Origin: a virus
Length of the DNA: 46,805 nt
Virus record (IMG/VR): IMGVR_UViG_3300025322_000050
Span: 1-46,805 of that record
Reading direction: 5' to 3' (one strand)
Shown here: positions 1 through 46,805 of the stretch, in pieces
Position numbering within the stretch: the first letter of the stretch is position 1
How the letters are laid out: each line of letters starts with the position of its first letter
The notes under the pieces: model-generated
The model's input: the letters and a program-made list of their open reading frames with translations, nothing else
Told to the model about the DNA's origin: nothing
Database searches by the model: none
Translations under genes and position numbers: made by a program

Positions 1-142
1 AATCAACCATAGATCAATCAAAAACAGCTACGCATGAAATGGCATGGGGAGAAACTGGAGGACAATTTTTTGTGTTTCCAACCTTAGATATAGTGAATGG
101 AAAACTTATACCATTTAAAGATATTGGTATTGATCCTTTTTC
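1..142. repeat. Terminal direct repeat, left copy
   Basis: These bases match 46664-46805 with one difference (A at 16, C at 46679). The repeat marks either a circularised or circularly permuted genome or a true terminal redundancy, and gives a unit length near 46,663 bp. The mismatch changes a Gln codon to Pro in the gene that crosses the join. Confidence 0.97.
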
Positions 143-239
143 ATACGCCATGAAAAGTGGGAATTATATTCCTTTTGATACGGCAGAAGAAGCAGACTAT
201 TTTAGTAAAAATTATAAGCAATATTGGAATAAAAAATGA
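1..239 (+). CDS. Conserved phage protein, 3' part (5' part at window end)
   Basis: This is the downstream part of a gene that starts at 46552; joined through the terminal repeat it encodes about 116 residues. An internal ATG at 39 is in frame but is not the true start. The protein has a HEMAWGE stretch, an FVFPTLD stretch and a C-terminal segment rich in Asp, Glu and Tyr (NYIPFDTAEEADYF). Similar modules recur in tail and ejection gene regions of many phages, but no enzymatic function is known to me. Its stop overlaps the ATG of the next gene (ATGA), implying coupled translation. Confidence 0.85.
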   Translation, partial: STIDQSKTATHEMAWGETGGQFFVFPTLDIVNGKLIPFKDIGIDPFSYAMKSGNYIPFDTAEEADYFSKNYKQYWNKK

Positions 240-1348
240 TTCCTAAAGTTTTATGGATTCAGACAATCAATCCTGGAGTGGCCTATTACCGGATCTATTC
301 CTTTGCAAAGTATATGCACGACAATAAGAGGATAAGCTCCGTCATCTTTCCAGAATTTAATCCTAAGATGATTATAACTCCAGATTGGGAAGGGAATCTG
401 TTCAAAGACAGTCTCGATTTCATAGCTCCCTATGTGGATTGGGCGGATTTGGTAATTTGCCAGTATGTGTCCACTCCCGAAGGCTTGAGTTTCATACAGG
501 GGATTCGACAATTTAAGAAACCCTGTTTCATGGAGATAGATGATTATGTTTCACAGGTTCCGCATTACTCCTGCGCCTATGATCAGAATAAACCTGGAGG
601 GAGACAAGAATTCTGGGCGATCAGGCAGATGGCGGAATCGGATGGAGTTATCTGCTCTACTCAATATCTTGCAGATTCGTATATCAAGTATAATTCCAAT
701 GTCAAAGTAATTCAGAACTGCGTCAATTTTGATCTATGGGATTCTCATGAACCGATTAAGCATGATTTGGTAAGAATAGGTTGGATAGGGGGAGCCACCC
801 ACGAAGGAGATTTAAGGCTTGTCAAATCCGTCCTCTATAAACTCCTGGATGCCTACCAAAACTGTGAAGTCTACATTGTATCGGCTCCCCCTCCAGATTG
901 GCCTAAACATGAAAGGCTTCATCTTGTCAGCGCATGGGTGATGATAGACAAATATCCTGGACACGTTAAGGCCCTATCATTTGATATAGGGATTGCCCCT
1001 CTTAGAGACAATTATTTTAACAGGGGAAAAAGCAATCTGAGATACCTTGAATATTCGGCCTGCAAAATTCCAACGGTTGCTAGCAATGTCGAGCCATTCA
1101 AGACAAATTTCTATGGTTTACTTGCTAATAATGAAGAAGATTGGTTCAATCATCTTTCCGCCCTGATTGAGAATGAACATAAAAGAAAGACAATAGGAAG
1201 TAAGTCTTACGAAATTTCAAAAGAACAGTTTAATATAAATCGGTGGTCTAAAACTTATTCTGATTTCATACATGGAGCGTTAGATGGCACTTTCATTAGC
1301 GAATGTATTGGCGAGAGTACAGAGAATCGTTCCTACAACATCCCTTAG
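236..1348 (+). CDS. Glycosyltransferase, GT-B fold (GT4-like)
   Basis: A 370-residue protein resembling phage-encoded GT-B glycosyltransferases. The N-terminal half (MIPKVLWIQ, then a Rossmann-like segment) would bind acceptor. The C-terminal half has the donor-site signature of the GT4 group, around RGKSNLRYLEYSACKIPTVAS near residue 262-282. It presumably transfers a sugar from a nucleotide-sugar in the cytoplasm onto a virion protein or host glycan; donor and acceptor cannot be read from sequence. It sits just upstream of the tail adaptor and its last 65 nt overlap that gene in another frame, so its C-terminal 20 or so residues may simply be read-through of an insertion boundary. A 21-nt near copy of its start lies at 46522. 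Confidence 0.8.
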   Translation: MIPKVLWIQTINPGVAYYRIYSFAKYMHDNKRISSVIFPEFNPKMIITPDWEGNLFKDSLDFIAPYVDWADLVICQYVSTPEGLSFIQGIRQFKKPCFMEIDDYVSQVPHYSCAYDQNKPGGRQEFWAIRQMAESDGVICSTQYLADSYIKYNSNVKVIQNCVNFDLWDSHEPIKHDLVRIGWIGGATHEGDLRLVKSVLYKLLDAYQNCEVYIVSAPPPDWPKHERLHLVSAWVMIDKYPGHVKALSFDIGIAPLRDNYFNRGKSNLRYLEYSACKIPTVASNVEPFKTNFYGLLANNEEDWFNHLSALIENEHKRKTIGSKSYEISKEQFNINRWSKTYSDFIHGALDGTFISECIGESTENRSYNIP

Positions 1349-1949
1349 TGCTTATATCCAGGACGCCATTCTAGAAAAATGCACTTACCTAACAACTCTT
1401 GAAGATTTTCCATTTCAAGAAGTTTTGTCAGGTGCGCCCGATATGACGTTAGGGCAATATTATGTCACTATCCCGACCACAATCCAGATTCTAAAGCGTG
1501 TGACTATTCTTACAGAAGATTATGATACTCCCATTACCCTTATGGATGCGGAAGTTTTTAGTGAAGTATTTCCAGCTCCAGGCACTTATGCTACCGGAAC
1601 CCCTACTCATGCGTCAATAAGGGAAGGAGAGACAAAGCTTTATTTTAACTGCCCGCCGGATCAGGCTTATGCTCTCCAATGGGAAGGGTACGCAATAACC
1701 GATCCAGCGAGTGTTTCTGCGCTTGGAACGCTCACAGAACTTGCAAAATTAACTCTGGTTCACTGGGGGGCTGGTGAAGCCTACGGATCATTGTTAGGTG
1801 AATATGACAAAGGACATATGGAAAATAGTAAAGGCAATGAATACTTTTCCGCCTTGAAAAAGAGAATTCAAAGAAATCTTGAAGCGGATTCAAGGTTTAT
1901 GTCTCCACTGGCCGTCCATGCCATGAAGAAAAGGATTGTAAAAGATTGA
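1284..1949 (+). CDS. Putative head-tail adaptor protein (podovirus tail)
   Basis: A 221-residue protein. The start (MALSLANVLARVQRIVP) followed by a helical segment and the pattern of a short domain with YYVTIPTTIQILKRV resemble podovirus adaptor or tail-accessory proteins (T7 gp11, P22 gp4 type), which form a ring under the portal. GGAG lies 6 bases before the ATG at 1284, favouring this start although it overlaps the glycosyltransferase gene by 65 nt. The following gene, a very large tail protein, starts within its stop codon, matching the adaptor-nozzle order of short-tailed phages. The assignment rests on position and general pattern; detailed similarity was not tested. Confidence 0.6.
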   Translation: MALSLANVLARVQRIVPTTSLSAYIQDAILEKCTYLTTLEDFPFQEVLSGAPDMTLGQYYVTIPTTIQILKRVTILTEDYDTPITLMDAEVFSEVFPAPGTYATGTPTHASIREGETKLYFNCPPDQAYALQWEGYAITDPASVSALGTLTELAKLTLVHWGAGEAYGSLLGEYDKGHMENSKGNEYFSALKKRIQRNLEADSRFMSPLAVHAMKKRIVKD

Positions 1950-4900
1950 AACCCGTATCTGATCAAATAGAATCCATTGTTATAGAGCCTATTGTTATCA
2001 ACTCTAAAACTCTGGATACATTTCACGACTCAAGCATCATTGATATGAAATCCGTTGTCCCTACTGCGGACAATGTTATATTCGATAATGGTCTTGTCCA
2101 GAAGGCTCCTGGAACTGACAAGTTAAATTCAGATAACGTTAGTGGAACTCCTGTTTATGGCCTTCACAGAAATTACGCCAATGACGGCACAAAAACTCTT
2201 CTAAGACTTGTCAATGGAACGTTAAAATCAGGCCCGGCTGCTTTTGCCACTACTGTCCTTTCTAACCTTGCTACAAATAAAAGAACTCCGTTTATAGATA
2301 TTAAAGGAAATGCCTACGGGATTAACGAGACAGACGGCATTATCAGGTATCATGGAAGCACGGCGGTAGGAAGATTAACGGGTATCGTTGGGCCGTGGTT
2401 AAGAAAGAAAATAAGATTTTTTGAGTCAGATGAAACATGGTCAACCTCAAACGGAGGATCAACGAGTAATGCCGTTTATAGGGCTGACGAATGGACGGGC
2501 AAAGCTGTAACCTCTCTAAAGTTGAATTGTTCCGCTGCAACCACTACTGCCTATTCTACTTCTAATGTTCAGTTGAATCTCACGGTTTTTGATAACTCAA
2601 AAACGGTTGTGAGTGATGATTTGGTAAGCCTGAATACCTTTCATGGTGTGAGAAACAATATCTCATCTTGTAGAATTGAATTTTCAACTGGAGGCACAAA
2701 CTTTGCTAATTACTATACTGCCTCCATCATGCAGAAAGATTTTGCTGATGGAGATCATGAATGGACAAAATGGAATGTACGAGTTGGGGCGTTCACGACC
2801 GGAAGCGGGAGTCCTGACTGGTCAAAGGTTTCTGCGGTTAGGGTAGCAGCCGTTTCCAATGCGAATGGATCTTTAAATGTTTACTTCGACAATCTCCATA
2901 TCAAGGCTGCGCTTCTTAAAGCCTATGAAGTACAAAAGACTATATTTAACTGTGAAGGATCAGGGGAAACATGGACTTCCGGACAATTTGACTTCATTCA
3001 AGCACATGAAGGACACAGATCAAGAAAACTGACTGGGGCCGCTACACAAAAATCTGCGGCCTGTGCCTTAGCAACGACACTTGATCTAACCAAATGGCCG
3101 GATGGAGGGGCAACATCAACGAGTGATGAAGTAGTATTTTGGCTTCGGACGAATGATCATACAGCGATAAACGATACAAATCCCCTTCAACTTAGAATAG
3201 GTGCAGATGGAAGCAATTATTACCAGTACACATGGGCTTCAAGGGCTTCTCTTGGATTGACCGTTAATGACTCATGGGTCGAGGTTAGGGTTAAAAGGTC
3301 TACAATAAGTGCAACGGGAGGGACTCCCAACTGGAACAATATCGCCTATGTGAGATTTCTTACTTCTACTTTCACGGGTGCCACTAAATATCTCTGGATA
3401 GATGATGGAACTTTTCAACAGTTTAACCCATCCGTTCAGATAGCGGATATGGAAAGTGATGAAACTTGGGCGATCACAGGTAACGGTTCTATCGTGACTG
3501 ATCCGAGGGGGAAAGGATGGGTGACGGAAGGAACTCAAGCTCTTAAATTATGGGCTTCTAATCCAGGGAAATGGAGCGAGTCATACGGCATCTATGATTT
3601 CTCATCTGCCGTAAAGAACTTGACCCAATGGTCTGACGGAAGCGAATCAACGACAGATGATTTTATCTGTTTCTCTCTGTTTCACCAAATTATCGGTTAT
3701 ATCGAATACGCTGAAATTTGGTTTGATCGTAATTCACTGGCTACATTTGCAAATGCCTATAAATTCAGAGTTACGAAAGATATGTTTGCCTATGCTGGAT
3801 CAAAAAATAATGTAGGTAAAGAGATCAGAATAAAGAAATCAGATTTCGATACAGTGGGAACGACCGGAGGCTGGAATACAATAGGGGCAATTAAATTTAT
3901 CGTTTACAGCAAGAGTAATTCCTTTTTTGGTTCTGTCTATATAGATAATGTCTTAATGAGAAGGAAACAGGGGAAAAGCGGTAGATACTACTATAAATAT
4001 TTATTCAAAATCGGGGCGGATATCTCTTCTGCCCTCTCTGAAAGCTCAGATTTCATAGATGTGAAGGGAACGAAAGTATCCCTTATCAATATGAAGACTT
4101 CCCAGGATTCAAGAATAACATCAAGGGAAGTCTACCGAATAGGGGGTGCATTTCCTGAAACATGGATGAGAGTAAAAATCATTGAAGATAATACAACTAC
4201 TGAAATTGTCGATGATGTTAACGATGAAGACCTCGATACTCCATTGGGGAATGAAGTTCCAGAAGGATGGATCAATAGTGTTCTTGGGAACAACCTTGCA
4301 TACGATCCTCAATCAGATCGAGCAATCTATTGGGGAGATCCAACATATAAGAATAGAGTCTATTATTCCCGTTCGGGTTATTACCATGTCGTTGACGAAA
4401 CAGGATATCGGGAATTCCCTGACGAAGTTATGTTTGTTGTCCCTTGGTTCGGTCAGAATGTCATCTATTACAAAAATAGGATTCAGAAAGTGATGGGGGA
4501 TATAATCACGGGAGAGCTTGTAGACCTTCCTGCCAAAAAGGGAGCCTGTTCATATTGGGCTGTTGGGAAAATCTATAAAGGTATGATTCCTTTCGTAGGT
4601 TGGGATAATGTTTATTTATTTGACGGGATCAGAGAAACAGCCATTGGAGATGAAGTTAAGAATTATTTTCAAGGCATGGAGTCTCACTTATCAACCGTAA
4701 CTATCGGAGAAACAAAAGATATTCTTTATATTTCCACCATAAGTCCTGAAGAAGTTTTAGGAGATAATTTAGTTGCCAATGGAGACTTCCCAACTGATCT
4801 TTCAAGTTGGGATGATAAAGATTCTTTGAGCGGAATATCGTCATGGAACTTAAATGCCATGAAATTGTATTCCGGTTCAGAAGGAACAGCCGCCAGAGAG

Positions 4901-5722
4901 CAGGATATTGCCATAACAAATGGTTCTCAAGGGATTTTAAGATTCACAACGGGAAGCCCTGTTGATGGTACAGGAGATCCAGTCACGGTCAGAATAGGAA
5001 CAACCAGCGGTGGAACAGATATTTTAGCAGCCACAGAATACGCAAATGGACAAACACATGAAGTAAGTTTTACACCTACAGCATCAACAATCTATCTCCG
5101 CTTTAGCCGTTCGGAAGGTGTGGGAGGAGCAAAAACAGCATGGGTAGATAACGTAATCGTCGGAGAGATGACACTATCGGATAGTGTTGTTTTAAGATGT
5201 TATCTTCCTACAAAATCATGGACGAGATTACCAGATTGGAATGTTAATGTTTGGTCTAATTGGGATAAGGGAAGTGATACAAACGAATTTTATTACGGTG
5301 ATTCGGTAAACGGAGATGTTTATCAGGTCAAATTAACAGGTTATCTATTTGATACTTCAGATATAAATTCTATTCTCAAAACAGCCTGGATAAATTTCCC
5401 TGATAATGAGATTGATGTTCATCATATTTTATTTAAGGGGAAGGGAGCAAAAGATGAAGGTGCTTATACGATAGCCATTATCTTCAATGGCTATAAGGAT
5501 TTCAGTACAACCTCTTTATGCACGGCGACAATTACCATGTCAACAACTTGGAAAACCTATCAATTAGGTCCAAGAAACATTAGGGGTAAACTTAGGGGAG
5601 ATGCGATACAAATAGGATTTAGCCATGATTACGGGCACGCTGATTTTCAAATAAAAGATATCGTTCTATTTGTTGAAAAGATTCCAAAACGGATGATACT
5701 CAATGAGGTCTTGGTAACATGA
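1946..5722 (+). CDS. Large tail nozzle/stabilisation-like protein with inserted beta-sandwich repeats
   Basis: A 1258-residue protein starting at TTG inside the previous stop (TTGA), with AAGGA upstream. The N-terminus (about 1-130: DNVIFDNGLVQKAPG, then repeated strands) and the part after about residue 680 (YYYKYLFKI, RVYYSRSG, then NNVIYYKNRIQKVMGD) fit the beta-propeller-like stabilisation or nozzle proteins of short-tailed phages. Between them lie at least three related segments, each opening with a glu-rich ESDETWS, EGSGETWTS or MESDETWAI motif and ending in strand patterns such as YLWIDD or VYIDNV, typical of jelly-roll carbohydrate-binding folds. A further one is near residue 930-1080. 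The copies probably arose by duplication and may bind a surface glycan. It is well above the usual length of this family. Confidence 0.65.
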   Translation: MKPVSDQIESIVIEPIVINSKTLDTFHDSSIIDMKSVVPTADNVIFDNGLVQKAPGTDKLNSDNVSGTPVYGLHRNYANDGTKTLLRLVNGTLKSGPAAFATTVLSNLATNKRTPFIDIKGNAYGINETDGIIRYHGSTAVGRLTGIVGPWLRKKIRFFESDETWSTSNGGSTSNAVYRADEWTGKAVTSLKLNCSAATTTAYSTSNVQLNLTVFDNSKTVVSDDLVSLNTFHGVRNNISSCRIEFSTGGTNFANYYTASIMQKDFADGDHEWTKWNVRVGAFTTGSGSPDWSKVSAVRVAAVSNANGSLNVYFDNLHIKAALLKAYEVQKTIFNCEGSGETWTSGQFDFIQAHEGHRSRKLTGAATQKSAACALATTLDLTKWPDGGATSTSDEVVFWLRTNDHTAINDTNPLQLRIGADGSNYYQYTWASRASLGLTVNDSWVEVRVKRSTISATGGTPNWNNIAYVRFLTSTFTGATKYLWIDDGTFQQFNPSVQIADMESDETWAITGNGSIVTDPRGKGWVTEGTQALKLWASNPGKWSESYGIYDFSSAVKNLTQWSDGSESTTDDFICFSLFHQIIGYIEYAEIWFDRNSLATFANAYKFRVTKDMFAYAGSKNNVGKEIRIKKSDFDTVGTTGGWNTIGAIKFIVYSKSNSFFGSVYIDNVLMRRKQGKSGRYYYKYLFKIGADISSALSESSDFIDVKGTKVSLINMKTSQDSRITSREVYRIGGAFPETWMRVKIIEDNTTTEIVDDVNDEDLDTPLGNEVPEGWINSVLGNNLAYDPQSDRAIYWGDPTYKNRVYYSRSGYYHVVDETGYREFPDEVMFVVPWFGQNVIYYKNRIQKVMGDIITGELVDLPAKKGACSYWAVGKIYKGMIPFVGWDNVYLFDGIRETAIGDEVKNYFQGMESHLSTVTIGETKDILYISTISPEEVLGDNLVANGDFPTDLSSWDDKDSLSGISSWNLNAMKLYSGSEGTAAREQDIAITNGSQGILRFTTGSPVDGTGDPVTVRIGTTSGGTDILAATEYANGQTHEVSFTPTASTIYLRFSRSEGVGGAKTAWVDNVIVGEMTLSDSVVLRCYLPTKSWTRLPDWNVNVWSNWDKGSDTNEFYYGDSVNGDVYQVKLTGYLFDTSDINSILKTAWINFPDNEIDVHHILFKGKGAKDEGAYTIAIIFNGYKDFSTTSLCTATITMSTTWKTYQLGPRNIRGKLRGDAIQIGFSHDYGHADFQIKDIVLFVEKIPKRMILNEVLVT

Positions 5723-6780
5723 TTAAATGGAATCCAGTTAAAGAAAACGATTGGCAAGCTTTGAATATAGCCCTCGAAGAGATTATTACTGAATTGAAAA
5801 TGAATGGTAACAAATCTTCTAATAATGTCATTAAAAAACTGATTTCATCGGACATCGCAAAAACTGTTGAAATAATAGGAAATCCATCCGCGGAGACTCT
5901 TGATTCAACAAACGAATTAGTCGAATCTCCATATATAAAGCAACCCGTGTTTGAGAGCGAACAAGGATATGTTGAAAATGAGAATGGACAACAAGTTATC
6001 GTTTCTCCCGATTCGTTTATTGATAAAACAAAATCTGAGAATGTAATCCCAAGCAGTTATTTCCTTGATCTAAGAGGAAATGTTGGAAGTTCTGCCTCAA
6101 AAAGAGATTTTTCTGCGGATTGGATAACCCTACATGATAAATCATCCCCGTGGAAAACCATAGGATTGCCAAATATATCAGTGACGAACGATATATCGAT
6201 TGCCGGCCCTATTGCGGATGGAAGAGATCAAGCAGCAGAATTTACTTATAGATGGACATATTTCTTTGTAATTTATAACTCATCAAGTAATAAGATATCG
6301 TCTCTTTCAAGTAATAGTCCGACAGCCCCAACGCTTCCTGCTGGATATGACTATTTTGTAAGAGTTGGAAGTGCTTATACTTCTTTCAGCCCTGCCAATA
6401 TTGATATAGATACTCAGTTGAATGAATATCATTGGGATTATGTTCAATCTCTATATGATGCCGAACCAGTTACAGCCGACACTTACGAGGCAAAAGATTT
6501 AGGTGGAGTTATCCCTCCTACTGCTAAAAGAGTGATAGGATATTTTGGATTATCTTCATCTGGTATTGCTGTTAGGGGGATGGCGATTGCTTCTACTGCA
6601 TCAGGGCAAAATGAAATTGCTATGAGTTTTGATCCTGGAAATGCAATCGCAGGATATGGACTCCGTAATGCTGTGTTTTTTGATCTCCCAATTCTTGAGG
6701 CTCAAACAATCTATTGGAAAGGAAGCGTAGAATTGCCTATTTATGGATTAACAATTCATGCTTATGTGGATGATATTTAA
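5719..6780 (+). CDS. Predicted tail-associated structural protein
   Basis: 353 residues, starting in an ATGA overlap with the nozzle gene. The first 100 residues are helical and charged; residues from about 115 on are strand-rich with many Ser, Thr, Tyr and Pro residues. The end (LPIYGLTIHAYVDDI) has the alternation typical of a virion beta-domain. I do not recognise a family. Its place between the nozzle and the ejection-protein-like genes suggests a tail appendage or fibre base. Confidence 0.6.
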   Translation: MIKWNPVKENDWQALNIALEEIITELKMNGNKSSNNVIKKLISSDIAKTVEIIGNPSAETLDSTNELVESPYIKQPVFESEQGYVENENGQQVIVSPDSFIDKTKSENVIPSSYFLDLRGNVGSSASKRDFSADWITLHDKSSPWKTIGLPNISVTNDISIAGPIADGRDQAAEFTYRWTYFFVIYNSSSNKISSLSSNSPTAPTLPAGYDYFVRVGSAYTSFSPANIDIDTQLNEYHWDYVQSLYDAEPVTADTYEAKDLGGVIPPTAKRVIGYFGLSSSGIAVRGMAIASTASGQNEIAMSFDPGNAIAGYGLRNAVFFDLPILEAQTIYWKGSVELPIYGLTIHAYVDDI

Positions 6781-6791
6781 GGAGGATTGAT

Positions 6792-7394
6792 ATGCCAAAT
6801 ATTTTAGAAGATGTAAGGGGCCAATATAATCTTGGTAATCAGATGTGGACGGATTTCATGAAGCAAATCCAAGGAGTGCAATCCGGCCGTATCACTCCTC
6901 AAGAGCTTCCTCAATTCAAGCAGATGCAGGAGTACGTTAATAAACTTGGAGGCATAACTGATCAGAATTTAATGAGAGAGGCGGCAGGAAGAGGAGTTAC
7001 CGGGGGAGCATTATCTGATCTTATGAGGCGCAGTCAGGAACAAAGAAATCAGGAAATGATGAAGGTAATCAATCAACTATACGGTCAAGCAGGGCAGATG
7101 GCTCCGCAAGTTGGACAACAGGGGATGGAGCCTTTCTGGAAGATGGCTCAATTATGGTCTCAGAGAAAGGGACAGCATTCCAGGCAAAACCTTATAAAGA
7201 CCCAAATGTGGATGGAAGGAATATCTAAGGCTCTTCAATTAGTTGGAGTTGCGGCGGCAGGAGGTATGGCCGGAGGAAGTATGGGAGCAGGTTCAGCGGG
7301 CGCAGGAATGGGAGCTACTGGAGGAATGGGTGGAAGTCAAGCAATGTCAAATCAGTTTCAGCAATATCCTTGGACTTGGGGTCAGACTTGGTAG
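6792..7394 (+). CDS. Putative internal virion/ejection protein, Gly-Ala-rich
   Basis: 200 residues with an ideal AGGAGG site. The N-terminal 130 residues are helical and rich in Gln and Met; residues 150-185 are a Gly-Ala-Met-rich stretch that could insert in a membrane. Small alpha-helical proteins with such a segment, followed by two longer helical proteins, are characteristic of podovirus DNA-ejection protein sets (compare P22 gp7, gp20 and gp16 in organisation). No direct homology is claimed. Confidence 0.5.
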   Translation: MPNILEDVRGQYNLGNQMWTDFMKQIQGVQSGRITPQELPQFKQMQEYVNKLGGITDQNLMREAAGRGVTGGALSDLMRRSQEQRNQEMMKVINQLYGQAGQMAPQVGQQGMEPFWKMAQLWSQRKGQHSRQNLIKTQMWMEGISKALQLVGVAAAGGMAGGSMGAGSAGAGMGATGGMGGSQAMSNQFQQYPWTWGQTW

Positions 7395-7405
7395 GAGATA
7401 AATAA

Positions 7406-8698
7406 ATGGCCGATATAAATAATATTCTAATGGGAGTATTCGGAGGATTAGCCGGAGATCCGATGTTCCCTCTAAAAGTACAGCAACAGAAAATTAATAT
7501 GCAAATGGCAATGGAAAGATTGAAGCAGGAATCTGAGCAGAATGCTACTGAGTCTCAATACAGAAAAGCATTAATGAAGAAACTTGAAATGGAAATCCAG
7601 AATCAACAAATGCCTGTGGAATATGAAACCGGCGGAGAAGTAGGTATAGAGCCAGCCACTACGCCACTTATGGAAGGACAAGCCGCAGAAACCCCCCTTA
7701 CTGAAACAGGACAGCCTAGGTTGAAGATGTTTCAAACGCCTAAAGAGAAGAGACAAATCCCCCTGGGTATGTTTGAGAAGTTGGCTCCTAAATTACAGGA
7801 GAGAGTAGGGGCAAAATGGTTAGGGTTGCCGGAGCCTACAGAAGAGGAAGCATTAAAAGCCGAAAAATCATTTACTCTTGGGCCTGGACAGGTCAGATTT
7901 AAGGGTAAAAAAGAAATAGCAAGAGGGGAACCAAAAGAAGAAAAGGAACCTACTTTTGAGTCTGCTATTGAATATGCTGGAGCATTATGGCCCGGAGGAG
8001 ATTATAAAACAAAAGAAGGGCGTAATAAGTTCTTTGAATATATAAAAAGACCAGAAGGTGAAAAATATCTTAACCAGAAATTATCTGAATGGACAAAGTT
8101 CAAAACTCCTTCAGTAATGACATATCTTCCAACTGCTGAAGGTTTTGTCCCAGCTTCAACCCGTGGTGCCGGTGCTGGAACGATAGGGAAACCAACTGGA
8201 TTAGGTAAACCAGTTCCTCAAGAAACTCAAAATGCTTTGGCTTTTATAGGACAAATTAAGGACAGTCTTAATACTTTTAAAGATAAGTTAAAAGAATCAG
8301 GATGGTATGGTCCTATCGGAGGAGCTTATGGAGAAACATTAGGTAGATTCTTGCCAACTCCTGAAGCTTATGAATTAATGCGTCCTATCGCAGCAAATTT
8401 AATGGATATTGTTTATCCAAAATCAGGGAAAGCTATTAATCTTACAGAACTTGATACCCTTTATAAATATGTTCCAAGAATGACAGATAAAAAGGCCACG
8501 ATTGATAGTAAAATGAAGAATTTTGAGAGACATTTGAACAGTATTGAGGAGAACTATAAAAAACAAATGTCGGAAGGTGGAGTAGGTAAAGATGTTGGTA
8601 AAAATCCATCAAAAACAGTAATTAGAACTGGCACTGATAAAAAAAGTGGGAAAAAGGTAATTGAGTATTCGGACGGGAGCATTGAATATGCCAAATAA
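7406..8698 (+). CDS. Putative internal virion/ejection protein 2
   Basis: 430 residues, mostly helical. Residues 20-75 are Gln, Met, Lys and Glu rich and likely coiled-coil; a disordered Pro-Glu-rich stretch follows at about 75-190. The C-terminal third contains a compact helical part (FIGQIKDSLNTFKDKL, then ELMRPIAANLMDIVYP) before a Lys-rich tail. It overlaps the next gene by 11 nt. Ejection function is inferred from context and composition. Confidence 0.5.
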   Translation: MADINNILMGVFGGLAGDPMFPLKVQQQKINMQMAMERLKQESEQNATESQYRKALMKKLEMEIQNQQMPVEYETGGEVGIEPATTPLMEGQAAETPLTETGQPRLKMFQTPKEKRQIPLGMFEKLAPKLQERVGAKWLGLPEPTEEEALKAEKSFTLGPGQVRFKGKKEIARGEPKEEKEPTFESAIEYAGALWPGGDYKTKEGRNKFFEYIKRPEGEKYLNQKLSEWTKFKTPSVMTYLPTAEGFVPASTRGAGAGTIGKPTGLGKPVPQETQNALAFIGQIKDSLNTFKDKLKESGWYGPIGGAYGETLGRFLPTPEAYELMRPIAANLMDIVYPKSGKAINLTELDTLYKYVPRMTDKKATIDSKMKNFERHLNSIEENYKKQMSEGGVGKDVGKNPSKTVIRTGTDKKSGKKVIEYSDGSIEYAK

Positions 8699-10238
8699 GC
8701 CAAATCCTCAAGATATTGTTTGGGATACGGAAGATATTGAGTGGGACCAACCCCAAATTGAACAAACTTCCACAAAACAGCCAGGATTAATTTCCGAGGC
8801 TATATCTTCATATCCAAGTAGCGCAGTAGAACAACTTAGAGGATTATGGCAAGCTGTTAAACATCCGATTAAAACAGGTAAAACAACATTGCACATGTTA
8901 CGAGGATTTGATGTTAAGGCCAGATCATTATTTGATCCAAGAGCTTTTGAAACAGCAACACCAGAAATGAGAATGGATACTAAAATTGCAGATGCTGTTA
9001 TGGAAGATTACGCCAACGTTTATGGTGGATTAGAACAACTTGAACATACAATGAGAACAGATCCGGCCAGAGTAACAACTGATTTAGCTGGTCTTGTTGG
9101 TTTATTCGGGGGTGTAACAAAATTTGCTAATCTTGGACCTACCGCCAATAGGATTGCAAACGTGATGATTGAATCTGGAAAATTCATGGAACCAGTCGGT
9201 CAAGCTCAAAAGATAGCTGGAGTTGGAACAAAAATAGTTGGAAAGATATCGAAACCTATTATCGGGGGATTAACTGGTAAAGGATCTGAATCAGTTAGTG
9301 TAGCACAAAGAGCAAGACCTGAGTTTAAATCCGCAATTCGAGGTAAAGTTAGCGGAGAAGAAATTGTCAGTACAGCGAGAACAGCATTAGATGATATGGT
9401 CGAGGCAAGATATTCTGAATATGTAGATAATCTGTTAAGGATTCCACAAACAAGACCTCTTGATATAAGAGAAGTAATTAGAGAACTAAATAGTCAATTA
9501 GGTAAGTTTGATATAAGAACAGATACAAAAGGTAAAATTATAAGAGCAAGAATAGATCGGGATCAATGGAGTAAAATAGAACAAGTAATGGATGCAGTTA
9601 AAACACACGGTAGTCAGCCGATGGATTTAACAGTTATGGGATTTGATGGTTTAAAACAACTTCTTGATGATTTTCAAGGAACTTCAAAAAATGCAAATAC
9701 ATTTATTGGTAGAATAAGAAACAAAGTAAATCAAACGATTATAGATTCTGTACCTGAATATGGGAGAATGACAGATGCTTATAGAAGAAAAAGCGAAAAA
9801 ATAAGAGATATTCAGAAAGGTTTATCCCTCGGAGATAAAGCATCAACCGATACTTCATTAAAGAAATTACTTTCGGGCGTGAAAGATGATCAGGAATTCA
9901 GATTAAGTTTAATGAAAGAACTTGAAAATTATGGTGGCCCTGGGTTAATCGATGAGATAGCTGGATATAATATGAGAACATGGATTCCTGGAAGTATTAT
10001 CGGACGTGAAGCAGTTGTAGGTTCTATGTTTGCAGCTATTTTTAGAGATGCAAAAATGCTTGCTACGGTTGGTTTAGCTTCTCCGAGAATTATAGGAGAA
10101 ACAGTTTATCATATTTCAAAAGCTGCACAATGGTATAAAAAATATACACCTTCAACATATTCAACAAGATTGGGAGGATACCAAGCAGGAAGATTTAAAA
10201 TGACAGAAAATGATACACAAAAAGCCCAAATGCCATAG
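8688..10238 (+). CDS. Putative internal virion/ejection protein 3
   Basis: 516 residues from the ATG at 8688, which has GGGAG eight bases upstream; a TTG at 8661 would add nine residues but has a weaker site. The protein is long, helical and basic, with hydrophobic stretches near residue 115 (LAGLVGLFGGVTKFA) and near 450 (AVVGSMFAAIFRDAKM), as expected for a DNA pilot protein that must cross membranes. The last part (GGPGLIDEIAGYNMRTW) is a recurring feature of the same position in related phages, to my memory. It is noticeably AT-richer than its neighbours. Confidence 0.55.
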   Translation: MPNKPNPQDIVWDTEDIEWDQPQIEQTSTKQPGLISEAISSYPSSAVEQLRGLWQAVKHPIKTGKTTLHMLRGFDVKARSLFDPRAFETATPEMRMDTKIADAVMEDYANVYGGLEQLEHTMRTDPARVTTDLAGLVGLFGGVTKFANLGPTANRIANVMIESGKFMEPVGQAQKIAGVGTKIVGKISKPIIGGLTGKGSESVSVAQRARPEFKSAIRGKVSGEEIVSTARTALDDMVEARYSEYVDNLLRIPQTRPLDIREVIRELNSQLGKFDIRTDTKGKIIRARIDRDQWSKIEQVMDAVKTHGSQPMDLTVMGFDGLKQLLDDFQGTSKNANTFIGRIRNKVNQTIIDSVPEYGRMTDAYRRKSEKIRDIQKGLSLGDKASTDTSLKKLLSGVKDDQEFRLSLMKELENYGGPGLIDEIAGYNMRTWIPGSIIGREAVVGSMFAAIFRDAKMLATVGLASPRIIGETVYHISKAAQWYKKYTPSTYSTRLGGYQAGRFKMTENDTQKAQMP

Positions 10239-10248
10239 GAGGGAAGAA

Positions 10249-10596
10249 ATGAAAAGAATTGCTACGGTGACAGGAATCTTGATTATGTTAATCGCCATAG
10301 TTGCCTTTGCTCAAGTGAGGGATACAACTGGCAGATTAACGGCGGATACGTTAATTTATACTGGACCAGCCGTCCTCTACGGAGTATTGATAGAAACGAA
10401 TGGCACAGATAACGTAACTCTTATCCTCTATGATAATACGAGTGCCACTGGAAAGGTATTAAGAAAACTTATTGTTCCTGCGGCTAATTACTATGGTGGA
10501 TTTGAGCTACCAGTTGGACTGAGAGCAACGACAGGGATATACGCAGACGTAACGGGAACCGGAGCGGCCTTCTGGTTGACATGGGGTAGACAATGA
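10249..10596 (+). CDS. Secreted-type phage protein with signal peptide
   Basis: 115 residues; AGGAGGGAAG upstream sets the ATG at 10249. Residues 1-21 form a Sec signal peptide (MKR, then a hydrophobic core, AFA before QV). The mature part is beta-rich with a NVTLILYDN segment resembling small virion proteins that coat or decorate phage particles. Function unknown. It is the first of seven consecutive genes with signal peptides. Confidence 0.75.
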   Translation: MKRIATVTGILIMLIAIVAFAQVRDTTGRLTADTLIYTGPAVLYGVLIETNGTDNVTLILYDNTSATGKVLRKLIVPAANYYGGFELPVGLRATTGIYADVTGTGAAFWLTWGRQ

Positions 10597-10811
10597 AAAT
10601 AATTATATTTGTCATCATTCTATCTCTCCTACCGTTGTTAGTGTATGCTAATAATGAGCCAATTGTTGTTGCAGAGAAAATAATTGGAGGAGGCATAATC
10701 ATGCCAAGGAGTATTGATGGTGGAGCACCGCCGGCTCCTGGAGATAAGATTCTAATGGAAACGGCTGAGTTTCTGCTCTTGGAAACAAACGATAAGATAT
10801 TAATTGAGTAA
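10593..10811 (+). CDS. Short exported protein with signal peptide
   Basis: 72 residues in an ATGA overlap with the previous gene. A signal peptide (MKIIIFVIILSLLPLLVYA) is followed by a short mature region ending in a repeated pattern (KILMETAEFLLLETNDKILIE split into two related halves, ILMET and LLLET). Proteins with this ending occur next to tail-fibre genes, but no function is known to me. Confidence 0.7.
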   Translation: MKIIIFVIILSLLPLLVYANNEPIVVAEKIIGGGIIMPRSIDGGAPPAPGDKILMETAEFLLLETNDKILIE

Positions 10812-10823
10812 AAGGAGAAGGAA

Positions 10824-13800
10824 ATGAAAAAGATATGGGCTTTATTGTTTTTGATCTTATTCTCAACTTCTGTTTACGCTGCTGATACAAAAATATCAGG
10901 GTTGACAGAAGACACGGCGCCAACGAGTGACGATCTTACGGTTACAGTAAACGATCCTGGGGGATCTCCGGGGAGTAGAAGAGTCACCCTTGGAAACCTC
11001 TGGTTTGGTATTTTTAAATCCGGGATAGCAGCGTCAAGACCAGCTACCTGTACGGAACCGGATAGTTATTGGGCTACAGACACGAATGTACTTAGTTTTT
11101 GTACGGCTACAGATACTTGGACACAAATATATGAATCTTCCACTTCAAACGATTTTGATCCAGATCGTCTTGCGGGGGATACAGTAGATAATAACCTCAT
11201 TGATGAGGGTATCATTGACAGTGCGATAGCAAGAGACTCAGAACTCCATAATGCTATTACATTAGATACAACTATAAATACGAACCTTTTGAGTTTAAGT
11301 ACTCAAGTACTTGGACTTGATAACCAAAATGCCAACATCGTATTTTCTGGGCCTTCTTCGGGTGGTGCCGCAGCACCAAGTTTTAGAAGTTTGGTTTCGG
11401 GCGACATCCCTGATCTGAGTGGGACATATTCAATAACAGCTCATGCACACGCAAGTTATACCGTAGGTGCTGCAAGTTCAACAGATAATGCCCTCTCCCG
11501 TTTTGACGGAACTGGAGGTAAAACGATTCAAAATTCAGGAGTCATTGTTGATGATTCAAACTTTATGACAGGTTTGGCTAAATTGACTATGGCAAATGAT
11601 ACATTAATTGATCTTTCTGAAATAACCATGAGCGGAACAAATGATGAAGGGATAACGCTCCCCTATTGGGCAAATGTCACTCCAACATCTGATAAGAGGT
11701 TTTTTACATGGGATGATACAGCCGACGTTATAAAGATTTATAAATCTGGAACTGGGTGGATTACAATCAATCCGGCGGCGGGTGCTCCTACGGATGTAGC
11801 CTATGCAGTTATTGGGTCTGGTAGCGGATCTCTATCTGCGGAGAGAGTATTAACAGAAGGACTTGCGATTGATTTTGTGGATGGTGGGGCAAATTCCACT
11901 TATACAATAAGTTTCGACCCAACAGAATTAACGGGTGATCGGACTTGGGCGGCAGGTGGATCTGCATCTATTATATGGACATGGAACCTTTCGGCGGGAG
12001 ATCCAACAATTACTTTTGGAAATGCTACAATCACTCTCTCACAAATGACGTCAACTTCAGTCAATATTGATGGTGGAACTATTGATGGGACAGCAATAGG
12101 GGGGGCAACTCCGTCAACAGGGGCATTTAGTACCATAAGTGCAAGTGGTCTTGTCTCTGCAAACGCAGGGCTAACAGTAGCAACCGGACAAAATGTTACG
12201 GTAGGCACTACCCAGTGGAATAGTGGAGATGAGATTGATGGCACAAAGATAAAGGATGCCGACTACGGAGATATTGGGGTAAGTGCGGCTGGAGTATGGA
12301 GTGTTGAAGACGATAGTCATGCACATGGGTCAACAACTATAACACTTGCTTCTACAAATCTGTCTGATACAGCCAATATTGCCTATAATAATACGGCTGA
12401 AAACATCTCTGGAACTTGGGAAATCCAGGATAACATTAATATCAACTTTGGGAATGATGCAGATTGGGGAGTTCTCTATGATGAGAGCGGGACTGATACC
12501 TTGACCTTCACGACCTCTAAAACGGGGGCTTTGGCTGCTACCGATCCAATGTTTCTGATAAAGGTTAACTCGGGTGCAGGAACGTTAACGGCTGATCAGA
12601 TCATTTTTGAAATCAAGGATAATACCACAAGCAAATTCAGTGTGGACGAGGATGGGGATGTAGTAATCGGCGGAGCGTTGACCACTACAGCTCCAGACGG
12701 TTCACGTTACATGGAACTTCAAAGCAATACCACTATTTCTCCTTCTGTGAACCGTCTATATGTTGAGGGGAATGTTTGGACAATGAGTGAAAACGGAACC
12801 GAGAAGGACATTGTGACACCTTCCGATTCCGTGACGTGGACTGGAACTTCTCATTCCTTTATTGCTGTAACAAACTTTGCAATCCCAACTGCAACACCTG
12901 ATTCAAATGGAGAGATAGGGATTAACAACACAAATGAAACATTCATGATGTATATCAACTCTGGATTGAAAACTCTCGATTTTTCAGGAGATTCAGCAGG
13001 TTATGTTCTTAAATCAGATGGCGCAGGATTATTTACCCTTCAAGCGGATGCGACAGGAGGTTCACCTACATTAGATACGGTTGGTGATCCAGTAACGGAT
13101 TCGACCATTGTCATGGATGCCGGAGAAGAAGTGTTATTTCAATATACGGGAGCTTTCACGACTGGATCTCAATTCATGGTCCAGCAAGTTACAGGCAATC
13201 CTTCTGGAGGTGTCCTTTTTGAAGTAAGGGCAGCAGATACGGATGTGACGGCAGCACGAATCGGAGATGGTACTAATTATAGCCAGTTTGCTTCTAATGG
13301 AACGATGACTCTCGCAGGAACAGCCTTAATTAATGCTGGAGGAATAGTTCTGGGAGACTCGACGCCTGATGCAAATGGAGAGATAGGATATGCCACGAAT
13401 GCCTTCGCTCTCTTTGCAAACTCAGAAGATATGATAATCACCGCAAGTGCGAATCTCTGGACGTTCAATAGTAACACGAGTGCGGTCTTTGCTTTCACTC
13501 CGGCTTTAACTGCCACGACTCAGTTGAATACCCCAAAGGTGGCATGGACTGACAATATCACCATTGATGCGGTGAATGCAGCAGCCAATACGACCGTGGC
13601 TGTCGGTAATTCAGCGGCCACCTATGTAGCAAATTTGAGTGTAGATGGTGGGATCACTGGAGGAACAGCAGGTGGGGCTACTGCCCTTATTAATCTGGGT
13701 GCCGATCCTGCGGACACCGGAACGGCGATCAACTTAGCCAATGCTACCTCAATCGCATGGGAAGATGGAACGGAAGTAACCCTAACCCATGTGGATAATG

Positions 13801-14582
13801 TTGGATTGGCTACTAACCTGAATTTCTCAGCAGCCACCTACGGATCTAATGGCTCCGTGAGTGATGCTGAGTTGCTTTATTTGGGTGATGTGACAAGTGC
13901 AATTCAAGCTCAATTCACTGGTAAGCAAGCTACCCTTACCAATTCAGCTGGTCTTCTTGCGGCATTAGATGATGAGACAGGAACTGGACTGGCTGTCTTC
14001 AATAACAGCCCAATCTTTGTTGATGACATAACATTCATCTCAGCTACGGCAGGTGCCACCATCACTGGTGGAGATGGTCTGCTCACATTCGCTGGGGCGG
14101 GATCTGGGACGGATGAGAACTTAACACTTAATTTGAATGTTGCAGATACAGCTACCATTTCAACTTCAACTGGAGTAGCAACCCTCAATATCTCTGCCCT
14201 CAATCTTGTCACTACAGGAACCATTTCTGGTAAACTTCCTACTGTTGTTGAGGCCACAGCAACCACCTACAGTGTGACCCAAGCTCAAGCACGAGCAAAT
14301 ACTTATTTCATTAACACCTACGCTGGAACAAAAACATTTGTCCTTCCAGCCGCAGAAGCAGGGATGGCAGTCTGTATTAAGAATGGACAAGGAGTTGCTC
14401 AAATTCTCCGTTTCGATACTGATGGAACAGATTATATTGTAAAGTCAACTGGGGCCAGAACGAGTGCAGCAGGAGATTACTATGGAGCTACTGCAGATGC
14501 AAAGAATCAAGCTTGTGTGGTAGCTTTTGATGAAACGGATTGGTATGTAACTTCGGAGGTTGGAACATGGGCAGAGGAATAA
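10824..14582 (+). CDS. Giant tail-fibre-like protein with N-terminal signal peptide
   Basis: 1252 residues with AAAAGGAGAAGGAA before the ATG. Residues 1-20 are a clear signal peptide (MKKIWALLFLILFSTSVYA, cut before AD). The rest is low-complexity, rich in Thr, Gly, Ala, Ser and Asn with many short beta repeats (TWTGTSHSF, NGEIGI and similar), as in trimeric fibre shafts. Near residue 23 the sequence KISGLTEDTAPTSDDL matches a motif common at the start of phage fibres. A C-terminal domain about 1150-1252 (VTQAQARANTYFINTYAG, FVLPAAEAGMAVCIKNG) looks like a capping tip. A Sec signal on a fibre is unusual. Adhesin or fibre function is inferred. Confidence 0.75.
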   Translation: MKKIWALLFLILFSTSVYAADTKISGLTEDTAPTSDDLTVTVNDPGGSPGSRRVTLGNLWFGIFKSGIAASRPATCTEPDSYWATDTNVLSFCTATDTWTQIYESSTSNDFDPDRLAGDTVDNNLIDEGIIDSAIARDSELHNAITLDTTINTNLLSLSTQVLGLDNQNANIVFSGPSSGGAAAPSFRSLVSGDIPDLSGTYSITAHAHASYTVGAASSTDNALSRFDGTGGKTIQNSGVIVDDSNFMTGLAKLTMANDTLIDLSEITMSGTNDEGITLPYWANVTPTSDKRFFTWDDTADVIKIYKSGTGWITINPAAGAPTDVAYAVIGSGSGSLSAERVLTEGLAIDFVDGGANSTYTISFDPTELTGDRTWAAGGSASIIWTWNLSAGDPTITFGNATITLSQMTSTSVNIDGGTIDGTAIGGATPSTGAFSTISASGLVSANAGLTVATGQNVTVGTTQWNSGDEIDGTKIKDADYGDIGVSAAGVWSVEDDSHAHGSTTITLASTNLSDTANIAYNNTAENISGTWEIQDNININFGNDADWGVLYDESGTDTLTFTTSKTGALAATDPMFLIKVNSGAGTLTADQIIFEIKDNTTSKFSVDEDGDVVIGGALTTTAPDGSRYMELQSNTTISPSVNRLYVEGNVWTMSENGTEKDIVTPSDSVTWTGTSHSFIAVTNFAIPTATPDSNGEIGINNTNETFMMYINSGLKTLDFSGDSAGYVLKSDGAGLFTLQADATGGSPTLDTVGDPVTDSTIVMDAGEEVLFQYTGAFTTGSQFMVQQVTGNPSGGVLFEVRAADTDVTAARIGDGTNYSQFASNGTMTLAGTALINAGGIVLGDSTPDANGEIGYATNAFALFANSEDMIITASANLWTFNSNTSAVFAFTPALTATTQLNTPKVAWTDNITIDAVNAAANTTVAVGNSAATYVANLSVDGGITGGTAGGATALINLGADPADTGTAINLANATSIAWEDGTEVTLTHVDNVGLATNLNFSAATYGSNGSVSDAELLYLGDVTSAIQAQFTGKQATLTNSAGLLAALDDETGTGLAVFNNSPIFVDDITFISATAGATITGGDGLLTFAGAGSGTDENLTLNLNVADTATISTSTGVATLNISALNLVTTGTISGKLPTVVEATATTYSVTQAQARANTYFINTYAGTKTFVLPAAEAGMAVCIKNGQGVAQILRFDTDGTDYIVKSTGARTSAAGDYYGATADAKNQACVVAFDETDWYVTSEVGTWAEE

Positions 14583-14584
14583 GA

Positions 14585-15322
14585 GTGAAAAAGTTTCTTA
14601 CGGTTATTCTGATCCTTCTTTTTTCAGTCACAGCTTCAGCACGTGGGTTGATGACATTTGGCGGAGGGACGCCAGTGGCGGCAGGAGGTGGTTGGGCGCT
14701 CGGTCAAAATGCCACTGTCTGGGAAGATTGTGAAGATTCATCTTTGCAGTCTGGATTCACTACAAGTGGAACAGTTACTTATGGGGATACAGATGGCGAA
14801 TTTAATAGTGCGAATGATGGAGGTGTAGGTGGGGCAGAAATATCACTCACTGGCTCAACCCATGCCGTTAATTATCAACTGAATGATGATTCCATTTCTA
14901 TTGGATTTTGGTTAAAAACTCCAACTGTAGGAAATGTTAATCCAGGGACTATATATAGTTTTGCTACGGCAACTGGTTTTGGTGGAAATCACAATTTAAC
15001 CATCCAGTTGTATTGTGATTTTTGTGGTGGTGCTCCATCAGTGATAATGTACGGAGATGGAAACGTTACACATACAACTTTAGCGTCAAATACTTGGTAT
15101 TGGTTTGCTATCAAGGCTGTTGCTGGAGGCACATCATCATTGAGAGTTTACGATAGCACTGGGACTCCACTTGAAGTGGCAGATTCAACCATAACAGCAT
15201 GGGGATATGACGCTGATTATCATTCTATAGGCGCCTTGAATTGGAATCTCTCTGGAGAATATTTAAGAATTGATGACGTTATTATTTATGCAGATGGGAC
15301 GTGGCCATTAGATCCGATATGA
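14585..15322 (+). CDS. Secreted LamG-like (concanavalin-fold) protein
   Basis: 245 residues from the GTG at 14585, six bases after AGAGGA; an ATG at 14540 upstream lacks a site and would hide the signal peptide. Residues 1-20 are a signal peptide (cleavage after ASA). The mature part has the strand pattern of a LamG or pentraxin-like jelly roll, with SIGFWLKTP, TWYWFAIKAV and YLRIDDVIIYADG. Such domains bind carbohydrate or surfaces. The next gene starts in its stop codon. Confidence 0.7.
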   Translation: MKKFLTVILILLFSVTASARGLMTFGGGTPVAAGGGWALGQNATVWEDCEDSSLQSGFTTSGTVTYGDTDGEFNSANDGGVGGAEISLTGSTHAVNYQLNDDSISIGFWLKTPTVGNVNPGTIYSFATATGFGGNHNLTIQLYCDFCGGAPSVIMYGDGNVTHTTLASNTWYWFAIKAVAGGTSSLRVYDSTGTPLEVADSTITAWGYDADYHSIGALNWNLSGEYLRIDDVIIYADGTWPLDPI

Positions 15323-16773
15323 AAAAGATTCTGATTATCCTATTTCTAATATTAACCTTACCCTGCTTTGTCTATGCTGCAAACATTTGCGTTGGAGCAT
15401 CGGCAACAGGAAGCGGAAACGGAAGCGACTGGAATAACCAGGCTGCATGGAGTGGAGTTTCTTTCGTTAGAGGTAATACTTATTATCTTGCAGATGGGAG
15501 TTATGGGGGAAAGTCGCTAATTACGGCAACCTCCGGATCAACGTGGATTTATGTTAAGAAGGCAATCGAATCCGATCATGGGACTGCTACTGGTTGGTTA
15601 AGCTCCTATGGAGATGGTCAGGCAACTTTCACTGCTGAAATTAGTTTTGGTACAAGTTACTGGGAATTTAATGGTCAGACCAGGAATGAAAACAACTGGA
15701 GAGAAACAGCTTCTTATGGATTCCGAATCAATGTGGGAATTGGAGAAGGAACTTATTGTTTATATTTTGATGAGGGAACCTACGGAAATATAACTGTTAA
15801 ATATGTGGATATGGGATCGCCTTCCGGTGTTTGGACAAACACGACAGCGATTCCAATAAAGATGACAACTGGAACATCCAGATCGAATCTTTACTTTGGC
15901 TATCTTCATATTCATAACAGCGGACTTCCTATCCACAGTAGAAATAATCATTACGTTACTTTAGAAAAAAGCGCCATTGTCAATAATGCTTTCTCGAAAG
16001 AAGGAATTTCCCATCAAGTAGGTGATTATTGGACGATAAGATGGAACTACTGGATTGACAATGGGCGAGAACCTACGGGTGGTGGGGAACCCATGACAGC
16101 TTATATAGCTTGTTTTGATTATTCCGCACCACAAGATCCAGATACAACTCTTTCTGATTATTGGGAAATCTATGGAAATGTCTTCGCACAAGAGAATTAT
16201 TATGATGTCGTTGATGCTGATGGTTTGATAATAGCCTACTATGGGCATTATTGGAAAGTCTGGAATAATTCATTTGTGAATTTGGGGAGCAATGATGGAT
16301 CATCGAGCGGGCCACTTGGAAGATTGGCATTAACGGGTACTGGGATTTCTATCAGAAATAATCTCTGGTATTGGATGAGGGATTATGATGGAACCTATGG
16401 CGTTCCGATAGCTTCATGGGGAGGGACTACTCCCTATCAGTCAGCCGGAGATTATTCATGGTGTTACTATAAAAATACAAAACCAGCTCAAGGAGGGGCA
16501 GATTGTTCGACATTGCCTGGGAGTAATGTTTGGACTGGAAGTGAAGATCCATTCTTGGATCATCTCAATGGAGACTATCGTTTAAAAACTTCATTCTCTG
16601 GGACTTCTCCATTAGCAAAGGGAGAAAATCTTGGAGGATACCCATACAATGTTGATTTACTTGGTAATAGCAGGGGGGCAGGTAGTTGGGATATAGGAGC
16701 ATTAGTTTCTGGCACAGAAGTATTGCCTTCGCAAAAGCGAGGAGTATCAATCTCAGGAGGCACCGTAAGGTAG
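15319..16773 (+). CDS. Secreted right-handed beta-helix protein (candidate tailspike/depolymerase)
   Basis: 484 residues; ATGA overlap fixes the start at 15319. After a signal peptide (cleavage after VYA) comes NICVGASATGSGNGSDW, a motif at the start of many parallel beta-helix proteins, then repeated strand-turn units rich in Asn, Tyr, Trp and Gly (GNITVKYVDMG, YLHIHNSGLPIHSRNN, SIRNNLWYW). The fold is that of pectate-lyase-like or tailspike proteins that cleave or bind polysaccharide. No catalytic residues could be assigned. Confidence 0.7.
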   Translation: MKKILIILFLILTLPCFVYAANICVGASATGSGNGSDWNNQAAWSGVSFVRGNTYYLADGSYGGKSLITATSGSTWIYVKKAIESDHGTATGWLSSYGDGQATFTAEISFGTSYWEFNGQTRNENNWRETASYGFRINVGIGEGTYCLYFDEGTYGNITVKYVDMGSPSGVWTNTTAIPIKMTTGTSRSNLYFGYLHIHNSGLPIHSRNNHYVTLEKSAIVNNAFSKEGISHQVGDYWTIRWNYWIDNGREPTGGGEPMTAYIACFDYSAPQDPDTTLSDYWEIYGNVFAQENYYDVVDADGLIIAYYGHYWKVWNNSFVNLGSNDGSSSGPLGRLALTGTGISIRNNLWYWMRDYDGTYGVPIASWGGTTPYQSAGDYSWCYYKNTKPAQGGADCSTLPGSNVWTGSEDPFLDHLNGDYRLKTSFSGTSPLAKGENLGGYPYNVDLLGNSRGAGSWDIGALVSGTEVLPSQKRGVSISGGTVR

Positions 16774-16789
16774 CCGGAAAGGACATGTT

Positions 16790-17086
16790 ATGAAGATCAT
16801 CGTTGTTTGCTTAATCGTGTTGGCGTTTTCAGGTGTGTGCATGGCGGATGAGAAAAGTGAAATGGAATGGAAATATCGAGCATTGGTGGCTGAATTTAAT
16901 CAGGCACAGCAGAAACTTCCACAGTTCAGGGCGTTTCAAACATTCCTGGAAGAGTTGAATAAGAAGGGGTTAATGATTGACCAAAAAACTGGTAAGGTGA
17001 TCGAGCGTCCAAAGGTTCCTGCATCCAAACCTGAAGATAAACCAGAATCGAAGGTTGAACCTCAGAAAGAAACTCCAAAAAAATAA
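16790..17086 (+). CDS. Small exported protein, coiled-coil with Pro-Lys-rich tail
   Basis: 98 residues: signal peptide (cleavage after CMA), a helical segment at about 24-65, and a Pro-Lys-Glu-rich tail that is probably disordered. The shape recalls periplasm-spanning accessory proteins, but spanin identity is not shown. GGAAAGGACATGTT precedes the ATG. Confidence 0.65.
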   Translation: MKIIVVCLIVLAFSGVCMADEKSEMEWKYRALVAEFNQAQQKLPQFRAFQTFLEELNKKGLMIDQKTGKVIERPKVPASKPEDKPESKVEPQKETPKK

Positions 17087-17097
17087 AGGAGAAGAAG

Positions 17098-17430
17098 ATG
17101 AAAAAACTGGCCTTGATTATGTTGGTTCTATTATTAAGTTTGCCTGTGATGGCAGCAGAACAGTTGGATCTTACCACTCCCTATTCCTGTGCTAATTACA
17201 GGGTGGATAAGCTCTTTCTTGATTGGAGCGGTGAAACAATTTTTATTGTGCTTCTTTGTCCATCTACGGGAGAGCGGAGGGAGTTCGTCTATTCAGGTAG
17301 CATAGCACGAACATTTATGATTGCTCTGAATAAAGCAAATCTTTCTACCAACAGCCTTCAGAAGAGAATATTTGATAGACTGGTAACAGATGGAAAGTTG
17401 GCTGGAACGGTGTCTGGAAGTCCAGACTAA
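17098..17430 (+). CDS. Small exported protein of unknown function
   Basis: 110 residues with AAGGAGAAG before the ATG and a signal peptide cut after VMA. The mature part has two Cys (near 31 and 54), WSGETIFIVLLCPSTGERREFVY and a helical C-terminus. The two Cys could pair in the periplasm. It ends the run of signal-peptide genes and begins the lysis neighbourhood. Confidence 0.7.
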   Translation: MKKLALIMLVLLLSLPVMAAEQLDLTTPYSCANYRVDKLFLDWSGETIFIVLLCPSTGERREFVYSGSIARTFMIALNKANLSTNSLQKRIFDRLVTDGKLAGTVSGSPD

Positions 17431-17439
17431 GGAGACCTT

Positions 17440-17730
17440 ATGGCGCCAGTAAAACAGTTTGCAAAAGAGAATAAAATGGTATCTGTATTGGCTGCTGTAA
17501 TTGCATCCGGGTTAATTGGATGGGGAGCATGGGTGACAGTAGCCAGTTTTGACAACAAGGAAAAGATAGCTGTCCAGATGGAGAAGGTTTCAACTTTATG
17601 TGTTGATATTGATACCATTCAAAAAGATGTTACAAGCATAAAGAAATCACAGACGGAATTGAATTCAACAGTAATAAGCAATCAAATGATTATAATGAAT
17701 GATCTGAAAGCTCTGAGAAAAGGAAAATAA
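17440..17730 (+). CDS. Membrane-anchored coiled-coil protein (holin or spanin candidate)
   Basis: 96 residues: one transmembrane helix at about 13-31 (MVSVLAAVIASGLIGWGAWV) and a long heptad-like helix after it. The arrangement resembles XhlA-type haemolysin-like or inner-membrane spanin proteins. Downstream are the endolysin and other small membrane proteins. Topology alone does not decide the role. Confidence 0.6.
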   Translation: MAPVKQFAKENKMVSVLAAVIASGLIGWGAWVTVASFDNKEKIAVQMEKVSTLCVDIDTIQKDVTSIKKSQTELNSTVISNQMIIMNDLKALRKGK

Positions 17731-17731
17731 T

Positions 17732-17911
17732 GTGGAAGAAGAAACCGATCGAGAACGGGCCTATCAGAAATGCCTATTTATAGGAGGAATCTTTCATCAT
17801 CGGGAACATCTAATATCACACGGTCAGGAGAAAGAGGCGTCTATTGTTGATAAGAAATTGAGTCGTCTGATTAAAGAATTTAAAGTTTGGTTGGAGAAGA
17901 TTGAATTATGA
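17732..17911 (+). CDS. Small helical protein, GTG start
   Basis: 59 residues beginning GTG with AGGA seven bases upstream and ending in an ATGA overlap with the endolysin gene. It is charged and helical, with HHREH and LSRLIKEFKVWLEKIEL. Unknown function; the tight coupling to the endolysin argues it is real. Confidence 0.6.
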   Translation: MEEETDRERAYQKCLFIGGIFHHREHLISHGQEKEASIVDKKLSRLIKEFKVWLEKIEL

Positions 17912-18162
17912 CTGTTCTTGAGTTTGTACAGCATTGTCTGATTTTGGCATACAAATATCAAGCCTCTGTAACATCATGGGGCCGGACACCGGATCGTAAT
18001 AAGCTTGTTGGCGGTCATCCTAACTCTCGTCACATGATATGGTTAGGCATGGATCTTGTGACTGATCCGATGGTTAAAGATGAAGCACTCGAAAAGGATG
18101 CTGAGTTTTTAGGATTGAAAGCTATTTTTGAGGATGATCATTACCATTTGGAGCCGAAATGA
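17908..18162 (+). CDS. Endolysin-type peptidase, M15 family
   Basis: 84 residues. The catalytic pattern of M15 (VanY/peptidase M15A) zinc peptidases is complete: SWGRTP at 23-28, VGGHPNSRH at 34-42, Asp49, and DDHYHLE at 76-82. His42, Asp49 and His80 are the expected zinc ligands. It would cut peptide cross-links in peptidoglycan. It is shorter than usual for the family (about 120-150), essentially a bare core with no binding domain or signal, so it needs a holin-type exit route. Neighbouring small membrane proteins could provide this. Confidence 0.82.
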   Translation: MTVLEFVQHCLILAYKYQASVTSWGRTPDRNKLVGGHPNSRHMIWLGMDLVTDPMVKDEALEKDAEFLGLKAIFEDDHYHLEPK

Positions 18163-18293
18163 ATTGGTGGTGGGAAACAGTCTATCAAGAAGGATTCATT
18201 AAGACAGTAGTTATCACCATCTGTCTCGTTATCTGTATCTCAGTTTTATTGGTAGTGTCATGTGTGATAGACTTAATGAAGCGTTACTTTTAA
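18159..18293 (+). CDS. Small membrane protein (holin candidate)
   Basis: 44 residues in an ATGA overlap with the endolysin gene. The N-terminus (MNWWWETVYQEG) is followed by one long hydrophobic helix (about 14-37, TVVITICLVICISVLLVV) and a basic end. Size, topology and direct coupling to the endolysin fit a small holin or pinholin. It competes for that role with 18953-19273. Confidence 0.6.
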   Translation: MNWWWETVYQEGFIKTVVITICLVICISVLLVVSCVIDLMKRYF

Positions 18294-18310
18294 GTGAAGG
18301 GAGAATAATT

Positions 18311-18799
18311 ATGGGATATTCACCAAAAGACCTTTTGACAATTGCATGGGCATATATCAGGGGATTCTTCTTTGTCAGGATATTCATGATTGATACCAAC
18401 CTCTATCAGTCAGGCCAATTGCAAGGCGTGTTTAGTTGGCTTGCCATTCGTCATGCAGGAATAGAAGGGATTGTCGATCTGGAAGGTGGGCTTGATCCAT
18501 CCAAGATTAGGAAGCATCTTAAATGGTATCACTACTGGCACATTTGGGATGGGGCGATATCTGGGATAGACATTGAGGAATTGAAAAAAGTGGCCAACAT
18601 GATACGGGGAAAGACCACCGATGGCATGAGGGTGCTGGTCCATTGTCAAGGTGGAGTCAACCGGGCGTCATTGGTCAACGGGTCCGTCCTCCATCTTAGG
18701 GGATACAAGGGTCGAGAGATTGTGAAGATAATCAGGGAGCACAGACCAGGGGCCTTGACTAACTCTGATTTTGTGAAGTATCTGGAGAGTCTTTCATGA
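18311..18799 (+). CDS. Dual-specificity/tyrosine phosphatase-like protein
   Basis: 162 residues from the ATG at 18311, preceded by AAGGGAGA. The active-site loop of cysteine phosphatases is intact: HCQGGVNR, residues 111-118, giving catalytic Cys112 and Arg118. Asp80 in HIWDGAI is a good candidate for the general acid. YQSGQL at 32-37 is typical at the start of the small dual-specificity fold. It would remove phosphate from proteins, RNA 5' ends or lipids; the substrate is unknown. The N-terminus has a hydrophobic helix-like stretch (AWAYIRGFFFVRIFMI) that may attach it to the membrane. It is an unexpected gene inside a lysis region. Confidence 0.82.
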   Translation: MGYSPKDLLTIAWAYIRGFFFVRIFMIDTNLYQSGQLQGVFSWLAIRHAGIEGIVDLEGGLDPSKIRKHLKWYHYWHIWDGAISGIDIEELKKVANMIRGKTTDGMRVLVHCQGGVNRASLVNGSVLHLRGYKGREIVKIIREHRPGALTNSDFVKYLESLS

Positions 18800-18888
18800 C
18801 GAAGTGGTACTGGATCCCCATTGTTTTTACTGTTGGCTTTCTCACCGGAAGTATTTTCTTCTGGTCGTTTCTCTATTTTATTGATTAG
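18796..18888 (+). CDS. Tiny one-helix membrane protein
   Basis: 30 residues in an ATGA overlap with the phosphatase gene. A single hydrophobic helix covers almost the whole chain (WIPIVFTVGFLTGSIFFWSF). Too short for family assignment. Translational coupling suggests that it is expressed with the phosphatase. Confidence 0.5.
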   Translation: MTKWYWIPIVFTVGFLTGSIFFWSFLYFID

Positions 18889-18952
18889 CTTCACGACGCA
18901 TTGCGTCTGAAAGCATATACCACACCCGAAAGGGAGAAAAGGAGGTAGTTTT

Positions 18953-19273
18953 ATGGTTCCAGCATGGTTAGGAGAATTGATTGCAGCTTTTATCAACACA
19001 GTATTGGTGATGGGGGCCGTTGAAGTAATCAAAAGATTCTGGCCCGGCATCAAGGAGAAATTCCCTTGGTTGGCTCCTATCGTTCCTGTCATCCTTGGAC
19101 CCATCCTGACATTTCTTAGTTCATGGCTAACATCTCTGTTGGGCTTTGTCGTTGATCTGAGTCCAATTCTCGGAGCTTTTACGGGATTGATTGCCATTGC
19201 CGTTTATGATGTCGGGCATGGAGTTGCAAAGGTAGCCGTTACCAGAGCATTAGCAAGAGCCAAGGGAAAGTAG
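18953..19273 (+). CDS. Holin-like membrane protein
   Basis: 106 residues with a strong AGGAGG site. Three hydrophobic helices can be seen at about 5-27, 40-60 and 63-92, followed by a basic C-terminus (VTRALARAKGK). This is the classic layout of class I-like holins. The gene is downstream of the endolysin rather than upstream, and other small membrane proteins nearby are rivals for the role. Confidence 0.6.
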   Translation: MVPAWLGELIAAFINTVLVMGAVEVIKRFWPGIKEKFPWLAPIVPVILGPILTFLSSWLTSLLGFVVDLSPILGAFTGLIAIAVYDVGHGVAKVAVTRALARAKGK

Positions 19274-19301
19274 TGGAATCTCTTCATGTGAGGTGGTTTA
19301 A

Positions 19302-19688
19302 ATGCCAAGCGACACATTTGATGGATTGAGACAGGAGATCGAGGCAGCCATTGGGGTGATTAATCCTCAGATTCGAGGTATGCTCGATCTAACGAAAGTT
19401 TCTCTTCTTCAACCTACTCTTGACGCAATCAGGGTTGAACTCGCTGATCGGGAGCGACGCAAAGCGTTATTGGATGGTGTCATCAAGGCTCTCGATGATG
19501 TGGTCGCCGCTTTGATTGCCTTGCAGGAGGATGGCTATCCCGAACTACCGAAAGGGGAAGTGACGAACCAAATCAAGGAGGAATTGCAAGAACAATTCGC
19601 AGACTTCCAGGCAGCATTCGGAGAGTTTGAGGAAGCGATGGCTACTAAGTTGGAAATTAACCTTGGTCAAACGATTGAAAAACCATAG
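19302..19688 (+). CDS. Coiled-coil protein of unknown function
   Basis: 128 residues, largely helical, with a heptad-like acidic second half (about 85-120). AGGTGG upstream. No known motif. It comes between the holin-like gene and an Ig-like protein at the end of the rightward transcript. Confidence 0.65.
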   Translation: MPSDTFDGLRQEIEAAIGVINPQIRGMLDLTKVSLLQPTLDAIRVELADRERRKALLDGVIKALDDVVAALIALQEDGYPELPKGEVTNQIKEELQEQFADFQAAFGEFEEAMATKLEINLGQTIEKP

Positions 19689-19704
19689 AAAGGAGGAATT
19701 GAAA

Positions 19705-20040
19705 ATGGCAGAGATTAACACCGATCAATATTTTCCAGATGTGAAGTTGGTAATCCTGGACTCGAAAGGAAGACCTGCAAGAGTGGATGGTATCCCCGTA
19801 TGGGCGTCCAGTGATGAGACAGTGCTACATATTGTCCCGGCTGGAGATGGGATGAGCGCGGTTGTTCACACCGTGGCGCCTGGGGGACCTGCAAGAATTA
19901 GTGTCAGTGCGGATGCGGATCTCGGTGCGGGTGTTCAGGAGATTACCGGAGTGAGCGAAGATGTAAACGTTTCGCAGGGGCCTAGTAGTATTGCGGCAAC
20001 GATCACGCTGGATCTTGGGACACCTGCAGAGAAACCGTAA
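19705..20040 (+). CDS. Small Ig-like (Big2-type) domain protein
   Basis: 111 residues from the ATG at 19705 with AAAGGAGG upstream. The chain is one bacterial Ig-like domain: LVILDSKGRPARVDGIPVW, then SSDETVLHIVPAGDG, then ARISVSADADLG. Such domains on phages decorate capsids or tails and bind weakly to surfaces. It is the last gene before a strong terminator. Confidence 0.7.
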   Translation: MAEINTDQYFPDVKLVILDSKGRPARVDGIPVWASSDETVLHIVPAGDGMSAVVHTVAPGGPARISVSADADLGAGVQEITGVSEDVNVSQGPSSIAATITLDLGTPAEKP

Positions 20041-20051
20041 TAGAAATGAGA

Positions 20052-20083
20052 GGAGAGGGGCTACTTGCTCCTCTCCTTTTTTT
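20052..20083 (+). terminator. Rho-independent terminator of the rightward late transcript
   Basis: A 10-bp stem (20052-20061 with 20067-20076, one G-T pair) closes a 5-base loop and is followed by seven T. It lies between convergent transcripts. The leftward strand lacks a good T run after the stem, so it works best rightward. Confidence 0.93.
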
Positions 20084-20276
20084 ACATTCCGATCTGCGAT
20101 AGAAGATCAAGGGCATCTGAAATTTCTGGGTGTTTTCCGAAAAGTTCGATAGCTTCATTGACAGCCTTGAGTTCCCGTTCCAATCTGCTTCTTCGTTCAA
20201 GTAATCTATTTTGTGTACTCGCAATCTGGGGGGAAGTTTCTGCTTTTGCTATTTCTTGTCCATATCCTCTTGACAT
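20082..20276 (-). CDS. Small coiled-coil protein
   Basis: 64 residues, helical and charged (LLERRSRLERELKAVNEAIELF). AGGAGGTGATAAT before the ATG is a near-perfect ribosome site. It is the last gene of the long leftward operon. Confidence 0.7.
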   Translation of the reverse strand: MSRGYGQEIAKAETSPQIASTQNRLLERRSRLERELKAVNEAIELFGKHPEISDALDLLSQIGM

Positions 20277-20294
20277 ATTATCACCTCCTCTCCT

Positions 20295-20417
20295 TTATCG
20301 TTCATCAAACCATTCCATAAGTTTGTCGAATGTCTTAAATCTTTTACAAGCATACCATCCGATAACTACTCCTATATTCATTCCGATGAGGATTAAGAAA
20401 AAATAATTCTCAATCAT
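20295..20417 (-). CDS. Small one-helix membrane protein
   Basis: 40 residues: MIENYFFLILIGMNIGVVIGWYA makes one transmembrane helix, then a basic and aromatic tail ending FDER. GGAGAGGAA precedes the ATG, which overlaps the stop of the upstream lipoprotein gene. Unknown function. Confidence 0.6.
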   Translation of the reverse strand: MIENYFFLILIGMNIGVVIGWYACKRFKTFDKLMEWFDER

Positions 20418-20626
20418 TTCCTCTCCTTTCCAATCTTCTCTAATGCCTTGTCAATATCCCTTGTCTGATTGTGATGTTCAATCCACTTCTCAACACATTC
20501 ATTCAACTCCCCACAACGCTCCTTCTGCACAATGACACCTCCACCTGCTAAGTTTATCACAAAGACGGGCTTTATGGTGCAACCGGACAGTAAGAATATA
20601 ATTAGAAATATCATCACTATTTTCAT
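20414..20626 (-). CDS. Small lipoprotein (outer-membrane spanin candidate)
   Basis: 70 residues from the ATG at 20626, which overlaps the preceding stop (ATGA) and has GGAGG eight bases upstream. Residues 1-16 end in a lipobox, LLSGC, so the mature protein would carry lipid on Cys16. The rest has two more Cys and a helical C-terminus. It resembles a small o-spanin in size, but lies in the early-type operon rather than beside the endolysin. Confidence 0.65.
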   Translation of the reverse strand: MKIVMIFLIIFLLSGCTIKPVFVINLAGGGVIVQKERCGELNECVEKWIEHHNQTRDIDKALEKIGKERK

Positions 20627-20901
20627 GGACATTTCCTCCATTCATAAGTAGATTCGATAGGTAGAGTCCTTCGGAGAAATTCGTAATATCCCCATGCTCG
20701 ATCTATTGCGTCCTGTTTCGACTTCATTGGCTTATCATCGTAGCCATGTTGGATAACAAAACCGGTTTCTATTCTTTGAGGAGCATAATATCCTCTTTGG
20801 ATATCACACACGATTGTCCAGCCGGGCGGGGGTTCAGTATGGGTCTGAGATGTGCAGGAGAAAAGGATAGCACACAACGATAACACGATCAATTTTTTCA
20901 T
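20623..20901 (-). CDS. Lipoprotein of unknown function
   Basis: 92 residues with a lipobox (AILFSC, Cys16) and a short Pro-rich linker (EPPPGW) after it. The remaining part has two Cys and conserved-looking aromatic residues (RGYYAPQRIETGFVIQHGYDD). GAGGTGATAAA precedes the ATG. It could act at the host envelope, for example in superinfection exclusion; this is inference only. Confidence 0.65.
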   Translation of the reverse strand: MKKLIVLSLCAILFSCTSQTHTEPPPGWTIVCDIQRGYYAPQRIETGFVIQHGYDDKPMKSKQDAIDRAWGYYEFLRRTLPIESTYEWRKCP

Positions 20902-20978
20902 TTTATCACCTCATAAATTCTCAGAAGATAGAAGGCTATCGCCGTTACCACAATTGCCAGTATGACGATAGCCCTCAT
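20898..20978 (-). CDS. Tiny membrane peptide gene downstream of structured RNA
   Basis: 26 residues, a single hydrophobic helix (MRAIVILAIVVTAIAFYLL) plus a short tail. TAGGAG lies seven bases before the ATG and the stop overlaps the next ATG. Its ribosome site follows directly on the closing stem of the structured RNA at 20991-21113, so its translation may be controlled by that fold. Confidence 0.5.
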   Translation of the reverse strand: MRAIVILAIVVTAIAFYLLRIYEVIK

Positions 20979-20990
20979 GTTAGTCTCCTA

Positions 20991-21113
20991 AATGTGGGTG
21001 GGTAGGTTACGGATGACAGCACTACATTCCGTAGAATGGCCTTATGGCTTATAATGCTGTGTGGGTGCCGACCATACCCTACGCTCTCCTCCACTATCGC
21101 CACCACCCACATT
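20991..21113 (-). ncRNA. Structured intercistronic RNA, unclassified
   Basis: A perfect 11-bp closing stem joins 20991-21001 with 21103-21113. Inside it are possible pairs 21002-21006 with 21078-21082, and 21016-21021 with 21055-21060, and a 5-bp hairpin (21025-21029 with 21034-21038). Read on the leftward strand that hairpin has the loop C-UACG-G, the extra-stable UNCG type, which supports leftward transcription. No long ORF crosses it on that strand. It matches no riboswitch class I know. It is either a cis-regulator of the downstream small genes or a processed RNA. Confidence 0.6.
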
Positions 21114-21116
21114 CTC

Positions 21117-21266
21117 TCAATCCCCTTGAAATTGATCTCCCTTATAATTATTTATCATCAATTTTTCAATCCTAACTCTTTCTTTTATATACTGTCTCCA
21201 TTCTTTCCTTGATATCTTCTTATAACCATATGACTTCTTACCATTGCCAGCATTCTTTTTAATCAT
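21117..21266 (-). CDS. Small basic protein
   Basis: 49 residues, Lys-rich at the N-terminus (MIKKNAGNGKKSYGYKK) and helical after. Its start overlaps the previous gene by eight bases; GGGAG is rather far, 12 bases upstream. It could bind nucleic acid, given its charge. The structured RNA begins four bases after its stop. Confidence 0.5.
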   Translation of the reverse strand: MIKKNAGNGKKSYGYKKISRKEWRQYIKERVRIEKLMINNYKGDQFQGD

Positions 21267-21528
21267 TTTGATATTGATCTCCCTTCTCAATCACCTCCCC
21301 TTCTTGCCATGTTTTAATCAGCACCTCATTCGCTCTACACACAGGCACCCATTCCCGTGTCTGGAATGATGTCCTGAAGTTGGCAAGACGGACCTGCCCA
21401 TGGGAGTTGGCACAAATGTAGAGAGGGAACCTCCAGCATTCAGGTTGGATCTCCTCCTGTGCCCATGAGATCCCAGTTAGCAATAACGCCCCTAACACGA
21501 TGCCCAACACCAATTTCCATCCTTTCAT
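21259..21528 (-). CDS. Exported protein with signal peptide
   Basis: 89 residues. A typical Sec signal (MKGWKLVLGIVLGALLLTGISWA) is cut before QE. The mature part has three Cys (WRFPLYICANSHG and others) and may be disulfide-bonded in the periplasm. Unknown family. Its ATG overlaps the preceding stop. Confidence 0.65.
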   Translation of the reverse strand: MKGWKLVLGIVLGALLLTGISWAQEEIQPECWRFPLYICANSHGQVRLANFRTSFQTREWVPVCRANEVLIKTWQEGEVIEKGDQYQND

Positions 21529-21803
21529 ACTTTCTCCTTTCCGCCTTCCGGCTCGTTTAAGAGTTGATTTTTAAGGTTGCTCCATCCTAAAGGCATAGAC
21601 CAATCAGGAGGAATAAAATCGAGTAAGTCCCTATACCGCTTCACGAGGGAGAGGAGATATCTCTCATCTTTTTCAGCATTTGAAATTAGATCATAATAAG
21701 CAAACCCTGATTCAGTATCCTTAAACAAACTTGGATGCTTTCTGTCATTCCTGCCGGCTTTTACCTTATCAAGTCTCTTCTCAATCTCCTCCAGTTTGCT
21801 CAT
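21525..21803 (-). CDS. Hypothetical protein, SKLEEIEK family
   Basis: 92 residues, helical and charged at the start. The first 17 nt of coding sequence and its ribosome site (AAAGGAGCAGCC) closely match those at 22350, marking the two as paralogous openings. No known domain. Coupled by ATGA to both neighbours. Confidence 0.6.
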   Translation of the reverse strand: MSKLEEIEKRLDKVKAGRNDRKHPSLFKDTESGFAYYDLISNAEKDERYLLSLVKRYRDLLDFIPPDWSMPLGWSNLKNQLLNEPEGGKEKV

Positions 21804-22189
21804 GGCTGCTCCTTTAAGAGTTCCTTCAATACTTTCTCTGCCAGATAGGGTAGATTATGACTGAGTGCTGCGTTGATCCCTTCTATAATTCTACCAATTT
21901 CCTGTTCTGCTTCGCTAAAATCTTCAATAGCGGTCCCAAGAGCTTCTGACAATTTAGTATTAATATCCTCCAACTCTTTAATCCTCTCCTCACACTTGCT
22001 GGCATTAGCCATTTCCAGATGCCAGGCTCGTTTCCAGTCGTCAATCTTCTCCTGCTGGTGACTACAACTTCTGTTTATAATAGATTGAATTTGATTAAAC
22101 AGATAAGCCAATTCGTCCCGGCTTAATATTTTTCTATCAAGTAAATATTGAAACTCTGATTTCCACTCAAACTCTTCTTCCGCTGTCAT
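21800..22189 (-). CDS. Coiled-coil protein, MTAEEE paralog family
   Basis: 129 residues from the ATG at 22189; the AAAAGGAGCC site and an ATGA overlap favour this over an in-frame ATG 33 bases upstream. After MTAEEEFEW comes a helical region with HQQEKID and a long coiled coil (about 60-105). The opening and HQQEKID are shared with the genes at 22361 and 22742. Similar modular small proteins (Ea22 or Ead-like) are seen in lambdoid early regions; that link is only suggestive. Confidence 0.65.
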   Translation of the reverse strand: MTAEEEFEWKSEFQYLLDRKILSRDELAYLFNQIQSIINRSCSHQQEKIDDWKRAWHLEMANASKCEERIKELEDINTKLSEALGTAIEDFSEAEQEIGRIIEGINAALSHNLPYLAEKVLKELLKEQP

Positions 22190-22386
22190 TTTGGCTCCTT
22201 TTCTTGTCCATCCCTCGCCCATTGAATATCGTCCTTGTCGATTTGAGCAGGGTGCAAGGTATCATGGATTAAACACATAGCAGCATCGCCCGATAGTTCC
22301 TCCTTCTTCCATCCTTCAACTACTTTCTCAATCTCCTCCAGTTTACTTATGGCTTCTCCTTTAATCCAAGAGTTTAAGGATCGCAT
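22186..22386 (-). CDS. Small protein with displaced start, SKLEEIEK paralog
   Basis: 66 residues from the ATG at 22386. However, AAAGGAGAAGCC followed by an ATA codon at 22350 aligns exactly with the site and ATG of the paralog at 21803, so the ancestral start was probably at 22350 (54 residues). Either ATA is used, or translation starts at the upstream ATG inside the preceding gene. The rest is helical (SKLEEIEKVVEGWKKEE) with no known domain. Confidence 0.5.
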   Translation of the reverse strand: MRSLNSWIKGEAISKLEEIEKVVEGWKKEELSGDAAMCLIHDTLHPAQIDKDDIQWARDGQEKEPK

Positions 22387-22570
22387 CTAACCGTTTCCAA
22401 TTTGGATCAAAATTCTCTACATAATTCAATGTTTCAGTTAGGGCCTCCCTCAGCCTGTCAATCTTCTCCTGCTGGTGGAGCCAAGCGGCCTTAGCGTGTC
22501 CATATAAATCTCCGCTATTAATAAATGGCTCCAATTTCCACCATTCCTCAAACTCTTCTTCTGCACTCAT
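22361..22570 (-). CDS. Small protein, MTAEEE paralog family
   Basis: 69 residues opening MSAEEEFEEWWKLEP and holding WLHQQEKIDRLREAL at 31-45. TAAGGAGCC sits at the same distance from its ATG as in the two relatives. Helical, acidic, unknown role. Confidence 0.6.
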   Translation of the reverse strand: MSAEEEFEEWWKLEPFINSGDLYGHAKAAWLHQQEKIDRLREALTETLNYVENFDPNWKRLDAILKLLD

Positions 22571-22579
22571 TTTGGCTCC

Positions 22580-22723
22580 TTATTTGTGTTTTAAACATTG
22601 TTTGCAAGTTACTTTCTTCCATTGATAACTAAAACTGCGAAATTTAATTGTCCAATTATACCCGTTCAAACTTCTACCGCACATTGTTTGATCAACCCAA
22701 TGTTTGACTTTATGTATAACCAT
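22580..22723 (-). CDS. Small Cys-containing protein
   Basis: 47 residues with GAGGGGAG upstream. It has CG at 15, and VTCKQCLKHK at the end, which forms half of a zinc ribbon. Similar tiny proteins ending in CKxCL occur in many phages. It might bind zinc through these Cys residues. Confidence 0.6.
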   Translation of the reverse strand: MVIHKVKHWVDQTMCGRSLNGYNWTIKFRSFSYQWKKVTCKQCLKHK

Positions 22724-22741
22724 CTCCCCTCCTTTCACAAA

Positions 22742-22912
22742 TCATTCCCCATTCTGTTGCTGGTGGAGGTATCTTTCTTTAAGTTGTGCTAATTCTGAAT
22801 CAGGATAATGAAATGGACAATTTCTATCAAAATGGATAACACACCTTTTACCTTCATTATTCCACCCCAAATGACAAGTGCAACTTTTTTCCCATTCCTC
22901 TTCTGCTGTCAT
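22742..22912 (-). CDS. Cys-His-rich small protein, MTAEEE paralog family
   Basis: 56 residues from the ATG at 22912 (AAAGGAGCC upstream), opening MTAEEEWEK. Residues 10-33 contain CTCHLGW, CVIHFDRNCPFH, a likely zinc site, and the end has LHQQQ, echoing HQQEK of the relatives. An in-frame ATG at 23002 overlaps the preceding stop and would add 30 residues without clear features. Bases 22913-22998 otherwise show nothing. Confidence 0.6.
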   Translation of the reverse strand: MTAEEEWEKSCTCHLGWNNEGKRCVIHFDRNCPFHYPDSELAQLKERYLHQQQNGE

Positions 22913-22998
22913 TTTGGCTCCTTTCGCAGATCGGCAGGATTCTGTCTGACCCGTCAATCCTGACCCAATGGGACGGTGGCTTTCGCCCCGGTCTGCTT

Positions 22999-23271
22999 TC
23001 ATCTTCCTTCTGTTATCCCAGGTTGTTTCATTCTCTCTGGATGCTCTCGTTTGAACTTTCCGAACTCATCCATTGTTCTAATTATCCCTTTAATGTGATA
23101 GCTGGTGCATTTATGGGCTTTACAGATTTTCAAATAGCTCTTCAAAACTTCTAAAGAGAATTGATCCCTTGCCCTCAAAAGGAACAATGGCTCATCTTCA
23201 GGAACTTCTGTGCCAGATGGATGAATAATCTTCTCATTTTCAATTCTAAACTTACCGTCTATTTTCCTCAT
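22999..23271 (-). CDS. Conserved phage protein of unknown function
   Basis: 90 residues from the ATG at 23271; an ATG at 23304 is also possible but has a poor site. The sequence has HPSGTEVPEDEPLFLLRARD and HPERMKQPGIT. I recall proteins of this pattern in many phage early regions next to replication or recombination genes, but without function. Confidence 0.65.
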   Translation of the reverse strand: MRKIDGKFRIENEKIIHPSGTEVPEDEPLFLLRARDQFSLEVLKSYLKICKAHKCTSYHIKGIIRTMDEFGKFKREHPERMKQPGITEGR

Positions 23272-23307
23272 CTCCCCACCCGCTCTCCTTTCTCCTGTGA
23301 CCATAGC

Positions 23308-24246
23308 TTATTTCTTCAGCGCCTTATGCCTTTGATTCGCTAACTGAGTGACTTCATTCATCTCTGTTGAAGTCAATTTTTTATCATGAGCCGCTTCTTG
23401 GAACAACTTATTCACTTCCGCCTTTGTTTCACATCTGCTCATTGCGGTCCTGAAATCGAATAGTTTATCATGCTCTGGTGGAATTTCTTCTGGAGGAGAT
23501 TCTACTTGTTTTTCAACCTTTGCTCCTCCCAATGCCCATTCAGAAATCTTCTTCCCGGACTCTTCATCGATCTGTTTATCAAGCGGGAAAAGGCCCTTGT
23601 GCTGTTCCTGTAATTTGATGGGATGGGGAACGCCTGGATTATCGGGAGTAAGAAGAAAAGAAACTGTCAATTCATAGGGCAATTCCTTAGAGCATACAGG
23701 TTGCCATCCTTGAGGAACGATTTGAATCTTGCCTTCAGGCCCCTTCTCCATCTTGATTTTTTCCTCTGCTCGAAAGCACAGGATTAAATTAGCTCTTACT
23801 TGAAGAAGTTTTTGAACCATCTGCTTATGAGCCATTTTAGGCTTAATCCAGGAAGCCATCTTACAGGATTCTCTCTTTTTCCAATCATCCCCCGCCATCC
23901 GTTGAAGTTCTTCTTCTTGCCAGTCGAGGATACCTCCATCTCCACTCCATTCATGGGAGCCTGAATCAATGATAACAGCTTTATATCCAGCTTCGTCTGC
24001 GACTTTAATAGCATCCGAATAGGTTGAAGGTCGGAAAGGTGGCTTGAGTTCCCCATGATCGAATTTGAAAATGTCGGCGTAATGTTTGGCACGTCCAGCT
24101 TCGGTATCAATGACGGCGAATGGATCATTCCCACAAATCCCTTTTGCTAATCGCATAGCCGTAAAGGTTTTGCCACCTCCAGAAGGACCTATAAGACCGA
24201 TTAAGAGAGCAACCGCTTCTCGGACTGCGGGCCTGAACTGGAACAT
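23308..24246 (-). CDS. P-loop ATPase, AAA_24/Sak4-like recombination protein
   Basis: 312 residues with a full Walker A, GPSGGGKT at residues 20-27. VIDTEAGRAKHY at 45-56 and AVIIDSGSHEW near 90-100 fit the second-strand acid and Walker B of RecA-type phage nucleotide-binding proteins. The C-terminal 70 residues are a helical tail. Sak4-type proteins anneal or pair single-stranded DNA with a phage exonuclease; the RecE-like nuclease three genes upstream supports that role. GAAAGGAGAGATTT precedes the ATG. Confidence 0.78.
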   Translation of the reverse strand: MFQFRPAVREAVALLIGLIGPSGGGKTFTAMRLAKGICGNDPFAVIDTEAGRAKHYADIFKFDHGELKPPFRPSTYSDAIKVADEAGYKAVIIDSGSHEWSGDGGILDWQEEELQRMAGDDWKKRESCKMASWIKPKMAHKQMVQKLLQVRANLILCFRAEEKIKMEKGPEGKIQIVPQGWQPVCSKELPYELTVSFLLTPDNPGVPHPIKLQEQHKGLFPLDKQIDEESGKKISEWALGGAKVEKQVESPPEEIPPEHDKLFDFRTAMSRCETKAEVNKLFQEAAHDKKLTSTEMNEVTQLANQRHKALKK

Positions 24247-24365
24247 AAATCTCTCCTTTCAACATCATTTTCTACATAAAAACATTTGAGACAAACCCAC
24301 CCTATTATAGTTTTCATCATTGATCTTGTACGATTGCAATAAGGACAATCTTTGAATCTTTTCAT
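24201..24365 (-). CDS. Small zinc-ribbon protein
   Basis: 54 residues with CPYC at 7-10 and CLKC at 25-28, a standard small zinc ribbon. The last 16 codons overlap the ATPase gene in a different frame. A ribosome site is not obvious, but the ATG overlaps the end of the preceding gene. Confidence 0.6.
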   Translation of the reverse strand: MKRFKDCPYCNRTRSMMKTIIGWVCLKCFYVENDVERRDLCSSSGPQSEKRLLS

Positions 24366-24772
24366 AACAATTCACTATTCTCATGAATGTTTCCGATTAC
24401 TTCCATTTCAGCCCTATAAATCTCATGGCACCAAGGATATAAATAAAACCCAGTATTGGTGTCATCCCATTTAATCTGACTAACATGAATATCCTTTTCT
24501 GCTCCATGAAAGGTTGATATCCATTTTACAATATCCCCCTCCCAAATCTTCTTTCCATTCTTGTCAAGGAGGCCAGTGAATTCCTGGGGATCTTCTAAAA
24601 TTTTAACATTTGGTTGAGGTGGTTCATCTAATGAGCCAGAAGTCATCCCGTGTATGACGTAGCCTTTTAGTTTCCCATCATCAAAGGCAAACCTTGCCTC
24701 GTCATAATTTATCTGTGAATAAATAAATTCCTCCGTTTCTCTATCCCAACACCTAAACTCAATCGGTCTCAT
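24362..24772 (-). CDS. YopX family protein
   Basis: 136 residues from the ATG at 24772, in an ATGA overlap with the exonuclease gene. The YopX family pattern is clear: IEFRCWD near the start, FTGLLDKNGKKIWEGDIVKW in the middle, and EVIGNIHEN at the end. YopX proteins are widespread small phage proteins of unknown function, commonly in early operons. Confidence 0.85.
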   Translation of the reverse strand: MRPIEFRCWDRETEEFIYSQINYDEARFAFDDGKLKGYVIHGMTSGSLDEPPQPNVKILEDPQEFTGLLDKNGKKIWEGDIVKWISTFHGAEKDIHVSQIKWDDTNTGFYLYPWCHEIYRAEMEVIGNIHENSELL

Positions 24773-25644
24773 ATTCCTATCACCGTTGCTTTCTGCTCCC
24801 ATGCGGCCAATGCCCAAGCTGGAGCGTCAACCCAACATACCTTATTTGGATACCCTGGCCAGATGCCAGATGAAAGGCACTCTTTCCATAGAAACATTCC
24901 ATATTCTATCTTGGATCTTCCCATCTCCATAAACTCAGGTGGAAGTCCAACGAATGAACAAAGATAAGGTTCATGTGTTTCTTGAAACATAAAGATGAAT
25001 TTAGGATCTGTTCCGTCAACGGCTTTAACTCCCCTCGTATAAAGAGCAGCCTGAATATCGTATCCATTCGCTACAATCGTTCTTACAAGGTCGTCAGGAT
25101 TCGCACTGACCGAAGTAGTCTTATAATCAAGAATAATCTTCCGGTCCCTCGGGAGCCAATCAGGTCGAATCTTCAGCCAGGTCTCATCTTCCTTCCAGAA
25201 ATAAGAGAGTTCTGAATCGCCTTCGGAGCGGAGATCCTTTATCCCGAGTTCTTTACATTCTTGAATTTGTCGTTCTGATACCCTGACCATATCTAACACA
25301 GCCTCATATTGATGCTTTAGTAATGGCGTTAACCCATGCTTCCGGGCCTCATCCCGTTCATCTTTCGCCTTTTTAGTTCTCCAATCGTCAGCTTCAATGA
25401 CGACTATTTGATCAAGTCCCTCAAGAAATAGCGAATGGGCGGCATCCCCAATATCGAACTTTTCTTCTCCTTCTTCTGGCTTGAAATTAGGATTGAGATG
25501 GGGATGGTTGAACCAGGCATGAGCCGGAGAGCGATAAAGAAGATCGCTGATTACTGAGCGCGATAAAACAGGCTCAACGCAACAATCAGAATGGTACTCT
25601 TCGGAAGTGAGTTTATAAATCCCTGGATTACCGATCTGCTCCAT
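24769..25644 (-). CDS. RecE-like PDDEXK exonuclease
   Basis: 291 residues from the ATG at 25644 (GTGAGGA six bases upstream). The nuclease core shows GDAAH (His70), RPDW at 160-163 (Asp162), and ILDYKT at 171-176 (Asp173, Lys175), the arrangement of the PDDEXK exonuclease VIII group. It would degrade one strand of duplex ends to give single strands for recombination, working with the P-loop ATPase at 23308. Confidence 0.82.
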   Translation of the reverse strand: MEQIGNPGIYKLTSEEYHSDCCVEPVLSRSVISDLLYRSPAHAWFNHPHLNPNFKPEEGEEKFDIGDAAHSLFLEGLDQIVVIEADDWRTKKAKDERDEARKHGLTPLLKHQYEAVLDMVRVSERQIQECKELGIKDLRSEGDSELSYFWKEDETWLKIRPDWLPRDRKIILDYKTTSVSANPDDLVRTIVANGYDIQAALYTRGVKAVDGTDPKFIFMFQETHEPYLCSFVGLPPEFMEMGRSKIEYGMFLWKECLSSGIWPGYPNKVCWVDAPAWALAAWEQKATVIGI

Positions 25645-25652
25645 TTTTTTCC

Positions 25653-25889
25653 TCACTTTAATTTAACGTCTTGTTTACAAGAATCACAGAAGCAAGGCAG
25701 ATTATTAATGGCTTCCTTCAATTTCAAGATGAAATCATTTTTGTTTTTTGAATCTCCATAATGAAGGCTCAGAGTATTATTGTCTAAATGAATATTTACA
25801 CAATTACCTGAGTTTTCACCAAATACTTCAGCGCTTACCCTTTCCCATGTCCTATTATTATTTGGATGGATATTCATGCTAACGCTCAT
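25653..25889 (-). CDS. Hypothetical small protein
   Basis: 78 residues. The last part has CFCDSC, a possible metal site. AGAGGAGGAAG precedes the ATG and the start lies 11 bases inside the preceding gene. An ATG 12 bases further in is an alternative. No known family. Confidence 0.55.
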   Translation of the reverse strand: MSVSMNIHPNNNRTWERVSAEVFGENSGNCVNIHLDNNTLSLHYGDSKNKNDFILKLKEAINNLPCFCDSCKQDVKLK

Positions 25890-26004
25890 CTTCTTCCTCC
25901 TCTCTTTCCTGTTTATTTCTCAGACAATCTATACATCCGCCCATGATCTCTTGATCTTCTGCGTCCATTAATTCACCACATATCTGGCATGGTTTCTTAA
26001 TCAT
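25879..26004 (-). CDS. Small zinc-ribbon protein
   Basis: 41 residues from the ATG at 26004: CQIC at 6-9 and CIDC at 24-27 form a zinc ribbon, followed by an acidic tail (EREEEEDER). An upstream in-frame opening to 26112 is only the shadow of the next gene. Start overlaps the preceding stop by eight bases. Confidence 0.6.
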   Translation of the reverse strand: MIKKPCQICGELMDAEDQEIMGGCIDCLRNKQEREEEEDER

Positions 26005-26155
26005 ATCTATCTTCCCATTCTTCACAATCATCTTCCTCTGCACACCGAAGATAATGTTTACATTTGTCCTGCTTCCCTGAAAGATCGAGACACATATCAT
26101 CGATATCTCCATTACAGTAACAAATCTGACCGCAATCAGGACAAGTATGTGCCAT
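25997..26155 (-). CDS. Small Cys-rich zinc protein
   Basis: 52 residues with seven Cys: CPDCGQICYC at 5-14, then C at 22, CKHYLRC at 32-38 and C at 44. GGGAGGATTAAAG precedes the ATG. It has the look of a two-site zinc-binding protein, with an acidic tail. I recall similar proteins in other phage genomes. Confidence 0.65.
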   Translation of the reverse strand: MAHTCPDCGQICYCNGDIDDMCLDLSGKQDKCKHYLRCAEEDDCEEWEDRYD

Positions 26156-26160
26156 TTACT

Positions 26161-26307
26161 TTAATCCTCCCATATATTTCTCCATTGTCCTCTCTCTTTC
26201 CATATTTGCCTAAAGCCAATAAAAAGGATGGTAGGAGCGGCGATATAGATGACAGCCCATGCGAGATACTTCAGCCATTGATCCCAGCTAAGAACTTGCT
26301 CGACCAT
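26161..26307 (-). CDS. Small one-helix membrane protein
   Basis: 48 residues from the ATG at 26307 with AAGGAGGATAAGG upstream. A hydrophobic helix spans about 13-31 (WAVIYIAAPTILFIGF) and the tail is basic and Trp-rich. Unknown. Confidence 0.6.
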   Translation of the reverse strand: MVEQVLSWDQWLKYLAWAVIYIAAPTILFIGFRQIWKERGQWRNIWED

Positions 26308-26455
26308 CCTTATCCTCCTTAATTCTCCCGAGCCAGTAATGCACAAGCTGTCTCGTAAATCCAGTTAGTTTAGAAATCTCAGTTGGAGTATGGCCTGAGT
26401 TTAAATATCGAATGACCCAGAACTTCTTTTCGTTTGCAGACATTTTCTTTTTCAT
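26288..26455 (-). CDS. Helix-turn-helix DNA-binding protein
   Basis: 55 residues. Residues 9-43 form a homeodomain-like helix-turn-helix, with HTPTEISKLTGFTRQLVHYWL as the turn and recognition helix. It is the first gene of the leftward operon and starts only a few bases after the predicted transcription start, so its mRNA may be nearly leaderless; MSANEK four codons in is an alternative start. It could be an operon or early-gene regulator. Confidence 0.65.
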   Translation of the reverse strand: MKKKMSANEKKFWVIRYLNSGHTPTEISKLTGFTRQLVHYWLGRIKEDKDGRASS

Positions 26456-26464
26456 GATGATTGC

Positions 26465-26493
26465 AGTTTAATTTACTTTTTTCTGTTTGTCAA
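26465..26493 (-). promoter_or_regulatory. Leftward promoter of the early operon
   Basis: On the leftward strand TTGACA (26493-26488) and TAAACT (26470-26465) are 17 bp apart. The -35 is perfect. It is the only good promoter found upstream of the leftward operon. Confidence 0.75.
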
Positions 26494-26595
26494 GGAAATT
26501 CGTAAAATATATTTTTCACAGCATAAATACCTAATAAATACATAGTAGTACATAAGTATAACTAAAAGTTATATGAAAGTCAGTAAAAATAATGC

Positions 26596-26624
26596 TTGAC
26601 AAAGTTTAGCCGTTATGGTAGACA
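26596..26624 (+). promoter_or_regulatory. Rightward promoter 1
   Basis: TTGACA at 26596-26601 and TAGACA at 26619-26624, spacing 17, with TG one base before the -10 (extended type). It sits about 100 bp from the divergent leftward promoter; the AT-rich stretch 26494-26595 between them carries no gene and probably holds regulator sites. Confidence 0.65.
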
Positions 26625-26649
26625 TTCTGGAAACATCAAGGAGGCTGCC

Positions 26650-26904
26650 ATGTCACGAATCAACCCATTCCGGCAACATTTGATTGAAAGACTATGTCAG
26701 AGGTGTCATACTCCTTTCCAGAGTTATTCTAAGCACGCTATCTTTTGCCCCTCCTGTCGCCATCGTACCAGCCCCTATGCCCAATACTTTACAGAAGAGA
26801 AGATGCTTAAGGCGAAAGCGAGAGCGGATGCCAGTGCGATTGTGTGGACGGCGGGGGAATACAGCCAGGAGTTCCTAAAAAAATTATTCAGGGAGGGATT
26901 ATGA
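26650..26904 (+). CDS. Small zinc-finger-like protein
   Basis: 84 residues; AAGGAGGCTGCC before the ATG at 26650. CQRC at 16-19 and CPSC at 32-35 make a zinc ribbon like those in many small phage proteins; the C-terminal half is helical. First gene of the rightward replication group. Next gene overlaps by ATGA. Confidence 0.65.
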   Translation: MSRINPFRQHLIERLCQRCHTPFQSYSKHAIFCPSCRHRTSPYAQYFTEEKMLKAKARADASAIVWTAGEYSQEFLKKLFREGL

Positions 26905-27119
26905 AATCACAAGTAATTATTAAATTAACTCCAACCCAGATAAAACAATTATCGCCGTTGATGGAAAAAGTAGAGAAAGCAGCATCCGATGGTAAAAAGG
27001 GTATGGTCTTGATGCAGCCTTATGAAAATAAAGATTTCGCTGGCAGTATTTGGACAATCATAAAGGCTGCTTTTGTGCCAAACAAGATTGCTAAAAAGAT
27101 GATTAAATTGGTCAAGTGA
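26901..27119 (+). CDS. Small basic protein of unknown function
   Basis: 72 residues with GGGAGGGATT upstream. Lys-rich, starting MKSQVIIKLTPTQIKQL; the C-terminus is NKIAKKMIKLVK. No family recognised. Confidence 0.6.
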   Translation: MKSQVIIKLTPTQIKQLSPLMEKVEKAASDGKKGMVLMQPYENKDFAGSIWTIIKAAFVPNKIAKKMIKLVK

Positions 27120-27135
27120 TGCCACAAGAAAAAGC

Positions 27136-27165
27136 TTGACAGGTTATATTAGGGTGTGGTAGAGT
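27136..27165 (+). promoter_or_regulatory. Rightward promoter 2, ahead of the primase gene
   Basis: TTGACA at 27136-27141 and TAGAGT at 27160-27165 with spacing 18 and an upstream TG (extended -10). GCTTGACA and TGGTAGA are shared with promoter 1. Confidence 0.65.
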
Positions 27166-27171
27166 AGATGT

Positions 27172-27283
27172 GGGAGATAAGCTTTGGACTCAACAAACCT
27201 AAAATTCCGTAAACAAGAACCCTCAATGGTGGACTCCCAAAAGCGTCCAAAGCTTGCCACCTGAGAGGGTTTTTTGTTTACGG
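27172..27283 (+). promoter_or_regulatory. Pseudoknot-capable leader with intrinsic terminator
   Basis: Between promoter 2 and the primase gene. A composite stem pairs 27207-27216 with 27274-27283 (10 bp), 27218-27224 with 27265-27271 (7 bp) and 27228-27232 with 27257-27261 (5 bp). The 3' side carries a six-T run at 27270-27275, so the inner stem acts as a terminator. The loop holds 27245-27255, an exact 11-base complement of 27179-27189, so a pseudoknot or alternative fold is possible. Read-through is needed to reach the primase gene. Confidence 0.75.
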
Positions 27284-27296
27284 GTTAGGAGTCTTT

Positions 27297-29000
27297 GTGA
27301 CTCTACTTCAAGCTGCCTTAGATTATCACACAAAAGGGTTCTCGGTTATACCTGTAGCAGAAGACAAAACGCCGTTGATAAAATGGCAACCGTACCAGAA
27401 AACAAAGGCCACAGAGGATGAGATTAGGACATGGTGGAAAAAGAACCCCAAGGCTAACATTGGCATTGTAACAGGCCAAATATCAAATCTCTTCGTAATT
27501 GATACAGACACGTCGGAAGCCACCCAGAAGATCCAAGAAGCAATACCAGACAATTTGTCAGTTCCATGTCAGAAAACTCCGAAGGGCGGGATGCACTTCA
27601 TCTTTGCTCACACCGAAGGTTTTAGCAATCGTGCAAGGGTAGCTGAGGGTATCGATTTACGTACTGAAGGAGGCTACATCGTTGCTGCGCCATCTTTAAA
27701 CGGTACAGGCAAAGGATGGGAATGGCTTGTAAGCCCTCTTGAGGTAGATCCCCCGCAGTTGCCTCGTGATGTATATAATATAATAAATAATGCAATTACT
27801 TCTTTTAATTCTTTTTCTTTATATAGGGAGAAAATTGACTTAGAAAAAACAGACGAAGAACAGTATAAGTCAAAAGAAGTCAATGAAGTCAAAAGAGATC
27901 AATATTTGGGTGATGAAGGCATTCGAGATGAGGTTTTATTCTCTGTATCTCATGGTATGACATTGGGAAAATTTAACCCTAAAATAATAGAGGAAGTGCT
28001 TGAAAGACTTATACTTTCTTGGAATGAAAATCCTAACAAAAACTGGATAGATGCTAAAATTAAAAGTGCTATGTCCAGATTTGGAAGGAAGAGGAAAAAC
28101 CTTACTCAAGAGTTTTTAGATTGGATCTCGGAAGTCAAAAGCGGTCAATTTAAAGTCAAAGATTGGTACATGGAATCAAATATAATCAATAAAGAGGACA
28201 AACATACGACCATAGTAGTAGCAAATAACTTGTGCAAAGGACAAAAACCTCTTTTAGAACGGACACATAATAGAGGTGAGTATAGGATAATTGATCGAGA
28301 AGTAGAGTTTACTGATTTTCTCAACGTTAGCAAAGAGAAGGCCATTGATTTGACTTTGCCTCTTGAGATCCACCGGAAGACCGTCTTCTTCCCTAGAGAT
28401 ATTATTGTTATTGCCGGGGTAACTGGATACGGGAAAACTACATTTCTTTTGAATGTAATCAAAGAGAATATGCAGAAGTTTGAGTTTAAATATTTCTCCT
28501 CCGAAATGTCAGCCTTAGCGATCAACAAGAAACTTGGGTACTTCGAGCTTCCCATCGAAGATTGGAAGATGAAAGTAATTTCAGATGACAAATGGGATTA
28601 TAGCAATATTCACGATAAGATTTTCCCAAATGACATGAACGTGATAGATTATCTTGAGCCGGAAGGGGAAAAAACATATAACATTCATGGTGTTCTTACC
28701 AAAATAAGTAAGAGACTTGAAAAGGGCATGGCTTTGATTGCCACTCAGAAAAGGCCGGATTTAGCCTTATCAGCTGGTGGTGTTTATAGCGCGAAATCAA
28801 CTTCCCTTTACCTTTCTTTAGACTGGGGAACAATAAACATTTTCAAGAATCGTTATCGGGAAGAAGATTCCCATCCGCAGCTTACTCGAAGAGATTTTGA
28901 AATCGTTTACGGTTTGAAGTTTAGCTCAACAAGTGATTGGTATGATCCATGTCAGAAAACAACAAAAAAATATCCTGATAGCTTTCTGAAAGATAGCTAA
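27297..29000 (+). CDS. Primase-polymerase fused to RecA/DnaB-like helicase
   Basis: 567 residues, GTG start after TAGGAGT. The N-terminus is an archaeo-eukaryotic primase (bifunctional primase-polymerase): FSVIPV at 15-20, NIGIVTG then VIDTD at 67-71 (Asp69, Asp71), and TPKGGMHFIF at 93-102 for the remaining active-site His. A middle linker follows at about 190-330. The C-terminal part carries a Walker A, GVTGYGKTT at 374-382, and the RecA-like core of replicative helicases, with IATQKRPD as a likely motif 3 region. It would prime and unwind DNA at the phage origin. It has no recognisable zinc domain. Confidence 0.85.
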   Translation: MTLLQAALDYHTKGFSVIPVAEDKTPLIKWQPYQKTKATEDEIRTWWKKNPKANIGIVTGQISNLFVIDTDTSEATQKIQEAIPDNLSVPCQKTPKGGMHFIFAHTEGFSNRARVAEGIDLRTEGGYIVAAPSLNGTGKGWEWLVSPLEVDPPQLPRDVYNIINNAITSFNSFSLYREKIDLEKTDEEQYKSKEVNEVKRDQYLGDEGIRDEVLFSVSHGMTLGKFNPKIIEEVLERLILSWNENPNKNWIDAKIKSAMSRFGRKRKNLTQEFLDWISEVKSGQFKVKDWYMESNIINKEDKHTTIVVANNLCKGQKPLLERTHNRGEYRIIDREVEFTDFLNVSKEKAIDLTLPLEIHRKTVFFPRDIIVIAGVTGYGKTTFLLNVIKENMQKFEFKYFSSEMSALAINKKLGYFELPIEDWKMKVISDDKWDYSNIHDKIFPNDMNVIDYLEPEGEKTYNIHGVLTKISKRLEKGMALIATQKRPDLALSAGGVYSAKSTSLYLSLDWGTINIFKNRYREEDSHPQLTRRDFEIVYGLKFSSTSDWYDPCQKTTKKYPDSFLKDS

Positions 29001-29248
29001 TGATTGATAAAATTTACTTTGATTTTGAAGAACGCATATTCAAAAACATAACCGTTAGCCAGGTTCAATTCTGGGAAAAATGTTACCCTGATGTGGATGT
29101 TGTTGAACACTTAACTAAAAGAATGCCGGCCTGGATAGATGGAAACCGGGAAGGGAAAGGAAGAAAGAAACAATGGAAGCGATTTATAGTTAATTGGTTA
29201 AGTAGTCAACAAGAAAGATATGGACAGTTTAGAAAGGAGATAAAATGA
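29000..29248 (+). CDS. Small replication-associated protein
   Basis: 82 residues starting in a TAATG overlap with the primase gene. VQFWEKCYPDVDVVEHLTKRMPAW, then RKKQWKRFIVNWL, resembles the C-terminal motif of some phage replication-initiation or DnaT-like proteins; here it stands alone. It may bind the helicase or single-stranded DNA. Confidence 0.6.
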   Translation: MIDKIYFDFEERIFKNITVSQVQFWEKCYPDVDVVEHLTKRMPAWIDGNREGKGRKKQWKRFIVNWLSSQQERYGQFRKEIK

Positions 29249-29493
29249 TTAAAAATCCAGAAAGAGTAAAATTAGCATTTTTACTTGAAATGGTTGAAAA
29301 AATTGCTATTACAAAATATGATGGACATTTTACTATAATGAGATTTACTACTCATTGGAAAGGAATGTATGGGACTCCAGAATGCGATAGTTCAAACAGA
29401 GAACAGATTAAAAAACTTTTTAATTTTCCTACAATAGAATCGTGTTTAAAACATCTTGTTGTTCAAGGATTGGATGAAGACAGAGATACTTAA
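29245..29493 (+). CDS. Hypothetical small protein
   Basis: 82 residues in an ATGA overlap with AAAGGAGAT upstream. MIRFTTHWKG-type strand (IMRFTTHWKGMYG) and a helical end. No family recognised. Confidence 0.55.
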   Translation: MIKNPERVKLAFLLEMVEKIAITKYDGHFTIMRFTTHWKGMYGTPECDSSNREQIKKLFNFPTIESCLKHLVVQGLDEDRDT

Positions 29494-29506
29494 AAAAGGA
29501 GGCTAT

Positions 29507-29671
29507 ATGAAACCCCGAAACGTAATCATCACATTGGAAGCCGACACGGATGCGACAATGAAAGACCTGAAACGTAAGTCTTCTTATGACATATTCACTG
29601 AAGCTGGATGCAACGTCTTCAAAGTCAATCAGGTTCAAGTCAACGTCGTGAAGAAGGGGGGAAAAAAATGA
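29507..29671 (+). CDS. Conserved small phage protein
   Basis: 54 residues from the ATG at 29507 with AAAAAAGGAGGC upstream. It opens MKPRNVIITLEADTDATMKDL and ends in VNQVQVNVV. I recall this pattern in many small phage genes near replication functions, with no known role. Confidence 0.65.
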   Translation: MKPRNVIITLEADTDATMKDLKRKSSYDIFTEAGCNVFKVNQVQVNVVKKGGKK

Positions 29672-29787
29672 TTTGGGTATGGATTATATTGGGAATTCTG
29701 GGAGTGTTTGTGTCACTAATTGTGTATTGCGCATGTGTCTTGGCAGCGGTGGCGGATGAGGAGATAGAAAGAAATAAAAATGACTGA
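29668..29787 (+). CDS. Small one-helix membrane protein
   Basis: 39 residues in an ATGA overlap with AAGGGGGG upstream. MIWVWIILGILGVFVSLIVY is a transmembrane helix, followed by CAC and an acidic end (ADEEIERN). Common companion of the preceding gene type in phages. Overlaps the resolvase gene by eight bases. Confidence 0.6.
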   Translation: MIWVWIILGILGVFVSLIVYCACVLAAVADEEIERNKND

Positions 29788-30211
29788 ATACAGGCTCTTA
29801 GTCCATGGATGCCCGATTGCCAAAAAGCGTCCTCGCTTCGCCCGGCGTGGCAAATTCGTTATGACTTACAATTCACAGGAAACGGAAGAAGGAAGATTCC
29901 TGTTTGAAATCAAGCAACAATGGAAACGAGATCCTCTAACTGGTCCAATTGAGCTAAGAGCCGAGTTTTATATGCCTATTCCTAAAAGCACATCCAAAAA
30001 GAAAACCCTGTCGATGATCGCAAGGGAGATCAAACACACCAAGAGGCCTGATCTGGATAACTGCTTGAAATTTATAAAGGATTGTCTCAATCAAACTGTA
30101 TGGATAGATGATTCTCAGGTATTTAAGGTCGAGGCGGAAAAGGTTTACTCAGATAACCCAAGAACAATCATCTTCGTTCAAGAGATTAAGTCTTGTCCTG
30201 AAGCAACCTGA
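29780..30211 (+). CDS. rusA: RusA-like Holliday-junction resolvase
   Basis: 143 residues. The RusA signature is intact: KRPRFA near 17-22 and HTKRPDLDNCLKFIKDCLN, then WIDDSQV, near 85-112, with the Asp pairs needed for metal binding (PDLDN and DDS). It cuts four-way junctions made by recombination or replication, clearing DNA for packaging. It is the last gene of this rightward group. Bases 30212-30298 after it hold no gene and no clear terminator. Confidence 0.85.
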   Translation: MTEYRLLVHGCPIAKKRPRFARRGKFVMTYNSQETEEGRFLFEIKQQWKRDPLTGPIELRAEFYMPIPKSTSKKKTLSMIAREIKHTKRPDLDNCLKFIKDCLNQTVWIDDSQVFKVEAEKVYSDNPRTIIFVQEIKSCPEAT

Positions 30212-30298
30212 CGATCTATGGGGGATTCTGATAAGCATTCCAATCTCCAATCTCCTATTTTGACTTAATCTGTATTTTCGATCTTGTACGCCTGTTCT

Positions 30299-30424
30299 TT
30301 ATTTCTTACACTCCTTGCAGATAACATACTGCATCCCTTTGATTTTATATGCCTTCTCGTTTCTGAAGATGGTGCGCTGACAATGCTGGCACCATCTCCA
30401 GCGCTTTACCTTGATCTTAATCAT
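30299..30424 (-). CDS. Small zinc-ribbon protein
   Basis: 41 residues in an ATGA overlap: CQHC at 12-15 and CKEC at 36-39, with a very basic N-terminus (MIKIKVKRWRW). Probably a nucleic-acid-binding ribbon. Confidence 0.6.
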   Translation of the reverse strand: MIKIKVKRWRWCQHCQRTIFRNEKAYKIKGMQYVICKECKK

Positions 30425-30540
30425 CTAATTTTATTCCGTTTTCTTCGCAGATGGTTGTCAATAAACTCCCCCAGGCAATAAGATACAACGAGTAATAGAA
30501 CCAGAACAGTCAAAGATCCCCACATAGCCCATTGAGTCAT
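30421..30540 (-). CDS. Small one-helix membrane protein
   Basis: 39 residues with AAAAGGATCATT before the ATG. One hydrophobic helix (WGSLTVLVLLLVVSYCLG) and a basic tail (HLRRKRNKIR). Unknown. Confidence 0.6.
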   Translation of the reverse strand: MTQWAMWGSLTVLVLLLVVSYCLGEFIDNHLRRKRNKIR

Positions 30541-30749
30541 AATGATCCTTTTCCTTTCTCGGTTAATTGTTTGACTTTCCTATCAAATTCTCGGCTCGCC
30601 TCCAAATACTCTGAAAATCTGACCACCGACCGACGGGTCATTACCACATACAAATCTCCATTGAAGCGACCTGTGGTACGGCAGAGGTGCACATACTCAG
30701 AGGAAGGCAATCCGGGTTCATAGGATACGATGGCAGTGTATTTAACCAT
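30537..30749 (-). CDS. Hypothetical small protein
   Basis: 70 residues, GAGGAGATCC upstream. It starts MVKYTAIVSYEPG and has a strand-helix pattern with TRRSVVRFSEYLEAS and a basic C-terminus. No family recognised. The ATG lies inside the preceding gene's end. Confidence 0.6.
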   Translation of the reverse strand: MVKYTAIVSYEPGLPSSEYVHLCRTTGRFNGDLYVVMTRRSVVRFSEYLEASREFDRKVKQLTEKGKGSL

Positions 30750-30885
30750 TGGATCTCCTCTCTATTAACTTTTGGACTTTAGGTTTAAACCTACACTCTG
30801 CACCCTTCAAGTGTCTGCACCCCCTATGAACGCAGACTTCAAGGCAGATGCGTTGATTACGTTTAAGACAAAACAGCCAGGTCAT
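30742..30885 (-). CDS. Small Cys-rich protein
   Basis: 47 residues from the ATG at 30885, after AAGGGAAAG. Five Cys (CLEVCVHRGC, then C at 31) suggest a zinc or iron-sulfur site; the tail is basic. A longer opening to 30945 in the same frame is inside the preceding gene and less likely. Confidence 0.55.
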   Translation of the reverse strand: MTWLFCLKRNQRICLEVCVHRGCRHLKGAECRFKPKVQKLIERRSNG

Positions 30886-30886
30886 T

Positions 30887-31171
30887 TCATTCTTTCCCTT
30901 CTGCGCGGGAGATGGCTGTTGATAAAAAAAGTTTTGCTGCTTCAATGTCGGCAGGGTACGTTTTGTTTTGGGTTAATGCTGCCATAGCCCCCTTACACGC
31001 CACCACCAAGTCCCTATTCACTTCCTCCAACCATTCGATCTTAGCCTTGCAGGAGGATAATGAGATGTTATTGTTATTCATCGCAGTGTAGATCATGTGA
31101 CTGCAATCTTCGCACATCTGGTAAGGTAGAACACCCGAAGCTTTCTTTTTACAGATATCGCATGTTTTCAT
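30887..31171 (-). CDS. Zinc-ribbon protein with helical tail
   Basis: 94 residues from the ATG at 31171 with GGAGGGATTAAG. CDIC at 4-7 and CEDC at 20-23 form the ribbon; the C-terminal 60 residues are helical. Unknown role. Confidence 0.65.
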   Translation of the reverse strand: MKTCDICKKKASGVLPYQMCEDCSHMIYTAMNNNNISLSSCKAKIEWLEEVNRDLVVACKGAMAALTQNKTYPADIEAAKLFLSTAISRAEGKE

Positions 31172-31172
31172 C

Positions 31173-31475
31173 TTAATCCCTCCATTTAGAATCATAAATG
31201 CTACCGATTCGTTTCTTTAAATTCGGGACACCGTAGGCCGATTTAATAGGATAGATTAATCCATCTGTATCTATCATATATCGTCCCGAAGATCCGACAT
31301 CAACTTTAATCCAACGTTTCCCCGGACGGATATGAACCTCTGCTTCTTTTTCATACTGAGGATAAGTTAAAGGTTTCCCGGGACCGAAAAAGTTATTTAA
31401 CCTAAATAATTCTGTTTTATGCACCCAATTCGCAAAACATTGAACGCTTAAATCGTACACTCTTATATTTTCCAT
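31173..31475 (-). CDS. Conserved phage hypothetical protein
   Basis: 100 residues, GGAGGTTGATTAA before the ATG. RWIKVDVGSSGRYMIDTDGLIY near 54-75 is a beta-rich motif that I recall from other phage early proteins, where a similar G-x-x-WIKVDVG stretch is common. No function known. Confidence 0.65.
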   Translation of the reverse strand: MENIRVYDLSVQCFANWVHKTELFRLNNFFGPGKPLTYPQYEKEAEVHIRPGKRWIKVDVGSSGRYMIDTDGLIYPIKSAYGVPNLKKRIGSIYDSKWRD

Positions 31476-31510
31476 TTAATCAACCTCCACCTTATTTTGG
31501 ATTGACAAAG

Positions 31511-31741
31511 TTAATTACAATGATGATTATTTGAAACTGCTCCGCACTTATGACAAAATCCGAAAATCTTAGATGCCTCAAATCTTGCTCCTGTTCTGTA
31601 TCCGTCTAATCCCATAACATTCGTAATGTCCGCCCGGTATATTTCCCCGTTAGGAGTCCTAAAATATTCCCATTTAGCAAATATACCTAAATGCCCTTTT
31701 GATTTCTTTTCCGTTTCTAAAAGCTCTCTTTGTAATGTCAT
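31511..31741 (-). CDS. Hypothetical protein with C-terminal Cys-His pairs
   Basis: 76 residues from the ATG at 31741, AAAGGAGAAAGGG upstream. FCHKCGAVSNNHHC at the end is a probable zinc site. The upstream opening to 31855 in the same frame is not supported. The ribosome site is nearly the same as that at 32027. Confidence 0.6.
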   Translation of the reverse strand: MTLQRELLETEKKSKGHLGIFAKWEYFRTPNGEIYRADITNVMGLDGYRTGARFEASKIFGFCHKCGAVSNNHHCN

Positions 31742-31755
31742 TTCCCTTTCTCCTT

Positions 31756-31824
31756 TCATAGATGGAATAGAACGTAATACGCAATTACCACTAAATAGCC
31801 GATGAGAAATAAAAGACGGGACAT
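31756..31824 (-). CDS. Very short membrane peptide
   Basis: 22 residues after AATAGGAGAAACC: MSRLLFLIGYLVVIAYYVLF, a single membrane helix. Between two genes that leave just enough room. Coding status is uncertain because of length. Confidence 0.4.
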   Translation of the reverse strand: MSRLLFLIGYLVVIAYYVLFHL

Positions 31825-31835
31825 GATGGTTTCTC

Positions 31836-32027
31836 CTATTCCCAGTATACGCCACCCAAGGCGCCTCTGACTTTAGTTAATCCGCAGGATAGATAGGCCA
31901 TTTCCCGAGCTCTCCTATTTTCTCTTGCTCTTTCATTGTGATCGCATTTCTTGCACGCTTCACAATCAATTTTCACCGCTGGACATTCTGCTGATTGAAA
32001 CATCCTTCTCCGGTAACATTCTCTCAT
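31836..32027 (-). CDS. Small Cys-containing protein
   Basis: 63 residues, first gene of this leftward group, AAAGGAGAAAGGG upstream. CPAVKIDCEACKKC at 15-28 followed by a basic stretch (DHNERARENRRAR) suggests a zinc-binding, nucleic-acid-binding protein. Confidence 0.6.
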   Translation of the reverse strand: MRECYRRRMFQSAECPAVKIDCEACKKCDHNERARENRRAREMAYLSCGLTKVRGALGGVYWE

Positions 32028-32310
32028 TTCCCTTTCTCCTTTCTGTTTGATCTTAAGCTTATAAAAGCATAAATTGAGCCAACTTTTTATAATCTCAAAA
32101 ATATATTCATCAATGATTTCACTAACTTATTTTTCGCCATTATGTCACACTGACGTTATTTTGTTTGATAACCTGTTCATAACCGGTTGATAAAACAATT
32201 TACGCACCCACTTTGACAATATGTCTATAATAAAATCAACCACTTAGCCCTAAAAAGGTTGACAATTGACATAATTTTGCATCCAAAATGCGTAGATTGT
32301 CATTATTTGC
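32028..32310. promoter_or_regulatory. Divergent AT-rich intergenic control region
   Basis: No supported gene. It separates the leftward group from the packaging group and contains the leftward promoter at 32086-32113, a hairpin around 32056-32067, and a cluster of ATAACC and AACCGGTT motifs near 32167-32190 that could be operator sites. Two further TTGACA boxes near 32259 and 32266 have no convincing -10. Confidence 0.5.
32086..32113 (-). promoter_or_regulatory. Leftward promoter, second operon
   Basis: On the leftward strand TTGATG and TATAAA are separated by 16 bp (32113-32108 and 32091-32086). Five of six bases match the -10 and four of six the -35. It would start RNA near 32079, 52 bases before the first gene. 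Confidence 0.5.
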
Positions 32311-32339
32311 TTGACAAACATTTAAAACTCTGTTATGTA
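32311..32339 (+). promoter_or_regulatory. Rightward promoter 3, packaging/late operon
   Basis: TTGACA at 32311-32316, 17-bp spacer, TATGTA at 32334-32339, with TG upstream of the -10. It shares GCTTGACA with promoters 1 and 2. Confidence 0.65.
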
Positions 32340-32352
32340 TTCAACCCAATGA

Positions 32353-32438
32353 CTACAAGATCCGGACCGAGGGCGTCTGATCTCGTAGCAAGACTGCCGA
32401 TTAACCCGATGGTATTACCACTGCTGTCGGGTTTTTTA
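32353..32438 (+). promoter_or_regulatory. Structured leader ending in an intrinsic terminator
   Basis: Hairpin 32353-32362 with 32379-32388 (10 bp, one mismatch), then the terminator: 32403-32409 pairs with 32427-32433, enclosing a small hairpin (32410-32413 with 32417-32420), followed by six T ending at 32437. An alternative pair, GTCT at 32375-32378 with AGAC at 32391-32394, would compete with the first hairpin. Either a free RNA of about 90 nt or an attenuator or antitermination leader ahead of the packaging genes. Confidence 0.7.
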
Positions 32439-32461
32439 TTGCCCCAGGAAGTTTTAATTTT

Positions 32462-32659
32462 ATGAACATCGAATGCCCGAATTGTTTACAAATAAGTTTT
32501 AGCTCATGGTGGAGATCAATTTTACTTCCCTTCAAATGCCCATACGCCCAGAAAGACTGTGATAAACATTTTGATTTAGTTCCAGAATATTTTTTATTAA
32601 CATGTCCTATTTGTCACAAGAAATCAACTAAAAAGGATGTAAGAATAAAAGAGGTTTAA
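32462..32659 (+). CDS. Zinc-ribbon protein
   Basis: 65 residues with CPNC at 5-8, a CPYAQKDC stretch near 26-33, and CPICHKK at 48-54. The Cys pairs suggest two zinc sites. AGGAAG lies ten bases upstream. It follows the promoter-terminator leader, so its expression depends on read-through. Confidence 0.65.
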   Translation: MNIECPNCLQISFSSWWRSILLPFKCPYAQKDCDKHFDLVPEYFLLTCPICHKKSTKKDVRIKEV

Positions 32660-32665
32660 AGACTT

Positions 32666-32941
32666 GTGGCAGTTGATCCAAACGTCAAGCTCTACACTCC
32701 AGCTCAGGTTGCTGAGATATTACACCTATCGCAAGGATATATATACGACCTTGTCAGGAGCAAGCGGATAACGGCATATGTACACTGGAGAGGCAAAATG
32801 AAACGCCTCTATATAACTGCACCAGATTTACATGAGTTCATGTTTAAGGACTGGTTAATAGGGTATGAAGAAGATAAAAAAAGAAGAGCAATTCCCAACA
32901 CCAATAAAACAAATGGAATCTCAGAACAATTACCCTCTTGA
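32666..32941 (+). CDS. Excisionase/MerR-like helix-turn-helix protein
   Basis: 91 residues, GTG start. Residues 10-55 are a winged helix-turn-helix of the HTH_17 type: YTPAQVAEILHLSQGYIYDLV, then a wing with WRGKMKRLYI. In phage packaging regions this may be part of a small terminase or a regulator. Its final 77 nt overlap the next gene. Confidence 0.7.
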   Translation: MAVDPNVKLYTPAQVAEILHLSQGYIYDLVRSKRITAYVHWRGKMKRLYITAPDLHEFMFKDWLIGYEEDKKRRAIPNTNKTNGISEQLPS

Positions 32942-33257
32942 TGCATTTAAAGCTCAGTTTATGGAACGTTGGAAAGATCATCCCATTGAAGATATCATTC
33001 AATCTCAAGTCCTACCATCGATCGCTAAGGTGGCTCAGATAAGAGATAATGGATCTCGGGACGACTATCAATTAGCAGCGGCTCGCATATTCCTCGACAA
33101 GGCACTCCCAGACAAGATCGAGATCCGGAAGCAGGTCAACATTACTCATGCCAACCTCAAGGATCTGATCCGGGCCAGGGAGATCATGGGCTCAAAAGAT
33201 TGTGGAAAAGATGTTGATAACTCTATTGTAGATACCGAAAATGGTGTAAGTGATTGA
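32865..33257 (+). CDS. Putative small terminase subunit
   Basis: 130 residues; the start is uncertain (ATG at 32865 overlaps the previous gene, ATG at 32913 is an alternative and neither has a strong site). The chain is helical with QLAAARIFLDKALPDKIEIRKQ, a pattern often annotated as small terminase in related phages. It lies two kb before the large terminase with a non-coding stretch between. The assignment is contextual. Confidence 0.45.
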   Translation: MKKIKKEEQFPTPIKQMESQNNYPLDAFKAQFMERWKDHPIEDIIQSQVLPSIAKVAQIRDNGSRDDYQLAAARIFLDKALPDKIEIRKQVNITHANLKDLIRAREIMGSKDCGKDVDNSIVDTENGVSD

Positions 33258-33564
33258 AATCATTGGAAACACAACTTAACATAATGTATATTATCAGACG
33301 TAAATCGTTCCACAATGCGAAACGATCTTGCAACCATATGATATCATTAGGGTTGTGGTATGATGCCTAATAACTATACGGGCATGTGTTGGTAGGATGT
33401 TGATATCTCCAGGTGTGACACAATGTCATGTTGAAGAATTGTGGATGACTGTGGAAACTCTGTGGAAGAAATGTGGAATTCTTTAGAGTCAAATCCTATT
33501 GCCGTCACGGTTGGTGGAGTCTATGATGACGTTGACTCCTAACGCCAGAGCGAAACGAGGTAAA
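33258..33564 (+). other. Non-coding stretch with hairpins and phased TGTGGA elements
   Basis: No supported gene. It contains hairpins at 33304-33326 (6-bp stem), 33416-33428 (5-bp stem, 3-base loop) and 33516-33539 (6-bp stem), and a cluster of TGTGGA elements. Origin, packaging or RNA roles are possible. Confidence 0.6.
33440..33477 (+). repeat. Four helically phased TGTGGA elements (DnaA-box-like)
   Basis: TGTGGA begins at 33440, 33450, 33461 and 33472, spacing 10, 11 and 11 bp, so all lie on one face of the helix. The first reads TGTGGATGA, one base from the DnaA box TGTGGATAA. Further copies are at 33201 (TGTGGAAAA) and on the other strand at 33308-33314. Confidence 0.7.
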
Positions 33565-33708
33565 ATGAATAAAATAATAGAAGATTTATATAATTTATTG
33601 ATGCATAATGATTATTGTGCGAGATACACATTATATCCAGAGAAGAAAGGTTGGAGTTATGATCAATTTAGAAAGTGGTATATGTTGAGGTTTAAGGTTG
33701 AACCATAA
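33565..33708 (+). CDS. Small protein within the non-coding region
   Basis: 47 residues from the ATG at 33565 with CGAGGTAAA upstream. AT-rich, helical, ending FRKWYMLRFKVEP. It is an island between the phased repeats and the structured RNA. Unknown function; the better GC-rich flanks differ in composition. Confidence 0.55.
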   Translation: MNKIIEDLYNLLMHNDYCARYTLYPEKKGWSYDQFRKWYMLRFKVEP

Positions 33709-33762
33709 TCAGGCATCGAAGTATTTGAAACGTTCAGAGATTAGAATACGCAATTATCTTAG

Positions 33763-33768
33763 TATAAT
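33763..33768 (+). promoter_or_regulatory. Candidate promoter (-10 box) of the large RNA
   Basis: A perfect TATAAT. The best -35 is TTAGAA, 16 bp upstream, which matches only three of six bases. A start would fall near 33775, ten bases before the outer stem of the structured RNA. Confidence 0.4.
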
Positions 33769-33774
33769 TAGGTA

Positions 33775-34232
33775 CTTGAGTAGAGAGTTGATTAAGTTAG
33801 GTAAAAATAAATGAACGTATTAGATAAAATTTCACTTTATGGTATGGCTCCGGTGTATAGCCAAAGGGGTAAAGATAAGAAGGCTCTGGAAAAAAGCCTG
33901 AATATGCGATTACATCCGAAAAGGCGTGCTCGGCGCCGGGACTCCAGCGCATCCACGAAGCCGTGGCAAGGTCAGAAGACCTCGGCAGACGTGGGACAAC
34001 ATGGCCAAGTGGTGATTCTGCGGAAGAAAGATTCGCAGAGTGAACCATTCTTTGAGAAAACAGCACCTTAACCGCCACTTAATCAATTCCCGGAGTGGGC
34101 TAACGGGGTGCAAGGGGTTGCAGGCGGAGGCCGTAAAGAAGAGGACGAGCGATATCGGATGTATGGAATAGGCCCCAATAGGAATTAGGGTTTCTAACGG
34201 GGTCGTACTGCGTTCAGACGCAGGGGCTTTTT
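33775..34232 (+). ncRNA. Large structured RNA candidate, about 450 nt
   Basis: The 13-base stretch 33785-33797 pairs with 34077-34089 (12 Watson-Crick and one G-U), closing about 305 nt. Inside are hairpins 33845-33849/33859-33863, 33881-33885/33895-33899, 33904-33908/33948-33952, 33953-33957/33962-33966, 33969-33973/33978-33982 and 34017-34022/34034-34039. After the domain come 34208-34212/34219-34223 and GCCCC 34172-34176 with GGGGC 34223-34227, followed by TTTTT. The region is GC-richer than its surroundings. An 86-codon frame at 33811-34071 crosses it but is basic and low-complexity with no good ribosome site. It matches no RNA class I can name; large phage RNAs such as ROOL or GOLLD are the nearest conceptual comparison. 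Confidence 0.6.
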
Positions 34233-34250
34233 AGGAAGGAGGCGATAGAG

Positions 34251-34307
34251 ATGTCGTGCGGGGGTTATGGGACCAAGAAGAAGGGGAGGAAGAAGGGGGG
34301 TAAGTGA
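34251..34307 (+). CDS. Tiny Lys-Gly-rich peptide
   Basis: 18 residues (MSCGGYGTKKKGRKKGGK) with AAGGAGG upstream, a very strong site. Similar tiny basic peptides are found near packaging genes of other phages, from memory. It could bind DNA or RNA. Next gene starts within its last codons. Confidence 0.5.
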   Translation: MSCGGYGTKKKGRKKGGK

Positions 34308-34477
34308 TAGATGATATGGGGTTCTTTGAAGAAGAAGCGGAAAGAATTATGGCTCTTATAAGGAAGCAGGAGATTACAGAAAAAGAGATCGACGAAATTA
34401 GATGGTATGCGCACACACACCGGAAAATAAGACCTTTATTAGAGGAGTATTTTTTAAGATTCCATTCTGGAGGGTAG
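34304..34477 (+). CDS. Small helical acidic protein
   Basis: 57 residues, GTG start overlapping the previous stop (ATG at 34316 is an alternative). EEEAERIMALIRKQEITEKEIDEIRWYAH is helical. Unknown. Confidence 0.5.
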   Translation: MIDDMGFFEEEAERIMALIRKQEITEKEIDEIRWYAHTHRKIRPLLEEYFLRFHSGG

Positions 34478-34479
34478 TT

Positions 34480-34614
34480 ATGAAAAGAATATACGAATTA
34501 TATGGCGGGAAAGATATTTTCTTTGGTAATATGATTAAATTCTCTATAAGCTTTTCTATTTTGTGTTTCTTGTATGGATTGTTTATGTGGTTTGTTTTGA
34601 AAGGGGGTAAGTGA
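34480..34614 (+). CDS. Small one-helix membrane protein
   Basis: 44 residues from the ATG at 34480 with GGAGGGTAGTT. Residues 19-40 form a hydrophobic helix (IKFSISFSILCFLYGLFMWF). Unknown. Confidence 0.6.
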   Translation: MKRIYELYGGKDIFFGNMIKFSISFSILCFLYGLFMWFVLKGGK

Positions 34615-34844
34615 TGTTCCGTAGACTTTTTGGTTGTATTCCAAAGCTAAAGAGCAGGGGGGAAGGTAAAATTCAAAATGGGGTTTATGCCTATCAGGAA
34701 CTTCTTGAATTCCAGGGGCAACCGGGCAATCATTATGTAGAGGAAACAATCCGGGATGGGCATTGTACGGTGGCTCAAGGTTGGTGGACTCCTACCCAAC
34801 TTATTGAGCATAAGAAGCTTATTAATTACAAACCAGTGGAGTAA
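34614..34844 (+). CDS. Hypothetical small protein
   Basis: 76 residues starting in a TGATG overlap. YAYQELLEFQGQPGNHY and HCTVAQGWWTPTQLIEHK are the memorable stretches. No family recognised. Confidence 0.55.
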   Translation: MFRRLFGCIPKLKSRGEGKIQNGVYAYQELLEFQGQPGNHYVEETIRDGHCTVAQGWWTPTQLIEHKKLINYKPVE

Positions 34845-34849
34845 AAAGA

Positions 34850-35077
34850 ATGGCTAAACATAGACGTCACACACCGATTGTTTCTGGGGCTCAGCAGGGA
34901 GCCATGGGGGTGGCTTATGCGGCTAAGAAGGGTAAGATGCCTATGTCTAAGCTGCGGGGGCCAGCCCGGAAGATGGCTAAGAGCATGCCTAAAGCCGAAT
35001 TGAAGCGACATTTGAAGGAAAGTAAAGGGAAGGATTTGCCTTGGAAGTCATCCGGAAGGGGAACGATAATCCGATAA
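34850..35077 (+). CDS. DUF3008-like small basic protein
   Basis: 75 residues, very basic. SGAQQGAMGVAYAAKKGK at 12-29 and a helix with KMAKSMPKAELKRHLKESKGKDLP fit the pattern of DUF3008-type proteins (SKAQQ...MG). Function unknown. Overlaps the terminase gene by 37 bases. Confidence 0.65.
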   Translation: MAKHRRHTPIVSGAQQGAMGVAYAAKKGKMPMSKLRGPARKMAKSMPKAELKRHLKESKGKDLPWKSSGRGTIIR

Positions 35078-36585
35078 CGGTTGAGTCAATCGATTCCGAG
35101 ATAGAGCGGATCCTGACCGATGAGAGGATCTATCTCTATGCGGAGTCTCTGAAACAGCCCTGGTCTATCATTAATAAGGGGCAGGGGGACTGGGTAAAGA
35201 CCTATGGAGGGGGTCCCGTTAAGCCATGCGCCCATGAATACCAAAGGTTGATGACTTATCCCTGGGAAAGTCCTGATAAGCTGGCACAGATGAAGGAGGC
35301 CATTTTCTATCTCTATTTTGCAGGGAATCAGGGAGGAAAGTCGGTCTGGGGAGGAAACTGGGTGCTGATGGAATGTCTCGGTATCCATCCTTTACAGGAA
35401 TTGGGAGTCAGGCCGAAGCCCCCGGTCCATTGGTGGATTGTGTCGCAGGAATTACCGGCAGAGGCTAAGATAGATACGGGGGAAGATTCAACTATCGTCA
35501 AAACGATCCGGGAATGGTGCCCTCCGAATGAGTTCAAAATGTATCGTAAAGACAAGATCATGACGATTAGGGGGAGCGTGATTAACTGGAAATCCCATGA
35601 TCAGGATAAGAGTAAGTTCAAGGGTGAAAGATTAGACGGGATATTCTGGGACGAAGAGCCCCCGAAGCCACTCTGGGAAGAAGGCGTTCCCCGCATCATG
35701 AAGAAAAAGGGTATTTTCCTTTTAGCCATGACCGCAGATTATGGCTCCTGGAGTTGGCAATTGCTCAAGAACAAGAAGGACCAGAAATATTATATCTGCG
35801 AAATGGACTCTTTTGAGAATCCGTTCATGGATACTGAGTTTAGAGCTAAATTGATGTCCTCGATGACAGAGGAGCAGTTGTTAATGCGCCGGTTCGGTAA
35901 GCATATCCAGTTTAAGGGAAAAGTCTTCCCCTTTGATTATGACCGAAATGTCGGGCGTCCTTTTGTCCCGAATAAAGAGACAAGCCAATACGTCATCATC
36001 GATTGGCACCCGGCAAAGCCTATCATCATTTCTTTTCTCTCAATCAATGCGAATAATATCTGGTATGTATTCAGGGAGAGTGTGATCGAAAGCCATGTGG
36101 TTGAAGCGGTGGCCCGGGAATACTATTCTAAGCTCACTTTCCCTGATTATAAGCTGCCAGTCGTTAAAACGATTATTGACCCCATTGCTTCCGTGGATCA
36201 GGTGCAGGACGGGAGAGTTAAGCCGAAATCGGTTGTGGATATGCTCAGAGATTTTGGGATCTCATGTAAGACGGGGAATCCCCACTTTGAGAGCGGTCAC
36301 GCCTTTCTCACAAGAAAGTTGAATTACAGGGAGTTATGGTTTGACCCTGATTGTAAGCTTCATATTGATCAATGGGATACCTGGGGGGCGAAGAGATACC
36401 AGAAAGGCAATCTCGAAGGCAATCTCCGGGATCAACTTGAAGTGGAGGGGAACGATACCTGCGTTAACATGATTTATGCTTATAACGAAAAAGCAAGATT
36501 CATGCCACAGGAGACGGAAGATTATTCTGATCGCTGGACTCCTCCAAGGGCAAGCACGGCAAGGATTTATGGTAGGCAAAGATAA
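35041..36585 (+). CDS. terL: Terminase large subunit
   Basis: 514 residues, TTG start, since no ATG in frame is closer than residue 71 and AAGGA lies before the TTG. Walker A is AGNQGGKS at 94-101, Walker B LDGIFWDEEP at 198-207, and the RNase-H-like nuclease has VIIDWHP near 318 and IIDP further on. It binds procapsid portal, cuts concatemeric DNA and pumps it in. The nuclease and ATPase domains both look intact. Confidence 0.88.
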   Translation: MEVIRKGNDNPITVESIDSEIERILTDERIYLYAESLKQPWSIINKGQGDWVKTYGGGPVKPCAHEYQRLMTYPWESPDKLAQMKEAIFYLYFAGNQGGKSVWGGNWVLMECLGIHPLQELGVRPKPPVHWWIVSQELPAEAKIDTGEDSTIVKTIREWCPPNEFKMYRKDKIMTIRGSVINWKSHDQDKSKFKGERLDGIFWDEEPPKPLWEEGVPRIMKKKGIFLLAMTADYGSWSWQLLKNKKDQKYYICEMDSFENPFMDTEFRAKLMSSMTEEQLLMRRFGKHIQFKGKVFPFDYDRNVGRPFVPNKETSQYVIIDWHPAKPIIISFLSINANNIWYVFRESVIESHVVEAVAREYYSKLTFPDYKLPVVKTIIDPIASVDQVQDGRVKPKSVVDMLRDFGISCKTGNPHFESGHAFLTRKLNYRELWFDPDCKLHIDQWDTWGAKRYQKGNLEGNLRDQLEVEGNDTCVNMIYAYNEKARFMPQETEDYSDRWTPPRASTARIYGRQR

Positions 36586-36877
36586 GTATCCAATTATCCA
36601 GTTGTTTAAATGTAAATGGTGTGAATCTTCGATGAGTGAAATTGCTTATGAAGAAGTTCCATTTCCACTTATTGATGAAATGCGTAGGAAATATATTAGT
36701 CGTAGTGGTGTTATGTTTACAAGAATAATTGATTATAAATGTCCAATATGTAAGAAATCAAAATATCCTATTATTATATTTGTATGGTATCGTTCTATTT
36801 CAGTTTTAAAGAATGTAAAACATTGGTATCTTAACAATATTTCCTGGAGATTCCATATAAATCGTGATGATGGATAA
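36569..36877 (+). CDS. Zinc-ribbon protein
   Basis: 102 residues from the ATG at 36569 with AAGGATTT. CKWC at 15-18 and CPIC at 58-61 define the ribbon; the rest is aromatic and basic. AT-rich. Overlaps the terminase end by 17 bases. Confidence 0.6.
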   Translation: MVGKDKYPIIQLFKCKWCESSMSEIAYEEVPFPLIDEMRRKYISRSGVMFTRIIDYKCPICKKSKYPIIIFVWYRSISVLKNVKHWYLNNISWRFHINRDDG

Positions 36878-37043
36878 GGTTCTTAAATGCTATAAATGCG
36901 GAATCGAAATCGGTCTTATCACAAATGGGAATAGAATCGATTATGATAACCGTTCCAAGTTAGTCGCTAATCTCTGTTCCGTTTGTATGGATAAGGAATA
37001 CCAGAAGATACGAAGAGGCTCAAGAGATGCCAATAGAGTTTAA
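36867..37043 (+). CDS. Small zinc-ribbon protein
   Basis: 58 residues, ATG at 36867 or 36870. CYKCG at 8-12 and CSVC at 37-40. Ribosome site weak. Overlaps the next gene by 17 bases. Confidence 0.55.
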   Translation: MMDKVLKCYKCGIEIGLITNGNRIDYDNRSKLVANLCSVCMDKEYQKIRRGSRDANRV

Positions 37044-37545
37044 AATTTATTCTGCAGAAGAATGTAAAGAATTTATCAAGCGAAATGAGAATGATGAACT
37101 TGAATTCAGTCATGAACTCTGTTCGAGAAAAATTACAATGTCAAAACATCTTGAGCTTCATCTTGCAGAATTTAAGGCTGATCCCATAAGGTATAATTAT
37201 AATTTAAAGGAAATAGAAAACGTAATGGATCAGATAAGTAAAGTTATTTTTGGTGTTTCTATTAAATGTAATATTTTTTTACTTCCTGAAATGATGTCGA
37301 TTGTTAGAGCAGTTGATGTTATGAAACCTCCTGAGTATTGCTTAATTATGTTTGCGTATATAACTCCATTTTCATCCGATCATCTTCCGTGGCTTTTATC
37401 ACATGAAGTTTCACATTTTATTCATAATGAAATCTTAGGTATTACAGAAGACCCGAATAATGCTTGGGAAAATAGAGAACACGAAAAATTTGCTAATATG
37501 TTTGCTGGAATGATTCTAAAAAGGGTAGAAAATGCCAAAAAATAA
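37027..37545 (+). CDS. Zinc metallopeptidase-like protein (HExxH)
   Basis: 172 residues. LLSHEVSHFIHNE at 123-135 is a zincin active site (His126, Glu127, His130), and HEKFANMFAGM at 152-162 supplies the likely third ligand, Glu153, in the gluzincin manner seen in ImmA/IrrE proteins. It sits between the terminase and the portal. No serine-type prohead protease was found elsewhere in the genome, so a maturation role is possible. Cleavage of a host regulator is the alternative. Confidence 0.7.
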   Translation: MPIEFKIYSAEECKEFIKRNENDELEFSHELCSRKITMSKHLELHLAEFKADPIRYNYNLKEIENVMDQISKVIFGVSIKCNIFLLPEMMSIVRAVDVMKPPEYCLIMFAYITPFSSDHLPWLLSHEVSHFIHNEILGITEDPNNAWENREHEKFANMFAGMILKRVENAKK

Positions 37546-39265
37546 GCGTGACCAGTTAGCGATAGAAATGGTTAATGATCGTTTCATCTATGCGGATGAC
37601 GGGAATAAAGACTATCTGCGTAGAGCTGTTGAAAACGAAGAGCTTTACTGGAATTACATCGACGAAACCGATCATCCCTATCTTTCAAATATCTCTCTCC
37701 CGTGGCCCTACATTATTACGGAATCCTATCTCGGGAAGTGCATTCAAATCACGGCGGCTTCTATGCCCTATGTCCACGTCGTTGAAGATGATGACGACTC
37801 ACGATCAAAGGCAAGAAGGGTTGAAAGAGACGCCAATATGGTTCTCTACAAACAGAAATGGCCTATTCTTGCTTATAATGGCTATAAAGGTGGGTTCAAA
37901 CACGGCACTTTGTTTCTCTGGCTAAAACCTTGGGGAAGGTACAACGGGATAGAAATGCCTATCCTTGAAATCATGAACTTCTTTCATGTGAAGGTGAACC
38001 CCACGATTCTTAGTCTTGAAGATCCGGACGCTTATTTAGGGTACGAGACTTTTCTTCCTCTGGATTACTTCAATCAATTTAAAGACAACCCATTTTACAA
38101 AAATATTGATAAGATCGTTCCTCATCAGGGAGATATCTTTACCGAGGAAGAGCAAAGTATAAGGGCATTCAGATCGCTTCCTGGTTTGACAAGAGACAAA
38201 TATTCTAATTTAGTCAAGACCTGGCTCTATTGGGATTTTAAGAATTTCATTATTCTTACGGGCGGCGATAATGTTATCAGAGATGACAGGGAAAATTTCA
38301 TCGGACAGATTCCTGTAAAAGTAATAAAACCAATCCCTATCGAGAACGAATTCTACGGGATGTCGATCCTTGAAGAAGGAAAGGATCTTTTTGCTGAAGC
38401 CAATGAGAACAGGAATCAATTCAATGATGGTGCAAACTTGATGCTCAATCCTCAATATATCATCAATCGTGACGTCTGTGATTTAAAGAGAAGAAATATT
38501 GAAGCACGATCAGGTAATATCATCTGGACTTCAGATATCCCTAATAATGCTGTGGCTCCCCTGAAACAGGATTGGAATCTACTTGCCATGTGTCTTAAGC
38601 GCCAGGATTCAATCTATCAGGATATCATGAACTATTCCAACGCTTTTCCTCAGATGAGAGGCCAGCCGAGTCCGGGAGCTGCGGAAACAGCAACCGAATT
38701 TGTGGGGATGAGATCCGCAGGAGAATTGAGAAGCGATACCTATAATCTTCTACTCTCTATGATGGGAGTTGAAAGTATCGTAGAAGATATCGTTGAATAT
38801 AAGAGAAAATTCATGACCTTGCCTTCAAAGTTCTATTACTGGCCGGAGAGAAAAACTCAAATCACGATGCCTGAAGATTACGAAGGCGAGTTCACTTTTA
38901 AAGCTTTCTCCGCTTTCAGGGGTTTTCAGGAAATTGAGAGAAAGCAGTTGATAGAAGCTATGGCGATGGTATTTGGAGGAGCGAATGGAGCATTTCTTCC
39001 TTTTGTAACTCCAAAGACGGATGAATGGCTTGATCGACTCCTCGACTCATTTCCTCATATCCGATCACCAGAGCAGTTAAAGCTCTCTGAAGAAGAGAAA
39101 ATGATGGCTCAGGCACAGAGCATGATGCAGCAAATGATGCTTCCGTTTGCCGGAAAAGGCGGAAACGAACAGCCAGCAATGGGGGAAAAGGCCATGAGGC
39201 CGATGGAGACTGAACCCAACAGTCAAATGGGTTCCATGATCAGCAATGAGATGATGAGGCCCTAA
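37532..39265 (+). CDS. Portal protein
   Basis: 577 residues. Order (after terminase, before scaffold and capsid), length and composition fit portal proteins: LPWPYIITESYLGKCIQITAA near 60, PFYGMSILEEGKDLF-type wing helix near 270 (YGMSILEEGKDLFAEANENR), and a Met-Gln-rich C-terminus (QSMMQQMM). It makes the 12-fold DNA entry ring at one capsid vertex. Start overlaps the metallopeptidase gene by 14 bases. Confidence 0.78.
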   Translation: MPKNKRDQLAIEMVNDRFIYADDGNKDYLRRAVENEELYWNYIDETDHPYLSNISLPWPYIITESYLGKCIQITAASMPYVHVVEDDDDSRSKARRVERDANMVLYKQKWPILAYNGYKGGFKHGTLFLWLKPWGRYNGIEMPILEIMNFFHVKVNPTILSLEDPDAYLGYETFLPLDYFNQFKDNPFYKNIDKIVPHQGDIFTEEEQSIRAFRSLPGLTRDKYSNLVKTWLYWDFKNFIILTGGDNVIRDDRENFIGQIPVKVIKPIPIENEFYGMSILEEGKDLFAEANENRNQFNDGANLMLNPQYIINRDVCDLKRRNIEARSGNIIWTSDIPNNAVAPLKQDWNLLAMCLKRQDSIYQDIMNYSNAFPQMRGQPSPGAAETATEFVGMRSAGELRSDTYNLLLSMMGVESIVEDIVEYKRKFMTLPSKFYYWPERKTQITMPEDYEGEFTFKAFSAFRGFQEIERKQLIEAMAMVFGGANGAFLPFVTPKTDEWLDRLLDSFPHIRSPEQLKLSEEEKMMAQAQSMMQQMMLPFAGKGGNEQPAMGEKAMRPMETEPNSQMGSMISNEMMRP

Positions 39266-39633
39266 TGTTTGGAAGACCAAGAGGACGACCGAGAAAAGTT
39301 TTGACCCCCGAAGAGCAAAAGGTTGAGAAAGAATTTATAAGCCAACTTCATGAAGATATGCAGATGTATTCTGAGTTTGAGCAATTGAACCAGACTTCAG
39401 GAGGACAACGATTAATAAAGCTTCTCTCCGATTCCATAGACGATACGACTAAACACTGGTTTAAATTGCTTCTCCAGAGCGCAACCGAAGTAACGGGTGA
39501 ATCATTATTGAAGCAATTCTGTCTTATTAAAAGCAAGCATGATACGTTGCGTGCTTTTGAAGGTAAGATAAAGGATGCAACGAATCAAAAACTTGAGATC
39601 GAGAAAGCCTTGCTTAAACTGACGGAAGAGTAG
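39265..39633 (+). CDS. Small structural-cluster protein
   Basis: 122 residues, ATG overlapping the portal stop (TAATG). Basic start (MFGRPRGRPRK, like an AT-hook), then helical and charged. It may be a head-assembly helper or DNA-binding protein. Confidence 0.6.
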   Translation: MFGRPRGRPRKVLTPEEQKVEKEFISQLHEDMQMYSEFEQLNQTSGGQRLIKLLSDSIDDTTKHWFKLLLQSATEVTGESLLKQFCLIKSKHDTLRAFEGKIKDATNQKLEIEKALLKLTEE

Positions 39634-39666
39634 AAAAATCCAGGTCGTACGCCTGGTTCCCATTTA

Positions 39667-39709
39667 AGAAAAGCCTTCACTCGCGCGAGGGGTGAGGGCT
39701 TTTCTTTTT
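39667..39709 (+). terminator. Intrinsic terminator between portal and scaffold genes
   Basis: A 14-bp stem (39667-39680 with 39692-39705, one T-G pair) with an 11-base loop is followed by a T run. A smaller CCAGG/CCTGG hairpin precedes it at 39640-39656. It may adjust the amount of scaffold and capsid relative to terminase and portal. Confidence 0.85.
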
Positions 39710-39739
39710 GGGATAATCCAGACCATAGGAGGATATTTT

Positions 39740-40600
39740 ATGGCAATCACGGACAGCTCCACGGAAGGCAAATCTTCAGATGACCTGAAGGAAATGCTGG
39801 AGCAAACGGGTGATGAGGTGGTTTCCGAAGAGGGAGCCGAAACCGTAGAGACAGAGGAAGAAACCGGGGAAGAGGCTAAGCCTGAAGAGCCTCCCGAAGA
39901 GGAGCAACCGCAGGAAGCCAAGCCGAAGGAGAAAGCCGAAGAACTCTACAAACTGAAGGTCGAAGGGAAAGAAGAGGAATTACCGCTTCAAAAAGTGCTT
40001 GAATATGCCCAGAAAGGCCGCTATCTGGAAAGAGAGATAGCAAGGGTTAAAAAAGAGCGGGAAGAGTTGAGGAAAGGAAGGGAGACTCCGGGCGGAGTAA
40101 CCCCTTTCGGGAATATACCCCCTGAGAAGTTCGATGAATGGCTTGTCAAGGAACTCAACGATAGACCCGGAGCAACTCTTTTTAACCTCATGAATATGGC
40201 GATACAAGGAGATCGGGACACACAAAAGCGGGAGAAAACAGAAGATCGGGACTTTGAAATAGAAAAGCAGGATGAAACTGGTGATCTATGGAAGGAATTA
40301 AAGCCTTTGTATAGAGAATTTAAGGATATGGGATATAGTAGAAACGAAGCTATGGCAAAGGCTGAAGCCGACTTCTGGAAAGCGACCGCATGGAAAACAA
40401 ACCAACTTGCGTTACAAAAGGGCGAAAAGAAAGCACGTGATAAAATGAAAGCGGAAATGCCATCTGGCGGCAAGAGGACAGGCAAGCCTGCATCTGCGTC
40501 AGAAATGCCCTCCGACCAAGAACTTAAAGGCATGAAGGCGGGCGATATCCTGAAGCTTATGAAAAAGAAAGGAGCATTTAGAGAACATCAGGATTATTAA
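39740..40600 (+). CDS. Scaffolding-like protein
   Basis: 286 residues from the ATG at 39740 with AGGAGGATATTTT. The first 75 residues are Glu-rich (ETEEETGEEAKPEEPPEEE), then a helical region with many charged residues, then a Lys-rich end. Acidic, helical proteins directly before the capsid gene are typical scaffolds that shape the procapsid and then leave. Confidence 0.75.
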   Translation: MAITDSSTEGKSSDDLKEMLEQTGDEVVSEEGAETVETEEETGEEAKPEEPPEEEQPQEAKPKEKAEELYKLKVEGKEEELPLQKVLEYAQKGRYLEREIARVKKEREELRKGRETPGGVTPFGNIPPEKFDEWLVKELNDRPGATLFNLMNMAIQGDRDTQKREKTEDRDFEIEKQDETGDLWKELKPLYREFKDMGYSRNEAMAKAEADFWKATAWKTNQLALQKGEKKARDKMKAEMPSGGKRTGKPASASEMPSDQELKGMKAGDILKLMKKKGAFREHQDY

Positions 40601-40628
40601 GCTCTCCTTCTTTCAAGGAGGGATTTAA

Positions 40629-41747
40629 ATGCCTACTGTAACCACTTCCAACCTATCAAAGGTTGTAAAAGTGTATTATGATAGATTGTTTCTTGAAAAA
40701 CTCGTTCCAAATCTTACCTTCCATCAACATGGTGTCAAAAAACCGCTCCCTCGTCATGAAGGGGATACCGTTTATTGGCACAGATGGAATCTCTTCACCA
40801 AAGGTCGTCTGATTTCGGAATCAGGTGCAGGGACCGCAAGGGGAATTTCCGCAAGCAGAATTTCCGCACAGCTTTTGATGATCGGTGATCATGCAAAGAT
40901 TACAACCTATATTGACATGGTTTCGATTTCAAGCGTTGTGCAGGGAGCCGTTGAGCTTTTTGCTGATTCTTCAGCCCTGACTATTGATTTCGCTCTTGGC
41001 AGGATGCTGCTCTGGAAAAAGACATCCGTATCGGCCACTCTCGAAGTTTCCTCAGCCAATGCCTATCTCGGAGCAGTGAACTATCTTTCAGCGATTGGAA
41101 CGCTTTCTGCGGCTCAATTCCAGGCTCCTCTCTGGGGTATCCAGTGGATGACCAGCAGAAGTCATGCGGCATCAGCATTGGATGGGGGGAACTCCGGGAC
41201 GTTATTCACTCCCAATATCATTCGCCAGGCCGTCCTTAAACTCCGGGTCAAAAATGCAATACCTTTTGAAGATGGCTATTTTCATGCCATTGCTCACCCG
41301 GATTTGATCAATGATCTCAGGGGAAGCTCTGCGTTTATTGATCTCAATAAGTATGTGGACAATATGATCTTTGCCCAGGGTAAACTTCCTACCGGAGGAG
41401 TCGGTGAAAGAAATCTCCGTGGAGTAATGGAAGGAGTTAAGTTCTATGAATCCACGGAAGCTCCCTACTGCACAGTTACAAATGGCGCAGCCGGAGCCTC
41501 GGCCCACGGTAACGGAAGATACTATTTTACCTTCCTTTTTGGGAAAAACTCCTACGGTGTCACAGATTTTGATTCGATGAAAGGCGATGGCGCCCAGATC
41601 ATCGTCAAGACCCCTGGACCGCAGGACACTTCTAACCCTTTGAACCTTTACAGCACGGTAGGCTACCGGGCCATCTTTACAGGCAAGATTCTAAATCCGA
41701 GTGCTTGCATGTGGCTTCTGAGTGGCAAACCTCTTGTAACTGGTTAG
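40629..41747 (+). CDS. Major capsid protein, N4-gp56 family
   Basis: 372 residues. The family pattern is clear at the start: YYDRLFLEKLVPNLTFHQHGVKKPLP, then WHRWNLFTKG, and LISESG. The HK97-fold core follows, ending with GYRAIFTGKILN. It forms the capsid shell. CAAGGAGGGATTTAA upstream gives strong translation. Confidence 0.85.
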   Translation: MPTVTTSNLSKVVKVYYDRLFLEKLVPNLTFHQHGVKKPLPRHEGDTVYWHRWNLFTKGRLISESGAGTARGISASRISAQLLMIGDHAKITTYIDMVSISSVVQGAVELFADSSALTIDFALGRMLLWKKTSVSATLEVSSANAYLGAVNYLSAIGTLSAAQFQAPLWGIQWMTSRSHAASALDGGNSGTLFTPNIIRQAVLKLRVKNAIPFEDGYFHAIAHPDLINDLRGSSAFIDLNKYVDNMIFAQGKLPTGGVGERNLRGVMEGVKFYESTEAPYCTVTNGAAGASAHGNGRYYFTFLFGKNSYGVTDFDSMKGDGAQIIVKTPGPQDTSNPLNLYSTVGYRAIFTGKILNPSACMWLLSGKPLVTG

Positions 41748-41755
41748 TAATTGAG

Positions 41756-41787
41756 ACAGGGGAGGGAGAAGATCCTCTCCCCTGTTT
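41756..41787 (+). terminator. Terminator-like hairpin after the capsid gene
   Basis: ACAGGGGAG at 41756-41764 pairs with the CTCCCCTGT portion ending at 41784, with a small bulge, and TTTT follows. A short T run implies partial termination, which would keep capsid transcript level high compared with downstream genes. Confidence 0.65.
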
Positions 41788-41797
41788 TGGAGGAATC

Positions 41798-42001
41798 ATG
41801 CCTTGGGGACATGAAGTAAGCACGAAAGAATGGTTTGAATTAAAGAAACAAGAAGATAGGGCTCTGGAAGAATGGAGCCGGAATAGAGTTTCAAAGAAAT
41901 GTAAAATCTGTAAGTCCAGTTTCTATTCCTATGAAAAAGATGAAGAAGATCCGGGTTCTTGTGCGAGATGTGGTAACAGGGAAGGAGAGTTAAAACTGTG
42001 A
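41798..42001 (+). CDS. Small zinc-ribbon protein
   Basis: 67 residues from the ATG at 41798 with TTGGAGGAATC. CKIC at 40-43 and CARC at 57-60 define the ribbon; the N-terminal half is an amphipathic charged helix. Ends in a GTGA overlap with the glycosyltransferase gene. Confidence 0.6.
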   Translation: MPWGHEVSTKEWFELKKQEDRALEEWSRNRVSKKCKICKSSFYSYEKDEEDPGSCARCGNREGELKL

Positions 42002-43473
42002 AATGCTCATTCATTATAAGCGGCTATAAGTGCGACGAATATATTTTTAGAAACATCGATTCAATCCTTGATCAGGATTACAAGGATTATGAGATTATTA
42101 TTGTCCTAAATGGTAGATGGCAGACGAAAGATGAATTAGCCGGAAGACTCATGGAGAAATATGGGGAGAAAATCAACTTGGTATCAATTGATACTCCTGG
42201 TTTGGGCCATTCAAATAATGTTGGTTTTGGATATGCCATAGGAGATATCGTTTCTTTTCTATCCTCCGACCTCTATCTTATGCCTGGAGCATTGAGAAAC
42301 TGGGTGGATGCTTTTACAGAGCACCCTGATTGTGATTTTGTATATTCCGGTTATAGATTCGTATCAAAAAACCCATTGGAAGTCTATTTCTCAAACGAAT
42401 TTGATCGGTATCATCTTGAATGTGAAAACTACATCGATGGGGCTAATCCCGTGAGAAGAAATGCGGTTCCTAAATGGGATGAGCAATTAAAAAGCCTTAT
42501 CGATTGGGATTTCTTTTTATCCGTCACAGATAAAGGAGCAAAAGGATATTACATCAAAGAACCTATTTATTTCGCTGAACTGCCCAAGAGAGGGGGGTTA
42601 TCTGAAGATTCAAATGCGAACTGGATTGTACGAAGAAGCCAAATTCAGAAGAAGCATGAAATACCGGAGAGAAAGATTTGTATCACATCTTTGATTGATC
42701 CTGAATACAGCCTTGAACTGGCAAAAATGGCAGAGGCGGATTACAGAATCTATCCAAGCTTCAAGCCTCACCATTATGATTTAGTCTATTCCTGGGGCTT
42801 CCAATGCGATAATGATAACATCCAGAAATCAACTGGAGTCTTTCATGGGTATCCCGGCCATAAGGCGATTCATTGGATAGGGCAAGATATAAAAAGCCTC
42901 ATGAACCAAAGATGGGTTGACGTGGATTTCTACCAGCAAGCGGTTCTGTCTAAGATCAAGAACCATTTTTGTTTGACTGAAATGGAAAAGAAGAATCTTG
43001 ACCGGATGAGAATAGAGGCGGACGTTTTATATCCTCCCGTGAAGATTAATGATTTAGGCATAAAGAAAGATGCGATTTCGATAAATGATCCTGAACTCCA
43101 GGCGCAATTAACCAGGGCGATGCCGGATCAGAAGATTTTACTAAACGATCTTAATTGCTCCATTACCGTCCACTTTGAGGATAAATTCTCAAATGTTCTT
43201 GAATCCTTATGTAAGGGAAACGAAGTCATTACCAATGCTTTCCTTTCCGGTGTCCATTACATTCAGGGATTTACGAACGTCCCGGAATTAAGAAAGATGC
43301 TTGTCCATGCCATAAGGAAGATTTTGAAGGATACGGAGACAATAGAGCAGGAAACAATCAACTGGTATAAACAACGAACAGACCCTAAAGCGTTTCAGAG
43401 GAAACTGGAGAAGATAGCAGAGAAGCCTATCCAGAAATACGGGAGATTGGAGGATATAACGGCCAATGCCTGA
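41998..43473 (+). CDS. Two-domain glycosyltransferase (GT2 plus GT-B-like)
   Basis: 491 residues, GTG start overlapping the stop of the preceding gene. Residues 1-220 are a GT-A (GT2) domain: SFIISGYKCDEYI, then YEIIIVLNG, LGHSNNVGFGYAIGD, and FLSSDL as the probable DxD-like metal site. Residues about 225-490 resemble the donor half of GT-B enzymes (VFHGYPGHKAIHWIG, then FSNVLESLCKGNEVITN). Two catalytic units in one chain may add two sugars in sequence. It lies between capsid and tail-type genes. Confidence 0.72.
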   Translation: MKCSFIISGYKCDEYIFRNIDSILDQDYKDYEIIIVLNGRWQTKDELAGRLMEKYGEKINLVSIDTPGLGHSNNVGFGYAIGDIVSFLSSDLYLMPGALRNWVDAFTEHPDCDFVYSGYRFVSKNPLEVYFSNEFDRYHLECENYIDGANPVRRNAVPKWDEQLKSLIDWDFFLSVTDKGAKGYYIKEPIYFAELPKRGGLSEDSNANWIVRRSQIQKKHEIPERKICITSLIDPEYSLELAKMAEADYRIYPSFKPHHYDLVYSWGFQCDNDNIQKSTGVFHGYPGHKAIHWIGQDIKSLMNQRWVDVDFYQQAVLSKIKNHFCLTEMEKKNLDRMRIEADVLYPPVKINDLGIKKDAISINDPELQAQLTRAMPDQKILLNDLNCSITVHFEDKFSNVLESLCKGNEVITNAFLSGVHYIQGFTNVPELRKMLVHAIRKILKDTETIEQETINWYKQRTDPKAFQRKLEKIAEKPIQKYGRLEDITANA

Positions 43474-43720
43474 AAGAAGAGTAGACTGGGATGCTTTATT
43501 TGGGACAACGGATTCATTTAAGAAGGCATTTGGATACGATGGAGAAAATCTTGTCTATATTGGCGGTGCAAAGCCGGGAACAGGAAAATCTGTTGCAGGC
43601 TGGCAAATTAAAAAAATGATTTACGATGGAAACGCTATGGTAACGGATATTGAATGGGCGGATGGAGATACGGAATTTGACAATATCTGGGATGATAGAG
43701 AAAATTTAAATTATTCTTAG
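43466..43720 (+). CDS. Conserved phage structural-cluster protein
   Basis: 84 residues starting inside the previous gene's end. WQIKKMIYDGNAMVTDIEWADGDTEFDNIWDDRENLNYS is the conserved part, common in tail-related small proteins of other phages to my memory (listed here only in key parts: WQIKK, EWADG, NIWDDR). Function unknown. Confidence 0.65.
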   Translation: MPERRVDWDALFGTTDSFKKAFGYDGENLVYIGGAKPGTGKSVAGWQIKKMIYDGNAMVTDIEWADGDTEFDNIWDDRENLNYS

Positions 43721-43729
43721 GAGGATAAG

Positions 43730-44140
43730 ATGGCACCTTATGTAAAATTTCAGGATTTTGCAGAGCAATTAGGGAAGGGAGTTCACCATCTTCATGCAGC
43801 AGGAGATACTCTCGAAGTCTACCTTACAAACAACGCACCTGATGTTGCTCTGGATGCTGTTCAGGGAGACCTCTTGGGAATAACAGAGCAGAATGGATAT
43901 GCTGAGGCAGATATCCAGAATGATTATTCAGAGGCAGGCGGAACCGGAACATTGACTGGTGTGGATGTGGAATGGACGGCAACAGGCGCTGGATTCGGGC
44001 CATTTCGGTATGCGGTGATAAAAAATGCTACTGCAACAGATCGATTAATTTGTTATTGGGATTATGGTTCATCCATTTCTTGTGCGGTGGGTGAGAAGTT
44101 TAAGGTTGATTTCGGAGCAAGCATTCTTACGATTGCATAG
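43730..44140 (+). CDS. Predicted virion structural protein
   Basis: 136 residues, AGGAGGATAAG upstream. Beta-rich with VYLTNNAPDVALDAV, GTLTGVDVEWTATG and FRYAVIKNATATD. The pattern is of a head or tail decoration protein, found next to capsid genes in many phages. Confidence 0.65.
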   Translation: MAPYVKFQDFAEQLGKGVHHLHAAGDTLEVYLTNNAPDVALDAVQGDLLGITEQNGYAEADIQNDYSEAGGTGTLTGVDVEWTATGAGFGPFRYAVIKNATATDRLICYWDYGSSISCAVGEKFKVDFGASILTIA

Positions 44141-44150
44141 AGGATAATTA

Positions 44151-45629
44151 GTGGCAACAACTCTTTATCTTCCATCATCCGGTACTCCTCCTTTGGCTGC
44201 TTTGGCGGTTAACTCGAATTGGGAGTTAACGAATAGTCTGGTAAGGAGACCATGTTTTATCTCTAAGATTAACTCTGCCCTTGCTACGACAGCTCTCACC
44301 TGGCCTGCTACTTCTACTCAACAATGGTGCTGGTTTCAATTCCAATCAGATGTCCTTGCGGCTGCGTATAGCTGGACTACCGCTGATACTGTTTCAATGG
44401 TTATAGGAAAGTGCGGAGAACCTGCGGCATTAACAGCCGACACTCATTTAGCCTATGTCGTTCGAGTGGTGAGCGGTGATGGAAGTTCAATTAGGGGTGT
44501 TATAGGTCTCTACCATGCCACATCAACCGAATTTCCAGATGTTGCTTCTGCTGCAACCCGTATTCATAGCGCAAGAGTAAACGGTGCCGCTAATTTCAGT
44601 TCACAGATAGGAGATAGAATAATTATAGAACTCGGGATGCACGGCGTAACACCTGCCGCCGTTCAAGTTCAGATGCGTGTCGGAGACCCTTCCGCCACTG
44701 GTGATTTTGCACTAACGGCAGGATTGACTACTGATCTCTGTCCTTGGGTTCGATTATCAAGAGATGTTGTGTTCGGAAGAAGTATAACGGCTGTAGCAGG
44801 AAGTCATGATGTAACTGGGACAGTCACACCTTTACTAAAAAGTTCAATTATAGGGGCCGATGGAGGAAGTGATGTTCTTAATGGTCAGTCTGTATCCCTT
44901 CTAAAAAGTTCCATAATTTTGGCAGAAGCAGATTCATATAATATAAATGGTACAGTAGCAAATTTGCTTCTAAATAGATTAGTGGGTGCAGAAACCGGAG
45001 CCATCATATTTACCGGGCAAGATGTTACGCTGACAAAAACGACAGCAGGATATACTCTAACCTGTGATGCAGGAACAGTTGAATTGACAGGCCAGGTTTC
45101 TTCATTACTTACAAGTAGATTGGTAAGCGCTGGTTTAGGAGAATATACCACAGTTGGTTCAATTTGTTCCCTCCTTAAGTCCTACCTGATTGGGGTGGAA
45201 AACGGAAATTATATTCTTAATGGTCAAGATTGCTTTTTGCTTTACCACCGTGTTTTAACGACGGAAAGCGGAAATGAGGCTTTTACCGGTCAACAGACAT
45301 CCTTATTGATAAGTAGGTTAATGCAAACTGAAGTTGGTGATTATGCTCTTACTGGAATGGATGTAATCTTAGCAAGGATTTACAGCATTCTTGCAGATGC
45401 TGGAGCGATTGTCCTTAATGGTCAAGATATAGATTTCTTCAGAAGTTATATTTTAGGAACAGAAACAGGCTCAATCGTTTTATCTGGTCAACTTGCCTCT
45501 CTTATTACAAGTAGAGTCCTATCAGCGGACGAAGGACATTACAAAAATATTCCTTCTGCTTCTCTCATAAGATTTACTGACGGCAAAATGGCAAAAAGAA
45601 TTACAGATACACTTTATTCAAAATTGTAA
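44151..45629 (+). CDS. Structural protein with 22-residue repeats
   Basis: 492 residues, GTG start. An N-terminal beta-domain (1-205) is followed by about eleven tandem repeats of 22 residues (one is 25) with consensus roughly G-x-hydrophobic-L-x-G-Q, then SLLxSRLL, then AETG. Such repeats form rod-like shafts in phage fibres or tail spikes. The C-terminus (RFTDGKMAKRITDTLYSKL) is charged. Confidence 0.75.
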   Translation: MATTLYLPSSGTPPLAALAVNSNWELTNSLVRRPCFISKINSALATTALTWPATSTQQWCWFQFQSDVLAAAYSWTTADTVSMVIGKCGEPAALTADTHLAYVVRVVSGDGSSIRGVIGLYHATSTEFPDVASAATRIHSARVNGAANFSSQIGDRIIIELGMHGVTPAAVQVQMRVGDPSATGDFALTAGLTTDLCPWVRLSRDVVFGRSITAVAGSHDVTGTVTPLLKSSIIGADGGSDVLNGQSVSLLKSSIILAEADSYNINGTVANLLLNRLVGAETGAIIFTGQDVTLTKTTAGYTLTCDAGTVELTGQVSSLLTSRLVSAGLGEYTTVGSICSLLKSYLIGVENGNYILNGQDCFLLYHRVLTTESGNEAFTGQQTSLLISRLMQTEVGDYALTGMDVILARIYSILADAGAIVLNGQDIDFFRSYILGTETGSIVLSGQLASLITSRVLSADEGHYKNIPSASLIRFTDGKMAKRITDTLYSKL

Positions 45630-45655
45630 TAGAAAAGATCGGAGGATAACCGCAA

Positions 45656-46327
45656 ATGCCTAAAGTAGCTTTTATTATTCCGGTCTGGAACGGAGATTCG
45701 TATCTGTCAGAAACCCTGGAGACAATCCGGCGTCAAACATTTAAAGACATTGAGATTATCGTCATCGACGATTGCTCACCAGACTACACCAGGGATTTGA
45801 TGGAATGGTATACTAAACAGGATGTACGCATAAAGTATCACCGCTTTGAAGAGAATCAGGGTGTCTGCGAGGCCAGAAATTATGGGAACAAAATGGCGTC
45901 GGCTGAAGTTATTTGCGTATCGGATCAGGATGATCTTTCCGTCCCTCATCGGGCTATTTATTCTTATCTTTATCTCAAAGACCATCCTGAAATTAATTGT
46001 CTTACATCGGCGTATTATGAGTGCAATGTCGATGCGATCAGAATCAGAAAATTTACACCACCGGATATGACAAGGGAAGTGTTTGAAAGCGGTAATTTCG
46101 TCTGGTTTCATTCGTCTGCTGTTTACCGGAAAGAAGACATATTGAAATTGCCTTACAGATCCGTATCGGGTGCCACCGACGATTGGATATTTCTTGATGA
46201 TTGGACGAAAGAGGGGATGAGATTTCATACATCAAATAAAGTGTTAGGAGATTGTAGACGACTTCCTGGGGGCCAAATGCAGCAAAGAAGGGCAGCCCAA
46301 GGAGCGCAACCGAGTTTCATTTTATGA
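45656..46327 (+). CDS. Glycosyltransferase, GT2 family
   Basis: 223 residues with ATCGGAGGATAA upstream. FIIPVWNGDSYLSETLETI, then IVIDDCSPD at 36-44, NQGVCEARNYG at 68-78, SDQDD at 89-93 (metal site), and SGATDDW near 185, where an acid acts as base. All GT2 landmarks are in place. It would transfer sugar in the cytoplasm, perhaps to virion proteins. Confidence 0.82.
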   Translation: MPKVAFIIPVWNGDSYLSETLETIRRQTFKDIEIIVIDDCSPDYTRDLMEWYTKQDVRIKYHRFEENQGVCEARNYGNKMASAEVICVSDQDDLSVPHRAIYSYLYLKDHPEINCLTSAYYECNVDAIRIRKFTPPDMTREVFESGNFVWFHSSAVYRKEDILKLPYRSVSGATDDWIFLDDWTKEGMRFHTSNKVLGDCRRLPGGQMQQRRAAQGAQPSFIL

Positions 46328-46337
46328 GGTAGAAATT

Positions 46338-46532
46338 ATGTATTTCTCTTATTTAATAGAGCCAGAGAATGTGAATGAAACCTTGGAAGATGTGAGTGAA
46401 AATAATTGGAAGGTTATCGGAGTCACTTATTTATCTGACTCAAGACAGGTTTTGCTCATCTGTGAAAAGCCAGATGGAAAGCCAAAATTGAGTTTGTTTA
46501 AGCCGGCAGAGGAAGAAGCGTATGGTTCCTAA
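46338..46532 (+). CDS. Hypothetical small protein
   Basis: 64 residues, GAGGTAGAAATT upstream. VIGVTYLSDSRQVLLICEKP forms a strand pair. No family recognised. Its stop overlaps the remnant of a glycosyltransferase start. Confidence 0.55.
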   Translation: MYFSYLIEPENVNETLEDVSENNWKVIGVTYLSDSRQVLLICEKPDGKPKLSLFKPAEEEAYGS

Positions 46533-46542
46533 AGTTTTATGG
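46522..46542 (+). pseudogene. Remnant of a glycosyltransferase start
   Basis: This matches the first 21 bases of the gene at 236 with one mismatch, then stops after eight codons (MVPKVLWE). It suggests that the gene at 46552 was inserted, or the start duplicated, ahead of the intact copy. Confidence 0.6.
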
Positions 46543-46551
46543 GAGTGAATA

Positions 46552-46805
46552 ATGCCAGATGAGACTTATAAAACTAAAATGGATATAAAAGGAATAATTG
46601 AATTCAATAAACATATTCCATTTGTTGAAAGGATAATTAATAGAGATCAATATCCAACAATACAATCAACCATAGATCCATCAAAAACAGCTACGCATGA
46701 AATGGCATGGGGAGAAACTGGAGGACAATTTTTTGTGTTTCCAACCTTAGATATAGTGAATGGAAAACTTATACCATTTAAAGATATTGGTATTGATCCT
46801 TTTTC
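46552..46805 (+). CDS. Conserved phage protein, 5' part (runs into the start of the window)
   Basis: Starts ATG at 46552 with GGGAGTGAATA upstream, and continues through the terminal repeat to end at 239, giving about 116 residues in total. MPDETYKTKMDIKGIIEFN opens the protein. See the entry for bases 1-239. Confidence 0.85.
   Translation, partial: MPDETYKTKMDIKGIIEFNKHIPFVERIINRDQYPTIQSTIDPSKTATHEMAWGETGGQFFVFPTLDIVNGKLIPFKDIGIDPF
46664..46805. repeat. Terminal direct repeat, right copy
   Basis: Matches bases 1-142 with one mismatch at 46679. Confidence 0.97.

Follow-up and report, generated by a model that had tools for sequence, protein, structure and literature searches.

A candidate structured leader RNA upstream of the late genes of an uncultured phage

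In phage lambda, the pR′/6S RNA/tR′ region specifies a late leader/attenuator RNA that is carried by the late-gene strand and ends at a terminator located before the late genes. Only few large structured RNAs are known from phages, most of them without an assigned function. Among them, ROOL and GOLLD are phage-borne structured non-coding RNAs that are often located near tRNA islands, many GOLLD RNAs being longer than 800 nt (PMC12286853). In phage ICP1, RNA-seq revealed an abundant non-coding transcript of about 800 nt, encoded by an orf-less space near the lysis cluster (PMC7567579). The present analysis delineates a candidate structured RNA element (33888-34235, + strand) ahead of the late genes of an uncultured phage. 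Like ROOL and GOLLD, this element is phage-borne, appears structured and non-coding, and has no known function; unlike them, it is only about 345 nt long, matches no Rfam family and belongs to a phage devoid of tRNA. If it is real and transcribed, it would add to this small set an orphan RNA located at a late-operon boundary, for which a defined fold and an attenuator model amenable to testing are available.

All positions given here are those of the window, i.e. the whole stretch of DNA that was analyzed, which corresponds to a single IMG/VR virus record (46,805 bases). The two ends of this record (1-142 and 46664-46805) show a direct overlap of 142 bp with 99.3% identity, which probably reflects a complete and circular genome of about 46.66 kb. 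No tRNA gene was detected by ARAGORN in the whole window. The late module, which includes the packaging and capsid genes, is carried by the + strand, as is the candidate element that precedes it, and comprises in order small ORFs, terL (35041-36585, Terminase_6N match), a gene encoding a portal-like protein, an unassigned ORF in the position of a scaffold gene and the gene of the major head protein. The first small gene after the element, as read from the sequence (34236-34308, + strand), is an 18-aa lysine/glycine-rich ORF with an ATG at 34252 and a Shine-Dalgarno-like AGGAGG, and the T-run of the element stops about 4 nt before this AGGAGG. The initial annotation described a large structured RNA (33763-34232) next to the terminase, between the presumed small and large terminase genes. 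This location holds only loosely, since terL begins about 810 nt after the end of the element, five small ORFs lying between them, and the presumed small terminase gene (terS) has no family match.

In the searches described below, the phage lineage appears deeply isolated. The genome has a mosaic look: the terminases closest to its terL are those of the NV1/PaP3 type and of actinobacteriophages (about 24%), and its major head protein (40629-41747) is nearest to gut and environmental phages (about 27-32%). Other features of the non-coding DNA were observed in this region and in the head operon. Four TGTGGA repeats (33440, 33450, 33461 and 33472), spaced by 10-11 bp, lie in the non-coding stretch 33440-33477 after the presumed terS and could possibly be a phased protein-binding site involved in packaging or replication. 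The 240 bases that follow the presumed terS (33251-33490) have a fold z-score of −4.1 on the − strand and are unremarkable on the + strand. Between the ORFs 39265-39633 and 39692-40600, a 17-bp hairpin and the T-rich stretch after it (39666-39706; window z of −5.3) form a putative, very strong terminator-like or processing site of the head operon.

In the computed fold of the element (MFE of −130.2 kcal/mol), the two ends are brought together by two long-range helices, P1 and P2. P1 pairs its 5′ strand AAAAAGCCT (A-run/GCCT, 33891-33899) with its 3′ strand GGGCTTTTT (34224-34232), with pair probabilities of 0.81-0.95, this 3′ strand doubling as the U-run of a listed terminator-like site. P2 is a perfect 9-bp pairing (probability 0.95) between TACATCCGA (33911-33919) and TCGGATGTA (34155-34163); it coincides with the listed inverted repeat I11 and surrounds a multibranched core (34001-34134) that is closed by ATGGCC/GGCCGT (probability 0.75) and includes a 10-bp hairpin (34015-34041, pair probability 0.96). 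Downstream of P2 are found (i) a 3′ hairpin (34171-34204, probability 0.99) made of GGCCCC/GGGGTC and of an inner stem TAGGAAT/GTTTCTA and (ii) a terminator-like hairpin CTGCGT/ACGCAG (34208-34223, probability 0.97) followed after 4 nt by a T5, the whole covering 34208-34232. Two long-range helices of at least 9 bp were obtained in 2 of 200 shuffles. Furthermore, the 3′ end has two competing states. In the first one, AGGCCCC (34170-34176) pairs with GGGGCTT (34223-34229), so that the U-run immediately follows a terminator-like stem. In the alternative one, GGCCCC pairs with GGGGTC (34199-34204) and the U-run with the 5′ A-run; this second state is preferred by 3.4 kcal/mol locally and by 7.2 kcal/mol in the full element.

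This anatomy differs from the one first proposed, most of which proved wrong, even though the initial annotation had rightly noticed a GC-rich, probably non-coding and foldable stretch between the presumed terS and terL. Its 13-bp closing stem (33785-33797 with 34077-34089) does exist as a complementarity (12 Watson-Crick pairs and one G-U) but has a pair probability of 0.00 throughout, and forcing it in the fold costs about 6 kcal/mol (−138.9 versus −145.2). Stems of at least 13 bp were found in 25 of 200 dinucleotide shuffles, and a second 13-bp stem occurs in the same region (33840/34210). This closing stem was thus rejected, because of its zero pairing probability and of its frequency in shuffles, which is that expected by chance. 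The first 50 bases (5′) of the interval proposed then fall inside a small ORF (33698-33814). As for its terminator-like end, the GCCCC/GGGGC and T5 near 34228-34232 are indeed present, but the closest hairpin is 4 nt away from the T-run and the GCCCC/GGGGC closure is one among three competing pairings.

With the boundaries 33888-34235, which were picked after folding and on which the significance depends, z-scores of −3.45 (0 of 100 shuffles as stable), −3.92 (1 of 200) and −4.44 (0 of 300) were obtained. Refolding with other energy sets gave identical energies and is not counted as independent support. The stretch could also be non-functional, i.e. a GC-rich sequence, intergenic or decaying and perhaps imported, that carries an ordinary terminator and whose fold energy would be a chance extreme picked out through boundaries chosen post hoc. 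Several results go in this direction: the interval first proposed reaches a z of only −2.25 (2 of 100 shuffles as stable), other windows of the genome, including coding ones, have z-scores of −3.0 to −5.3, low fold minima are also found upstream of many unrelated terL genes, and the − strand of the element has an equally extreme MFE (z of about −4.6). However, none of the 300 shuffles was as stable as the element, and its z is below those of all 134 same-size background windows. In addition, the ensemble is unusually well defined on the + strand only: its diversity is 43.6 versus 83.8 in shuffles and none of 300 shuffles had a centroid energy as low, whereas the ensemble of the − strand is ordinary. 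The element also coincides with the GC peak of the genome, the highest G+C among all 348-nt windows (0.552) being that of the window starting at 33931; the G+C of 33888-34235 itself is 0.537, in agreement with the GC-richer stretch reported initially. Given these data, we consider a non-functional stretch rather unlikely, while giving it real weight. Fixed-grid scanning of both strands ranked the 240-nt window 34081-34320 (+ strand) second of 390 (z of −3.7), and finely stepped 240-nt windows at other offsets gave modest z-scores (about −0.5 to −2.7). In Pseudomonas phage Lyrsu01 (L008, 1360-1741), the roughly 380 nt without annotation that immediately precede terL have a fold z of −5.6, calculated with few shuffles; their sequence is unrelated to the element.

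The element overlaps an 86-aa ORF (33811-34071, + strand), which could be a fast-evolving small gene coupled by an ATGA to the preceding ORF and followed by a terminator. Its start overlaps the stop of the 38-codon ORF 33698-33814 (ATGA at 33811-33814), its first 25 codons have a coding-like score similar to that of in-frame sequences, and orphan small genes are frequent in phages. By contrast, codons 27-86 (33889-34068) have a score of −0.224, which is lower than both the 5th percentile of the phage genes read in-frame (−0.056) and the off-frame median (−0.138); therefore, this part does not look coding. Furthermore, no relative of the 86-aa ORF was found in Pfam, in PHROGs or by tblastn on phages, and the fold extends 160 nt beyond its stop codon. 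A coding function for the whole ORF thus seems very improbable, and its second half is probably not a gene, which agrees with the initial view that no convincing protein is encoded here. In view of these first 25 codons and of the ATGA overlap at the start, a short gene running into the RNA is conceivable.

The initial annotation also invited comparison with phi29 pRNA, ROOL and GOLLD, but the covariance search gave a negative answer: cmscan of the region against all families of Rfam 15 returned no match at the gathering score, nor at E-values up to 5, and the search of 381 nt at E-values up to 10 returned only P31, whose score of 14.8 bits is below the gathering threshold of 40. Searches by blastn, tblastn, nhmmer and DNA patterns detected no homologue of the element, and neither did a covariance model run over 1.75 Mb of related loci; it should be emphasized that the reach of this model is small because it was built from a single sequence. 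The DNA search of phages and plasmids found nothing beyond one 30-nt chance match, and DNA patterns of the core and of the 3′ part gave, in viral and genome collections, only matches of seed length devoid of extension or common neighbours. Searches with terL, portal and DUF3008 queries retrieved a single fragment, 100% identical and belonging to the same virus, which begins at position 34715 of the window and therefore lacks the element; neighbour-gene queries also gave one remote DUF3008 match and no relative in the genome collection. Profile searches with terL and the capsid protein gathered 80 loci each, with at most 32% identity except for the fragment of the same virus; the element was absent from them according to blastn, nhmmer and the covariance model. 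These distant loci thus provided no homologue in which to look for the compensatory changes called for by the initial annotation. Two candidates were discarded: a stretch of 18 identical nt in a single record out of 49 (E-value of 0.001), judged to be due to chance, and the 2.2-kb unannotated gap preceding terL in the spring podovirus ctQWt234, which is filled with open frames.

These searches bear on the possibility that the element is a free-standing trans-acting phage RNA, excised or terminated at 34232, such as a scaffold, host-directed or packaging RNA. The paired 5′ and 3′ ends, the compact closed fold, the high GC content in an A+T-rich genome and the terminal U-run are typical of stable non-coding RNAs. 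However, neither an Rfam match, including to pRNA, ROOL and GOLLD, nor a homologue in the searched collections was found, and no promoter is supported. The TATAAT pointed out initially is present at 33763-33768, but it has no good −35 box and is not listed by the promoter scan. As this hexamer is common in the window (25 copies on the + strand and 27 on the other one) and none of the promoters of the scan uses the copy at 33763, a dedicated promoter at this position was rejected. A free-standing RNA is therefore unlikely, and it is quite improbable that the element is the first member seen of an undescribed class of trans-acting structured phage RNAs, with a size of about 345 nt and paired 5′ and 3′ ends, whose role could, for instance, concern packaging or assembly, or be directed against the host. 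No evidence was found for the packaging, scaffold or counter-defence roles that had been suggested for it.

Our best explanation, which we hold tentatively, is that the element would be a structured leader of the late operon, an orphan RNA whose alternative pairings resemble those of an attenuator. The region 33888-34235 would be included in a + strand transcript and would fold into a closed multibranched RNA, forming a non-coding leader ahead of the late genes (small ORFs, terL, portal and capsid genes). Its 3′ end could then switch between the terminator-like AGGCCCC/GGGGCUU stem before the U-run and the GGCCCC/GGGGUC hairpin combined with pairing of the U-run to the 5′ A-run. The RNA would most likely act in cis, by setting how much transcription or processing proceeds beyond it into the late genes, and a stable RNA could be left behind by the leader. 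The element is indeed located on the same strand just upstream of the late genes, terL and the portal gene following on the + strand. The consensus promoter scan places no promoter-like site in the interval 34232-35041; if the phage uses sigma-70-type promoters, the late genes would therefore be read through the element. The same scan provided no convincing upstream promoter for the leader. Several points speak against this leader: (i) the T5 is short, the hairpin is 4 nt away from the U-run and competing pairings are common in GC-rich sequences, and (ii) there is no homologue, the boundaries were set after folding, the finely stepped z-scores are modest and the MFE of the − strand is as unusual. 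Beyond the computed fold, competing pairings and position, we infer that the element would be transcribed, end at a working terminator and have a regulatory role. What endures of the initial interpretation, its anatomy aside, is the general idea of a structured non-coding RNA, which the fold energy, the ensemble, the GC peak and the lack of coding signal all favour. As it stands, the element can be regarded as a good candidate, with evidence from a single sequence.

Compared with known systems, the element shares with phi29 pRNA, an essential part of the packaging motor, a location in the neighbourhood of packaging genes, but it does not match the Rfam phage pRNA model and the large terminase of its phage is of the T4 type (Terminase_6N). 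Membership of the pRNA family, or of ROOL and GOLLD, which are characterized by a homo-oligomeric RNA cage, is unsupported. Like the ICP1 transcript, it is intergenic, without assigned ORF and found in a genome devoid of tRNAs, being known here from the DNA alone; the two differ in size and location, the ICP1 transcript being about 800 nt long and encoded close to the lysis cluster, and the element about 345 nt long and located before the late genes. The lambda late leader is likewise non-coding, carried by the late-gene strand and provided with a terminator-like end just before the late genes, an analogy that is functional only: no relation in sequence is shown, neither an antiterminator of the Q type nor a late promoter was identified in the present phage, and the candidate leader exceeds that of lambda in size and in degree of structure. 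Overall, the element would be best described as an orphan candidate within the structured non-coding RNAs of phages.
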